This document shows positions 1 through 51,686 of a DNA stretch of 51,686 nt, piece after piece; position 1 is the first letter of the stretch; each line of letters starts with the position of its first letter. The position numbers and the translations under genes are program-made. The DNA comes from a virus. The notes below the pieces were generated by a model that saw nothing but the letters and a program-made list of their open reading frames with translations, was not told the origin of the DNA and made no database searches. Location of the stretch: positions 1 through 51,686 of the IMG/VR virus record IMGVR_UViG_3300025108_000075; one strand, 5' to 3'.

Positions 1-586
1 TAGTTGTTTTAGCAACGTATGAGTTACCACCAAGTAGTACAACGTCACCAGGCTTGTATGCTGTTGAAGAACTCCATGTACCAACAACTTTAAAACCAGT
101 TGTTAGAATTTCCCAGCTGCTGCCAAGATTATTTGGTGCTGACCCAGTAGAGGTTTCAAGAGCGACATAAGAATAACCACCAAAGGTTACGATGTCACCA
201 GATTGATACTCGGTGTTGGTGTCCCAGGAATCTTCAAACTTAAGTCCGTTGACATAAGAGATGAAGTTTGCTGATGCAAATGTGCCATCGGAAGTATGGG
301 CAACGATTACACGATACTGATCGTTACCGTACTTTACGATATCGTTTAATCTGTAGAAGGTTGCATCTGCCCAATCTCCACGATTGAAAATGCCTTCGGT
401 ATGGACTTGCCATCTAGCGCCATCGCCCGAATACCACTGCGCTTCGTTTGATACCGACGTATGGTTGGAAACACAAACATAGGTGTTTGCGCCAAACTTT
501 ACGATATCATCGATAACGTATGCAGTTGCGACTTGCCAATCGCCCCTCCAATTAAACTTAAGTCTGCCTAATCTGAAATCTGCCAT
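1..586 (-). CDS. Tail-fibre-like protein with sugar-binding-like repeats, 3' end cut by window edge
   Basis: The ATG is at 584-586 and the frame stays open to base 1, giving 195 residues of an incomplete protein that starts MADFRLGRLKF. The sequence shows four spaced copies of one motif, near residues 13-40, 70-97, 118-143 and 168-194: a Trp, an aromatic-Tyr pair, then [GD]D[IV]V.[FYL]G...Y[VR]. This pattern resembles small chitin/cellulose-binding modules (CBM5/12-like) and similar modules in cyanophage tail proteins. The inferred role is a distal virion protein that touches host surface glycans. It starts 15 bases after the stop of the preceding gene and probably shares its late transcript. 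The gene is partial only because the window ends. Family match is by eye. Confidence 0.8.
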   Translation of the reverse strand, partial: MADFRLGRLKFNWRGDWQVATAYVIDDIVKFGANTYVCVSNHTSVSNEAQWYSGDGARWQVHTEGIFNRGDWADATFYRLNDIVKYGNDQYRVIVAHTSDGTFASANFISYVNGLKFEDSWDTNTEYQSGDIVTFGGYSYVALETSTGSAPNNLGSSWEILTTGFKVVGTWSSSTAYKPGDVVLLGGNSYVAKTT

Positions 587-601
587 GTTTATGCTGCCTT
601 A

Positions 602-994
602 TTATTTGGGTCCTTCGGTGGAATAATCATAATTTTCATTGAAACGAATTACAAAGTATCCGTCATCATCAACAAAATAGCTAATCTTGCGACTATCAAA
701 TCTATACTGTTGGTATTTATCTTGCGGATTATTTGAATATGACTTCTCTTCCGTAGTTTCTTCTACGTAGTCATATGCACCAGTTGCAATATCTAGATAG
801 GAACTTCCATCTAAACGAAAGAAATCACCTGTCTCGTCATCAATACTTCTAATTTTGGTGTAACGTAGCATTCCATCAGCATCCCTGCGTAGAGCATGAA
901 TACTAAAGTCGTTGCCAAGGGTGTAATTATTGGAAGATACAGATGTCCCCCCACCACCTTGTTGTTGATAGCTGTCGCTAATAAACATTGTCAT
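602..994 (-). CDS. Small virion-associated protein, function unknown
   Basis: 130 residues. The ATG overlaps the stop of the upstream Mtd-like gene by four bases (ATGA at 991-994), so translation is probably coupled. The N-terminus holds a short QQQGGGG hinge, as in phage fibre and adaptor proteins. The rest is polar and rich in Tyr, Asp and Arg, with alternating hydrophobic residues that suggest a beta-strand domain (for example KISYFVDDDGYFVIRF). No signal peptide or membrane segment is visible. It lies between two fibre-like genes in the late tail cluster, so a fibre accessory or chaperone role is plausible but only inferred from position. I do not recognise the family. Confidence 0.7.
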   Translation of the reverse strand: MTMFISDSYQQQGGGGTSVSSNNYTLGNDFSIHALRRDADGMLRYTKIRSIDDETGDFFRLDGSSYLDIATGAYDYVEETTEEKSYSNNPQDKYQQYRFDSRKISYFVDDDGYFVIRFNENYDYSTEGPK

Positions 995-1449
995 ACAATT
1001 ACTCTCCAGTAGTTACCGTCCCAAATTAGTTGCACTCTCGCTCCTTTCAAGTCAAATACTAAAGGACTGGAAACAACTCCAAATGTATTTTGGAATTGTC
1101 TGCCAATTGGATCGACGATTGTTACATTATTTGTATCCCATGAAAAATTAATATCAATGAACTCCAACGTGTCTCCTGCTTTAGGAACCAATTGATTATT
1201 ATATAGCGGCAGGGTTAGGTTTAGTGGTCCTCCTGATGTGTCTACGAGATATCGAAGACTTGTTCCGAGTGTAACACTTGTATTTAAATACTCCCACCTT
1301 GCACGAAAAACATCAAATCCACCATTAGTTGTCCCATCATGGACAACCGCCATATTTTTATCAGTATCAATTGTTAACTCACCCTGCGCTCCCGCAAAGT
1401 GAGCATGTTCGGCAGTAGTACCACGCCTAAATTGTACCTGGGTAGTCAT
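991..1449 (-). CDS. Tail protein with Mtd-like N-terminal domain
   Basis: 152 residues. Residues 1-45 (VQFRRGTTAEH, GELTIDTDKN, VVHDGTT) match the motif RRGT..eh..F.Ga.GElt.Dtd...lvvHDG that starts many phage tail fibres, including the major tropism determinant of Bordetella phage. That domain is known to form a trimeric attachment unit. The remaining ~100 residues are beta-rich and end WDGNYWRVIV, a typical compact fibre end. A TATAAATA late promoter (1475-1482) lies 26 bases ahead of the ATG, after the stop of the 2318-residue gene, so this gene probably starts a late transcript covering the next two genes. There is no variable repeat or reverse transcriptase nearby, so no diversity-generating system is implied. 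Confidence 0.8.
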   Translation of the reverse strand: MTTQVQFRRGTTAEHAHFAGAQGELTIDTDKNMAVVHDGTTNGGFDVFRARWEYLNTSVTLGTSLRYLVDTSGGPLNLTLPLYNNQLVPKAGDTLEFIDINFSWDTNNVTIVDPIGRQFQNTFGVVSSPLVFDLKGARVQLIWDGNYWRVIV

Positions 1450-1474
1450 TAAAATTAATTTAGGATACCGAGGT

Positions 1475-1482
1475 TATTTATA
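1475..1482 (-). promoter_or_regulatory. T4-type late promoter
   Basis: On the minus strand the bases read TATAAATA, an exact match to the T4 late promoter recognised by the gp55 sigma factor. It sits between the stop of the 2318-residue gene and the ATG at 1449, giving a leader of roughly 20 bases. Confidence 0.75.
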
Positions 1483-1485
1483 CCA

Positions 1486-4400
1486 TCAGATAATCCATCC
1501 ATATGTACGAGCTGGCGCAACATCAATCTTGACAGTTGCTGCTGCACCCTCAAGAAGGATGTGAACGTCTGGTCTGTGTTGGAGTAGTGGGAAGTATCTG
1601 GAATGTACTCTGACATTGATGGATCCAGTACCAAAGATACGTAGAGAAATGCCGATGATGGTATCGACATTGACTTTGATTTGACCAGATCCTTCGTAAC
1701 CAAAGGAACGAAGAACTTTCGCTTCGCCATCGGTTGCAATTTCTGTTCCTTCTTCTGGTGGGTTGGCAGTTGTTCTCTCGGCTGCAATACCAGAGAGTTG
1801 AATTTCTGTCTGACCAGAGTAAGGTGCTTTGTTGAAAGATTCTTGTGCTTCTCCAGAAATCTTGATCTCTGCTTCGCCAACATATGCCTTGGTGATAGCA
1901 GGTTTGACCTGACCGAGGAAGTCGAAGATTGCGACGTTCTCGTAAGTAATTGTTCTGGATTCTGCTGCATTGGCGAATGCATATAGATCTCCAGATCCAG
2001 CAAATGCTCTTGCTCTTGGTGTAGCAGCAACACCAGAAAGATTGACATCTGCAAGCAGACTTGGTACGTAAGCAACTCTTTCTGCTGCTCCAGAGAACGA
2101 GAAGATAGAACCAAAGAAAGTTTCTGCATTGGCAATTCTTTCGGTTGCTTCTCCAGAAAGAGTGAAGAGAACTTGTTCTCCAACATAGTCGTATGCAACT
2201 TTCTCTTCGCTCGTAACGAAACTGAATAGGTTGCCTTCGCCAACATGAGAGAGGGCGATGGCAATGTTCGCTTCGCCAACAATATCGTAGAGACCTTCTG
2301 CTGGTGGTGTAACTGCTCTGGATTCCGATGCACCATTGAGTGCGAATAGAGAACCAGTTCCAACGTAAGCACGAGTAGAACGTAAGGTTGCAATACCAGA
2401 TGCAGAGAATAGAAGCTGTCTCTCCAGAGGATTGACAGTAAGGGATTCTGCTGCACCAGAGAATGTACCAATGTTGATCTGACCGATATAGTCTCTTGCA
2501 GATCTTTCGACGCCAACACCACTGATGATTGCAGTGCCTTCGCCAGCAGGAGGAACAGCGACAACATGAACTGTAACTGGTTCTGCAAATAGTGCCAGTT
2601 CGACTCTCTTGACTTCCGATACTGCAGAAGCAATAGTTGCACGACCAGTAAAGGAGAAGAGTGCATCTTTCTCCAGTGGGTTGAACGTGACAGCTTCGGC
2701 AGCACCAGAGAATGTACCGATGAGGACACGTACAACTTCGTCTCTTGCGACACGCTCGACTGCAGTACCACTGACAGGAATAACACCTTCGACATTCCAG
2801 TTCGGAGTGAACCTGATATCTGCTGCTTCTGGATAGATTCTGATCTGACCAGTACCAACAAACGCATTGGTTCTTCTCTCTGTAGCGATGCCTGTAACAT
2901 CGAAGAGTAGATCTCTTTCCAGAGGATTGAAGGTGGCTGCTTCTGCAGCACCAGACAGAGTTGCAATGTTGCCATCGCCAACAAAGTCTCTTGCTCTTGT
3001 GGTAGCAGCAACACCACTAATCTTGGATAGAGTCTGTGGTTGCTCTGCAAACGTGAGTAGTGCTCGACCCGCAGATCCTCTGAATTTGAAGAGGGAACCA
3101 AAGAAGATCTCTCTGAATGTTGCTTTCTCTTCTGCAAGACCAGTAACATTGAGATGAGCTGTGAACTCTGGAAGTCTCTTGGTAATAGACTCGGAAGTGA
3201 ATCCATTGGAGAAGATAGCACCAGTTCCGAGATATGCGTCGGTTTGTCTTTCGACCGCTGTACCGCCGACAACAATGCGAACTGTTGGTTGTTCTGCAAA
3301 TGTACGTAGAGGAGTAGCAATCTCTCCAGAGAGAATGACATGTGTTGTAATATCTGGAGGATTGAATCCAATCGCTTCGACTGCAGATCCACGGAAGAGA
3401 ATGTCTCCATCTCTGACTGGAGGAATCTTGAATGTGATGGATTCTGAAGTGAATCCTCCAGAGAATAGAGTACCGAATCCACCATATACATCGACAAATC
3501 TTTCGTCTGCAATACCACTGACAGGAACAACCCCGAATGGTTGTTCTGCGAATGTACGTAGAGGAGTAGCAATCTCGCCCTGAAGCTTGATCTCTGTTCC
3601 TTTGACTGGAGGTGCTGCAGTAAATCTTTCTTCTGCAATACCACCCATGGAGAACAGAAGTTGTCTCTCCAGAGGATTGGCAGTAAGGGATTCTGCTGCT
3701 CCAGACAGTGCTGCGATTCGACCAAAACCAACATAACTGGGAACAAATACTTCGCCAGCTTGACCAGAGATTGTTGCAGTACCAAATGGTTGCTCTGCAA
3801 ACGTGAGGATTTCTGGTTCGGTTGTTCCAGATATAGTGAGTATTGCAAGACCAGACTCGGCAACTGTTGCTCTGACTGATCCACGACCAGTAAAGTCGAA
3901 CAGGGTAAAGAATGGATCTGGACTTGCTGTGGAAGACTCGGCAGCACCAGACAATGCAGAGATAGTACCAGAACCATTGAAGTTCGGGATGAATCTCTCG
4001 GCAGCGTTGCCGCTGACCTTGATAAGATTTCTCTTCTCTTCTGCAAAAGCAACTGCTTCGACTGCACCAGATAGTCCAAACAGTGAACCAGATCCATCGT
4101 ATGCTGCGGTTGCTTTCTCTGCTGCTGTTCCAACAAAGTCAAACAGACCGAATAGATCATCTGGACTTGCAGTAACTGCTTCTGCAGCTCCTGACAAGGT
4201 AGAGATAAATCCAGATCCAGCGTAGGATGGTAAGTATTTCTGACCAGCAATACCACGTAGAACGATAGTGTTCTCTTGGAATCCTGCGAATGCAACTGCA
4301 CTGCTGGATGCACCATCCAATGTAATAGTACCACCACCATTGAAGTTGGGAATTCTTCTGGTTGCAGCAAATCCAACAAAGTCGAATAGACCAGTAAGAT

Positions 4401-7400
4401 TATCTGGACTGAAGGATACTCTTTCTGCGTAAGCAGTACCAGTAGTTGCGAATAGAACTCCAGACCCACTGTGGACGTTGGGAAGACGAATTGAAGCTTC
4501 GCCACTAAATTTGAGGGTTGGTTTAGTAAGAACTGCGATGTGACGCAGATTGATAACAACCTTGACTCCACCTGAAAGTCCAGAGAACTTGAACAGATGA
4601 CCCATTGGGTAGATCGATCTCTCGTATTGAGGATCGATGATTGTGCCATAATCTTCTGTTGCATCTGGAAGATTGTTTGCACCAGGAAGACCAGCGAGAT
4701 TAGCAGTCTCGATGAATCCATAATCAATGAAGTCTCCGCCACCACTCTCGACCAGATCAAAGAGTTTGTCATCCTTATAGTCTTCAATGACTTTGGATGC
4801 ATGGTTGGCAATGACCCAAGAGTCAATGACAGGCGAAGCAACGAATCCGTAATCTACATCAACGTAGAGATCGGTAGAAGATTGGTTGTAGCTGTATGTT
4901 CTTCTATCGTCAGCATTGGAGAATCCGAACAGATTTCCATCAGCAGGAGGATTGACTGCTGCACGTTCGACCAGTTGACCGAAGATGGATACGTTACCAG
5001 ATCCATTCCAGTTAGGAACGAATGCAACAGCTGCAGATCCACTGACTTGTAGATTTGTTGTGATATCTGGTGGGTTAGCACCAAAGACTTCAGCAGCACC
5101 ATTAACTGCATATAGAGTTCCAGTGGATTGATATCCAAAGGTACGACTCTCGTCAGAGGATACAAAGTTGAATAGATCACCAGAACCATTGAATGTTTTG
5201 GTAACGCTATCTACAACGTCGCCAGTAACATCGACAACTACATATCCGAGGAACTTCGGTGGAACGGTGACGATAGTGGAGACATTAACCTTAATGTCAC
5301 CAGAACCAATATAAGTACGTGCTCTGGTTGTTGCTGCTTCACCTTCAACCAGGAAGTCTCCCATCGCGTAGCGGGAGATGGATTCCATGATAGAACCATA
5401 ATCTTCTCTGACAGTCTCGGGAGCATCTTCACCATCGAGAAGAATGAATCCATAATTCAGATAAGATCCAGAAGTAGAACCACCTACTACTAGATCAATA
5501 ATTCTGTCGTCCTTGCGACTCTCAATGGTTTCATTAGCAATAGATTGAATCGTAATAGATTCAATTGGAGTATCTGCAACGGAACCATAGTTGCGATATT
5601 CAAAGATATCATTAGATGTACTGCTGTAATGATATGTGACTTTCTCGTCAGCAGTCTCGAAGTTGAATAGAGTTCCCGATCCTTTGTAATGATCGGTCTG
5701 TCTCTCAACTGATGTACCTGTGAGAGTCGCAATACCTGTGCCATTCCAGTTAGGCGTGAAGCTGACCCTAGCATCGCCTGTAAGAGGTAGTAACGCTGTA
5801 GAGTCGGGATAATCAGCACCAACCGATTCAGAAGCACCAGAGATGGCATAGAGGGCACCAGAACCATTGTATACATATGATCTCCTATCTTCTCCATTGT
5901 TGAGGTTGAATAGTACGCCTTCTCCAACAAAGCTTCTTGCTCTAGGTGTATCACCTTTACCAGTAACTTCAATTTGGATATTAGCAATCCATCTTGGTTT
6001 GGTTCTACCGCGACCTTCAACGAATGCAAATAGACTACCAGTTCCGATGTGAGTGCGTGTTCTTGCAAGATCTGCTTCGCCCTCAAACAAGAAGTCTCCC
6101 ATTGCATATCGGGAGATGGATTCCATAATGGATCCATAATCTTCTCTGATAGTTTGTGGAGCACTCTCGCCGTTGAGAAGAATGAAACCAGAATCTAGGA
6201 ACTGACCAACACTAGATCCAGAAACAATTAGATCAATAATTCGATCGTCTTTACGACTCTCAATAGTCTCATTAGCAATAGACTGGATCGTAATAGAATT
6301 GATCGGTGTATCATCGACCGATCCATAATCACGATAGTTGAATATCGCATTGGATGTGCTGCTATAATGATATGTAATTGACTCACCAGCAGTCTCGAAG
6401 TTGAATAGAGTTCCAGAACCTTGGTAGCTATCAGTCTGTCTCTCGACTGATGCACCTGTAAGAGTTGCAACACCTGCACCATTCCAGTTAGGTGCAAAGC
6501 TGACCCTAGCAACGCCTGCAATAGGCAGCAACGCTGTAGAGTCGGGATAGTCAGCACCAACTGATTCGGAAGCACCAGAGATGGCATAGAGGGCACCTGA
6601 ACCGCTGTATGCATATGCTCTGCTATCTTCGCCGTTATTAAAGCTGAATAGATTGCCTGAACCCTTGTGAAGAAGACTGAAGTTTGTCTTCGCAACACCA
6701 GAGATTCCAATCTGAACAAAGGCAATCCATCTTGGTTTGGTTCTACCAATACCCTCTCCAAACGAGAACAGTACACCTGAACCAATAAAGTTGGGAGTGA
6801 ATACTTGTTTAGCAGTACCACCAATTGGGAACAGACCGAATGGATAATCTGTCTGATTGGTAAGAATCTCACCCCAGTCAAGTCCGACAGTAGAGGGAGT
6901 CTGCTCACCGTCAGTGAGAATAGTACCGAAGTCTAGGAATGAACCAACACTAGACCCAGGAACAATTAGATCAATAATCCTTTCGCCTGCACGACTTTCG
7001 ATTGTCTCATTTGCAATCGATTGGATCGTAATAGAATTGATCGGTTCTTCTGCAACCGATCCAAAGTTCTCATAGGTAAAGAAGTCGATGCTGGAATTAT
7101 TGTAATCCCAGACAACTGTTTCTTGTGTGGAAGAAACACTGAATAGAGTTCCTTCACCAACATAATCATATGTCTGTGAGAATGTAGTAGTGCTGAAGTT
7201 GAACAGGACACCAGAACCAACCCAGTTGGGTCTGAAGCTGACACTAGCATTACCACCAACATTGAATAGATTATTGCGTTGATCTCCAACACCAACTCTA
7301 GTGTCGAATGTTATTCCTGCGAGACCATAATGATCGTATTCATATGTGCCACTCCAACCGTTCTGAAATACTGTTATATCTGCATAATCAATTTGGTATT

Positions 7401-8442
7401 CTTTATCTACAGTAAAAGTTTTGGTTGTAAGAGTGTGGTCACTAGTATTCCCACCCCAAGAAATCTGGCTGCTGGTGAATTGGTTATTCTTGTTAATCTC
7501 TGCAAAAAGACCTTCGCCATTGTCGGGTTGTTCTCCACCATTGCTTCCACTTCCCTTGATGATGTGGAAATGAAGTCTAACAACATTAGTGAGATCTACA
7601 TCATAATATCTAACCCTTCTCTCCTCCGAGAACTCATCATCGAGTTCAGGATAATTTACTGTACCGAATCTAACATGAGGTCCAATAGCAAATCCGCCCT
7701 GACTTCCCGTGCCAGTTCCACTCGCTGGAACAAATTCTGCAGCACGATATATCGTACTATACGTGCTGTGAAGTTCTGCAGCACTTAAGTAAATAGGTTC
7801 AATATGTGTATAATCAGGATCCTCTGGGAATACCTTGACGACCGCCTCTCCAGCAAAGCTACCGCTGAATAAGGTGCCGAATACATTCCAGTTAGGAGCA
7901 TACGCAATTTTAGTGTCACTACGAAGGGGTAGGAGTCCCTCCGTAGCAATCGCAGGTACATAATGAGTGTTGGCAGTGCTGGATACTCGCAGCGTACCCG
8001 AACCAATCCAAGGAGCATCCAGTCTGTACCTGGTGCCACCGTCCATCTCCCAGACGGTTCCTGTACCAACCCAGGTCTTGATAACAGACCACGTAGTGAG
8101 CGAATGGAAGTGTGTCCTTCCCATCGCTTCGATGTTTGAAGTATCGGTAACAAGACCCCAATCGTCTTGTCCTACCCCCTCTACTTGTGTAATACTACCG
8201 TAATCAAACTGACTGACAACTCCGCTGCCTTCTGTCAGATTGATTATCTGATCATCTTTATAGTCTTGAATGACTTTATTTGCGTGGTCTGCAATTACCC
8301 AGTATGCTAGACCTACTGCACCAAAATCTAATTTAATAAACTCGTTTAGTACCGACGCTGTATAGCTGTAAGAAATTACCCCCAGTGCTTCATAAGCAAC
8401 AAACTGGGGCATTCTTCCAGTACCAGCGTAGGAGAATACCAT
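1486..8442 (-). CDS. Giant repeat-rich virion fibre/adhesin-like protein (2318 residues)
   Basis: The ATG is at 8440-8442. Three kinds of structure are visible. First, dozens of short beta modules of about 20-40 residues built on GSG.LF.fsG.AaE and P.WnG.G, which fill most of the protein. Second, five copies of an AN..I..rkDD.IiDL module, near residues 53, 477, 723, 969 and within about 1200-1260, each followed by a DYG-type turn. Third, one non-repeated domain at about residues 210-390, rich in aromatic residues and His. Residues 466-1045 form long tandem repeats of about 246 residues. The lengths and repeats fit a long virion fibre or surface decoration, as in other cyanophages; host contact is inferred. 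A terminator lies just upstream and no late promoter is visible before the ATG, so expression may depend on read-through. Confidence 0.85.
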   Translation of the reverse strand: MVFSYAGTGRMPQFVAYEALGVISYSYTASVLNEFIKLDFGAVGLAYWVIADHANKVIQDYKDDQIINLTEGSGVVSQFDYGSITQVEGVGQDDWGLVTDTSNIEAMGRTHFHSLTTWSVIKTWVGTGTVWEMDGGTRYRLDAPWIGSGTLRVSSTANTHYVPAIATEGLLPLRSDTKIAYAPNWNVFGTLFSGSFAGEAVVKVFPEDPDYTHIEPIYLSAAELHSTYSTIYRAAEFVPASGTGTGSQGGFAIGPHVRFGTVNYPELDDEFSEERRVRYYDVDLTNVVRLHFHIIKGSGSNGGEQPDNGEGLFAEINKNNQFTSSQISWGGNTSDHTLTTKTFTVDKEYQIDYADITVFQNGWSGTYEYDHYGLAGITFDTRVGVGDQRNNLFNVGGNASVSFRPNWVGSGVLFNFSTTTFSQTYDYVGEGTLFSVSSTQETVVWDYNNSSIDFFTYENFGSVAEEPINSITIQSIANETIESRAGERIIDLIVPGSSVGSFLDFGTILTDGEQTPSTVGLDWGEILTNQTDYPFGLFPIGGTAKQVFTPNFIGSGVLFSFGEGIGRTKPRWIAFVQIGISGVAKTNFSLLHKGSGNLFSFNNGEDSRAYAYSGSGALYAISGASESVGADYPDSTALLPIAGVARVSFAPNWNGAGVATLTGASVERQTDSYQGSGTLFNFETAGESITYHYSSTSNAIFNYRDYGSVDDTPINSITIQSIANETIESRKDDRIIDLIVSGSSVGQFLDSGFILLNGESAPQTIREDYGSIMESISRYAMGDFLFEGEADLARTRTHIGTGSLFAFVEGRGRTKPRWIANIQIEVTGKGDTPRARSFVGEGVLFNLNNGEDRRSYVYNGSGALYAISGASESVGADYPDSTALLPLTGDARVSFTPNWNGTGIATLTGTSVERQTDHYKGSGTLFNFETADEKVTYHYSSTSNDIFEYRNYGSVADTPIESITIQSIANETIESRKDDRIIDLVVGGSTSGSYLNYGFILLDGEDAPETVREDYGSIMESISRYAMGDFLVEGEAATTRARTYIGSGDIKVNVSTIVTVPPKFLGYVVVDVTGDVVDSVTKTFNGSGDLFNFVSSDESRTFGYQSTGTLYAVNGAAEVFGANPPDITTNLQVSGSAAVAFVPNWNGSGNVSIFGQLVERAAVNPPADGNLFGFSNADDRRTYSYNQSSTDLYVDVDYGFVASPVIDSWVIANHASKVIEDYKDDKLFDLVESGGGDFIDYGFIETANLAGLPGANNLPDATEDYGTIIDPQYERSIYPMGHLFKFSGLSGGVKVVINLRHIAVLTKPTLKFSGEASIRLPNVHSGSGVLFATTGTAYAERVSFSPDNLTGLFDFVGFAATRRIPNFNGGGTITLDGASSSAVAFAGFQENTIVLRGIAGQKYLPSYAGSGFISTLSGAAEAVTASPDDLFGLFDFVGTAAEKATAAYDGSGSLFGLSGAVEAVAFAEEKRNLIKVSGNAAERFIPNFNGSGTISALSGAAESSTASPDPFFTLFDFTGRGSVRATVAESGLAILTISGTTEPEILTFAEQPFGTATISGQAGEVFVPSYVGFGRIAALSGAAESLTANPLERQLLFSMGGIAEERFTAAPPVKGTEIKLQGEIATPLRTFAEQPFGVVPVSGIADERFVDVYGGFGTLFSGGFTSESITFKIPPVRDGDILFRGSAVEAIGFNPPDITTHVILSGEIATPLRTFAEQPTVRIVVGGTAVERQTDAYLGTGAIFSNGFTSESITKRLPEFTAHLNVTGLAEEKATFREIFFGSLFKFRGSAGRALLTFAEQPQTLSKISGVAATTRARDFVGDGNIATLSGAAEAATFNPLERDLLFDVTGIATERRTNAFVGTGQIRIYPEAADIRFTPNWNVEGVIPVSGTAVERVARDEVVRVLIGTFSGAAEAVTFNPLEKDALFSFTGRATIASAVSEVKRVELALFAEPVTVHVVAVPPAGEGTAIISGVGVERSARDYIGQINIGTFSGAAESLTVNPLERQLLFSASGIATLRSTRAYVGTGSLFALNGASESRAVTPPAEGLYDIVGEANIAIALSHVGEGNLFSFVTSEEKVAYDYVGEQVLFTLSGEATERIANAETFFGSIFSFSGAAERVAYVPSLLADVNLSGVAATPRARAFAGSGDLYAFANAAESRTITYENVAIFDFLGQVKPAITKAYVGEAEIKISGEAQESFNKAPYSGQTEIQLSGIAAERTTANPPEEGTEIATDGEAKVLRSFGYEGSGQIKVNVDTIIGISLRIFGTGSINVRVHSRYFPLLQHRPDVHILLEGAAATVKIDVAPARTYGWII
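5308..7047 (-). repeat. Tandem ~738-bp repeats inside the giant fibre gene
   Basis: Three copies, the last partial, start at about 7047, 6309 and 5574, i.e. every ~738 bases (246 codons). Each begins with the protein segment NSITIQSIANETIESR or ESITIQSIANETIESR and continues through an RYAMGDF-type or equivalent stretch and a GSGALYAISGASESVGADY segment (first two copies). The nucleotide sequence is also clearly similar, indicating duplication inside the gene. Confidence 0.8.
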
Positions 8443-8458
8443 AAACTACAGCCAAGTT

Positions 8459-8496
8459 AAAAAAATAGGGGGATCGCCAGTGAAGCAATCCCCCCA
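8459..8496 (-). terminator. Rho-independent terminator after the 474-residue virion gene
   Basis: On the minus strand, a GC-rich stem (8486-8495 pairing with 8469-8478, ten positions with one mismatch, 7-base loop) is followed by TATTTTTTT (8459-8467). It ends the transcript of the 8522-9946 gene, 26 bases after its stop. Confidence 0.85.
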
Positions 8497-8521
8497 TAAT
8501 GTAGAACTCAATTTGAGTATA

Positions 8522-9946
8522 TCAGTCGAGGCTGACGTTCAGGGTGACTTTGATTTGGTCACCAGCATTTTGAATCGCGTATGGACCATTCGTGAATCTT
8601 TCAGCGAAGAAGATTGCGCTGTAAAGAGTTAGTGAACCAGTGCCGTCTAGTGCCTTGGTTGTGGTGAAGGTGTCAGCATCGAGTACATCGAATACGGTGT
8701 ATGTGCTGGCAGTTGTGGTGCTGTTGCCAGTACCCTGGTCAATGTAGACTGCATCGCCTTTGACGAGACCGTGACCAGTTGCAGTTACCTTACTGAAGTC
8801 AAATTCAACTTCGTCATTGCTGTTAGACGGCTGAATGTTGTCAATCAGTGCGTTGTTTAGATAAACAGTGACTGCTCCTGGTGTCAAAACACCATCAACA
8901 TATACCTGATGATCGATACCAGTGATGATGGTATTAGCATCGATGCCGTTAGGAGCACCACCGATAACACCAGCAGTACCAGTCTGGGAGACTGACATAC
9001 CGACTGTTAGATCTTCACCGACTTCTGCTTGGAACGAACCGTTACCAGAAGCAGCAGCAGTAAGTGCCTTTGTCAGATAAACAGTGGTTCCTGCGATACC
9101 AGCAATTCTTGTGCCAGTAGCAACACCAGTACCAGTTAGTCTCTGACCAACTGCAAGACCTGCAGTAGAACCAACAGTTACAGAGAACTCACCAGAAGTA
9201 CCAGTGATTGTAGTGGTGTTAGCAATAGCAGCAAGATCGAAATAGTCATTGCCGATAGTACCACGGATACCAGTCTTGCTGATAGTTGTTCCAGCGGATG
9301 CAGTGCCTGCATCTAGAACACCGTGAATTGTGGTAGGCATGTTGTTAGCACGAACAAGCATGTAACCATAAACATCACCAGCAGCACCATCAAACGTGAA
9401 GGTTTGCTCTGGATAAGAAGCAGTCGTTCTGCCAGCACCGAAGTCTAGGTTTTGTCCAGTGAAGGTGCCCGTATTTTTGACACTCAATAGAAGAGTTAGA
9501 CCGTCGATATCGACAACATAAGCACCAGTACCAACGTCGCCGCCAGTTACGTAGTCGCCTTTTTTAATACCAGTATTTGAAGCAACGGTGACTGTGTACT
9601 CGTCTTGAGTACCAGCGCCAGCGACAGCAGCAACTGCAGCAGCTTGTAGGGTCTCAATTGTCCAACGAGTTCCGTTCAGCAGAATTCCATACTGGTTAGA
9701 ATAATCCTGATCAGTTCTATTATTTTCAACTTGATGATACCCTGTGGTGGGCGCAGAACCATAACCCAACGTATTGTTGTTGGTGTAGGGCTCGTAATAT
9801 CTTGTCTGGGAAGGCGTGTCGCTTTCCGCTGGAAATGTGTTGGTGCAAAACAACTTCAGAATTAAGTTTCTAGGAATCTCCTGATTGTAATTCAGTAGAT
9901 TACGTAGAGAATCAATTTCACCGTTGTCGGTTACTAGCAGTGCCAT
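8522..9946 (-). CDS. Virion structural protein (474 residues), probably abundant
   Basis: It starts at the ATG 9944-9946 with a good Shine-Dalgarno site (GGAGAG, 9953-9958). Residues 1-100 form a non-repetitive N-terminal segment (MALLVTDNGEID, QEIPRNLILKLFC) that I associate with cyanophage structural proteins. The middle holds about three copies of a beta-repeat of the type V.st.Gi..Gd.vtG..v..Gt.V..i.g.tv.Lt, seen in phage tail and surface proteins. The C-terminus (AGDQIKVTLNVSLD) is a compact beta strand. Two tandem TATAAATA promoters precede it and a strong terminator follows, so it looks like a separately and strongly transcribed gene, as expected for a high-copy tail or fibre component. 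Exact location in the virion is unknown. Confidence 0.85.
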   Translation of the reverse strand: MALLVTDNGEIDSLRNLLNYNQEIPRNLILKLFCTNTFPAESDTPSQTRYYEPYTNNNTLGYGSAPTTGYHQVENNRTDQDYSNQYGILLNGTRWTIETLQAAAVAAVAGAGTQDEYTVTVASNTGIKKGDYVTGGDVGTGAYVVDIDGLTLLLSVKNTGTFTGQNLDFGAGRTTASYPEQTFTFDGAAGDVYGYMLVRANNMPTTIHGVLDAGTASAGTTISKTGIRGTIGNDYFDLAAIANTTTITGTSGEFSVTVGSTAGLAVGQRLTGTGVATGTRIAGIAGTTVYLTKALTAAASGNGSFQAEVGEDLTVGMSVSQTGTAGVIGGAPNGIDANTIITGIDHQVYVDGVLTPGAVTVYLNNALIDNIQPSNSNDEVEFDFSKVTATGHGLVKGDAVYIDQGTGNSTTTASTYTVFDVLDADTFTTTKALDGTGSLTLYSAIFFAERFTNGPYAIQNAGDQIKVTLNVSLD

Positions 9947-9980
9947 GTAAACTCTCCGTGTTTATCTCTCGATTTATTGT

Positions 9981-10004
9981 TATTTATATCGTATACTATT
10001 TATA
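9981..10004 (-). promoter_or_regulatory. Tandem T4-type late promoters
   Basis: Two exact minus-strand TATAAATA boxes lie at 9997-10004 and 9981-9988. The first overlaps the stop codon of the upstream gene. Both point at the 474-residue structural gene, whose ATG is 35-50 bases downstream. Confidence 0.75.
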
Positions 10005-10719
10005 GTTTCAATTTCAATGAGACCATGCATCGCGAGATGTTGATCGAATAATTCACCTTAAATTGAAATATATCTCCTGCATTCACGGTAGTGTTCCAGG
10101 TAGACAGGCTGTCATCTTTGTTTTTTCTAGCCGTGCTACTATTTATGATTCCTAATGTAGGACGTTCAGTGCCGCAAATAGATTGAAAATTGGGGAAGTC
10201 AGAAAAACTACATTTTTCAATATCAACTTCAATGTTACCTTCGCTATCAGCAAGGATAGTCCAGGACTCAATAATTCCAGTGACATCAACTGTCATGGTT
10301 CCTTTAGGACCATTCCCCATAGGAAAGGAACCACTGTCTATGACATAATTAAGAGTTCTGGTTAGATCTGCTGTAGTAGCATATGCCACTCCAAAGAACT
10401 GTACACCTGCAGTTGGTGGTGTGCTGAAAACAATCTGATCGTTGGAAACAATGTAATCAACTCCAGGTGATAAAACAACATCACCTACAGAAATCATTAT
10501 CTGTTCTTCATTCAATGGAGTATACGCTTCTCCGTTGACGATTAGATTGAATGTATCTTTAGTTCCGTCAAATTGAGATGCCAGTGACTCAATCAAAAGA
10601 TTAGAGTTCTGTACCGACTTTGACGGGATCTGGTAGTTTACGTCAAGCTTATGCTGCGCTGGTAATTGCTTACCGACACGATATGCATTATTACCAACCC
10701 TGACGTTATACTGTGCCAT
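10000..10719 (-). CDS. Virion structural protein (239 residues), function unknown
   Basis: The ATG (10717-10719) overlaps the stop of the upstream gene by one base. Residues 45-110 carry a segment SQFDGTKDTFNL, followed by vnGe.y.P..e..i...gdvvl.pg.dY.v....i.f..pP. The same type of domain occurs in the 3026-residue baseplate protein (SFDGRTRIFDL, YLDGVLQQGSYEI). This suggests a shared beta-sandwich module that recurs in cyanophage baseplate and fibre proteins. Residues 110-239 show no recognised domain and contain two Cys (CSFSDF, SICGTERP). The gene is the last of a three-gene overlapping set (11208 to 10000). A fibre-attachment or baseplate-peripheral role is inferred from context only. Confidence 0.75.
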   Translation of the reverse strand: MAQYNVRVGNNAYRVGKQLPAQHKLDVNYQIPSKSVQNSNLLIESLASQFDGTKDTFNLIVNGEAYTPLNEEQIMISVGDVVLSPGVDYIVSNDQIVFSTPPTAGVQFFGVAYATTADLTRTLNYVIDSGSFPMGNGPKGTMTVDVTGIIESWTILADSEGNIEVDIEKCSFSDFPNFQSICGTERPTLGIINSSTARKNKDDSLSTWNTTVNAGDIFQFKVNYSINISRCMVSLKLKL

Positions 10720-11051
10720 CAGGAAACTCCAGGACTTACTTCTGCATTGCCCATAATCACTCTAGTTTTATAATCATTAGGATCAATTAGAATAATGTCA
10801 TAGACATATCTTCTTCGATCTAGTGCCAGAGTTTCAGTATCTGTTAATGTGAGAGCAATCTCTCCTGTAGTTCTGTTGACAAAATCTAGAGTAAAGGGAA
10901 CTGAAGTTGTTGCAGAATAACTTTTTTTCATGACAGCAGAACCAGTGTACCCTGACATGTTTAGCGGGGTGCCATCTTTATTAGTGATGAAAAAGGTGAC
11001 TGCAAAGTCCGCTCCTTTATCAATCAGTATGTTGACTGGTATCGCTGCCAT
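10719..11051 (-). CDS. Small baseplate/fibre-connector-like protein
   Basis: 110 residues. The sequence (DKGADFAVTFFITNKDGTPLNMSGYTGSA at about residues 11-39, split here by eye into strands) shows the pattern of an N-terminal beta-sandwich in which a polymer-like .G.pldltgyt.a.m.rks motif is followed by a TGEI.L.Lt..eT..L..rry.YDi.l motif. This layout is common in phage upper-baseplate or fibre-anchoring proteins (BppU N-terminal-like) and in cyanophage proteins next to fibres. It overlaps the next gene by one base and the preceding coiled-coil gene by 32 bases, indicating one polycistronic unit. The assignment to the BppU-like fold is an inference; the gene itself looks sound. Confidence 0.75.
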   Translation of the reverse strand: MAAIPVNILIDKGADFAVTFFITNKDGTPLNMSGYTGSAVMKKSYSATTSVPFTLDFVNRTTGEIALTLTDTETLALDRRRYVYDIILIDPNDYKTRVIMGNAEVSPGVS

Positions 11052-11208
11052 CTGTACCCTTTTCTAGTATGTTAAGTGCTTCTAACCCGCCTTCTAGTTT
11101 AGTGCGATATTCACGCAACTTGACAAGTTCTTCCTCACCTCGCCTAATTTTAAGATCGTAATCAGCAAACTGTTTTTCAAATTCAGCTCGCAATTGTGTA
11201 TTATCCAT
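11020..11208 (-). CDS. Small coiled-coil protein (62 residues)
   Basis: The ATG is at 11206-11208, preceded by a late-promoter-like CATAAATA box (11229-11236). Residues 1-45 are almost entirely helix-forming and charged (LRAEFEKQFADYDLK, EEELVKLREYRTKLE), with a heptad-like spacing of Leu, Phe and Ile, so a short coiled coil is likely. The C-terminal 15 residues are polar. It overlaps the start of the next gene by 32 bases. Its place at the head of a small late operon between the protease and a structural gene suggests a tail assembly or oligomerisation factor, but no family is recognised. Confidence 0.65.
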   Translation of the reverse strand: MDNTQLRAEFEKQFADYDLKIRRGEEELVKLREYRTKLEGGLEALNILEKGTDGSDTSQHTD

Positions 11209-11228
11209 AAAAATATAACAAGTATTTT

Positions 11229-11236
11229 TATTTATG
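11229..11236 (-). promoter_or_regulatory. T4-type late promoter (CATAAATA)
   Basis: Minus-strand CATAAATA, one base off the T4 late consensus. It overlaps the 3' end of the protease gene and lies 21 bases ahead of the ATG of the coiled-coil gene. Confidence 0.55.
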
Positions 11237-13835
11237 TCATATCAGGTAGGTCCATGCGATGACGACCTACAACACTATTCACTCTCGGATACATTCCGCC
11301 AGCAACTGGTCTTTTACTTGAGTGTTTGATTCGATGTTCAAATGGATGACTGTCTTGATCTTGTGGATCAAAGTATGCTCGTAGATGTGTAGTGCCTGTT
11401 AATTCTGTATACTTAAAACCTCCATTGGCACTATTGCCACTAGAAATAAAACAGTTTCCAAAAGAAATCTCGTTAGATAAAGATGCGCCACCTGCACTAG
11501 GTACATTTGACCAACTAAATCCAGTGCCACCAGATGCTATACCTCTACATTTATTTGATGCTTTTGATAATAGTAGTGATTTAGTTTGATTGGGGGTTGG
11601 CCAAGCATCGTTATACCAGAAGTATTCTTCCATGATACATGCTGCCTTTCCTACTACAGTTGGAGTAGCACAACTTGTACCAGAGAACATTCCCCACTTA
11701 TAAGTTCCATATGTGGAACTAGGATAAGAAGTCCATGTGTTAGCACCAAGACCTACAATATCAATCCCTGGTCCTCTATTTGTATATCCATCTAAACCAG
11801 GATATTCTTCAGAGTTGTAACCAGCAGCAACATCAATATTACTCTCTACACCATGTGGACCATATGACATAAATGGATACCATGTGGTGGTACTAGATGT
11901 GCTGTTGGAATTAGAACTAGCGTAAGAAATATTGATAACAGGGTAATTTGGACCAGCATCAACATCTAGACTCGTAGCAGTTTGACTATTCTCCTTATTA
12001 AAAGTTCCTCCATTATTACCAGCTGCATTGATACAAACAATGCCATTACTCCAAGCACTGTCTAATGCAGATTTTAAAGAACTGTAATCAAATTGCGATG
12101 GCATTACAACCATCCACGAATAATTTGTAGATGTTGGATCATACACTTTGAAAGGTATGATGTTCTCTTTTACAAATTCGGAATAATCTGATCCCCATCC
12201 ACCACCTGCAGATGTAGTAAACACGACATTACCTGCTTCAGCACCCTGACCAGTTACACTACCATCATTAATATTATTACCACCATCGGCATCTCTAATT
12301 AAGAATGGATGACCTGATGCATTGACATTGAAAGTCAAAACATCTCCATCTTTAATATTAATAGCTGGATTGTTTCCAGTAACCGATCCGTTTCTATCAG
12401 TGCCACTAAAAGCATATAGTCCACTTCCACCAAAAGATACACTAATGCTGTAGTTATTTGAAGTTCCATCACCAACACCAACAGTGATGGTATTCTTCAT
12501 ATTTGAATGATATTGACACTGATACCAATAAGGACTGTTTGCAGAGGTTGAACTACCTGGTCTAGTTACCGTTGTTCCATCTGCTTTATTAATTTGAGAT
12601 ACGCTGTCAATAGGAATTCCAACTTTTCTATCACGTAAGTATTGATATTCTGCAATTAGAATAGTTGGATTAGGAACACCTGTCTCTGGATTATTTGGTT
12701 TTGCATTATGCCAATCAATAACAGCTTGAATACACTCTGTAGGACTGTCACCAGTTACCAAATACATTGCATAAAGATTTGCTTTCTTTGCAAATCCACA
12801 AATAGTTCCACCAGCGGCACTCAATACACCCATGCCATGATCAGTTAATCCACTATTGCCACCGTCGTTAGTTGTAACTTGGTTATTAGCATCTGCTTCT
12901 AGATCAGGCCAATCCATCGGAATGAATCTAGATGATGTTCTAGTAGTCCAAGTAACAGTACCATTTTCAGCACCTGCATTATCTACGCTACCGTCAGTGA
13001 TGTTGCTACCACCATCAGCATCTCTAATTAAGAATGGATGACCAGAAGCAGTTACATTGAAGATTAAAACATCTCCTTCTTGGATAGAAATAGGTGGATT
13101 GCTACCATTGATAGCACCATTTCTATCATTACCAACTAAAGTATAGATTCCACTTCCACCAAAACTTACAGTGAAAGTGTAGGTATTTCTAGTTCCATCA
13201 GCAGGATTTACTGTGATGGTATTCTTCATATTTGAATGATACTGACACTGATACCAATATGGATCTACTCTTGCATGAGAGTCGTCTTCAGAAGATAACT
13301 TTTGAAAATCTGGATGTGTGTCATGTGTGCCTGTATTACTTGCCCAATTTCCACCACTACCAGATTCTAGAGTAACGATGTCAACATGCTTTCCAGTCCA
13401 TCTAGACTTATATGTGTATGCCCCTTCAGTAGAGAAACTATCATCATCTCTTCCTACAGTAAAAACCTCTCCACCACCGTCTAATGGTACAAGTTGATTA
13501 CTGTCATAAAGGAACTGTACAGGAGCGTTGTCTTCTCCATTACCAGTAGGAGATCTATAAGATGAACTTGTACTAGATGTATACCACTTCGTCATCTCCT
13601 CTACTGATGGAGCAACGGAAGCCTCAAAATCTTCTGGAATTTCTGTTGCCTGAACTACACTAGAATGTGAACGGAATGTTGTTACATAATCCTCTTCAAC
13701 ATTCATGACGATTAGATTGGGCATACTGCCCAGCATATTCCACCAATCCGCTTCCGTGTCGGCATCAAAACTATCTACGAATTCTTGCTTGTCAGTTTCT
13801 TCTACAAGAATTACATCCAATAATACCTTCGCCAT
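11232..13835 (-). CDS. Subtilisin-like (S8) serine protease with two inserted cupredoxin modules
   Basis: 867 residues. S8 signatures are visible in order: strand HVDIVTLESG (150-159), DHGMG with His333, oxyanion-type NAAGNN (Asn607), and GTSCATP with Ser721. The residue aligning with the catalytic Asp is Glu157 (ESG instead of DSG/DTG). Two modules of ~106 residues interrupt this fold at 193-298 and 436-541. Each begins YWYQCQYHSNM, the Cys-His-Met copper-ligand strand of amicyanin-type cupredoxins, and later has GHPF with the other His (His266, His509). Normal cupredoxins have the His first and the C..H..M strand last. No signal peptide is seen. It sits one base after the 215-residue fibre gene in the late cluster, so it is probably a virion component or maturation protease. 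Activity and copper binding are inferred. Confidence 0.85.
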   Translation of the reverse strand: MAKVLLDVILVEETDKQEFVDSFDADTEADWWNMLGSMPNLIVMNVEEDYVTTFRSHSSVVQATEIPEDFEASVAPSVEEMTKWYTSSTSSSYRSPTGNGEDNAPVQFLYDSNQLVPLDGGGEVFTVGRDDDSFSTEGAYTYKSRWTGKHVDIVTLESGSGGNWASNTGTHDTHPDFQKLSSEDDSHARVDPYWYQCQYHSNMKNTITVNPADGTRNTYTFTVSFGGSGIYTLVGNDRNGAINGSNPPISIQEGDVLIFNVTASGHPFLIRDADGGSNITDGSVDNAGAENGTVTWTTRTSSRFIPMDWPDLEADANNQVTTNDGGNSGLTDHGMGVLSAAGGTICGFAKKANLYAMYLVTGDSPTECIQAVIDWHNAKPNNPETGVPNPTILIAEYQYLRDRKVGIPIDSVSQINKADGTTVTRPGSSTSANSPYWYQCQYHSNMKNTITVGVGDGTSNNYSISVSFGGSGLYAFSGTDRNGSVTGNNPAINIKDGDVLTFNVNASGHPFLIRDADGGNNINDGSVTGQGAEAGNVVFTTSAGGGWGSDYSEFVKENIIPFKVYDPTSTNYSWMVVMPSQFDYSSLKSALDSAWSNGIVCINAAGNNGGTFNKENSQTATSLDVDAGPNYPVINISYASSNSNSTSSTTTWYPFMSYGPHGVESNIDVAAGYNSEEYPGLDGYTNRGPGIDIVGLGANTWTSYPSSTYGTYKWGMFSGTSCATPTVVGKAACIMEEYFWYNDAWPTPNQTKSLLLSKASNKCRGIASGGTGFSWSNVPSAGGASLSNEISFGNCFISSGNSANGGFKYTELTGTTHLRAYFDPQDQDSHPFEHRIKHSSKRPVAGGMYPRVNSVVGRHRMDLPDMT
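12213..12530 (-). repeat. Cupredoxin module 2 inside the protease (residues 436-541)
   Basis: Second copy of the inserted module, with Cys440, His443, Met446 first and His509 later. Its opening ~50 bases and the stretch coding GHPFLIRDADGG are nearly identical in nucleotide sequence to module 1. Confidence 0.8.
12942..13259 (-). repeat. Cupredoxin module 1 inside the protease (residues 193-298)
   Basis: First copy of the inserted module, with Cys197, His200, Met203 first and His266 later. It lies between the degenerate catalytic-Asp region and the catalytic-His region of the protease. Confidence 0.8.
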
Positions 13836-13836
13836 T

Positions 13837-14484
13837 TTATGCCTCTAGTTGTGTTACCGTTAGCTCTACGTTGATACCTTGTGTAGATCCACTTTTATTC
13901 ACAACTTTCAAATACACGTTTGTACTTGGAGTACCGTCATCATTATATCCGATAAATGCTGGAGTAAACAATACAGTTTCGGCAGATGATTGTGTAATCA
14001 CTTCTGCAATTACGCCACTACCAGGAGCAGGATCTTGGGTGATAACTCTACTAGCATCGGCAGTTCTAGTAGCAGAACTAACATACAAAGTTACCCATGC
14101 TGGTTGAGATACCTCAACTTTGTATAATGCATATCCTTTGTATGCAGTAATCGTAATATTTTCTGCTGTACCATCTGAATGAGAACCACTGGTGGAAGCA
14201 TTGAAAGTTTGTCTGCTTCCTAGACTAGTACCTCCTCCTCCGCCGCCACCACCGCCACCGCCAGCTGCGGTGATAACACCATTAGCATCAATGTTAACTG
14301 TAGAACCATCTACCTTAACACCGCCTAATACTGTGGTACTTGCTGTGGGTAATTGGAATGTATCCAGAGTTCCGCCACTGGATCTCCAACTGGTTCCATT
14401 CCAGATCCAGGTTAACCCACCATCGGTGTGTGTGAATGAACCGTCTGTGGGTTGTCCAGCGGTATCTGGGAATAAGATTGCCAT
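13837..14484 (-). CDS. Short tail-fibre protein with poly-Gly hinge
   Basis: 215 residues. Residues 1-38 (MAILFPDTAGQPTDG, TWIWNGTSWRSS) form a small N-terminal motif common in cyanophage fibres. Residues 44-74 hold one LPTAS...LGGVKV..g.tVniDanGvIt repeat, a fibre-shaft type. Residues 75-85 are eleven Gly in a row. Residues 105-215 form a beta-rich domain (YALYKVEVS, PGSGVIAEV, LTVTQLEA) that is clearly homologous to the C-terminus of the 1007-residue fibre. The shared end suggests a common receptor-binding or trimer-capping function. The Shine-Dalgarno site is GGAGAG, and an AATAAATA late-promoter-like box lies upstream at 14508-14515. The downstream protease starts one base after its stop. 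Confidence 0.8.
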   Translation of the reverse strand: MAILFPDTAGQPTDGSFTHTDGGLTWIWNGTSWRSSGGTLDTFQLPTASTTVLGGVKVDGSTVNIDANGVITAAGGGGGGGGGGGTSLGSRQTFNASTSGSHSDGTAENITITAYKGYALYKVEVSQPAWVTLYVSSATRTADASRVITQDPAPGSGVIAEVITQSSAETVLFTPAFIGYNDDGTPSTNVYLKVVNKSGSTQGINVELTVTQLEA

Positions 14485-14507
14485 TGCTTAAGATCTCTCC
14501 GTTTAGT

Positions 14508-14515
14508 TATTTATT
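14508..14515 (-). promoter_or_regulatory. T4-type late promoter-like box (AATAAATA)
   Basis: Minus-strand AATAAATA between the 474-residue fibre gene (stop at 14516) and the ATG at 14484; one mismatch to the late consensus. Confidence 0.5.
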
Positions 14516-15940
14516 TCAAATTTCAGTAACAAATAACTGACTTGTTTCCGCTACAGTTCTAGTACCAGAAACATTCAGTGTTAGAGATAATTGATAAGTG
14601 ACATTATCTCCAGTAGACAATCCATGCAAATCGATGAAGTCGAATGCAATTGGAATGATACCAGTTACAGATGGATCAGGACATTTGACTGTACAAATAT
14701 CAGTAGTAGTTGCTCCCACAACTCTTTGTAGAATGATAGTACCATTAGTATTATTAGATCCTGTTAAAGATCCTAACAGAACACTAATTCTAGTTTTAGT
14801 AAAGGTACTAACTTGAATAGTTACATTAAAGATACCGTTAGTATCTTCAAAGATAGGATCAGAGGGGGAGTCTGCAGATAGATTTCCTGTGTTATTTGCA
14901 AAAGCAGAATTAGGAGCACTAATCTTAAGTGGGGGAGATGCATCAACCCATGCGGCTGGATTAGCTCCATTATCGTAGTAAACTTTCAAGCGACCTGAAT
15001 CACTTTCCCACCACATGTCTCCACTGGTAGCTCCAGATGGGGGGCTGTCGCTTACTTCGACATTTGCTCCACCACCTTCACCCCAAACCAATTGTCCAGA
15101 ACCATCAGTTTGTAGAGATTGTCCTGCACTGCCATCAGACGTTACAAACTTAACAACACCATTTAGTCTACCAAGATTGTCAACAGTAAACGTAGAGTTG
15201 CCACCAGATTTTAGAGTTAGACCACCATTTGATGGTGAGTGGTTGATAATGACTTCGCCATCAGCATTTGCTCTGACACCATAGTCATTAGATAGAGAAG
15301 TATCAATAGTACCAACTCTAAAGTCTGCTGTAGCAATAATATTATTTCCAGTCAGAGACAGGTTTGTTGACCCTGTTTGTGATGTAAATGTATCAGATTT
15401 TACTGTACCGAAAGATGCAGTTTGTACCGATGTTGCACCTCTAGTTAGTACATTATCTAAAGTAGAAGTTTCTGTATAAGCTGTCAGATATCCTGCAGCA
15501 CTATGATCACCCCAACTGTATGCAGTGTCCCAGGAAGTATTATTATAGTTAAGAGGAGTTATAGTTTTAGTAGTCTGACCTAGAGTAAGAGTAATAGAAT
15601 CTTGAGGACCAAGATTAGTGACGTTCAGGTTGTTGACAAAGTTTTGATTTACTCTTGCATCAATAGCAGCATTTGATCTATCCTCTGTATAGTAAAGATT
15701 AGTACCTTCCAGAACAGCACTTGTGGAAAACTCATTAAATGCTAGATCAATCGTTAGTGATCCATTCGCATCATCATAAGTAACAGCCGTTCCAATACCA
15801 CCTTGTACTAGGGCAGCGACTCTATCATCTACCTTTTCATCAAAGTTGACATCAATATTATTAACATCAGAGGCAAGGGAGTTGATCTCTTGCCTCTGTT
15901 GATCAAGGGTATATGTAATTGGTACGTTTCTTAATGGCAT
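14516..15940 (-). CDS. Tail-fibre protein with shared N-terminal adaptor (474 residues)
   Basis: Residues 1-28 (MPLRNVPITYTLDQQRQEIN and on) match the first residues of the 1007-residue fibre (MTLRNVPKSHTLEQQRLEIN), so both probably dock on the same virion site. A WDTAY.WGDHSAAGYLT motif (about 138-155), well known in phage fibres, follows, together with trimer-type beta segments. A GGGANVEVSDSPPSGATSGD.W.. segment (about 293-312) is the recurrent fibre motif that ends in a WWESD-like strand. The C-terminal ~120 residues are beta-rich without a recognised domain and differ from the other fibres, which suggests a separate host-binding head. A GATAAATA late promoter precedes it at 15967-15974. 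Confidence 0.85.
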   Translation of the reverse strand: MPLRNVPITYTLDQQRQEINSLASDVNNIDVNFDEKVDDRVAALVQGGIGTAVTYDDANGSLTIDLAFNEFSTSAVLEGTNLYYTEDRSNAAIDARVNQNFVNNLNVTNLGPQDSITLTLGQTTKTITPLNYNNTSWDTAYSWGDHSAAGYLTAYTETSTLDNVLTRGATSVQTASFGTVKSDTFTSQTGSTNLSLTGNNIIATADFRVGTIDTSLSNDYGVRANADGEVIINHSPSNGGLTLKSGGNSTFTVDNLGRLNGVVKFVTSDGSAGQSLQTDGSGQLVWGEGGGANVEVSDSPPSGATSGDMWWESDSGRLKVYYDNGANPAAWVDASPPLKISAPNSAFANNTGNLSADSPSDPIFEDTNGIFNVTIQVSTFTKTRISVLLGSLTGSNNTNGTIILQRVVGATTTDICTVKCPDPSVTGIIPIAFDFIDLHGLSTGDNVTYQLSLTLNVSGTRTVAETSQLFVTEI

Positions 15941-15966
15941 GATACCAGACTATTCCTCTATTTTAG

Positions 15967-15974
15967 TATTTATC
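15967..15974 (-). promoter_or_regulatory. T4-type late promoter-like box (GATAAATA)
   Basis: Minus-strand GATAAATA directly after the stop of the 88-residue gene and 27 bases ahead of the fibre ATG at 15940. Confidence 0.55.
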
Positions 15975-16241
15975 TTACTTGTTATAATAACCACGAGGAT
16001 ACAGTAAACCCTCATGTGGTCTTCTACCTGTCAGGAAACCACCGTCAACAGAATGAGATCCACTAGCACCATCAGCCATGTCACTGATTAAATGATTTTG
16101 TGGGTTCGTTGATGTACTTTGAGATCTGGAAGTTCCTGTATGTACTGTAGGTATAAAATCAGTATTTGTATTTGCAACTGATTGTGTAGTTGAAAATCCA
16201 GATACTGCACTAGTTAAATTTGAAAAAGTAAAATCTGCCAT
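15975..16241 (-). CDS. Small virion-associated protein (88 residues)
   Basis: The ATG overlaps the stop of the 905-residue gene by one base, so the two are translationally coupled. The protein is rich in Ser, Thr and Asn through residue 60 and ends with a conserved-looking tail, GRRPHEGLLYPRGYYNK. I associate similar RRP...LYPRG..NK endings with small cyanophage structural proteins, but this is memory, not a search. There is no signal peptide, membrane segment or catalytic motif. The low-complexity body and the Arg/Tyr-rich end suggest a linker or tail-attached peptide working with the cupredoxin-bearing neighbour. Confidence 0.65.
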   Translation of the reverse strand: MADFTFSNLTSAVSGFSTTQSVANTNTDFIPTVHTGTSRSQSTSTNPQNHLISDMADGASGSHSVDGGFLTGRRPHEGLLYPRGYYNK

Positions 16242-18958
16242 CAGGTAGTCCTCGCTAGGAATAGCATACCTTCACTAGAATTATTAGACACCCCATCCAA
16301 ACCAGTTTGTTGTGTTTGATATGCTGCTTGGATAACCTCATAAATTTCAGATCCACTTACTGTAACTGTATCACCTGGTCTGAATTCTGTTAGTCCTGGA
16401 GTTGTTACTACTTGCAGCAATACAAAATCATCTGGTAGATAATATGGGCAAGGAATCATTCTTTGTGAAATTGGAATAGTTTTGATAGGTTTGTAGTAAT
16501 CTGCAGAGGCATCCACTGATATTCCCTGGTTAGTATCGTATGTACTATTTCTGTAATAGATAGCAGTCGCATTATTAGTTCCCTCTCTTATATTATTATA
16601 ATAGTGGTCGTACACATGTTCATTAGCAGTGCTATCCCCCCTCATATATCCAAAATAAGCATTCCTTGCTTGAGAATAATCGCTAATAGGTTCGCGATTT
16701 GGGGTCCAATAAGAACCTGTCCCTTGAACATAACCAGGCACATATGTTGTTAAGTCTATGTATTGTGTTGTTGCCTTATATTGAGTATATCCTGACAAGA
16801 ATACATGATCTAAATCAAATGTACCATTACCATATCCACTACCTGTATGAATACTAAATGTAGCAAAAGGTACAATTTTTGTATTAATTATTTGAGTAAA
16901 TTGAATAACTGCAAAACTTGTATCTTGAGGTGCTTGAGCTCTAAATGTTCTAATCTGCATTGGATATGCAGTTGGAGTTGAAGATGTACTCAAAGTCTGA
17001 ACAGTTGCACTATCAACGATATTAAAATTTTGCCTATCCAATCCGTTATAACCAGTGAACGCTCCCCATTCATCATTAGCTGTGGTTAAAGTTGAAGATG
17101 TTCCTTTACGGTTCAAAAACTCCCATCCAGTACCAGATTGCATTTTTAAAGTCCAAGCGGCGCTGGCACTACCCTGTAGATAAAAAGAATAAAATGTATT
17201 TCCGTATTTTTTAGTGGCGTCGTTTTCTGCATTAAGAATAGCCCAAGCACCCACACCAGATTTTTGGTAGAAATTAGATCCACCACCTAACGTAGTTGTC
17301 TTAATACTAGCAATGCCATCGTATGCATTGTTATATGATTCTGGAGTAGTAACACCAAATCTAATATCACCAGTTGTGGCATTACCACCAACTAGTTCTC
17401 CTGGAATTGTAAATTCTTCATCATCAGACCATCCAGTTCCAATACTATGGATGGTGACATTTTTTATAGTACCATCATTCCATCCATATCTCCAAACTCT
17501 CAACTTAAGTTCAGATCTTCCTCCAGATGCAGGTACGGTATACTTGTAATATCCATCAGCCAATACTTGAGATGGATATGAAACATTAATATAACTAGGA
17601 AGAAGAGTGATTATTCCTTTTGCAGATGAATTAGTTTCACTGCAATAGATATATTTTTTAGTACCATCTTCTCCAGGTCTTCCCAAAAACGATGGATTTA
17701 ATGCTGATGAAGGATAAAGGGGTTCTGATTCTGATTGCTCATATGATATAGTGTCCCAAAGTAAATCATTACCAGGAACACAACTAATGTTTGTAGTATT
17801 GACGCGATAACTAACGCTAGTCTGGTATGGGGGTGTATATCCATATGTTGGATCATTATAAACAATCCTTTGATCATTATCAAATGAATCTACATCTCTA
17901 CATACAGTAATATTTGTTGAATTTGCAGCATTATTATTAAACTGAAGTTTGTCACCATGGTAAACTTCAATGTTAGGATTGACATAATCAGATGCCTGTT
18001 GTGGTTCTTGTATGAAAACTACAGGAAACGTTTTAGATGTTGATGAAAGAGCAGTAAGATCAATTGCAATACCATTAGCAGCATTAGCTGCTGATGTTGC
18101 AAGTTTAAAACTATCTCTATCAACTTTAATTACATACACTAAACTATTAGGTAGTAAATTAGTTCCTAACGAATATGCTGGATCAGTTTCTCCTGGAAGA
18201 TATCGGACAGGATCACCAGTATTCAAACCATGGCGCGGGTAATACTTGATTGTGTCAGTGGCTAACTCTATTTGCCCTGGGTCGGAGTATGGTGCATACG
18301 AATCGATGCCAACACGTCTTAAAAGACGATAGTCGGTATCAGTAGGTGTGCTAACTGTAATAGTTCCGATCATCCCTTCATGACCAGTAACACTACACTG
18401 ATAGTAATATGTACCAGTAGCTGTAGGTGTGTAAGAAACAGTAGCAGTGCCTTCACCAGTGGCAGCAGGGTTTGAAACACTAGCACCACCATCAGATACC
18501 CTGATGTACATTGGGTGACCTCCACTCAAAGCACTGTTATCAAAGGTGATTGTGTCACCAACATAAATTTCGATACTAGGATCTGATGCAGCAGCAAATG
18601 AAGAAGTTCTATCTGTTCCTGAAATAATATAATCAGTACCGTTTCCACCATTGGTAACCATGCTAATTGTGGTTGGTGCTAGTCCTTCAATCACATCATA
18701 GATATTAATTTGAGGAGAACCCCAGTTACGATTTGCTGGATAATCAGCATTATTAGCATCTTTAAAAGAGGCTATAGACCCACCTAAAGTTACACTTTCT
18801 CCACCAGGAGCCACACAAATTTGAGGAACGCCAGTTACAGATGATCCTGCATTCATTCCTAGATTACCCAATGCAGTTTCAAAGGCATCCATTAAATTTT
18901 GTTTTGTCCATCCAGTGTTGCCATTGTTTACATCAATGACTGATTTTAAAACTGACAT
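16241..18958 (-). CDS. Virion structural protein with intact cupredoxin domain (905 residues)
   Basis: Residues 1-35 (WTKQNLMDAFETALGNLGMN) form a short helical N-terminus. Residues 108-202 are a cupredoxin (plastocyanin-like) domain in normal order: SIEIYVGDTITF, then GGHPMYIR with His148, then TGTYYYQCSVTGHEGM with Cys188, His193 and Met196. All four type-1 copper ligands are present. A second, degraded domain of the same kind follows (NIEVYHGDKLQFNN, about residues 329-343). The C-terminal half is a large beta-rich region with many Tyr and Trp and a TGW-type segment (IHSIGTGWSDDEEFTI). It follows the 1007-residue fibre by four bases. The role is structural by context; copper binding or use of the fold as a rigid adhesion module are both possible. 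Confidence 0.85.
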   Translation of the reverse strand: MSVLKSVIDVNNGNTGWTKQNLMDAFETALGNLGMNAGSSVTGVPQICVAPGGESVTLGGSIASFKDANNADYPANRNWGSPQINIYDVIEGLAPTTISMVTNGGNGTDYIISGTDRTSSFAAASDPSIEIYVGDTITFDNSALSGGHPMYIRVSDGGASVSNPAATGEGTATVSYTPTATGTYYYQCSVTGHEGMIGTITVSTPTDTDYRLLRRVGIDSYAPYSDPGQIELATDTIKYYPRHGLNTGDPVRYLPGETDPAYSLGTNLLPNSLVYVIKVDRDSFKLATSAANAANGIAIDLTALSSTSKTFPVVFIQEPQQASDYVNPNIEVYHGDKLQFNNNAANSTNITVCRDVDSFDNDQRIVYNDPTYGYTPPYQTSVSYRVNTTNISCVPGNDLLWDTISYEQSESEPLYPSSALNPSFLGRPGEDGTKKYIYCSETNSSAKGIITLLPSYINVSYPSQVLADGYYKYTVPASGGRSELKLRVWRYGWNDGTIKNVTIHSIGTGWSDDEEFTIPGELVGGNATTGDIRFGVTTPESYNNAYDGIASIKTTTLGGGSNFYQKSGVGAWAILNAENDATKKYGNTFYSFYLQGSASAAWTLKMQSGTGWEFLNRKGTSSTLTTANDEWGAFTGYNGLDRQNFNIVDSATVQTLSTSSTPTAYPMQIRTFRAQAPQDTSFAVIQFTQIINTKIVPFATFSIHTGSGYGNGTFDLDHVFLSGYTQYKATTQYIDLTTYVPGYVQGTGSYWTPNREPISDYSQARNAYFGYMRGDSTANEHVYDHYYNNIREGTNNATAIYYRNSTYDTNQGISVDASADYYKPIKTIPISQRMIPCPYYLPDDFVLLQVVTTPGLTEFRPGDTVTVSGSEIYEVIQAAYQTQQTGLDGVSNNSSEGMLFLARTT

Positions 18959-18962
18959 TTAA

Positions 18963-21900
18963 TTATTCTCCGATCTGTAGTGCTGTTAGTGTTACGGTAA
19001 CCGTGGATGCGGATCCACTTCTATTTGTTACTGAAAGATAAATTGTAGTTGTTCTAGGACTATCATTATTAAATCCCATAATACCAGGAGTAATTAATAT
19101 AGATTCTGCTGTAGTAGTTCTTACTTCAGCAATAACACCACTACCAGGAGAAGGATCTGCTCCTTCACTTCTAGTTTGATCAGCATCTCTGGAAGTATCA
19201 TCAGTATATACTCTGACCCATGCTGCAGCGTCAGTTTCAATTTTAAATAAAGTATACGCTTTGTAACCTGTAATATTTAGTTCTGCGGTTGCGTCATCAG
19301 CGATTGATGTTGTAGTACCCGTAAGATCTTGAATCTGTGGTACGTTAGAACCGCCTGTAGCAGTAAGAACACCTCCAGCATCAATAGATAAACCAGAACC
19401 AACTTTAATACCACCTAGCGTTCCTGCTGCAGCAATTGGTAGTGTATAACCACCAGGCACAGCAGCGATATTACCATTAGCATCCAGTGTGATTGTAGTG
19501 CCGTCAGGAATAACACCACCAAGTGTAGATGTTGTAGCAGCAGGTAATGTATATGCAGATGGAATAGATGGCTTGTTGAGGATCTGTGCTAATCCAGTAG
19601 TAGCATCCCAATCAGATTGGACTGGAGCAACGCTATTAATCGTAACTTTTTTATTAGCACCATCCCAAGTAATATCAGTTCCGTTACTTCCTGTAAATTC
19701 AATGGTGTCATCGTTATTAGCAGCATCACGCAATGTAAGAATTGCATTGTTACTGGTTGTATTTGAACCAAGCAAATCGTAGGTAGTGCCTCCACCACCT
19801 CCACCAGTTACTACAGCATCGATACTATTTGCAGCGTCATCATATGTAAAAGTAATACCAGTATGAGTTCCGTTATTGAATAACAGTGCTGCAGCATCTT
19901 GTGCTTCTTCTGCTGTATATGATGCACCACCGCCACCAGATGGTGCTCTGAAGGTAAGTGTATTAGCATCGGTTCTTTCTACAAGTAAACCGTCAGCACC
20001 AGCAAACGTAATCTCATCAGTAGTTCCATCACTATCAGTTAGAGTAAGTTTAGAATTTGCAGATCCTGATGCAGTTTCTGCGGAGATGGAATATGTAGTG
20101 TTTGCAACGCTCGCAGACAAATCAAATTGAATCTCATCACCAGAATCGCTAATTTCTAGTCCATTTCCTGCAACTAAAACAATTTGATCTGTAGTGCCGT
20201 CAGAATCTTCAAGCCTAATTATTTTTCTTACGTCATTCTCTGCCGTAGTTCCTGCGGTGTAATCAACAACGTTAATGTCGTAAGAAAGTTGAGTATTACC
20301 TAGAAGTGTTGCAAAATCCGAAGACGTGGTACTATTTGTAGTTACCAATCTTTGACTGGTCCAACTTACTCCATTGGAGTAATACATGATGTTGGTGTCA
20401 TCTGCATATCCAAAAGATCCTTCACTGGTACTAGCAGAAGGAAAATTAGATATCGTACTATATGATGACGACCCAGATGTTGACAGGACACCAGTATTAA
20501 TGGTTAAACCAGAACCAACTTTAATACCACCAAGAGTCGTAGCTGATGCTGTAGGTAAAACATAATTAGATCCACCACCACCTCCAACAACCGATACGGT
20601 AGGAGTAGATGCATAAACTAGAAGAACTCCACCAAAAGTTGATGGTGATAATGGCGAAACACCATCATTTCCCAACCACGTTGCTTTAAATCCTGTGGTA
20701 GTTTTGTTAGTTATACTAACAGTATGAGTATCGTATTGCTCTCTTTCTGCTAGTACATAATAGTCTGCATCGGATTGGGTAGTGCTGAAGGTGAAATCCA
20801 TTTCACCATTAGCTGAATCATAAGCACCCCAAGACATCCCAGTGCCACTACCAGCAGTAGTTACATCTACAAAAGCGTATGCAACTGGAGCAATAACTGA
20901 CGAATTACCAGAAGGAACTGCAGGACCCCAAGCTGTTCCACCAGCACCATCACTAGTAAGGACTTCTCCATTACTTCCTGTTGATGATGGGAAAGTAACT
21001 CCTGATAAAGTTGCAGTGCCAGTTACATCAATATTGCCAGTAAGATTAATATTTCCATTAAGAGTAGCGCCAGAAGCTGTAAATACTGCCCTGTCAGTTA
21101 GACCATCCTCGTTTGTAATTCTAATCGCAGGACCAGCACCAAGAATTAAATCTCCACCACCACCAGGAACTCTTACAATAAATCTGTTTGTAGAGGATAC
21201 ATAAGCAATACGACCATCCTGACTGGCACCAAAGTTCATTACTTTGTTGTCAGCAATTTGAATAGTATCATTGAGAGTAGTGGTTCCATTAAAGGTGAGG
21301 TTTTCATTTGTAATAGAACCTCTAGCAGTTACAGATGCTAACGTATCTGCTTCTGCTGTAAGATATCCTACAGCACCATGATCACCCCATCCATATGCAG
21401 AATCCCAGTTAGGAACATTAGTGTCAGCAGCATAACCACCAGAACTATGATCTCCCCAACCATATGCAGTATTCCAATCACTGGAATCTCCACCAAAAGC
21501 AGTGACAGTTCCAGCAAATGTGGCGTTACCAGGAGCATCGATTTCTGATGTGATTCCAGCAGTTCCAGACTTTCTACCTTTCCAAAGAGCACTTGAACCG
21601 CTATTAGAAATATAAATCTGTCCACCATTAGTAATAGTTATTCCATCAGTAGTTGATGTCTCGCTAATACCACCGCCAGGAAAATTAGTAATTGGGTACG
21701 TACTGAAACCGTATGGAACATACATCGACCCACCAAAGACAGCTTCAGTAACCATCTGACCAGGAGTTATCTGATCTGCAGTTTTTAATATTAATCCACC
21801 TGTCGTGGAATGTATCTCCTGATTAAAACTAGCATCGCTAGTAAATGTTACATCACCAGTAAAAGTTTTATCCCCACCAAATGTTTGTACTCCATCAACA

Positions 21901-21986
21901 GCAGTATCCAAATCTACAGCAATTTCGTTTATCTCCAAACGTTGCTGCTCAAGAGTGTGAGACTTTGGTACGTTACGTAGTGTCAT
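18963..21986 (-). CDS. Long tail-fibre protein (1007 residues)
   Basis: N-terminus MTLRNVPKSHTLEQQRLEIN is shared with the 474-residue fibre and probably docks it on the virion. The shaft contains a tandem pair of WnTAYGWGDHs.GGY-type repeats (about 180-215), several LP.A...LGGikvGsGL.i..G.L repeats (about 485, 838, 870) and Gly-rich hinges (GGGGG near 480 and 720, GGGG near 680). Residues ~900-1007 (YTLFKIETD, PGSGVIAEVRT, VTLTALQIGE) match the C-terminal domain of the 215-residue fibre. The ATG overlaps the stop of the upstream small gene (ATGA). This is the classical make-up of a trimeric phage fibre that recognises the host; receptor and copy number are unknown. Confidence 0.88.
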   Translation of the reverse strand: MTLRNVPKSHTLEQQRLEINEIAVDLDTAVDGVQTFGGDKTFTGDVTFTSDASFNQEIHSTTGGLILKTADQITPGQMVTEAVFGGSMYVPYGFSTYPITNFPGGGISETSTTDGITITNGGQIYISNSGSSALWKGRKSGTAGITSEIDAPGNATFAGTVTAFGGDSSDWNTAYGWGDHSSGGYAADTNVPNWDSAYGWGDHGAVGYLTAEADTLASVTARGSITNENLTFNGTTTLNDTIQIADNKVMNFGASQDGRIAYVSSTNRFIVRVPGGGGDLILGAGPAIRITNEDGLTDRAVFTASGATLNGNINLTGNIDVTGTATLSGVTFPSSTGSNGEVLTSDGAGGTAWGPAVPSGNSSVIAPVAYAFVDVTTAGSGTGMSWGAYDSANGEMDFTFSTTQSDADYYVLAEREQYDTHTVSITNKTTTGFKATWLGNDGVSPLSPSTFGGVLLVYASTPTVSVVGGGGGSNYVLPTASATTLGGIKVGSGLTINTGVLSTSGSSSYSTISNFPSASTSEGSFGYADDTNIMYYSNGVSWTSQRLVTTNSTTSSDFATLLGNTQLSYDINVVDYTAGTTAENDVRKIIRLEDSDGTTDQIVLVAGNGLEISDSGDEIQFDLSASVANTTYSISAETASGSANSKLTLTDSDGTTDEITFAGADGLLVERTDANTLTFRAPSGGGGASYTAEEAQDAAALLFNNGTHTGITFTYDDAANSIDAVVTGGGGGGTTYDLLGSNTTSNNAILTLRDAANNDDTIEFTGSNGTDITWDGANKKVTINSVAPVQSDWDATTGLAQILNKPSIPSAYTLPAATTSTLGGVIPDGTTITLDANGNIAAVPGGYTLPIAAAGTLGGIKVGSGLSIDAGGVLTATGGSNVPQIQDLTGTTTSIADDATAELNITGYKAYTLFKIETDAAAWVRVYTDDTSRDADQTRSEGADPSPGSGVIAEVRTTTAESILITPGIMGFNNDSPRTTTIYLSVTNRSGSASTVTVTLTALQIGE

Positions 21987-22168
21987 TTGATTAGCTGCTT
22001 AAGGAGGGACTTGATTTCGGACATTTCTTCCTTCAAAGTATTTATTTCGCTTACTACATTTTTAAATTCATTGGAAAATGATTTGCGAGGTTTGCTGGTG
22101 CAAATAATTGCACCAGTTTCCATGTCTCGCACAAATCCTTCTTGTCCTTCGACTTTTACATATTTCAT
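21983..22168 (-). CDS. Small conserved T4-like phage protein (61 residues)
   Basis: I start at the ATG 22166-22168, which gives MKYVKVEGQEGFVRDMETGAI, one base after the stop of the 2703-residue gene; a TTG five codons earlier is in frame but weaker. The N-terminal motif MKYVKVEG...lVRD..tgAIi resembles a small protein recurrent in T4-like and other phages, usually annotated as hypothetical. Residues 35-61 (NEFKNVVSEINTLKEEMSEIK) are a strongly predicted amphipathic helix, likely a coiled coil. It overlaps the next gene's ATG by four bases and lies between a giant structural gene and a long fibre, so an assembly or attachment role is plausible. Confidence 0.75.
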   Translation of the reverse strand: MKYVKVEGQEGFVRDMETGAIICTSKPRKSFSNEFKNVVSEINTLKEEMSEIKSLLKQLIK

Positions 22169-22169
22169 A

Positions 22170-25100
22170 TTAGAAGGATGCAACTGCTCTCATGTCTTGG
22201 ATTTTAGGGACATATGCAGGATTATCAGACTTCATAACAATTTTAATTGCAAAAGAAGAGAAGTCGGGTAAATCTTCTTTACTGAACTTCAACTCTTGAT
22301 ATGCAGACTGGGATTCAAACTGACCAGAGATGCTATTTTCTGCTGTCGCAATAACATCATCATCCGAAGCACCGTTATTGTTAAAGTATTCCCAGTTAAG
22401 GTCGTCAAACTTTTGTTGGGAAGCTTCTGGTTTAACTTTATATAGAACTTGTAAGTTATTGACATCACTTACGTTAACCGTGAGATTAACGTTGATTCCA
22501 GAAGCAGGAGCATTTAGAACAATTTCTCTAGTTACATACTTGGCAACACCAGAAGTATTTACAGATCCAGATTCATTAACATAATCAACACCTACCGTGT
22601 ATGTCATGGATTTGATTTCTGCATACTTGGAAGTTTCAAATGAAGCTCCGTCAAAGTCAATAAGATCTCCTACTCTGAATACATCAGCAATTTGCTCACT
22701 TGTTGTACTATCTCTTGCATAATCACTACCCAATGTAATCTCACTGGTGTAATTGTTATTAATAGGATTCTTATCATTTTCAAGAGTCAGAGTTTTGGTC
22801 TTGCTATCCCAAACAATTACCTTACCACTGATCTTGTTGTCATACTTATCTACTCTTTGTGCAGGATTGAATGCGGTTACTGTAGTTCCAGTAACAAAAT
22901 TAGGATTCTGATCAAAGATACCGTCATTAGAAATAGTAACCGTAATACCTTGTAGATCTCCACCAGCAGCAGACTGTGTGCTAAAGAACAATTGCTCGCC
23001 AATATCAAAGTTTACCGAGTTCTTAATCTTTACGTATACATCACTACCAATGACACGAAGAACTTCTGATTGTGCTCCTGATGTTACGCCAGTAACATTT
23101 TGATTGATAACAATAGGAACTTCAGTTCCATTGTCCTCATTGCCACTAACAGTAAATTTATAGACAGGGAAGAGTTGAATCTGTTGATATCTCTTGCCAT
23201 ATCTGTCTTCACTACCAACTGCATTTTCAATTCTGTTAGTAATTGTTTTGACAGAAGCCGATCTCAAGTCAATGACAGGTGATAGATAAGACTGCTCTGA
23301 AGACAACTTAAGTTTGTATGCAAGAGAAGTGTCTAGATTATTCAAGCTTTCATTGATGGTAGAGGCAACAACCTTTTGATTCAAGAAATACTGCTCTTCG
23401 TTCAGGAAGGTAGTTTCAAAATCAGAGATAGAATAAGAAGTAAAATTAGTAGTATTACTATCAACAGGGACAATATTAGTAGTTCTTACCATGCTATCAA
23501 TCTTTGTACCAGAAACTTGTAGGTATGGAATCTGTGCGTAGAGTTTCTCGTACTTTCTATTGTACGATGCTAGTACAGTTGAACCACCAAAGAATCCAGT
23601 GTCTGATGCTCTAGTAGGACCATAGATGTTATAAGAATCAATACCAACATTATATACCTGGAACAAAGATGATTCTACCGTGTTGGAATCATATCCAGCA
23701 AAATCTTCTAGACCTCTGAAGAATACTTTGGAGTCTCCACCAGTTTCAAACCCATGATCTCTATGGTATACCTTAACAACGGAACTGTTGTTTTTAAAGA
23801 GACTAGATGTTGCTGTGCTATTTGCAAGCGCATATGTCTCCATTGGATTGTTTTGCAGCTTTGTGTATCCAGGATCTTCGTTTTTAATTAGAATTTCTCC
23901 AGATCTGGAGTTATCAAATTCTGCTCTGTAAAGAGTAAACTTGATATCTTCAAATAGATCTTCAGTCCAGTTATCTACGTTTTGTGATTTGAATACAGAA
24001 CCAAGTAACGGTTGTGCGTTAACAACGATACCAGAAGAGATATCGGTATCACCTAGTCTAGATGCCCATAGTTCGTATTCAATACTGTCACACTCAATGT
24101 TGAGTGCATATTCAGAATTATTCTGTAGATATACTGGATACTCGAAGTTGAATCTAGTGGGAGTTGTAGATTGAATTGATCCTGCTTCGTCAATGGCAAT
24201 ACCCATTCTGACTGCTGGCTCATCAATTTCAATTTCTGATTCAATTACAGCACCATTGTTTCCAGCACCAGTTCCTCTAATAACAATAGATGGTGCTTCA
24301 GTGTATCCTCTACCTGCTAGCGCAACTTCGCTAAAGAAGATTTGACCGCCAGAGACTTTAACAGATCCAGTAGCATTACTACCACCAGGCAATTGAGGAC
24401 TCTCTATAGTGATAGTTGCATTCTCATAACCAGATCCAAGATTAGTAATGTTGAGTTTAGATACACGACCAGAGTCTTTTGCGATCTTTAAACCAACAGT
24501 AGCATTGTTTGCATTGTTGAAAGTAGTTACAGAGTTGAGCGTAACATCTTCATTAGGAATGAATGACTTACCATTGTGGTTACTCAATACAAATGTATAT
24601 ACTTGCTCATTAGTGAGGAAGATATCGCCATTAGAAGAAGGAACAACTTCAAAGTTATTTCTATCCAAAATTTTAGCAATAGGACCAGATGCAAGGCTCT
24701 GTCTACCAGTTATTGCCTCGTCCTTTTTAATAGTGATGTTTCCAGAAGAATATACCTTGATAAAAGTATCAGGATATAGAGTGATTTGAGTTCCAGGTAA
24801 AATATACTTACCAGGCTTGTTACTCTCTACATTAGTGAGGTAAACTCTCAAAGGAATAGTTGAACTCTTCTTATTGAAGAATAGATCAACACCAGTTGTA
24901 AACATACCACCTTCAAAGTTTTCCACAGAGAAAGTTTGTGCCATTGGATTTGGTCTTGCACTATTCTCTGTATTACTATCAATAGTTTGGACACCTTCAT
25001 TTGCTTTGAAAATAGCAGGTGCTGTAGAGATGATCGATACGGGTGCTTCGGGTAGAAGACCTGTAGCATAGAACTTAACTTCTGCAAAAGAATCTACGGT

Positions 25101-28100
25101 AGTGATATCAGAGTCAGTAGAACTAGAAGTAAATCTAATTGTTTTTGCACCCGTGGAGAAATACAATTCTTCCGAAGTATCATCCATAGTCACCGTATTT
25201 ACATCACCTGTCCAAGAAGTATTTTCTCTTGGAGCATATCCTGACGGGACTAGAATAATTCCACTAGCATTACCATACTCATCGGTAGTAATATTACCAC
25301 TGAACACCGTTGGTGAGTTTCCTGCAATACCTGTAAATCTAGAGTCTGGATTAACCCATCGACCAATATCTCTCTTCTCCATAAAGACACTTAATTGTGT
25401 CTTTGGCTTCATTCTTCTGACGATAAATTTGATTGGAATAGTTCTAGCAAAGAACTTAAGGGCATTTGCTACATTAGTACCATTAATAGTTTTATATCCT
25501 ACACCCTTCGCAATCTCATTATTTTGTGGACTGATATTAGAAGAAGTTGATGTAGTTGCACTCTGTACAGTTGCTTCTGCAGTTCTGGTATTATTTTCGG
25601 CAAAACTCTTCAGGTTGTAGAATGACTTATCTACACCAACCCAGTTAATAATAAACGAATTATAGATACTGGAGAATGCAACACGAACATCTTGCTTACC
25701 AAGGAATACAGAGAACAAATTGGTATTGTTATCTGTAACCAAAGGTGCCACAGTGTCATTGTACCACTGATCAATATTGGGATGAACAGCAGCATCACCA
25801 ACATATTGTAGAACAACAAATGGGTTTGGATTTACAGTCTTTGTAGCAAAATTATTATTTGCATAAGAAACATCAGAGAACGGTAGTGTTACAACACCAT
25901 TAGAATTAGAATACCCAGCGATTCTTCTTTGATCGGATCTTGTATTAACTTCTTTTAGTGCAAAACTATCCTCTTTGGACTGTGGTCTCAATACAGATTG
26001 TTGTGCATCGATAGAACACAGATAATCAATAGATTTGACATTACCTACAGCATGAGTCTCGTAGTTATCAACTAGGAATCCACTCTTGGTTTTATCAATG
26101 CCAAGAGTATCCTTAACTTGCATGTTAAGTGCTTGCTGCTCAAGAATACTCAAAGTAGTATAATACTCAAGACGCTCAATACGCTTCTCTAGCTTACCAA
26201 TGTCACGCATCGTGAAACGACGGTTGTCAACTGGAGTAATTCTTACATCCTTGCTTGACTTGGTGAAAGCAGGAATAAAGATATAATAGAGAGGAATGCC
26301 ATCCTCAATAATTTCTGGCTTGCTTGGGTTGAGTGATGAATTACCTTGCTTGATAATGAACTCACCCTTCTTATTCAAGAAAACACCATCAATTCTATCC
26401 AGATACTGTGATTCAGTAAAGGAAATAGTATATGGTAGAGATCTAGCAGAAGATGGTGTACTGGATACAGAACCACCTGCACCAATAAAGTTGATGTATT
26501 CTGTTTGTGAGAGTAATGAAGTATCTTGGAAACCAGTGATAATAGCAGTAGAATCTACCTTCGGTCTGAAGTCAATGACGTTCTTCAAACTCAAGTTACC
26601 ATGCACAACAGAGTTGAAATCAGGGATCTCATCTGCTACAACACCTGCCTCATGAATATATGAGTCAACTGTATAGAAGTCACCTTGAGAATGCTCAAAG
26701 TAATCAAATGCTACAACTACTTGTCCTACAGGTGGAGTGAAACCAGGTTTTAGTACGATTCTAGACACATCATAGAATGTATCTCTTTGTCCATCATCAA
26801 AAGTAAATCTATCAGTCAGATCAGTACCAACAACCAAATTGCCATTAACGTCAACTGTTGGGGGAGCAGATGTAGATCCTTCGTAAATGTATCTTACTTT
26901 AAATACATCAGAGTAAGATAGAACTTCACTGCTGTCACTATCGTAATCAAGACCACGTATAGGCAATACCTGATCGCCAGCAGAGGTGATGACAACTCTC
27001 TTGTTTTTAATTGCTGTCTTTAGCTTGGGTCTACCTTTAGAAACTTCAATGGTAGCAGTCAACTTCAGTTTGGGGAAGTTAGTTACATTATTACCAAAAT
27101 AGTTGCCAGGGAAGGTAAGTGTGATACTACCAGAAGATAGACCAGATGTAGCATCTGTAGTATTCAAGATACTTACAAAATCATCCGAGACATAGATAAC
27201 ATCACCAGTTTCAACTAGGTCAGAACCACCTTTGTCTAGAACAGTAATCAAGAAGTCTTTTTCGGTGAAAGGAACAAATCTCTGTGTACCGAAATCTAGT
27301 TGTGCAGCGAATGTGATGTTGCCACCATTGTCACTACCAGTAGTTACGAAGTCTCTTCTGATGTAGTAGTTGATCTTTGTGTCTTCTGTAGACTTGACAA
27401 GACTACCAACTTCTTTACTACCAGTTGGGAACAGAAGTGTAGATGTGGTTCCATTTGTAATAATAGGACGCAATCTAATGACAGCTACTGATGTTACCGT
27501 ATCAGGTAGGGCACTGTTGAAATAAATTCTAGACTTATCAGTTCCTTTTGGAATAGTTACTAGATCTACAATAAATTTGTTTAGTCTACCAGTATCATCA
27601 TTAAATTGAATAACGTCACCTTGGACGAGCATGAGTGATGCATCTGCACCAAATCCATTACACTCAATATATTTGTAACCTTTAGTTCCACTGAAGGTGT
27701 ATTGGGTTACAGATTTTGTTTCGGAGAATTGTGTATCTTGAGTTTCAATATCAGCAGAGAACTTACTGGAAGATCCAAACTCTGAATATAGAGACTTGAC
27801 ATTCTGTGCAGTATAAGTCAGAACTGTGTTCTTGAATAGAACAGGAATGATATTAGTAACGATCGTGCTAGTTCCTTCGATATCAATGGTTGGAGGTGCA
27901 GAATATTCTGTCTGTGTAACATCTCTGTTTAGAATTTCTACCTTGTAGAGAGTTCCGCCGTTAATACCTACATTGATATCCTTGAGTTCAAAACGAGTGC
28001 CGTTAATAGAAATTCTAGATCCAGCTGTATAACCAGTTCCTTGCTTTGAAACAACAAAGTGTGAAATAGTATTCTCTTGTCCAATACGAAGAAGATCACC

Positions 28101-30281
28101 TTCTTCACTAGTGATTGTCTCACCAGGCAGGAAGGTTCCGTAGAGCGTCTTAACGTATAGACTCTTACCAAGAGATAAGAATCCATTTGTATTGCCTTCT
28201 ACGACCCCGTAGGCACCACTGGTAGAACCTGTGATGTATTTACCAGGTGCAAATCCATTGCCAATAGTAGAATCTACAAGCAAACGAGTAAAGAATACTG
28301 GATTGAAATAGGATAGATTAAATTTACCATTGTAAATTGCTGATCCATCAGCAAGTTTACCGCGAGAAATAACAATATCGGTGTCTGCGTTAAATCCATC
28401 AGGTCTACCAACCAAGCTGACATCTTTTGGTTTTGCTACACCAATCAAAGGTACAATAGTATTGCTATAGTCAACAATGTAACCTACATCATTGATCTCT
28501 TGCTGAACTTCTGCCAAAGACTTGTAAAGAAATCTTCTTCTAGTTGACACGTTGTCATCGTACTCAAGGAAGAGATTATCTAGAAAATCTTTTCTGCCGA
28601 GAACAGTTAATTGCAAATACTGTGCGTTAACATCCCCAACTTCTGGTCTGGTTACTTTTGCAAAAGAAAGAACTTTTACAGATTCTGTAGATGCTACACC
28701 ATTACTAGAAGTTCTGGAAGAAACAAAGTAGAGAGTTTTGATATCTGCCTTATTAGAAGGAGTATTTGGTTCAATACTTGTCTCATCAATAAGACCTAGA
28801 TCAATTGCTGCTTGTAGGTAGATAGTCTTGATAGCATCATCTTTTCCATATCCAAGACCTCTTCTTTCGATGGTTTGGATGTAGTTAGTGGAAGACTCTA
28901 AATCATTAGTACCATTGACTCCATCATTATATGTGGAGTTTAAGAAGATAGTTGGATATGCAGTTAGATCAGCACCCTCGGCATTAAGAGGAAGAGTGTT
29001 GAATACATTGGTGATGGTGAATGATGCAAGACCATTAGATTTGATCGTTACATTGTCTCTGGAAAGTGTGTCTCTAGCTTTGTCAACGTCAATATACTTG
29101 GTTTCTTTATTGATAATTTCAAAACCACGAACATATGCTTTGCCAGGTCCAATGGTAGCAACCATCTTGTCTGCTGCTTCGGTTGCAGTCAGTCCATTAG
29201 GACCGATAAGTCCGTTGACACCTGGTGCATATACACCACGATTACCTTCTCTTTGATAAAACTCTCTGATATCAAAGTCAAAAGAATCTACAACATAGTC
29301 ACCAGACTCATCGTAAGTTCTCCTAGCAAGAGTATTCTCAAGTGTATTATATGCAGCTTGTCTTACCTGCTTTTGAATAACTCCATTCTTAATAGAAAGA
29401 AGTTGAATAAAATTCTTGTCTGTAGTTTCTTCAAAAGAATAACGTACTAGACTTAAACTAATTTTTAGACGATGTGCTCCAGGAGCAGCATAGTTGGAAG
29501 ATCCAAATGCATTATCATATAGTGTGGGATCTTCTTCTGGAGTTACTAGAGTTTCAGTAACCTTAAAACCAACTTTTACAGAAGGATTGTCACTATAACC
29601 ATCAACAACAACTAAATCGGAAGAATTTCTTACAAAATATCCATTAACAAAATATACACCTTCTTCTACTTGCACAGCAGAAGCAAATCCCATGGCACCA
29701 CTTTCTACAAATGTGGTAACTTGTGTGTCTGGGTCAGTTACTGCAACGCTAGTAGGTAGAACAGACCCGTCAGTACCAACAACAAGAAGAGGGCTGTTAA
29801 CGCCATCGACAACTTCGAGTGTTTCTCCTTGACGGAACCTTTCTTCGTTTCCTCCATCACCAGCATTTAAATATTTTACGTAAAGAGTATCAGCGTTATT
29901 GTCAGATGCTTGTACGATTGCTTGTACAAGTGCAATAACACCAGAGGATAATCCATTGATCTTTTGACCAACGAGATTATTAATATCATATTTTTGGTAA
30001 ATGATCTCATCATTTACACTTACAGCGACTTCAGAAACAGACGATAGTTTTACAAAGTCAAGTTTTTTATTTAGACCAACCTCACCAGGGACAACTAGAT
30101 CGCCCTGTTTAAAAGAGTATTTACCATAACTTTCAATCTGATTCTGTAGGATCGACTGGGTAGTATTCAGCTCCCTCCCTTGAACAGGATAGGAAGGTCT
30201 GAATAATACCTTATAGAAGTCGTTCCCAGAATCGTAGTCGTCAAAATATGGTGCGGCTTTAAGATTAGTCTTCTGTGGCAT
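22170..30281 (-). CDS. Giant virion structural protein, DUF4815-like (2703 residues)
   Basis: The N-terminus (FDDYDSGNDFYKVLFRPSYP, VQGRELNTTQSILQNQI) matches what I recall of the DUF4815-type start of giant cyanophage tail proteins. Residues 1-~650 look like that domain, with RPSYPVQGREL at its core. The middle is beta-rich; near residues 1950 and 1990 are GSGYENATITIES and GRGYTEAPSIVIRG, modules of a type shared with the gp7-position and gp8 proteins here. The C-terminus ends in KFSKEDLPDFSSFAIKIVMK. No catalytic motif is seen. Lying directly after gp8, it could occupy the gp10 position of the T4 baseplate-fibre junction, but it is more than four times longer than T4 gp10 (602 residues), so that equivalence is only positional. 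Confidence 0.85.
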   Translation of the reverse strand: MPQKTNLKAAPYFDDYDSGNDFYKVLFRPSYPVQGRELNTTQSILQNQIESYGKYSFKQGDLVVPGEVGLNKKLDFVKLSSVSEVAVSVNDEIIYQKYDINNLVGQKINGLSSGVIALVQAIVQASDNNADTLYVKYLNAGDGGNEERFRQGETLEVVDGVNSPLLVVGTDGSVLPTSVAVTDPDTQVTTFVESGAMGFASAVQVEEGVYFVNGYFVRNSSDLVVVDGYSDNPSVKVGFKVTETLVTPEEDPTLYDNAFGSSNYAAPGAHRLKISLSLVRYSFEETTDKNFIQLLSIKNGVIQKQVRQAAYNTLENTLARRTYDESGDYVVDSFDFDIREFYQREGNRGVYAPGVNGLIGPNGLTATEAADKMVATIGPGKAYVRGFEIINKETKYIDVDKARDTLSRDNVTIKSNGLASFTITNVFNTLPLNAEGADLTAYPTIFLNSTYNDGVNGTNDLESSTNYIQTIERRGLGYGKDDAIKTIYLQAAIDLGLIDETSIEPNTPSNKADIKTLYFVSSRTSSNGVASTESVKVLSFAKVTRPEVGDVNAQYLQLTVLGRKDFLDNLFLEYDDNVSTRRRFLYKSLAEVQQEINDVGYIVDYSNTIVPLIGVAKPKDVSLVGRPDGFNADTDIVISRGKLADGSAIYNGKFNLSYFNPVFFTRLLVDSTIGNGFAPGKYITGSTSGAYGVVEGNTNGFLSLGKSLYVKTLYGTFLPGETITSEEGDLLRIGQENTISHFVVSKQGTGYTAGSRISINGTRFELKDINVGINGGTLYKVEILNRDVTQTEYSAPPTIDIEGTSTIVTNIIPVLFKNTVLTYTAQNVKSLYSEFGSSSKFSADIETQDTQFSETKSVTQYTFSGTKGYKYIECNGFGADASLMLVQGDVIQFNDDTGRLNKFIVDLVTIPKGTDKSRIYFNSALPDTVTSVAVIRLRPIITNGTTSTLLFPTGSKEVGSLVKSTEDTKINYYIRRDFVTTGSDNGGNITFAAQLDFGTQRFVPFTEKDFLITVLDKGGSDLVETGDVIYVSDDFVSILNTTDATSGLSSGSITLTFPGNYFGNNVTNFPKLKLTATIEVSKGRPKLKTAIKNKRVVITSAGDQVLPIRGLDYDSDSSEVLSYSDVFKVRYIYEGSTSAPPTVDVNGNLVVGTDLTDRFTFDDGQRDTFYDVSRIVLKPGFTPPVGQVVVAFDYFEHSQGDFYTVDSYIHEAGVVADEIPDFNSVVHGNLSLKNVIDFRPKVDSTAIITGFQDTSLLSQTEYINFIGAGGSVSSTPSSARSLPYTISFTESQYLDRIDGVFLNKKGEFIIKQGNSSLNPSKPEIIEDGIPLYYIFIPAFTKSSKDVRITPVDNRRFTMRDIGKLEKRIERLEYYTTLSILEQQALNMQVKDTLGIDKTKSGFLVDNYETHAVGNVKSIDYLCSIDAQQSVLRPQSKEDSFALKEVNTRSDQRRIAGYSNSNGVVTLPFSDVSYANNNFATKTVNPNPFVVLQYVGDAAVHPNIDQWYNDTVAPLVTDNNTNLFSVFLGKQDVRVAFSSIYNSFIINWVGVDKSFYNLKSFAENNTRTAEATVQSATTSTSSNISPQNNEIAKGVGYKTINGTNVANALKFFARTIPIKFIVRRMKPKTQLSVFMEKRDIGRWVNPDSRFTGIAGNSPTVFSGNITTDEYGNASGIILVPSGYAPRENTSWTGDVNTVTMDDTSEELYFSTGAKTIRFTSSSTDSDITTVDSFAEVKFYATGLLPEAPVSIISTAPAIFKANEGVQTIDSNTENSARPNPMAQTFSVENFEGGMFTTGVDLFFNKKSSTIPLRVYLTNVESNKPGKYILPGTQITLYPDTFIKVYSSGNITIKKDEAITGRQSLASGPIAKILDRNNFEVVPSSNGDIFLTNEQVYTFVLSNHNGKSFIPNEDVTLNSVTTFNNANNATVGLKIAKDSGRVSKLNITNLGSGYENATITIESPQLPGGSNATGSVKVSGGQIFFSEVALAGRGYTEAPSIVIRGTGAGNNGAVIESEIEIDEPAVRMGIAIDEAGSIQSTTPTRFNFEYPVYLQNNSEYALNIECDSIEYELWASRLGDTDISSGIVVNAQPLLGSVFKSQNVDNWTEDLFEDIKFTLYRAEFDNSRSGEILIKNEDPGYTKLQNNPMETYALANSTATSSLFKNNSSVVKVYHRDHGFETGGDSKVFFRGLEDFAGYDSNTVESSLFQVYNVGIDSYNIYGPTRASDTGFFGGSTVLASYNRKYEKLYAQIPYLQVSGTKIDSMVRTTNIVPVDSNTTNFTSYSISDFETTFLNEEQYFLNQKVVASTINESLNNLDTSLAYKLKLSSEQSYLSPVIDLRSASVKTITNRIENAVGSEDRYGKRYQQIQLFPVYKFTVSGNEDNGTEVPIVINQNVTGVTSGAQSEVLRVIGSDVYVKIKNSVNFDIGEQLFFSTQSAAGGDLQGITVTISNDGIFDQNPNFVTGTTVTAFNPAQRVDKYDNKISGKVIVWDSKTKTLTLENDKNPINNNYTSEITLGSDYARDSTTSEQIADVFRVGDLIDFDGASFETSKYAEIKSMTYTVGVDYVNESGSVNTSGVAKYVTREIVLNAPASGINVNLTVNVSDVNNLQVLYKVKPEASQQKFDDLNWEYFNNNGASDDDVIATAENSISGQFESQSAYQELKFSKEDLPDFSSFAIKIVMKSDNPAYVPKIQDMRAVASF

Positions 30282-30314
30282 TGTATTAAACTACCGTCTT
30301 GTTTTCGTTTATAA

Positions 30315-32180
30315 TCAGAATTCGATGACTAACTTGATGTCCTCAATTTGGTCAGCTGCTCTAGTGATTAGTCTTCTGTTCTCTATGTATATGAGGTCTC
30401 CCGAGTTATTTTCAATCTCTGGAGATGCAAGACCATCAGTAAAGATAGCACCCACCAATTGAGTTCCATCTGCCAAGGCAACTTCAACTGTTCCTTGTGA
30501 AGCAGAAGAAGCACCAGTGATTGCATTTGCAGCATCAGATGCAAAGTCTCTCACAATTTCATTACCATCTTTGTGGTACTCTGGACTCTGAATGTACTTC
30601 AGAACACCGCTACCAGGTGTTCCAGGCGTGGGAGTAGGAGAACCAGCATCTAGGGTCCAAGAGACTACAGTGCCCTTTGCAGTGCCTCCAGCAACAGTCT
30701 GTGAGATCATCTCATCAGGAGTGAAGTTTCCAGTTGCTCCAGTCAATTTAACTGACTTTAGACCAGAAAGAGTATCTGCTGTAGCGAAGGTAGTTGTACC
30801 GTACTCAAGAGGGTCCTTGATAATACCGATACGACGGAAGTCGTTATCTACAGGGAAGTCACCAGCATTCTCAACAAAGGTGAGACGAATGTTCGTCATA
30901 ACACGCTTTGTGTTAAGTTCAGTTTCAAAGTCAGATCCGTGACCACCTTGAGGAGGAAGAATAACTTCTAGTGCTGGAGCCGAAGTTGCTGCTACTGCTT
31001 GTGATACAGTAAGTGCTGCATCCGTAAACAAACCAATTGCTTCAGTGCTACCAGCGACTCCAGAAGGAACACCAGTTACAACTGGAACAGATGCATAAGT
31101 GTAACCAGAACCTGGTACTTCGAGTTCTGCAGCAGAAATAGCACCACCAGTAACTGTTAGTTTGACAACACCACCAGCACCGTCTCCCATGATAGGAGCA
31201 TAGAAAGTGCCGTTGGTAAGACCTGTACCAGCATCTTTGATAAGGGCGACATTAATAGAACCAGCAACAGCAGCTGTTTCAGTTGCAACTCTAGTTGCTT
31301 CTCCTGCTGCCGAGATAGGCATGAAGTCAGAAGAAAGGAATGCTAGTACATCATCGGTAGGCATGGTATACATGTACTTCCAGATGTAAGAAGCATCAGG
31401 AGCAGTGAAGATTCCAGCAGCATATGTACCTAGACCTGCCGAAGGGTTAGTCTTTGGTTCGTGAACTACGTTAACACCAGATGGATTAGCGATACTTTCG
31501 CCATTATAAAGACACTTGAATACTTCATAGTTCTGGTTCATTACATAGAACTTTGCAGAACCAATACCAGTTGCACCCGTAGCAGTAGAAACACCAATTT
31601 GTCCACCACCAGCTGGGGTAGCAAAATAGTTTGGTTTCCACATATCAAACTTGGGATTGTTTGCTGTGTCCCAGTTGTATCTTCTTACAACAGATCTTGC
31701 ATAAGAAGAAGTAATTCTTTTTGCTGCAATAATGTCGTCATAAACGCTGAATTTCTCGGTCTGATTGTCAAGGGGTACAGGGGGAACATTCTCTGTAGAA
31801 TATCTGTAGACACCTGACGTTGCGGTAACACCCGTATCTGCCGAACCATCAGACTCTTTTAGTGCTGATCCCAAAACAGGAGCAGCAGTTGGAAGAGGAC
31901 CAACCGATTGAATAAGAAGACTATTAGGACAAACCTTTGCGATAGTGCCCTTGAATGTAGCACTGCCCAAAGCAGCACCAACATATACTTGATTGCCAGC
32001 GGTAAAAGTCCCGCCATCTGTAGCATAAACTTCTAGATACGAGTCCCATGCTTGGGGTCTGCCGACAAAGAAGTACATTCGACTTCGGTCGGCACCAGTA
32101 TCACTAGCGCCTTCGGTTAAAGACTCTAGGAACTGCTTCGCATTAAAAATTCTGAACTTTTCCGAGATAATAGCAGCCAT
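30315..32180 (-). CDS. 8: Baseplate wedge protein gp8
   Basis: 621 residues, against 334 for T4 gp8. The start (SEKFRIFNAKQFLESL, SRMYFFVGRPQAWDS) corresponds to the T4 gp8 opening in which a short helix precedes the FI.fGR..PW strand. The end (SGDLIYIENRRLITRAADQIEDI) closely matches the T4 gp8 end, SGEMIYMENRPPI..A.DQTEEI. A YIWKYMYTMPTDD segment (about 274-286) matches the T4 Y.WEYLFEIP motif. An extra beta-rich region in the middle (PGSGYTYASVPVV, about 355) explains the added length. gp8 dimers form part of each baseplate wedge with gp6, gp7 and gp10 or equivalents. Strong overlapping late promoters precede it (32214-32227). Confidence 0.9.
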   Translation of the reverse strand: MAAIISEKFRIFNAKQFLESLTEGASDTGADRSRMYFFVGRPQAWDSYLEVYATDGGTFTAGNQVYVGAALGSATFKGTIAKVCPNSLLIQSVGPLPTAAPVLGSALKESDGSADTGVTATSGVYRYSTENVPPVPLDNQTEKFSVYDDIIAAKRITSSYARSVVRRYNWDTANNPKFDMWKPNYFATPAGGGQIGVSTATGATGIGSAKFYVMNQNYEVFKCLYNGESIANPSGVNVVHEPKTNPSAGLGTYAAGIFTAPDASYIWKYMYTMPTDDVLAFLSSDFMPISAAGEATRVATETAAVAGSINVALIKDAGTGLTNGTFYAPIMGDGAGGVVKLTVTGGAISAAELEVPGSGYTYASVPVVTGVPSGVAGSTEAIGLFTDAALTVSQAVAATSAPALEVILPPQGGHGSDFETELNTKRVMTNIRLTFVENAGDFPVDNDFRRIGIIKDPLEYGTTTFATADTLSGLKSVKLTGATGNFTPDEMISQTVAGGTAKGTVVSWTLDAGSPTPTPGTPGSGVLKYIQSPEYHKDGNEIVRDFASDAANAITGASSASQGTVEVALADGTQLVGAIFTDGLASPEIENNSGDLIYIENRRLITRAADQIEDIKLVIEF

Positions 32181-32213
32181 TGAAAATAAGAGATACGGGT
32201 TGGATTTCTGTGT

Positions 32214-32227
32214 TATTTATATTTATA
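32214..32227 (-). promoter_or_regulatory. Overlapping T4-type late promoters before gp8
   Basis: The minus strand reads TATAAATATAAATA: two exact TATAAATA boxes offset by six bases, 35-47 bases ahead of the gp8 ATG. Confidence 0.75.
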
Positions 32228-32235
32228 CGGTGTTT

Positions 32236-35200
32236 CTAGAGAGTTGTCCCTAGACCGATAGTCCTGATGAACTGACCAGCAGTATGTGCTTCTGCTGTTG
32301 TGTTGTCAACACCTCTTGTAACACCAATAAGACGATCAGATAATTTAGATGTGTAGGTTACAAGCTCTTTACCGACAAGTAGTTTACCACTGTCAGGGAA
32401 ATTAGTGGTATCTGGAATGTAGATGACAATTGAATTTGCTAGCAGTGGTGCATCTAGATAAGACATCAACTCTTGAATAGATGGAATTCCAGGATTAAAT
32501 AGAGTTCCATTAGTTGTCAAGGAGGTATTATTTAATGTCATATTTTCCATCCATGTATCAACACCTTCGCTGATACCATTGAATTGTGTGTATGTCAATT
32601 CAAGTTGCTCTAGAGTAATTCCAGATACATTTGCATAACCAACATCTAGATACAAGTAATCAATAAATGAAGCTACAGTACCTCCCAATTTACCTTGTGT
32701 GTAGAATTGTGGATAAGTAACTGGATTTTCATCCAAAGCAATAACACCAGAATTGAAATATCTGGTCTTATCCACTCGGAATGATTCAAATCCAATATCC
32801 TCTGCTTCAAGGAACACTCTGACGAAAGTTGGTTGCTCAATAGCAGCTGGTGATTGTGTTGCTACAACATATTGAATATGTGTAATGATATCTTGCTCGA
32901 ATGGGAATCCCATTCCAATTTCAGGAGTAACTAAATCCATTCTCCTGCCAATCAATCTCGCAGATCCAAGAGGATTAGGAGATTGTATAACAGCAACATG
33001 CTCAACCAAGTTACGTCGATATAGATCAATAACAGAGGATGTAGTTTGAATCGTTGCATTCAACCCTTCACCTTGACCACCAAAAATAGTTCTAACTAAA
33101 GAAAACTCTGGATGATTATTTTCACGAAGAATATCATATCCTCTAGAAATAACAACTCTTGGAGGAGCAGTATATCCAGAACCACCATCTACTAAAATGA
33201 TGTCAATGATTTGACCACCATATACTATAACTTGTGCTTTAGCACCGCCACCCTCACCATTCGTAGGAATGAAGTTCAATACTGGTGGGCTATTATAGTT
33301 ATAGGCAGTAGGATTGATAAGAATACTATTTTGGAAGAAATACGTTAGTTCCCTTCTATTCCAATTCAAAGAGGTTACCTTACCAGTATCAATGGTTGTT
33401 GTAACTGACAGACCTTCACCTAATACATCTCCGTTATAATCAGAAGCAGCAACTTTAGCAAAGAAGTTAGCAGAAGCATTACCACCTGGACGATAATCAG
33501 TTGTTTTAGCAAAAAGTGGAGAACTAATAATATTACGATATTCACTTTCACCATCAATCATGATCTTATCTCCTCTACGGAGAGTTGGATGCTCTTTTAG
33601 AATCTCGCCACGGTAGTCGTAACTATCAAAAGAATCATTAGTAGGCAAGAAAGGAATATAGTTTGCTTCCACACGATTAAGAATACGTTCTCCAGCAACA
33701 TTTGTTGTATATGCAATAGAGAAGTCTGTGAAACTAATTGTCAAAGGATCTCCATCAAATCTATCAAAAGTGACATCAGAGCCAGCAACAAAATCAATAT
33801 TTTGTGATTTCAATATAGCAATCCATTGATCTCCAGTTCCCTTTTGGATACTCATAAGTTCACCCCAAACCCTACCTCCTTGTACAACACTAGTTTTATC
33901 ACTAGTGTTTAAGACATACCAAGAAGAGATGGTATCGTATGTACCTGCACCATCAAAAGTTACAGTTGCTCTGTTATAGAAAGCATCTTGTTCATAATTA
34001 AAGATATTGAGAGTAGATTGATAGTTCTTACCATACAAACGAATAATATCTACTCTTGCACAAGTATAAGATCCATCTGCCTGTTCTGAATACTCCAATG
34101 GTTCCATAAAAGTAATTGAAGCTCCATTGATCTTGTATGACAGATCTTGTTGTTGGAGAACACCATCTACATAAACATATGCATATAATGTACTATCAAT
34201 AGTTCTTACATTATTATTTGAGTCATAGATTAGGTATTGATTATTTTGATTATAAGGAACTATTCTCTTGTCGATACCAAGTCTTTCGTATAGACCTACG
34301 CCAAATCCATAAAAATATGTTTCATTCTGCAGTTCTTGTGGAAAAGCATCTGAATCATAAAGATCCTTGTAGTTTTTAGGTGCTTTGACAAAAGCGATAC
34401 GATCTGTTTTGTTTGGACTCGAAAATCTTCTGATCTCATAAGAACCTTGCTGTAATACTCCATCGAGATACACAAACAAGTCTTCATTGACCTGTGTCTT
34501 CACGACACTACCATCGTCCCAATTCAAATCAAAGATTCTAGTTCTACCGTCGAACGAATCTGCAATATTTTTTAAATTTTTCAGATAACGTGCATTATCC
34601 GTATCTTCTCTAAACTTGAATGCTCTAATATATGCACTCTGTGGGGGAACAAGCTGATCTTCAGTAACTCTTGGACCAAGTGGCGGTTCAAAGAAGAAAA
34701 GTTGGTTACCTACAACTTTAAAAGAATATCCTGGTCTTTGTGCAATACCATCAATGGTCATTAAAATTTCTTGATCATTGTATGGTGTGTATGCAGTACC
34801 AGTTGCAGCATCAGTAATAGTAAACTGTTTGTTACCAATTTTCAAACCAGTCTGTGGATCATATCTACCGTCAAAAGCAGGAGACAACTTAAGTTCTCTT
34901 ACTCTGGTAAGAGTTTCGTCAAAATCGGATACAGAAACTGATCCTTCACCTCTAATAACTCTAGAGTCTTTTACTTTAATTACCTGTTGCTGAATAGTTC
35001 TCTTTGTAGATAGAGAGGATACTGCAAGTGGAGGACCAACCAAATACATGGTGGACTTAAATGCCTTCTGATCAGATGGCATATCAGATACACCTTCAGA
35101 TTCCACGTAGACTTCACCAAACATCTTGAATCCAGCTGGATGTGTGGTATCTTTAATTACATCACGCCACTGGTTGATTGGTGTTCTAGATCTAACAACA

Positions 35201-38200
35201 TAAGAATAATCTTGATAGAAATTAGAATCGTGAATTCTTTGATTGCTAGAACTTACCTTTCCTCTGTCGGAAGTAAATCTACCAATTGTCTTTTCTCTAG
35301 TAACAATGTTAGGGATAAACGAAGATCTACTAATTGTCTTGATACGAGCAGTTTTCTTCCTACTCTTTCCAATGATAGTCTGTCCTTCTTTGAAAACACC
35401 GACAACATCTTCCAAACGTAGAATATTAGATCCTACTCTCCATCCATTTGGAGCAACTATGCCTTGAGCAACAATAATACCATTTACTTTCTGTTCAATA
35501 GTTTCACCAGGTCTAAATGCGTCTAACTCAAAGGTATCGAGAATAAAAACATCAGGTGAATAGTAATTTGATCTAATCGTACTATCGCTATGGAATCCCG
35601 ATCCATTTCTTACAAAATTAACGTTTTGTGGACGACCAATATTATCAGACACAAAGAACAACTTATTGTCTGTTTCAATAATTTCCAGTTTTGGTGTGGT
35701 GGTATAATTACCAGGATCGGTAATTCTGACTTGAGTGATGATACCATCCTTTACATCAGCAATTGCTTTGAGACCACTTCCCAGACCAGAAGCAACAACA
35801 ACTTCTGGTTTAGAATATCCTTGACCTGGAGTGACAATATCAATTGAAATAATTTTATTAGTAGATATACTCCTGACAGCATTAACGACTGCTTTGTATC
35901 CATCTGCAGGGACTACACCTTTAATAATTGGCAACTTATCATATTCAGATCCAAGATTGTCTAGCTTGATAGAATGAATCTTACCAACTGACTTACCTGT
36001 ATATCTAATATCTCCAGTTCCATCGTATTGGGGAACATCGGAAAGTTTGTAGACAACTTTTTTGTCTGTAGTGTACGCAACTTCTTTTCTACCTGACAAA
36101 GGGTCATCAACAATACGAAGATAAGATCCTTCAGTATCAGTTGTAGAAGAAGTCAAGAAATAGTAGTAACTTGTGAAGTTAACATCTTTTCTTGTTTGTT
36201 CTCCAATGTTTGCACCATATCCAAGTCTAATTCTCACAAATGCACCAGCATTACCAGGTTCAGTCAAACCAACTTCTTTTTCTTCGGTAAAGACATTAAA
36301 GTTTGGACTAGTTGAGATATCAAGGTAAGAGTTCAACATCGAAGGATGACTTACATCAAACTTGTAGAAATAATACTTCTGAATATCTACAATAGGATTA
36401 GTGAGGAAATTTGTATTATCTGTAGAGAATAGTAGTTTATCACGAATATCATTTACAGAACCGACAGTAACAATTTTTTGTGGATTACTGGTATCAACAA
36501 TTGATGATACTGTGGTCAAAGCAACAGGGCTAGTTGCATTGTAATCCCAGTTGACAATTAGTTTTTTAGTTTCATTGTCATAAGAAACAACTACTGGTGC
36601 ATTAACACCAGTTCCAATTCTTGTACCAGCTGCAAATCTGTAATTCGGCAAATAAGATACTAAATCTTTATTATTAGAATGATTAACTTTGATAGTTCCT
36701 TCTTGAGCTCTTGCTACTGAAATATTTTTATTATCTGTATCTACAGCAGTAATTTTAACGATCTCGTTACCAATAGATACAAGATCATCAACTGATGCTG
36801 CAAAAGTATTAGTAACGTTTACATCTGTTCTATCAACACCAAAACCAACAAAATCAACGTTAATTAGTGGACCAGCAGCACTTGGTGCAGGATACACTGT
36901 GATAGTTCCACGAGCTTCTGGATGAGTTACACAGACATATTGATATACACCAGGAACTGTAGGTACAAAGACAATAGGATCTGTAACAGATCCACTGTTA
37001 GTAACACCACCAGCAACTGTATAATCGATAGTAAATTGAGCACGACCATCATCTTTGAGTCCCAACTCTATGTCAGATACAACATGCACTGAATGACCAG
37101 GCATTGGTTGTAAAGTAAGAGTAGATCCTACACGTATTTCATAATTTGGGTTTCGCTCTCCTTGATCATCTTCAAATCTGTATTGAGGTTTGAGACTACC
37201 TGGAGGGCTGTATACATCAACACTGGTAATTGCAACACCACTGATAGTATCATCAGTAGTTAAGTCTTCACCTTCAGTATCGGCAACAAAGTAAGTGAAA
37301 GCAAAATTGTCATCATCTTTAGAAATATAGATGAGATTAGTACCACCAGCATCATTCTGGAAGAATCCTCCGACATCGCCCAGTGCTGTTACTACAGTTG
37401 GATAATCTGCTTCAGCAACGAAAAATCTTTTTTGTGCATAAGACTCAACTTCTGTTTGATTCAAATACACCATCGATAGAATCGGGGAGATGTCTGAATC
37501 AGCTGCATCTACTTTAGCAATAGCAGATGGATCAATTGTTAGGATATCGTCTGCTTTATAATTTGCACCAGCACTAGTAATAGTAATATTACCAATATTA
37601 CCACTGTTATCAAAATTAGCAGTGTCTACACTTACAGATGCCTTTGCTGCTACTACATCAGATCTCGACAAAGCAGAATTAGCAAATACAAGAGGGACAT
37701 CAGTATACTCTCCAGAAATGTAGTCTTTACCTAAACCAAGTACAGTAGATTCGCCAACGCCAGTATCATCAACCTTTGCACGATATTCATTTGGAAGTAA
37801 AGTGATCTCTTGAAACTTTTTCTTCGTCACATAGTAAGTTGTCTCTGTAGTGGCAGGATCTGGATCTACTGTGATATTAATAATATCTCCAGTGCCAAAG
37901 TCATGATTTTCAGTTGTTTCTAGAATAGCAATAGAATCATCAACATCAGTAATATTAATATTTCTACTCAACTGATTAATAATTACAATCTCTGTTCCTG
38001 CAGTATTACCTAGGTCAGAACTTTTAAGAATTACTTCACCTTCATTATAATCGAGGTAATCGGCAAAATCACCACTTGTAACCTTTAGTCGAACTGAATT
38101 TTGGTCAACAGTTTGATTTAGGATTTCTCCAGTGGCAATCTCTGTTGTTGGATCCTCAAATAGAACTAAAGCAAGAGTTGCTCCTAAAGTGTAAGAACTG

Positions 38201-41200
38201 TTTTGAGATAGCAGTAAATTGATTACTTGAGTAGAAGAATTGATTTCATATCCAGCCTCAAAGGATCCAGTGATATTTCTGACACCAATTTCATTCTCTT
38301 CAGAAATGTCTCTAATAATTTCACCAGTTGCACCTGTAGTCTCTTGAGTGATAATATCACCCTCAAATGCAAAGAAACTAGAAAGAGATGTCAATAAAGC
38401 TGCTTTGGTTTCTTTAGATTCAATACTAGAGACAGTCTTGCCAAATGTAGATGCAACAATGCCAGCAGCACCAGATCCACCAGTGCCACTGTCATCTACG
38501 TATATTCTTGATCCAATTTGGAATGTAGGTTGAGAATCTTCAATGCTTACTGTATTAACAAATCCTTTACTTACAGTATCAATATACGCAACTTCTCCAG
38601 AACCATTCTTCAACGTTCCTGGAATGAACAAACGTTCGGATGTAGTAGGAATAGATCTTTGAGTTACTTTACTTTCGTAGTTGGACCTAACTGGTAAAGA
38701 ATAAAAGTTATCTCCAAGGATATAAGGATATACAGGAGTATTACTAGCATCAATAGTTACAAAGTATGCATATGTACCTTGTGGATATTCTGGTGTGACG
38801 CAGAATCTACCATTGTTAACATCAAGGCGAGTCTTACCTGTATCAACAGTAGCAATCCATTCATAGTCATCAACGAAGGTGCCCATGTCATATGGAGCAT
38901 CAACAGGACCATCAGTTCTTGAATTCTTAAGCTGATATCCACTATTCATCCTCGCAATAGAGGATTGATTCGATAGCGGGTTGCTAAAACCGTAAGGACC
39001 GTAAATAGGATTACCATCATAGGCATAACCTAGGATAGGCGAGTGTGTTAAAGTAGAAGTCTCTTGGAATTGAGTTGGCGTTAAATTGTCCCCTAGTCTA
39101 AAACGAAGGCGTTTGGGGTTTGCAACCACTCCATAGTAAAACTCATTTTCTATGAGGTCTTTTATTGCAAGACCACCATTATCATCAATGAAATTAGAAT
39201 TATTAAAAAATCGGTCTTTTACCCAACGGTAAATTGTGGCAGTTGCAGTAGCAGGATTATTTCTTGCCTCTTCTACAATTTCTACTCGTACATTCTCTTG
39301 AGTGTAGAATTTACCGCCATCAACTTTTTCAAATCCAGTAATCTTACCTTTGGTATCAACAGTCGCTCTAAATTCTCCAAATCTACCTTTTCCTGCCAAA
39401 TCGGTAATAATAACAACTGGAGGTGCTGAATAATATTCTCCAGCGTTAATTAGACGAATACTAGTAATTTCACCAGAAGTTACAATAGCTTCTGCTACAC
39501 CATTTCTTCCACTGACAATTTCTACTAGAGGGTCTGCTGTGAAATTCTTATTGAGACGAGTAAATACAGAGTTTACAGTATCACCGACTAAAGTTGACAA
39601 AGCTAGTTGTTCTTCGCCATTAATAAGGACAAAAGGAGGTTTTGTATATCCAGAACCTCTGGAGGTCAATGTGTAAGATTGGATGTTGCCATATGCAATT
39701 TGATCCTCGCTCTTATATCCAAAAGCAATACTACCATCTACAAATACACCAATATCTCTAAATGGCGTTTTATATACTTCAGTAGTTGTACTGGTAGATT
39801 TTGGTATCAGCTTGAGTTGATTAGCATCAACTAGATTGGGTTGATCCTGACCAGTAAGAATAGGTGTGGATGGATATGAAGATGTTGCAATATAGTAATA
39901 CTGACCATCTTGATAGACGGCACTAACATCAGCCAAATATTTTTGGAGTGGAAGACCTACACCAGGATTAAGAGGAACCGAAGCAACAGCACCAGTGGTA
40001 TTTACTTTCCACCTTACAGATCTAGTTGATTCGTCATAAATGATTGTATTTCTAGTTTCAAATCCAGGTTTAGAGATCTGGATCTTATCTCCCTTCTGGG
40101 AGTAAGGATATACTTGATCTGGAGAAAGTTTTGTTAGAATGCCATATAGAAGCAAACTAACATCGTCACTTCTTACATTAGAGTAACTAGTTACAATGTC
40201 ACCGACATTATGAATTCTCGTGACAGTTCCACGTTCTTTGATAATAAACTGTCTAGCAGTCTTTCCTTCATACTCAATGATCTCGCCATTGATCTGTACA
40301 AACCCTTCTTCGGAACTCCAACCTAAAGTAGAGTCTACAGTGATTGTATCGTTAGTTGTAAGAGAGGTCCCCAAAACCCTGTCCAGCACTGTCTTTTGGG
40401 GGATGTTAAAATCGCCATTTACAGAAACAGGATCGATAATTAAATTATAAAGACCATAGTCTCCTACTTTACCAATTTGGATTATATTCTCTACATTAGC
40501 AGATGCATATGACGATCCAATAGAATTCTTATCCTCTTGCTGGATAATAGTCTTACCAATCAATTTATTGGCATCACCACTTAAAACGATTGCTTGTATT
40601 GCAAATACAGCAGACCAATCAGATTCCGATACTTTTACGGTGCTATCTTTTGGAAAGTATGTAGTTGGAATATCATCAGCTCTCTTTGATACAATAGTAT
40701 TGAAGATGAATCTGATAGATTTGTTGCCACCTTTAGTTTTGTAAAAATCTCCAATGTTCTTGATCAGGAGTCTCTTATCTACATCATCCTTCAAGTATGC
40801 TTCTGGAAAGTTAACTAGGTACTCTCGCTCAAATGCCCTTACAAAGGCATACAAGAACAAATGACTTAAGTTATGTACATCTTCACCAACCAAGTGGTCT
40901 ACTGCTGATGTAGACACAAATGTGGATTCATTATGCAGGTCTCCGAGAATGGTTGTACCACTCACTCCTCTAGAGACATCTAAAAATTCTGTAGCTGTTC
41001 TCTCTTTATAGAAACAGATTTCTGTTCCAACTCTAATATATCCGTTCTTCTCTGGAAATGAACTAGCATCAGCGACTACCAAAGTCGTGGAGGATGCATT
41101 TACAGTCAAAGCAACTGTAGTAGATTCTTTCAGTAAATTTTTCTCATAAAAATCGACATCACGATATTTCGTAATGTTGCTGATGATATCAAGAGGTTGA

Positions 41201-41316
41201 CCGACTGATTCCTGTTGTCGATAGTATGCTTCTAAAATACTCGAAAAGTTTTCGTATTCAGAAACAATAAACCCAGGAAGTTGGTCTTCAATTAGAGCCG
41301 AAATCTGTGTACTCAT
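32236..41316 (-). CDS. Giant baseplate protein in the gp7 position (3026 residues)
   Basis: It lies between gp6 (stop four bases before its ATG) and gp8, where T4 has gp7 (1032 residues). Visible modules: an N-terminal helical region (IEDQLPGFIVSEYENF) with a G.EI.fY..R.......RG.sGT unit (about 90-130), repeated near 330, 1490 and at the C-terminus (GKELVTYTSKLSDRLIGVTR); a YHYH-type domain near 755-870 (ILGYAYDGNPIYGPYG); a cupredoxin-like domain near 1385-1475 (PGHSVHVV, then YVCVTHPEA with Ala in place of Met); GSGYT..PP modules near 560, 1834 and 2717; and SFDGRTRIFDL near 2250. The inferred role is baseplate wedge core with added surface modules. Homology to T4 gp7 is positional; I cannot show it by sequence. 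Confidence 0.85.
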   Translation of the reverse strand: MSTQISALIEDQLPGFIVSEYENFSSILEAYYRQQESVGQPLDIISNITKYRDVDFYEKNLLKESTTVALTVNASSTTLVVADASSFPEKNGYIRVGTEICFYKERTATEFLDVSRGVSGTTILGDLHNESTFVSTSAVDHLVGEDVHNLSHLFLYAFVRAFEREYLVNFPEAYLKDDVDKRLLIKNIGDFYKTKGGNKSIRFIFNTIVSKRADDIPTTYFPKDSTVKVSESDWSAVFAIQAIVLSGDANKLIGKTIIQQEDKNSIGSSYASANVENIIQIGKVGDYGLYNLIIDPVSVNGDFNIPQKTVLDRVLGTSLTTNDTITVDSTLGWSSEEGFVQINGEIIEYEGKTARQFIIKERGTVTRIHNVGDIVTSYSNVRSDDVSLLLYGILTKLSPDQVYPYSQKGDKIQISKPGFETRNTIIYDESTRSVRWKVNTTGAVASVPLNPGVGLPLQKYLADVSAVYQDGQYYYIATSSYPSTPILTGQDQPNLVDANQLKLIPKSTSTTTEVYKTPFRDIGVFVDGSIAFGYKSEDQIAYGNIQSYTLTSRGSGYTKPPFVLINGEEQLALSTLVGDTVNSVFTRLNKNFTADPLVEIVSGRNGVAEAIVTSGEITSIRLINAGEYYSAPPVVIITDLAGKGRFGEFRATVDTKGKITGFEKVDGGKFYTQENVRVEIVEEARNNPATATATIYRWVKDRFFNNSNFIDDNGGLAIKDLIENEFYYGVVANPKRLRFRLGDNLTPTQFQETSTLTHSPILGYAYDGNPIYGPYGFSNPLSNQSSIARMNSGYQLKNSRTDGPVDAPYDMGTFVDDYEWIATVDTGKTRLDVNNGRFCVTPEYPQGTYAYFVTIDASNTPVYPYILGDNFYSLPVRSNYESKVTQRSIPTTSERLFIPGTLKNGSGEVAYIDTVSKGFVNTVSIEDSQPTFQIGSRIYVDDSGTGGSGAAGIVASTFGKTVSSIESKETKAALLTSLSSFFAFEGDIITQETTGATGEIIRDISEENEIGVRNITGSFEAGYEINSSTQVINLLLSQNSSYTLGATLALVLFEDPTTEIATGEILNQTVDQNSVRLKVTSGDFADYLDYNEGEVILKSSDLGNTAGTEIVIINQLSRNINITDVDDSIAILETTENHDFGTGDIINITVDPDPATTETTYYVTKKKFQEITLLPNEYRAKVDDTGVGESTVLGLGKDYISGEYTDVPLVFANSALSRSDVVAAKASVSVDTANFDNSGNIGNITITSAGANYKADDILTIDPSAIAKVDAADSDISPILSMVYLNQTEVESYAQKRFFVAEADYPTVVTALGDVGGFFQNDAGGTNLIYISKDDDNFAFTYFVADTEGEDLTTDDTISGVAITSVDVYSPPGSLKPQYRFEDDQGERNPNYEIRVGSTLTLQPMPGHSVHVVSDIELGLKDDGRAQFTIDYTVAGGVTNSGSVTDPIVFVPTVPGVYQYVCVTHPEARGTITVYPAPSAAGPLINVDFVGFGVDRTDVNVTNTFAASVDDLVSIGNEIVKITAVDTDNKNISVARAQEGTIKVNHSNNKDLVSYLPNYRFAAGTRIGTGVNAPVVVSYDNETKKLIVNWDYNATSPVALTTVSSIVDTSNPQKIVTVGSVNDIRDKLLFSTDNTNFLTNPIVDIQKYYFYKFDVSHPSMLNSYLDISTSPNFNVFTEEKEVGLTEPGNAGAFVRIRLGYGANIGEQTRKDVNFTSYYYFLTSSTTDTEGSYLRIVDDPLSGRKEVAYTTDKKVVYKLSDVPQYDGTGDIRYTGKSVGKIHSIKLDNLGSEYDKLPIIKGVVPADGYKAVVNAVRSISTNKIISIDIVTPGQGYSKPEVVVASGLGSGLKAIADVKDGIITQVRITDPGNYTTTPKLEIIETDNKLFFVSDNIGRPQNVNFVRNGSGFHSDSTIRSNYYSPDVFILDTFELDAFRPGETIEQKVNGIIVAQGIVAPNGWRVGSNILRLEDVVGVFKEGQTIIGKSRKKTARIKTISRSSFIPNIVTREKTIGRFTSDRGKVSSSNQRIHDSNFYQDYSYVVRSRTPINQWRDVIKDTTHPAGFKMFGEVYVESEGVSDMPSDQKAFKSTMYLVGPPLAVSSLSTKRTIQQQVIKVKDSRVIRGEGSVSVSDFDETLTRVRELKLSPAFDGRYDPQTGLKIGNKQFTITDAATGTAYTPYNDQEILMTIDGIAQRPGYSFKVVGNQLFFFEPPLGPRVTEDQLVPPQSAYIRAFKFREDTDNARYLKNLKNIADSFDGRTRIFDLNWDDGSVVKTQVNEDLFVYLDGVLQQGSYEIRRFSSPNKTDRIAFVKAPKNYKDLYDSDAFPQELQNETYFYGFGVGLYERLGIDKRIVPYNQNNQYLIYDSNNNVRTIDSTLYAYVYVDGVLQQQDLSYKINGASITFMEPLEYSEQADGSYTCARVDIIRLYGKNYQSTLNIFNYEQDAFYNRATVTFDGAGTYDTISSWYVLNTSDKTSVVQGGRVWGELMSIQKGTGDQWIAILKSQNIDFVAGSDVTFDRFDGDPLTISFTDFSIAYTTNVAGERILNRVEANYIPFLPTNDSFDSYDYRGEILKEHPTLRRGDKIMIDGESEYRNIISSPLFAKTTDYRPGGNASANFFAKVAASDYNGDVLGEGLSVTTTIDTGKVTSLNWNRRELTYFFQNSILINPTAYNYNSPPVLNFIPTNGEGGGAKAQVIVYGGQIIDIILVDGGSGYTAPPRVVISRGYDILRENNHPEFSLVRTIFGGQGEGLNATIQTTSSVIDLYRRNLVEHVAVIQSPNPLGSARLIGRRMDLVTPEIGMGFPFEQDIITHIQYVVATQSPAAIEQPTFVRVFLEAEDIGFESFRVDKTRYFNSGVIALDENPVTYPQFYTQGKLGGTVASFIDYLYLDVGYANVSGITLEQLELTYTQFNGISEGVDTWMENMTLNNTSLTTNGTLFNPGIPSIQELMSYLDAPLLANSIVIYIPDTTNFPDSGKLLVGKELVTYTSKLSDRLIGVTRGVDNTTAEAHTAGQFIRTIGLGTTL

Positions 41317-41319
41317 CTA

Positions 41320-43122
41320 TTACTCTGGATATACCGCGAACTTGCTGTTTGCAACATCTAAATCTAGATACATGTGTCTAGATGCATTAATGTCGTTGTT
41401 ACGTGGGATCACTCGAACCGAGATTCTGTTGTCAAAGAAGGTTCCCTGTAAGATGGTTACATCATATAATTTGATTTCGCCTTCCTCATAATCAACATCA
41501 CCAATATTGTCGTTCAGGACAATCTTTTCACCTGTACCAGGATCCAATCTATATAGGACGATTTTACCATCCCTGTCCTCAAAATAAACTACAACATTAG
41601 GATAAGCAGTTACCTTGAATCCTGTTGACATAACAACAGGTCCATCTTCAGGACATGACAACTTAAATGCATTCTGGAAACAAAGTTCATAGAATGTTGT
41701 AGTATTGATCTGTGGATAGAAATCCTTCCTCATCATTACTGTTGTAGTGTTAGAGGTGATAGAACGATCAGCATTGTCAATCACACCAACATACTTACTA
41801 TATCTAAACTTACCGTTAAACTTCTCGGTGTCAGACAGTTTAGTATAGTCTTCTACAGCATTTGTGACTTTAGATTTAATATCTGTAGGGAATTGATTTG
41901 TAATACGAGTATTGAAGCTGACTCTACTGTCTAACTCCAAATACAAAATTGATGGATCCTTAATCTCTGGAGTGACTGATGCCACAGCATAGTCTTTCAA
42001 TCTAGCAATAATTTGCTTTTTAGTTACACTAGAGAGTGTAGCGCCACTATCAGGTTTGATAACAATCTTGACCTTACCAAATTCAGGGTATCTCTCCTCT
42101 TCACCACCATATGTAATGATGTCAGATACTGCAGGATAAATCTGCCTTACGATAGCACCATAATCCATTGCAGTAACTGCTCTGTTCTGTGTGGCATATA
42201 GTTTGGGGGCATTGAACTTAATCTTATCAATACTCTCAATACCTGCACCACCATCAGCTGCAGAAACTGTCGTGATGTTAGTTACGGTAAGTGGATACGC
42301 AACACCGTTATTATCCTGTAGTATACCACTAAATGTAAATACACTAGCGCCGTTTGCAGCTGCACCAGCAGAAATTAAGTATGATACCTCAACGTAGTTA
42401 TTGTCCTCTAACGCAGAACCAACTACACCATCACCAAAAAAGAGTTGATATTGCTCATCAGCGTTTTCATCTACGTAATAGATCTTGTCAGATGCTCCAA
42501 TATCAATAATATTGTTAATCTGATTGTAGTATGCAAACTCTGATGAGTTCTCGATGGGAAATACTTTGACACGAAGTGTGCTAGTGTCCGCACCGCTGTT
42601 CTTTAGAATGAACTTTTGATTTTTTAATACCGTAGACTTGGTGTAAGTCTCTTCAATCAAAGTTCCTTCTTGGAGTACAACGTTCTCAAAAATTGCTTGA
42701 CCGTTGATAACTCCCGCTTTATAATCATCAATTACGACAAAACGATATAACTGATCATCAAATGTAGTAACAAATCCCGTGCCCTTCTTCAAGGTAATGA
42801 CACTTGGGTATGTTCCTGTAAAATTTACTTGAAAATTAACTGTTGCTTGCGGAGAAACAATAGACTTTGGTTTATATCCTAATTGTTTCGCAAGAGATAC
42901 AACGTTATCACGGAGTGTTGCTGACTCCAAAAACAATTCATTAGCCACCATGTTCGTGTTGAACGCAGTGTAATACGTATTGTATGCTAGTACATCTAGC
43001 AAATTACTCCAAGCAGACCCTTCAAAATCAAAATCGACAAAATCAGTCTGTGCTCTTAAGTAATCTTTGAGCGCAGTCTTGATGTCAGCAAAATCTAAAT
43101 TATTGACTTGAATATACTTCAT
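41320..43122 (-). CDS. 6: Baseplate wedge protein gp6
   Basis: 600 residues, close to T4 gp6 (660). The N-terminus (YIQVNNLDFADIKTALKDYL, followed by DFVDFDFEGSAWSNLLDVLA) shows the gp6/gpJ-like opening in which F.DI...L..yL...t.f.dydfeGS...ll.ll.Y.. is conserved. AYNTYYTAFNTNMVANELF and FLESATLRDNVVSLAK also fit the family. gp6 dimers form the ring that ties the wedges together in T4-type baseplates. The ATG overlaps the gp25 stop by four bases (ATGA at 43119-43122), consistent with coupled production of wedge partners. Full-length and intact. Confidence 0.92.
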   Translation of the reverse strand: MKYIQVNNLDFADIKTALKDYLRAQTDFVDFDFEGSAWSNLLDVLAYNTYYTAFNTNMVANELFLESATLRDNVVSLAKQLGYKPKSIVSPQATVNFQVNFTGTYPSVITLKKGTGFVTTFDDQLYRFVVIDDYKAGVINGQAIFENVVLQEGTLIEETYTKSTVLKNQKFILKNSGADTSTLRVKVFPIENSSEFAYYNQINNIIDIGASDKIYYVDENADEQYQLFFGDGVVGSALEDNNYVEVSYLISAGAAANGASVFTFSGILQDNNGVAYPLTVTNITTVSAADGGAGIESIDKIKFNAPKLYATQNRAVTAMDYGAIVRQIYPAVSDIITYGGEEERYPEFGKVKIVIKPDSGATLSSVTKKQIIARLKDYAVASVTPEIKDPSILYLELDSRVSFNTRITNQFPTDIKSKVTNAVEDYTKLSDTEKFNGKFRYSKYVGVIDNADRSITSNTTTVMMRKDFYPQINTTTFYELCFQNAFKLSCPEDGPVVMSTGFKVTAYPNVVVYFEDRDGKIVLYRLDPGTGEKIVLNDNIGDVDYEEGEIKLYDVTILQGTFFDNRISVRVIPRNNDINASRHMYLDLDVANSKFAVYPE

Positions 43123-43514
43123 CGGGTTCTCTGTAAGAGGAAGTTGACGTTTTGAGGTGGTTCGTCTTGACGACCACGGATAGTGAACTCTATCTCAACA
43201 TCAAAAGCATTATCATCAAAGTTTGGGTCAACTGACAATTCTGTCACATCAACCCTAGACTCGTACAACCTCAAAGTGGTTTTGATTTCTTCTTCGATCA
43301 AACCCGCTGTACCAAAATCAAGTGGTTCAAATAATAATTCGCTAACACCACAACCTAACCGATCATCGAAGAATCTTTCTCCAGGAGTAGTCAATATAAG
43401 ATTAACAACTGACTGTTTAACAGATGCATCGTCTTTGGTTACTAGTAAGTCACCCGTAATTGGGTGAGGCTTCATAGTAACCTTTAAATCTTTAAAAGAC
43501 TGTTGATTGGGCAC
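43119..43514 (-). CDS. 25: Baseplate wedge protein gp25 (lysozyme-like fold family)
   Basis: 131 residues, matching T4 gp25 (132). Diagnostic segments are FKDLKVTMKPHPITGDLL, VKQSVVNLILTTPGERFF and VDVTELSVDPNFDDNAFDVEIEF in part (the IE.ALKRWEPRV-like region reads EIKTTLRLYESRV). gp25 sits at the inner baseplate wedge, contacting gp6 and the sheath start; relatives occur in R-type pyocins and type VI secretion (TssE). The start is GTG (43512-43514) since the first in-frame ATG is 14 codons later, inside the conserved region; no clear Shine-Dalgarno site precedes it. A CATAAATA late-promoter-like box lies 20 bases upstream. Confidence 0.92.
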   Translation of the reverse strand: MPNQQSFKDLKVTMKPHPITGDLLVTKDDASVKQSVVNLILTTPGERFFDDRLGCGVSELLFEPLDFGTAGLIEEEIKTTLRLYESRVDVTELSVDPNFDDNAFDVEIEFTIRGRQDEPPQNVNFLLQRTR

Positions 43515-43532
43515 AATAACACGATTTATTGT

Positions 43533-43661
43533 TTATTTATGGTCCTTTTTCTTATCTTCTGTCTTGCTTTTTTTCAAAAGTTTGTCAGATTCGATTTGAG
43601 TGATAAGAGTCATTCCTGATTTGATAAAATCTTTGCTCTTATCAGTTGGTGAATTACCCAT
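43533..43661 (-). CDS. 42-residue small protein upstream of gp25
   Basis: Read directly: ATG at 43659-43661, stop TAA at 43533-43535. The protein starts MGNSPTDKSKDFIKSGMTLI, continues TQIESDKLLKKSKTEDKKK and ends in a Lys-rich tail. A strong Shine-Dalgarno site (AGGAGA, 43669-43674) lies eight bases before the ATG, inside the 3' end of the 217-residue gene, and the two genes overlap by eight bases. The site and the clean helical, charged composition argue for a real gene. The function is unknown. The position next to gp25/gp6 and the shared transcript suggest a small baseplate assembly helper. Confidence 0.65.
   Translation of the reverse strand: MGNSPTDKSKDFIKSGMTLITQIESDKLLKKSKTEDKKKDHK
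43534..43541 (-). promoter_or_regulatory. T4-type late promoter-like box before gp25 (CATAAATA)
   Basis: Minus-strand CATAAATA overlapping the stop of the 42-residue gene, 20 bases ahead of the gp25 GTG. One mismatch to the late consensus. Confidence 0.55.
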
Positions 43662-44307
43662 TTTCTTTCTCCTGTTGTGTTTGCCAAAAATAATCGTCAG
43701 TGTCTCCTAGGCGTCCCCAGTCGATTCCTGCCTCTACTTGGTATTCTATGGTAGATACTTTAAAGTCAGGGAATTGAGGTTCCTGTGGGGTGATAGAGAG
43801 GTCATACAGACGCATCCTATTATTAGGATACAATGCATACTGACCATTCTCTAATGCAATGCAATTATGTGATTTATGCTCTTGAGGCACTTCACTCACA
43901 TTATTATCTATCACATCTGGATTTGCATGATAGTTATCTAATGTAAACAAGTATTGACCTTTCATCAAACCATGGTCTCTTGTAAAGACCTCACAGTCCA
44001 TTGATGTTACAAATCCTTTGTTCATACATGCAACACCATAATCCATACAATTCCAAAATTGTAGGTTTTCCAGACTCATATCAACATCTGGTGTTTTAGG
44101 TGATCTTACAAATGCACTGATAGGTAGCTTGTCATACATTGCTCCATATGTAGGCAAGTATGTCTCAAAGTAAAAAGCACGCCCAGGTATGCTTTTAGCA
44201 CATACCCAGACGCCCTCTACAAACTCCCCATGCCCATCTTGATGATCTCGTAAGTATTCCCTACGAACCCACACTTTCTCTGCAGGAAGATTGCAAATTA
44301 AATTCAT
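43654..44307 (-). CDS. Hypothetical protein (217 residues) in baseplate cluster
   Basis: The ATG (44305-44307) overlaps the TGA of the 49-residue gene by two bases, so translation is coupled. The protein is a mixed alpha/beta globular one with several Trp and Cys (VWVCAKSIPGRAFYFETYLP, FWNCMDYGVACMNKGFVTS) and an acidic middle (NYHANPDVIDNNVSEVP). No known catalytic motif or membrane segment is visible. YALYPNNRMRLYDLSITPQEP has the look of a loop often seen in cyanophage conserved proteins of this locus, but I cannot name a family. It sits in the transcript started by the sigma70-like promoter at 44477-44505 and may also be read by late transcription. Confidence 0.75.
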   Translation of the reverse strand: MNLICNLPAEKVWVRREYLRDHQDGHGEFVEGVWVCAKSIPGRAFYFETYLPTYGAMYDKLPISAFVRSPKTPDVDMSLENLQFWNCMDYGVACMNKGFVTSMDCEVFTRDHGLMKGQYLFTLDNYHANPDVIDNNVSEVPQEHKSHNCIALENGQYALYPNNRMRLYDLSITPQEPQFPDFKVSTIEYQVEAGIDWGRLGDTDDYFWQTQQEKENG

Positions 44308-44453
44308 CCTTTACCTTGACCACGATAACGCTTCTTTGCACTGTTCCGACTCGATGCTGCATACTTGGTGTTCTTACCATTGCCTTGACGACTCTTCTTT
44401 GGAATTGGTTCAATAAACGAATTGCCCATTAGAGATCGATTAAGCTTTGCCAT
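44304..44453 (-). CDS. 49-residue very basic peptide
   Basis: Read directly: ATG at 44451-44453, TGA at 44304-44306. It starts MAKLNRSLMGNSFIEPIPKK and ends in SAKKRYRGQGKG. About 14 of 49 residues are Lys or Arg with almost no acidic residues, so binding to nucleic acid or an acidic partner is likely. I recall near-identical small ORFs in T4-like cyanophages, annotated as hypothetical. It is the first gene after a near-consensus sigma70 promoter (44477-44505), which is unusual in the late tail region and would allow early expression. The next gene overlaps it by two or three bases (TGATG). Function unknown. Confidence 0.75.
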   Translation of the reverse strand: MAKLNRSLMGNSFIEPIPKKSRQGNGKNTKYAASSRNSAKKRYRGQGKG

Positions 44454-44476
44454 TATTCTAGTGATGAACTTCTATT

Positions 44477-44505
44477 ATTATACCACAGATCTACGTTCCT
44501 GCCAA
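44477..44505 (-). promoter_or_regulatory. Sigma70-type promoter inside the late cluster
   Basis: Minus strand: TTGGCA (-35, 44500-44505), 17-base spacer, TATAAT (-10, 44477-44482), with TGG directly before the -10 (extended -10). The -35 overlaps the end of the PAAR gene. The predicted start site near 44470 is ~17 bases ahead of the 49-residue peptide. Confidence 0.75.
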
Positions 44506-44790
44506 TACCGTGTGTGACCCTTCTGTCATCACGGCACCAAAGGATAACGTATCACCTATACGCATTGTATCCAACATGTTGATTCGGACTCTTGTAGACC
44601 CTTTTACACAAGTATCAGCATGCGGTGGTTTTTTACCACATACATGAATTGCAGTTATATCACCAACTCTTATTGCTGCAAGTTTATTCACAAAGACGTT
44701 CGCTGATCCTGTAATTACAGGTACAGGTGGCCAGCACTGATGACCACTCTCTAGATCTTTTAATCGACTGATTCCACTTCCTGCTGGCAT
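44491..44790 (-). CDS. 5.4: PAAR-repeat tail-tip protein (T4 gp5.4-like)
   Basis: 99 residues; T4 gp5.4 has 97. The pattern of short hydrophobic beta strands with PP.PVITGSANVFVNKLAA and RVGDITAIHVCG..PPHADTC is the PAAR motif. The family forms a sharp cone with one zinc ion held by His and Cys; candidate ligands here are His17, His49, His57, Cys61 and His93. PAAR proteins cap the gp5 or VgrG spike and pierce the cell envelope. It overlaps the 276-residue gene by one base, so the spike components are probably translated together. Intact and close to family length. Confidence 0.9.
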   Translation of the reverse strand: MPAGSGISRLKDLESGHQCWPPVPVITGSANVFVNKLAAIRVGDITAIHVCGKKPPHADTCVKGSTRVRINMLDTMRIGDTLSFGAVMTEGSHTVLAGT

Positions 44791-45620
44791 TAACCTTCTC
44801 TCGCTTCTGCTTGCTTACTTAAACGATATTTAGTACGCTTGGTGTGATTTTGCCAGTTATTATCTACATCGATATATGCTGGGAACTTCCAAATGTATGG
44901 TGGACACGTACTCGTGACTGTGATCTCATAATGAAAACGCAGAGTTTTGATCAGAGACGGCTTATAAGCATGTACATAGTTACTACCCCTCTGTGCTATA
45001 TCATGTACTGCAGGTCCAATAAACTCCCTACCTTCAGGTGTTGCCTGAAACGCAGAGAGCCTTCCCGATCCACCGATCCTCTTTAACTTCTCATCACGCT
45101 TAAAGGTTTTCTGTACTCCAAATCCTCCCTGAAATGTGACGCCCCTCATATTGTCCCTGGTACGTGGTACTACACTACCTTTATAACTTTCTCCAAAACC
45201 TGCCTGCATATCATACATATACTTCTCCGTGTAATTACCAATGAGAGGGATTGGCAATACTAATGTGGTGACTCCAGGTGCTACACGGATACTCCCAAAA
45301 CTCACAGCATCAGTGCCAGGTAGCATTTCTGCTATCGTTGGTACACCTCCCGCTAGTACAATACAACCAGGTGGCATGACACCAATACTGATACCTGTGA
45401 TTAACTCGGGACTCGGCTGTGCAGGACCAGGCGTTCCTCCAGGGCATACCAAGTTCGCTTGAGCAGTGACATTCACTACCCCCACGGTCTCGTAGATATT
45501 CAAGTTCACCCCATCCCGAAACATTCCAGGTATCACAAATGGTCCTGGGGGCGGCAGCATCTTCCACCCAGGTCCAGAACCTAAAGTAAACGATGTTCCA
45601 TCAGGTATGAGAATTGCCAT
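44790..45620 (-). CDS. Baseplate/tail-associated protein next to PAAR (276 residues)
   Basis: The ATG is at 45618-45620, one base over the stop of the upstream gene; its own stop overlaps the PAAR start by one base. Residues 1-140 are rich in Gly, Pro and Val (MAILIPDGTSF, PGPFVIPGMF, LPIPLIGNYTEKYMYD) and look like a beta-structured, spike-associated domain. Residues 150-276 are basic, with many Lys and Arg, and end in NHTKRTKYRLSKQAEAREG. No lysozyme or gp27-type motif is visible. Adjacency and coupling to PAAR suggest a role at the central hub or spike, but I do not recognise a family and give no symbol. Confidence 0.8.
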   Translation of the reverse strand: MAILIPDGTSFTLGSGPGWKMLPPPGPFVIPGMFRDGVNLNIYETVGVVNVTAQANLVCPGGTPGPAQPSPELITGISIGVMPPGCIVLAGGVPTIAEMLPGTDAVSFGSIRVAPGVTTLVLPIPLIGNYTEKYMYDMQAGFGESYKGSVVPRTRDNMRGVTFQGGFGVQKTFKRDEKLKRIGGSGRLSAFQATPEGREFIGPAVHDIAQRGSNYVHAYKPSLIKTLRFHYEITVTSTCPPYIWKFPAYIDVDNNWQNHTKRTKYRLSKQAEAREG

Positions 45621-45823
45621 TATTCTAATTTCTTTAGTCTTTTATCTACATCATCCAAGTAATCTGTTATCTTCTCATGTGCGGTAGCACCAGGGCGTCT
45701 ATACATGAGGCTTGGAGATTTTAGACGCTCAACTTCAGCTTTCAGTTCCCGAATCTCTTGGAATGCTATCGATAGCACTTCTTCCAGGTTCGGAGATTTC
45801 TTTGAGGAGTTCAAATCGTTCAT
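45620..45823 (-). CDS. Small helical protein before the tail-tip genes (67 residues)
   Basis: The ATG I prefer is 45821-45823; the frame stays open 22 codons further up to a TTG, but that extension (MMISVNNSRNALPRTL) looks like out-of-frame sequence. From this ATG the protein is convincingly gene-like: LEEVLSIAFQEIRELKAEVE is a heptad-rich helix, followed by SPSLMYRRPGATAHEK and a second helix, ITDYLDDVDKRLKKLE. It overlaps the 68-residue ORF in another frame by 89 bases and the 276-residue gene by one base. A coiled-coil tail assembly protein is the simplest reading. No family is recognised. Confidence 0.6.
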   Translation of the reverse strand: MNDLNSSKKSPNLEEVLSIAFQEIRELKAEVERLKSPSLMYRRPGATAHEKITDYLDDVDKRLKKLE

Positions 45824-45941
45824 CTTCTTGTTGTGGGTTCTTAAAGTTCTCGGCAGCGCGTTTCTCGAATTGTTCACAGAAATCATCAAACTCGTTGAGA
45901 ACTTCTGCTTGCTTATTAATGAAGCTATCGTAGTCTTTCAT
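45735..45941 (-). CDS. Small acidic helical ORF, first of the tail cluster (68 residues)
   Basis: ATG at 45939-45941, 56 bases after a GATAAATA late-promoter-like box. Residues 1-48 (MKDYDSFINKQAEVLNEFDD, then EQFEKRAAENFKN) are strongly helical and acidic, typical of real small phage proteins. The last 20 residues (EPGRSAIDSIPRDSG) overlap the 67-residue ORF in the +1 frame and look less natural. Either both genes are real with a long overlap, or the two belong to one product joined by a +1 shift or split by a mutation. The upstream Shine-Dalgarno signal is weak. Function unknown. Confidence 0.55.
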   Translation of the reverse strand: MKDYDSFINKQAEVLNEFDDFCEQFEKRAAENFKNPQQEDERFELLKEISEPGRSAIDSIPRDSGTES

Positions 45942-45996
45942 GATTCAACTATTTTGAGCATTTTTTTGGCGGGAAATTTTTTTGATTTCCTTGGAA

Positions 45997-46004
45997 TATT
46001 TATC
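45997..46004 (-). promoter_or_regulatory. T4-type late promoter-like box (GATAAATA)
   Basis: Minus-strand GATAAATA placed after the terminator at 46069-46097 and 56 bases ahead of the first small ORF of the tail-tip cluster; the likely start of this late unit. Confidence 0.55.
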
Positions 46005-46068
46005 TCGTTTGGGTAACACTTTGTAGGTTAGGGAACGGGTAGGAGTCCCGCTCGGCGTTCGGGGGTAT

Positions 46069-46097
46069 ACAATAAAGGGGGCATTTTACTGCCCCCT
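46069..46097 (-). terminator. Rho-independent terminator ending the small-gene operon
   Basis: An eight-pair perfect stem (46090-46097 with 46076-46083, GC-rich) with a six-base loop, followed on the minus strand by TTATT. It lies after the 46151 gene and before the late promoter. The T-run is short, so strength is uncertain. Confidence 0.65.
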
Positions 46098-46150
46098 GTT
46101 ATCATTTAGTGCTAGGTCTTATGTTTAATACTGTACTGCCTAGGTTAGTG

Positions 46151-46348
46151 TTAATTAAGAGCGTAACGGTTGCACCACTCACCGAATCCAATTCGTTGGT
46201 CTAATAGTAACAACATGTCACGCAAGCGGGCACGGTGCAATGAGTAGTGACCCGAGGACCAATGGATGAACACCAGGCGAGACAGTGGGTAGAGTTGGAT
46301 CTTGTCGGTGGCGCTGCTGTGCTCTCTGGTGTCTAGTGAAATCATCAT
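46151..46348 (-). CDS. Small unknown protein downstream of the nuclease-like gene
   Basis: 65 residues from the ATG at 46346-46348. An in-frame TTG at 46399 would add 17 residues, but the ATG is preceded by a leader (46349-46367) that matches the leader of the upstream nuclease-like gene almost base for base, which settles the start. The protein begins MMISLDTREHSS and has two probable helices or strands (LYPLSRLVFIHWSSGH, LRDMLLLLDQRIGFGEWCN). It is GC-rich like its neighbours. No family is recognised; a partner or small regulator of the nuclease is possible from position only. Confidence 0.55.
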   Translation of the reverse strand: MMISLDTREHSSATDKIQLYPLSRLVFIHWSSGHYSLHRARLRDMLLLLDQRIGFGEWCNRYALN

Positions 46349-46367
46349 GCTGTGGGTTGTGTTCTTT
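46349..46367 (-). promoter_or_regulatory. A/C-rich leader without Shine-Dalgarno site
   Basis: Minus strand reads AAGAACACAACCCACAGC directly before the ATG at 46348, nearly the same as the leader at 46953-46971 and similar to 47224-47245. No purine-rich ribosome site is present. Confidence 0.6.
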
Positions 46368-46382
46368 GGATAGTCTACCAGA

Positions 46383-46952
46383 TCAGAGGCAGGAGTCAAC
46401 CCATCGGGCGAATGCCTGCAGTGCCATCATGTCGAGCGGGTCTGCTGTCTCAAAGATCGGGGCTGTGCTCCTGCGTTGTTTGGTGCTGTTCACAACGAAG
46501 ACCTGATGCTCTGTCTCATCAGCGAACCATGCTGCAGAGTCAGGGTCGGTGGCGTCCTGTCCTGTGAACACCGCTGCAGGTATGCCAGGGTAGACACGGC
46601 GGATCTTGTCAAACTCACTACAGGCACGGTCCAGCATGGAGGAGTCTAGATAGGTCTTGCCCTCCACAATGAAAATCAATTCTCCATCCTTATAGGCATG
46701 GATGTCCACCTGTGTTTTCTTGTAGCTCTTGCCTCCCCTGCTCTCGATCATGATATAATCGTTGTGCTTACACACGATCGACGGATCAACTGCATAGATC
46801 ACTGCCTGTGCCACGTCCTCATAGAGGTCGCCCATCGATGCCCTCATCTTGCCGCCTGCGTTGTCTTCTGCCAGGTAGCGAGCATGAAGAGGAGCGATCG
46901 TCTCCTCATAGATGCGAATGGCGTTGTCGAGATTAAAAGCGGTGGCGTTCAT
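46383..46952 (-). CDS. PD-(D/E)XK nuclease-like protein (189 residues)
   Basis: The motif layout fits the restriction-endonuclease fold: Glu45 in GDLYEDVAQA, Asp83 in KTQVDIHAY, then Glu97 and Lys99 in LIFIVEGKTYLD, i.e. D-x13-E-x-K on two adjacent predicted strands. Further helices (MLDRACSEFDKIRRVYPG) and a strand IPAAVFTG complete the usual core. Such proteins cut or bind DNA with Mg ions; a role in host genome breakdown, or exclusion of other phages, is possible but not shown. It is visibly GC-rich (the line 46381-46440 is ~62% GC) against ~33-40% in the tail genes, suggesting recent acquisition. The leader lacks a Shine-Dalgarno site. Confidence 0.7.
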   Translation of the reverse strand: MNATAFNLDNAIRIYEETIAPLHARYLAEDNAGGKMRASMGDLYEDVAQAVIYAVDPSIVCKHNDYIMIESRGGKSYKKTQVDIHAYKDGELIFIVEGKTYLDSSMLDRACSEFDKIRRVYPGIPAAVFTGQDATDPDSAAWFADETEHQVFVVNSTKQRRSTAPIFETADPLDMMALQAFARWVDSCL

Positions 46953-46971
46953 GGTGTGGGGTTGTGTTCTT
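46953..46971 (-). promoter_or_regulatory. A/C-rich leader of the nuclease-like gene
   Basis: Minus strand reads AAGAACACAACCCCACACC directly before the ATG at 46952; a TACAAT hexamer (46976-46981) sits just upstream and could be a -10 element, though no -35 is visible. Confidence 0.55.
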
Positions 46972-47001
46972 GTTTATTGTAGCATGGAAGGGGGCGACCC
47001 C

Positions 47002-47223
47002 TTACAGTTCTGCTAGCATCTGATCCATCTCATCTTGGTCGATGTCGTCATGCAACCATGCCACACCGTCGCCCGTGATGTACTCACCGAATTCATCGAT
47101 GAAACGCTTTGCCCACTTGCGATAGCCCAGATTCTTGTTTTCTTTGGCGTGGCGGTAGATCGTCTCATCGTTGCCGATCCACAGTGCAGCGTTCCAAGTC
47201 TCGTAAGTTGCCCAACCGTTCAT
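47002..47223 (-). CDS. Small conserved phage protein (MNGW...ETWN family)
   Basis: 73 residues. The opening MNGWATYETWNAALWIGNDE is a recognisable signature of a small protein family found in many phages, usually annotated as a domain of unknown function; the TGDGVAWLHDDIDQDEMDQM end fits the same family. It is acidic and mostly helical, with five Trp. The ATG (47221-47223) is preceded by an A/C-rich leader with no Shine-Dalgarno site and by TACAAT at the position of a -10 element. A small hairpin overlaps its stop codon (46988-47003). Biochemical function is unknown. Confidence 0.75.
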   Translation of the reverse strand: MNGWATYETWNAALWIGNDETIYRHAKENKNLGYRKWAKRFIDEFGEYITGDGVAWLHDDIDQDEMDQMLAEL

Positions 47224-47275
47224 GCTGTGTCCTGTGTTGTGTACTTCTGAATTGTAGTCGGTAGAGGGGCGTTGC

Positions 47276-47521
47276 CTAGGAAAGCAGTGCCAGCTCCTGG
47301 GTTGTCACACTCTCGATCGACTCATCTGCATAGACTCTCACCCATCGGATGGGGTTGCCACCTGGTAGGATACGCCAGATCATCATGTCGCCAGACTCGC
47401 CCATCTCACGCCAGATCTTGCATGATTTGTATGCTGCATCGATCGTTGGTGTGTAGTCGCAACCCCATCCATCGAAGTTGCCCCATGCTGCAGGTTGGAC
47501 GGCGTAGGTTGGTTGATCCAT
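47276..47521 (-). CDS. Small unknown protein (81 residues)
   Basis: Start chosen at the ATG 47519-47521 (MDQPTYAVQPAAWGNFDGWG). An in-frame TTG 15 codons upstream overlaps the previous gene and lacks a ribosome site. The protein has an aromatic N-terminus, a central segment AAYKSCKIWREMGESGD and a beta-strand region MMIWRILPGGNPIRWVRVY, consistent with a small alpha/beta domain. The leader before the ATG (AAGAAACAAAACAAACA) again has no Shine-Dalgarno site and resembles those of neighbouring genes. No family recognised. Confidence 0.65.
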   Translation of the reverse strand: MDQPTYAVQPAAWGNFDGWGCDYTPTIDAAYKSCKIWREMGESGDMMIWRILPGGNPIRWVRVYADESIESVTTQELALLS

Positions 47522-47562
47522 TGTTTGTTTTGTTTCTTGAGAATAGTCTACAGGGTCAGCGA

Positions 47563-47736
47563 TCAATGTCTGTCGCTAATGTTCCAGCTCGTGAACTGGT
47601 CTGGTTGGATGCGTCCTGCTCGGACTGCCGTCCTATACTCCATCTCTTGTTGGTGTTGGCGTTGGATTGACTCCATCACCTTCAGCATCAGTGGCGAGGG
47701 GTTCTCGCTATGCATAAAGAATCCAGTGCGTTTCAT
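47563..47736 (-). CDS. 57-residue small protein
   Basis: Read directly: ATG 47734-47736, stop TGA 47563-47565. The protein starts MKRTGFFMHSENPSPLMLKV and continues MESIQRQHQQEMEYRTAVRAGRIQPDQFTSWNISDRH in two helical stretches (split here: MESIQRQHQQEMEYR, then QPDQFTSWNI). The ATG overlaps the TGA of the upstream acidic gene (TGATG), a strong coupling signal, and the frame is open across the whole gap between its neighbours. Those points support a real gene although it is short. It is hydrophilic with no membrane segment. Function unknown. Confidence 0.6.
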   Translation of the reverse strand: MKRTGFFMHSENPSPLMLKVMESIQRQHQQEMEYRTAVRAGRIQPDQFTSWNISDRH

Positions 47737-47933
47737 CAAACTAACCCCAGTGCAACTGCTTCCATCACGTCTCCATACTCACCGACGATATCACCGAATG
47801 AATCACGGATGTATGCATAGGAGTCGGACTCCTCATGCATGCTGTAACAAATGTCCATGGCACGATCGAGATCGGTCGTGGTCTCTGACTCACCCAAGGT
47901 CGGGCAAGCGATTTCGTAGGTCGTTTCGTTCAT
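47736..47933 (-). CDS. Small acidic protein (65 residues)
   Basis: Strongly acidic: MNETTYEIACPTLGESETTT is followed by DLDRAMDICYSMHEESDSYA and IRDSFGDIVGEYGDVMEAVA. The alternation suggests a small alpha/beta fold. Such acidic early proteins are common in phages and sometimes mimic DNA or block host proteins, but nothing here shows that. A TATAAT hexamer (47940-47945) ends six bases ahead of the ATG, so transcription might begin on the start codon itself; no good -35 accompanies it. It is coupled to the next gene by a one-base overlap. Confidence 0.65.
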   Translation of the reverse strand: MNETTYEIACPTLGESETTTDLDRAMDICYSMHEESDSYAYIRDSFGDIVGEYGDVMEAVALGLV

Positions 47934-48019
47934 GTCCTTATTATAGGGGCTGTGAGAGGCAATGCGAGAGACAGTGTGCCACTAGGTCGATCGTCCACGG
48001 GCGGCTGAATCAGTTTGTG

Positions 48020-48274
48020 TTACATAACCTCACCGAGTTCTGCATCAATAGCGTCCACAATTGCTGAATGAATGTGATCATAGTCTTGCAGGTTAATTAA
48101 CACGTCCTGGCAGACTTCATCTGATTGATACACCTCATCACCATTATCATCGTACTTCACAACATCTTCGCTGGTGTAAATCCACCCAGCTGCTGGTGCA
48201 TCTTCGCCCTGTTGTTCAATGAGATTTTCAACCCTTGCTTTGAGTGCTTTGAGTGAATAGAACTGTGATGCCAT
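48020..48274 (-). CDS. Small unknown protein (84 residues)
   Basis: Start chosen at the ATG 48272-48274 (MASQFYSLKALKARVENLIE), because an upstream in-frame extension would run back through the terminator hairpin at 48297-48321. The protein has an N-terminal helix, a middle strand region (AAGWIYTSEDVVKYDDNGDEV) written here in part, and a C-terminal helix (HSAIVDAIDAELGEVM). It is acidic. It follows a terminator and so must have its own promoter; a possible -10 (TACTAT) lies near 48286-48291 but no -35 is clear. No family recognised. Confidence 0.7.
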   Translation of the reverse strand: MASQFYSLKALKARVENLIEQQGEDAPAAGWIYTSEDVVKYDDNGDEVYQSDEVCQDVLINLQDYDHIHSAIVDAIDAELGEVM

Positions 48275-48296
48275 TGTTGTTAGATAGTAGGGACAA

Positions 48297-48321
48297 TAAA
48301 AAAGAGGGGATATACCCCTCT
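48297..48321 (-). terminator. Rho-independent terminator
   Basis: On the minus strand AGAGGGG pairs with CCCCTCT (48315-48321 with 48303-48309, perfect, five-base loop) followed by TTTTTTAT. It lies just after the stop of the 48325-48651 gene. Confidence 0.85.
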
Positions 48322-48324
48322 CAC

Positions 48325-48651
48325 TCATGCAAACTCACTGAATGTGTAACCGTTGACGAAATCATGGGTGACTTTGTTGTCACGAACGTACCATGCAAAG
48401 TCCTTTTGAAATACACCATCAGTGAAGGCATTACAGAACTCATTGATGATAGCGTTGAGACGAGATTTGGTAGTGTTAGACTGCCAACCTCCATCGAAGA
48501 TGGTAACAAAATCATCGCCAACTTTAGCGATCAAGTTACCATGCAAGCGAACCTCTGACACACCATCGGACGTGGTGACCGATGTGTTTGCTTTGGTCCA
48601 ATTGGCGTTGCCTGTGATGGCAGCGTTCATCTGGGTTTCGATCTTACGCAT
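48325..48651 (-). CDS. Conserved small phage protein (108 residues)
   Basis: Start chosen at ATG 48649-48651 (MRKIETQMNAAITGNANWTK); an extension of 26 residues upstream looks like non-coding sequence. The pattern N..vt...g.s.V.LHGN.IA.vgDDFVtifDGGWqs.TTKSRLNAI is one I recall from many marine phages, where it is annotated as hypothetical. It is a small beta-rich protein with a conserved Trp-Gln core and a C-terminal strand region (DGVFQKDFAWYVRDN). It is followed by a strong terminator. Function unknown. Confidence 0.75.
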   Translation of the reverse strand: MRKIETQMNAAITGNANWTKANTSVTTSDGVSEVRLHGNLIAKVGDDFVTIFDGGWQSNTTKSRLNAIINEFCNAFTDGVFQKDFAWYVRDNKVTHDFVNGYTFSEFA

Positions 48652-48709
48652 GTTTGGTGTCGTTTGGTTGACTTCTATACAATACAGGAACGGGAGGAGA
48701 TTGCAACCC

Positions 48710-48934
48710 CTACCGTGCCACCTTGTCAACCGTCACACGGCAACCCTCGATTTCACTTATGTTATGGGCAACAATCATAGCAGCTCCATAGTTATCCACA
48801 AGTGTACGTTGATTTACATCCTGTGTGCGATGTTTGGTCACTATGTAACCCCTACGTGTTGATGGAGTAGTGATGACTCTCATTTGAAAATGTTTCAACT
48901 GTGTATACACTACATGATCCACATCAAATTGCAA
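48710..48934 (-). CDS. Small beta-rich protein, start uncertain
   Basis: 74 residues if the TTG at 48932-48934 is used (QFDVDHVVYTQLKHFQMRVI after the initiator); 57 if the ATG at 48881-48883 is used. I prefer the longer form because DVDHVVYTQL...MRVITTPS resembles the opening of small KOW/SH3-like phage proteins (GD.V......M.V). The rest is RGYIVTKHRTQDVNQRTLVD and ends in GCRVTVDKVAR. A 28-base inverted repeat (48939-48966) ends five bases upstream of the TTG and may control expression. No ribosome site is obvious. Function unknown. Confidence 0.5.
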   Translation of the reverse strand: MQFDVDHVVYTQLKHFQMRVITTPSTRRGYIVTKHRTQDVNQRTLVDNYGAAMIVAHNISEIEGCRVTVDKVAR

Positions 48935-48938
48935 GTGA

Positions 48939-48966
48939 TAGTGGACAGTTCAACTTGTGTCCACTA
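48939..48966. promoter_or_regulatory. Inverted repeat, possible operator or mRNA hairpin
   Basis: Perfect nine-base arms (TAGTGGACA and TGTCCACTA) flank ten bases. It lies between the stop of the 52-residue gene and the start of the 48710-48934 gene. No T-run follows on either strand, so it is not a typical terminator. A perfect ten-base palindrome (GTGTATACAC) lies nearby at 48901-48910. Confidence 0.5.
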
Positions 48967-48978
48967 CCTATTGACAAT

Positions 48979-49137
48979 TCAGTCAAATTCATCGTAGTTT
49001 CTGAACTTGGCAGATCGTTTTGCTCTGCTTTTGAATCTCTTGGCATTCTTAACATCATATCCAAAGTGTTCATAATCATCTTCAATCTGAAGTTCTTTGT
49101 GATTACTATCTGGATTGTACTTACGATTGTTTTTCAT
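48979..49137 (-). CDS. 52-residue basic/acidic small protein
   Basis: Read directly: ATG 49135-49137, TGA 48979-48981. The protein starts MKNNRKYNPDSNHKELQIED, continues DYEHFGYDVKNAKRF and ends KSRAKRSAKFRNYDEFD. The acidic middle and the Lys/Arg-rich segment before a DEFD end look like a genuine small cyanophage protein, and I recall similar sequences with the FGYD..N...F..KAKRSAK.RNYDEFD ending. The opposite-strand ORF covering the same bases is hydrophobic and low quality. A TATAAT hexamer (49159-49164) lies upstream without a clear -35. Nucleic-acid or protein binding is possible. Confidence 0.65.
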   Translation of the reverse strand: MKNNRKYNPDSNHKELQIEDDYEHFGYDVKNAKRFKSRAKRSAKFRNYDEFD

Positions 49138-49170
49138 TGTTATTAGTCAGTAATAGCAATTATAGAGTAA

Positions 49171-49401
49171 TTATTTAGAATTATCCTTGTTTTCAACTAT
49201 ATTTTTGTGTTTTAGACTAGTTGATACAAATTTACCAATACTTTCTTTGTTATTGATAGTATTTGTAAGGTTTTCTACCCATTTTGTATCATTTATAGTG
49301 TAACTATACTCTTTATCAGATGATTTGAATACAATAGTAAGACTATCTTCATTAGTTGTTAAACTAGAAATAGCAGAAGATTCAAAATCTTTAAATTCCA
49401 T
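49171..49401 (-). CDS. KTSC-domain-like small protein
   Basis: 76 residues: ATG at 49399-49401. The pattern FESSAISSLTTNEDSLTIVF followed by KSSDKEYSYTIND and NNKESIGKFVSTSLKH matches the KTSC layout (S..i....Y......L.V.F..g..Y.Y........l..a.S.GkF.n..ik). KTSC domains occur in small phage and bacterial proteins and in RNA-related fusions; their function is not settled. The gene is markedly AT-rich compared with the genes downstream. It has a near-consensus sigma70 promoter (49467-49495) and a ~60-base leader with a short ORF and a hairpin, so it is likely expressed early and may be regulated in the leader. Confidence 0.6.
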   Translation of the reverse strand: MEFKDFESSAISSLTTNEDSLTIVFKSSDKEYSYTINDTKWVENLTNTINNKESIGKFVSTSLKHKNIVENKDNSK

Positions 49402-49409
49402 TTTTTTGA

Positions 49410-49460
49410 TTAATTGAGTTTTCTGAAAAAGTCAAAAAACTGACTTTTTGACTTTTCCAT
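49410..49460 (-). CDS. Possible 16-residue leader peptide
   Basis: ATG at 49458-49460, stop TAA at 49410-49412; product MEKSKSQFFDFFRKLN. The ATG begins seven bases after the -10 hexamer, so the transcript may start on it (leaderless). The region coding it contains the hairpin at 49426-49449. No homologue known to me; could be chance. Confidence 0.25.
   Translation of the reverse strand: MEKSKSQFFDFFRKLN
49426..49449 (-). promoter_or_regulatory. Hairpin in the leader of the KTSC-like gene
   Basis: AAAAAGTCA (49441-49449) pairs with TGACTTTTT (49426-49434), nine perfect pairs with a six-base loop, mostly A-T. It lies between the promoter and the ATG at 49401. Confidence 0.5.
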
Positions 49461-49466
49461 GTTTCT

Positions 49467-49495
49467 ATAATAACAGAAAACCTCGGATTTGTCAA
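49467..49495 (-). promoter_or_regulatory. Near-consensus sigma70 promoter
   Basis: Minus strand: TTGACA (49490-49495), 17-base spacer, TATTAT (49467-49472). Perfect -35 and one mismatch in the -10. It drives the KTSC-like gene and probably those after it. Confidence 0.8.
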
Positions 49496-49500
49496 GTTCT

Positions 49501-49574
49501 CGGGGTCACTTCGCAGGCTGTCACAAGCCTCGTTGACTTTCGAGTGCTGGGGCGCTAAACCAACTACAACCCCG
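49501..49574 (-). other. 74-base cloverleaf-capable element
   Basis: The ends pair over seven positions (CGGGGTT with GACCCCG, one G-T). Inside are GTTGG/CCAGC (five pairs with one G-T), CTCG/CGAG and GGCT/AGCC hairpins. The length and layout recall a tRNA, but the T-loop TTCRA sequence is absent, so I do not call a tRNA. It is a GC-rich island in AT-rich sequence, directly upstream of the -35 of the promoter at 49467-49495. Confidence 0.4.
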
Positions 49575-49604
49575 CACGTTACCTATGTTTTTTAATACAT
49601 TTAG

Positions 49605-49625
49605 TTTTCCACAGGTTTTTCCACA
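49605..49625 (+). repeat. Two DnaA-box-like repeats (TTTTCCACA)
   Basis: TTTTCCACA occurs at 49605-49613 and again at 49617-49625, as a direct repeat with a 12-base period. This nonamer is the form of DnaA box I recall from cyanobacteria (E. coli: TTATCCACA). It lies in a non-coding patch, preceded by an AT-rich run. Confidence 0.5.
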
Positions 49626-49673
49626 GGTTGTTAAGAAACTAACAAATTGTGTCGTTGATAACCCTGGTGGCTA

Positions 49674-49904
49674 CTACGGAGTGCCTTCACGGAGTATGTG
49701 TAGTATTTCAGGCTTATTTAACAACTTCTCTTCATGTACTGAATGTATGTGTTGTCCTCTCTTGATCATCTTAAGTGATGCTTCTTGTGCTGCTTCGAGA
49801 GTAAAATAGACTGCTTTAGCACGAGTCAATAGATGTTGATCATAGTATATGTGATCATACTCAACAACATAGTATTTGGTTGGTGCTTTATGTCTATAGT
49901 TCAA
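49674..49904 (-). CDS. Small basic protein (76 residues), TTG start
   Basis: The start is TTG at 49902-49904, overlapping the TGA of the preceding gene (TTGA); there is no ATG before codon 46, so coupling to the upstream gene is the likely mode of initiation. The sequence opens NYRHKAPTKYYVVEYDHIYY after the initiator, then a helix (LTRAKAVYFTLEAAQEASL) and a basic, His-rich end (KRGQHIHSVHEEK). This looks like a small alpha/beta domain. It is the last gene of the 51.2-49.7 kb operon and is followed by the non-coding patch. Function unknown. Confidence 0.6.
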   Translation of the reverse strand: MNYRHKAPTKYYVVEYDHIYYDQHLLTRAKAVYFTLEAAQEASLKMIKRGQHIHSVHEEKLLNKPEILHILREGTP

Positions 49905-50086
49905 GAGGAGAGTTTATGTATTTTGTTTCGTACCTTCTGTAAGATAACCATTGATTGTTTATCAGGTAGAGTCTTGATCAGTATCTGTTCAAGGTATTGT
50001 AATTCTTTAAGATCAAGTGTCATGAGAGATGGTCTTCCTTGTAATACTTTGTGCCATGGTGCATACAGTGGTCCATCATAGTTCAT
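49901..50086 (-). CDS. Small helical protein (61 residues)
   Basis: ATG 50084-50086, overlapping the stop of the previous gene by four bases (ATGA). The N-terminus MNYDGPLYAPWHKVLQGRPS is followed by a long helix (LDLKELQYLEQILIKTLPDK) and a second helix (SMVILQKVRNKIHKL). A two-helix hairpin is likely. No catalytic motif is visible. It is coupled to both neighbours by overlapping starts and stops. Function unknown. Confidence 0.65.
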   Translation of the reverse strand: MNYDGPLYAPWHKVLQGRPSLMTLDLKELQYLEQILIKTLPDKQSMVILQKVRNKIHKLSS

Positions 50087-50217
50087 TTACCAACACCATA
50101 ATCAGGTGCATGTTGTTCTAGTTGTTGAATTGCCTTACGTGTTTGTTCATTCTCTTCCCATTCCCACTTATCACCTTTACTATTAGTAAATTGTTTTGTT
50201 GTCTTCTTAAGTTTCAT
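50083..50217 (-). CDS. 44-residue small protein
   Basis: Read directly: ATG 50215-50217, TGA 50083-50085. The protein starts MKLKKTTKQFTNSKGDKWEW, continues EENEQTRKAIQQLEQHAPD and ends YGVGK. A basic N-terminus is followed by a WEWEE motif and a helix. It overlaps both neighbours by four bases (ATGA), filling the gap between them exactly, which is strong evidence that it is a true member of the operon. Function unknown. Confidence 0.65.
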   Translation of the reverse strand: MKLKKTTKQFTNSKGDKWEWEENEQTRKAIQQLEQHAPDYGVGK

Positions 50218-50543
50218 TGGAAGAAGTCCTCTAGGGTGGAGAATAGTTGACGTTTAGGTTTAGTATACTTGGGATTGAATGTATGAGTATGCTCGGGGAA
50301 GATATCAATACGTGAGTTCTTCTTGTTGAGTTTGTATCTAATGAGGTGTTTGTTTAGATGATGTTCACACTCAAACATAGCAATGATCTTATCATTATGA
50401 TAGATCCATTCAAGTCTATATGGGAAGTGTTTAGAATGTGGTGGCCAATCAGTAATGTTCTTCCGCCGATCCGTAATCTTCAAAGTCTTCGGAGAGGCTT
50501 TGGATTTTCTTTTTGTAGTAGAGGGCTTCGAGTTCTTCTTCAT
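50214..50543 (-). CDS. Basic unknown protein (109 residues)
   Basis: Start at ATG 50541-50543 (MKKNSKPSTTKRKSKASPKT); an in-frame TTG lies four codons earlier. Residues 1-30 are Lys-rich and low in complexity and share 95 bases with the 3' end of the upstream gene in another frame. The rest (DWPPHSKHFPYRLEWIYHND, KIIAMFECEHHLNKHLIRYK) is rich in His, Tyr and Lys and looks folded, with possible beta strands. The true start could lie within the overlap, near the stop of the upstream gene. DNA or RNA binding is suggested by charge only. No family recognised. Confidence 0.6.
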   Translation of the reverse strand: MKKNSKPSTTKRKSKASPKTLKITDRRKNITDWPPHSKHFPYRLEWIYHNDKIIAMFECEHHLNKHLIRYKLNKKNSRIDIFPEHTHTFNPKYTKPKRQLFSTLEDFFQ

Positions 50544-50727
50544 TGTAGTATACAATCAGGTCATCATCATCAGCATGATCAGGATGCATCCACTCATAGA
50601 ATTCATCAGCAAGAGAGAAAGCATCTTCCATACGATCTTTACGTATGAGAAACTTGAATCTACGTAGTCTATTCTCCATGATGGTGTCCATCTGTCTGGA
50701 GAGTCGTTCTTGAGTTGCCTTATTCAT
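50449..50727 (-). CDS. Acidic helical protein (92 residues)
   Basis: I start at ATG 50725-50727 (MNKATQERLSRQMDTIMENR), an eight-base overlap with the previous gene; an ATG six codons upstream (50745) is also possible. The N-terminal half is a basic helix (RLRRFKFLIRKDRMEDAFS), then LADEFYEWMHPDHADDDD and an acidic end (EEELEALYYKKKIQSLSEDF). It is probably an all-helical small protein. It overlaps the next gene by 95 bases, unusually long for this phage. Function unknown. Confidence 0.65.
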   Translation of the reverse strand: MNKATQERLSRQMDTIMENRLRRFKFLIRKDRMEDAFSLADEFYEWMHPDHADDDDLIVYYNEEELEALYYKKKIQSLSEDFEDYGSAEEHY

Positions 50728-50947
50728 GAGTGGTAGTGAGTTCATTCTTGAGGTGATCGTACTGTACGAAAGTATAACCTTCAGGTAATGCTTTCATCAG
50801 TGCTGCAGCAAACTCGGCAGGATAATGACCATGATAACGCCAAAACAATTGATATTCTCTGTCAGAGATATTCAACCGTGGCTTGACCTTCAGTTCTTCA
50901 GTGATGGGTTCTAGTAGTTCTAGAACATGTTCAGTGATGAGATTCAT
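50720..50947 (-). CDS. Small unknown protein (75 residues)
   Basis: ATG 50945-50947, overlapping the stop of the previous gene by four bases. Helix NLITEHVLELLEPITEELK is followed by a mixed region (NISDREYQLFWRYHGHYPAE), a helix (FAAALMKALPEGY) and a final strand (TFVQYDHLKNEL). It has the look of a compact alpha/beta protein with a Trp-Arg-Tyr-His cluster. No known motif is present. It is part of the operon started at 51184-51212. Confidence 0.65.
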   Translation of the reverse strand: MNLITEHVLELLEPITEELKVKPRLNISDREYQLFWRYHGHYPAEFAAALMKALPEGYTFVQYDHLKNELTTTHE

Positions 50948-51168
50948 TTGGTATACATGTAAGTGTTGTTGTACGTCAGCAAGAAATCATATGCTGCTTT
51001 ATACATTTGATACTCTTCAGGAAGCATATCTTCCCAATCTAAAGTATCATGACTATCCCAGTCAATTGTGCCGTCAACATCAACCAGATAAGTTGATACC
51101 TGACCATTCTCTAACATGATTGCCTCGCCATTGACGACGACATACATCTCGGATTCCATCGTGCTCAT
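50944..51168 (-). CDS. Small acidic protein, first gene of the operon (74 residues)
   Basis: ATG 51166-51168, about 10 bases after the predicted transcription start. The protein has an N-terminal beta hairpin (EMYVVVNGEAIMLENGQVST), an acidic loop rich in Asp and Trp (DVDGTIDWDSHDTLDWED) and a C-terminal helix (EEYQMYKAAYDFLLTYNN). It is the first gene behind a near-consensus sigma70 promoter, so it should be made early in infection. Early acidic proteins often act on host enzymes, but no such function can be shown here. Confidence 0.65.
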   Translation of the reverse strand: MSTMESEMYVVVNGEAIMLENGQVSTYLVDVDGTIDWDSHDTLDWEDMLPEEYQMYKAAYDFLLTYNNTYMYTK

Positions 51169-51183
51169 GATTGAACTGAAGGT

Positions 51184-51212
51184 AGTATACTATGTATTGA
51201 GTGAACTGTCAA
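51184..51212 (-). promoter_or_regulatory. Near-consensus sigma70 promoter
   Basis: Minus strand: TTGACA (51207-51212), 17-base spacer, TATACT (51184-51189). The stop codon TGA of the upstream gene lies inside the -35. It drives the small-gene operon from 51168 to 49674. Confidence 0.8.
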
Positions 51213-51667
51213 CCCTTGCGGTACAGATAACCACCACTCCAATCAGCATGCTCTAACATCCAATTGCGTTGTGAAATAATCAGCAGATTAAATCTTACAC
51301 CCTTGGCAGGTGCTTTGATACTTGCTGGCTTATATACATCACCAGTCTTACGATCAACAAATGCATGCACACTACGTGAACCATTGGCATTCATCATGAT
51401 CTTATGATACTTACGTCCAGTATCAACTGTGAAGTTATAACCACAACGACCATCTTTTAGATCATCAATACATGCTTGATGATACTCTGGACGATCAGAT
51501 GATGGCATCAAGAACTCATGACGACGCATTGATTCATTAATAAAATTAGATACAAGTGCATCACATAACTCAAAGCAATACTTGGTGATATTCAATTGAA
51601 TTGTGTTCTGTGCATCCTTCTGGGCACAATAGTCTGAAAACTCTTTGTTCAATGGTGTTGTGGTCAT
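51209..51667 (-). CDS. Conserved cyanophage protein of unknown function (152 residues)
   Basis: ATG 51665-51667 with a good Shine-Dalgarno site (GAGGAA at 51672-51677). The sequence has an N-terminal helical part (LNKEFSDYCAQKDAQNTIQL) and a C-terminal beta-rich part with GRKYHKIMMNANGSRSVHAF, then VDRKTGDVYKPASIKAPAKG and VRFNLL. The latter motif (RSVH.FvD..TGdvYKPAs.kaPAKGvRfNLL) recurs in many marine phages under hypothetical annotation; it may be a nucleic-acid or polymer-binding fold, but function is unproven. It ends inside the promoter of the next operon, so it forms a separate unit entering from outside the window. Confidence 0.8.
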   Translation of the reverse strand: MTTTPLNKEFSDYCAQKDAQNTIQLNITKYCFELCDALVSNFINESMRRHEFLMPSSDRPEYHQACIDDLKDGRCGYNFTVDTGRKYHKIMMNANGSRSVHAFVDRKTGDVYKPASIKAPAKGVRFNLLIISQRNWMLEHADWSGGYLYRKG

Positions 51668-51686
51668 GAAGGTTCCTCGCTGTTGT

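Follow-up and report, generated by a model that had tools for sequence, protein, structure and literature searches.

The conclusion that a naturally occurring, circularly permuted cupredoxin is inserted in an S8-like (subtilase) protein of a cyanophage is well supported. The protein has 867 residues and carries two such modules. Its gene lies in a stretch of 51,686 nucleotides, analyzed whole and referred to here as the window, which comes from a marine cyanomyophage that is a relative of Synechococcus phage S-CAM1; the region at 41–51 kb matches S-CAM1 over 69% with ~78% identity. The modules comprise ~106 residues each, and both begin with YWYQCQYHSNM and contain GHPF further on. At the DNA level they form a 300-nt direct repeat with 78% identity. 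Their coordinates and motifs had been given correctly in a first-pass annotation made from the sequence. The features considered here are as follows.

11232–13835, minus strand: gene of the S8-like (subtilase) protein, 867 aa, carrying both inserts (ORF; family alignment; PHROG 15006 'tail fiber protein')
13626–13835, minus strand: N-terminal ~70 aa with a b-a-a-b-a-b pattern (seen only in the secondary structure of a model with low confidence)
13365–13367, minus strand: Glu157, at the position of the subtilisin catalytic Asp32 (alignment with BPN' and phage S8 proteins)
12942–13259, minus strand: module 1, permuted cupredoxin, aa 193–298, ligands Cys197, His200, Met203 and His266 (sequence, rotation test, models)
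12837–12839, minus strand: His333, catalytic His position (same alignment)
12213–12530, minus strand: module 2, permuted cupredoxin, aa 436–541, ligands Cys440, His443, Met446 and His509 (sequence, rotation test, full-length model)
12015–12017, minus strand: Asn607, oxyanion Asn position (same alignment)
11673–11675, minus strand: Ser721, nucleophile position, in SGTSCATP (same alignment)
18350–18673, minus strand: canonical-order cupredoxin of a 905-aa protein, aa 96–203, comparison domain (sequence)

The protein may be located in the virion or its tail, as judged solely from the gene neighborhood and the PHROG and GenBank labels. Baseplate-wedge genes are present in the same window, and the S-CAM1 orthologue, which has 751 residues and one module, is labeled 'putative proximal tail fiber' in GenBank. 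The N-terminal ~70 residues are a possible I9-type propeptide, going by the pattern in the model.

A gene of the PHROG 3704 'ferredoxin' family (43654–44307) adjoins the baseplate-wedge genes. The gene adjoining that of the protease (13837–14484) encodes a 215-residue protein whose homologues in the sequences that we designate L078 (2–727) and L079 (2–805) carry a canonical cupredoxin, which the window protein has lost or never gained. A 3026-residue homologue of large virion proteins (32236–41316) contains a degenerate canonical-order cupredoxin at about residues 1381–1475, in which the Cys and His are kept and the Met position is lost (HPEARG).

Strand Order of the Modules

The order of the strands was assessed with an HMM built from eight canonical-order cyanophage cupredoxins, against which rotations of each module were scored at every second residue. 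Upon rotation the score increased from 67.2 to 88.1 bits for module 1, from 76.8 to 97.6 bits for module 2, and from 67.4 to 84.5 bits for the module of S-CAM1. These gains of ~21, ~21, and ~17 bits were obtained by moving the first 18–24 residues to the end. As controls, canonical domains had their maximum at zero rotation, and 150 shuffled sequences all scored below 10 bits. The modules thus lack the canonical order, in which the Cys strand is second to last, and represent a permuted variant rather than an ordinary cupredoxin. An assembly artefact is ruled out, as independent contigs show the same order, and so do seven S-CAM1 records.

At the Pfam gathering score, neither the native nor the rotated order of the module is matched by PF00127, and the homology of the module to cupredoxins rests on the phage-specific HMM. 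The canonical-order cupredoxin that had been noted in the 905-residue protein is recognized by PF00127 (residues 127–202, E = 3.6e-5). Profile searches of the PDB with canonical phage cupredoxin domains gave matches of the rusticyanin, plastocyanin, auracyanin, and amicyanin type.

Predicted Fold

AlphaFold2 predicted the structure of the module alone, from 19 sequences, with a pLDDT of 93.2 and a pTM of 0.86. The model is a cupredoxin β-sandwich that opens with the Cys strand (E5–9) followed by strand E16–22, and its structural matches are a permuted azurin, a laccase domain, and rusticyanin, as well as models in BFVD. With this confident prediction, each module would fold on its own as a β-sandwich whose adjacent ends suit insertion into a loop. 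Both modules are again confident when the full-length protein is modeled, and the protease is mostly below a pLDDT of 50; because values outside the modules are this low, the model cannot place them relative to the active site.

The top refined PDB match found by VIA-align was entry 5YT7, 'circularly permutated Azurin 3', with a modest Z of 5.3 and an rmsd of 2.9 over 80 residues (model 11–111 on 3–119); the remaining matches had Z values of at most 5.3. The 5YT7 chain begins with GHSALMKGTLTLK at the copper loop of azurin; the last strand comes next and leads into the original N terminus, and the chain ends with MFFCTF. Alignments of ordinary laccase and rusticyanin domains start only at about residue 23 of the model, and the same holds for the full-length model. 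In BFVD, the match to the S-CAM1 protein spans the module from end to end, with 111 columns and a TMq of 0.96. Most matches to canonical cyanophage cupredoxins covered ~85–93 columns with a TMq of 0.57–0.70, which is expected if the first ~22 residues of the module are out of order. Foldseek returned no match for the module in the PDB at E ≤ 0.001. This result and the modest VIA-align Z values are partly explained by the handicap that permuted proteins pose to sequential aligners.

The rotation test, the model of the isolated module, and the match to 5YT7 together bear out the circular permutation proposed in the first-pass annotation. That proposal had the last strand becoming the first, but the part that moved comprises the Cys strand and the final strand together with the copper loop, two strands in all. 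Since the moved segment starts at the Cys strand, it is the loop preceding this strand that holds the new ends.

The Protease Core and Its Insertion Sites

His333, Asn607, and Ser721 align with His64, Asn155, and Ser221 of BPN', as expected of the S8 family; the catalytic Asp, however, is replaced by Glu. Glu occupies this position in all nine clade members aligned (9/9), and Asp is present in four other cyanophage S8 proteins. Besides Glu157 of the window protein, Glu is found in L178, L189, L194, L196, L102, L143, and L206, all with His, Asn, and Ser kept. Most members of this Glu-type clade also have Glu as the first residue of the SLGG motif. Because the Asp32 position is Glu throughout the clade, catalysis in this family may be altered or weak, as far as can be read from the alignment. 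PF00082 matches the S-CAM1 orthologue with an E-value of 3.2e-10 and gives no match at E ≤ 1 for the 867-residue protein itself, probably due to the inserts.

Site 1, which holds the first module, lies between the catalytic acid and the His. Site 2 lies downstream of the motif aligned to SLGG, in an extended loop after this strand of the substrate pocket. Both sites were located by relatives in which they are empty, which supports the insertion of the modules as protease loops proposed in the first-pass annotation. Relatives were collected with the C-terminal domain of the protease as a query. Naked relatives at ~50% identity have both sites empty; in L178 the corresponding segments read HPDFDDPDNTGTTRVIPMDW and TINRPGASWGTNF.

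The search for other proteases with the same insert, suggested as a check, was successful: the permuted order is present in S-CAM1 and in dozens of IMG/VR contigs. Module 1 occurs in permuted order in S-CAM1 and in every full-length close relative from IMG/VR, and module 2 is found in some of them and missing from others. Basal permuted forms occupy site 1 in L186 (HPDFQGNTTGAVAGTYYYVC...IVWTTPTSRLIPMNW) and L188 (GQAVGTYVYQC...VVWNTSTGTRFIPMDW), and both keep the canonical linker ahead of the Cys strand. Another branch of the same S8 clade (L079–L097 and others) has a canonical-order cupredoxin at site 2, and this insert is present or absent between near-identical relatives (L081 versus L102). 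In L078 and L140–L142, three tandem cupredoxins precede an uninterrupted protease at its N terminus. The second of these N-terminal domains has lost most ligands in L140, L141, and L142 (YSAM, HSSV, and DS-I), and its neighbors keep theirs.

Later scans did not find the permuted module beyond this S8 clade, and a scan of bacterial and archaeal genomes gave no confirmed relatives of the module. L275–L286 and L259–L274 looked permuted in tblastn and turned out to be canonical or fragmentary domains; the insert of AG-345-F15 was likewise rejected, being of canonical order. Cupredoxins occupy a variety of positions in cyanophage S8 and fibre-like proteins. They are commonly shuffled among the structural-type proteins of cyanophages, many copies scoring below the Pfam cut-off.

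Evolutionary History

A tree was calculated for 97 modules, with the permuted ones rotated back to canonical order. The permuted modules form one clade (support 99/96), within which module 1 and module 2 fall on two sides of one branch with modest support. The sequences are consistent with module 2 being a copy of module 1 that would have arisen by one duplication. Among canonical domains, those closest to the permuted ones come second in a tandem pair carried by the S8 proteins L117 and L118 (98/94).

On a tree of the C-terminal domain of the protease, several changes have to be assumed for the presence of module 2, in part between very similar cores. Module 2 has therefore been repeatedly lost, regained, or exchanged in the same loop; besides losses, recombination between phages could account for its pattern of presence and absence. 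The same tree places some naked proteases, with weak support, within the carriers of module 1. In L016 and L018, the first residues of modules 1 and 2 match within each protein (TAHPNM/TAHPNM and TAHSNM/TAHSNM), hinting at possible gene conversion between the modules.

The permuted unit equals a single period of a tandem array if the cut is placed in the loop that precedes the Cys strand. Its internal joint is common to basal and derived permuted forms, reading NPADGTRNTY here and SASDGTRNNY or SASDGTRNTY in the basal forms. On these two grounds, the sequences suggest that the unit may derive from a tandem cupredoxin array; no specific source array was traced.

Copper Ligands and the Role of the Modules

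Both modules contain the His...Cys-His-Met ligand set, as the first-pass annotation had stated, and none of the four ligands is missing from any of the 23 permuted modules compared. They are also present in about 96–97% of 74 canonical modules. L186 and L188 keep all four at about 40–49% identity. When 12 permuted modules that are 38–49% identical to L186 were compared, the 26 invariant columns included all four ligand positions (4/4), for which the chance is ~0.002. The dN/dS ratio between modules is 0.10–0.37, and the permuted modules are under purifying selection.

The modules are most likely accessory β-sandwich inserts with a conserved type-1-like site. As a whole, we put the probability at roughly 0.6 that a shuffled cupredoxin was permuted, became inserted in the loops of an S8-like protein, and serves as accessory modules of a virion-associated protein. 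A cupredoxin of the kind widely shuffled among cyanophage structural-type proteins would have entered the loop between the acid and the His already permuted, the unit being cut before the Cys strand and its old C terminus joined to its old N terminus through a short linker. One copy would then have reached the second loop, which follows the substrate-strand motif; close relatives would since have lost, regained, or exchanged it. The permuted unit may have been one period of a tandem array of the kind that exists in relatives. Copper would be bound in vivo at the His-Cys-His-Met site, where it may stabilize the domain or serve surface binding rather than gate catalysis, and the modules would be exposed accessory or adhesive parts of the S8 protein.

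It is possible, though rather unlikely, that the modules are purely structural decoration, that is, Ig-like β-sandwich spacers or adhesins that have lost copper binding in vivo and keep the ligands for packing or by descent. Interchangeable β-sandwich domains are frequent in phage proteins. The many positions at which cupredoxins occur in cyanophage S8 and fibre-like proteins fit this explanation, as does the second domain of L140–L142, which persists despite the loss of its ligands. Against it stand the complete ligand sets of all permuted modules, including L186 and L188, and the presence of every ligand among the invariant columns.

The sequence features also allow a protease gated by copper or redox state, as envisaged in the first-pass annotation, in which copper loading or the redox state of both modules would tune the S8 site, for example on release into seawater. 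The invariant ligands and the two positions, one between the catalytic acid and His and the other after the substrate-pocket strand, would suit such a role. We nevertheless consider it improbable. Relatives with a very similar protease core lack module 2 and naked proteases have neither module, so catalysis appears to be independent of the modules, which argues that they are accessory; moreover, the acid residue is Glu and the protease is only putative. Similarly little credence is given to the notion that a naturally permuted type-1 copper domain, mobile as an in-frame insert among protease loops, lets a virion-borne Glu-His-Ser S8 protease respond to copper or redox state upon exit from the host.

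That there is no permutation at all is very improbable. Under this reading the segments would be protease loops like any other, or one module would be completed by the Cys strand of the other. Such a strand swap is formally possible with two modules in one protein, but single-module proteins such as that of S-CAM1 exist, the isolated module is predicted to fold confidently, and relatives without inserts show clean loops, which together largely refute this reading.

Comparison with Known Systems

To our knowledge, circular permutation of blue-copper proteins is known only as engineering, as in 5YT7. A full-text search of open-licence PMC papers found no natural circularly permuted blue-copper protein, which does not prove its absence, and searches of the same literature gave nothing relevant on cupredoxins in phages. 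The modules form a natural permuted cupredoxin family, most of whose history can still be read from relatives with empty sites or with canonical inserts at the same site, from tandem arrays, from basal forms with the old linker, and from a later, variable duplicate. With this family it becomes testable how domain permutation and insertion arise in nature and whether the type-1 copper site tolerates them.

Rusticyanin, plastocyanin, auracyanin, and amicyanin (PF00127) share the H, C, H, and M ligands and the β-sandwich with the modules; they differ in strand order and are free-standing electron carriers. The canonical cyanophage cupredoxins, found in the S8 proteins of S-H9-1, S-CAM4, and P-HM1, the proximal tail fibre of P-SSM2, and the 905-residue protein of the window, are homologous to the modules, have the same four ligands, and often reside in S8 proteins, but their strand order is canonical and they are terminal or otherwise placed. 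S8 relatives of the L079 type belong to the same Glu-type clade and carry a cupredoxin in the same second loop, where it is also present or absent, but their insert is canonical and their first site is empty. In the engineered azurin 5YT7, as in the modules, the C terminus is joined to the N terminus and the new ends are near the copper loop. Unlike the phage modules, which are cut before the Cys strand, this laboratory-made protein has its cut within the copper loop, past the Cys, and it has no host domain.
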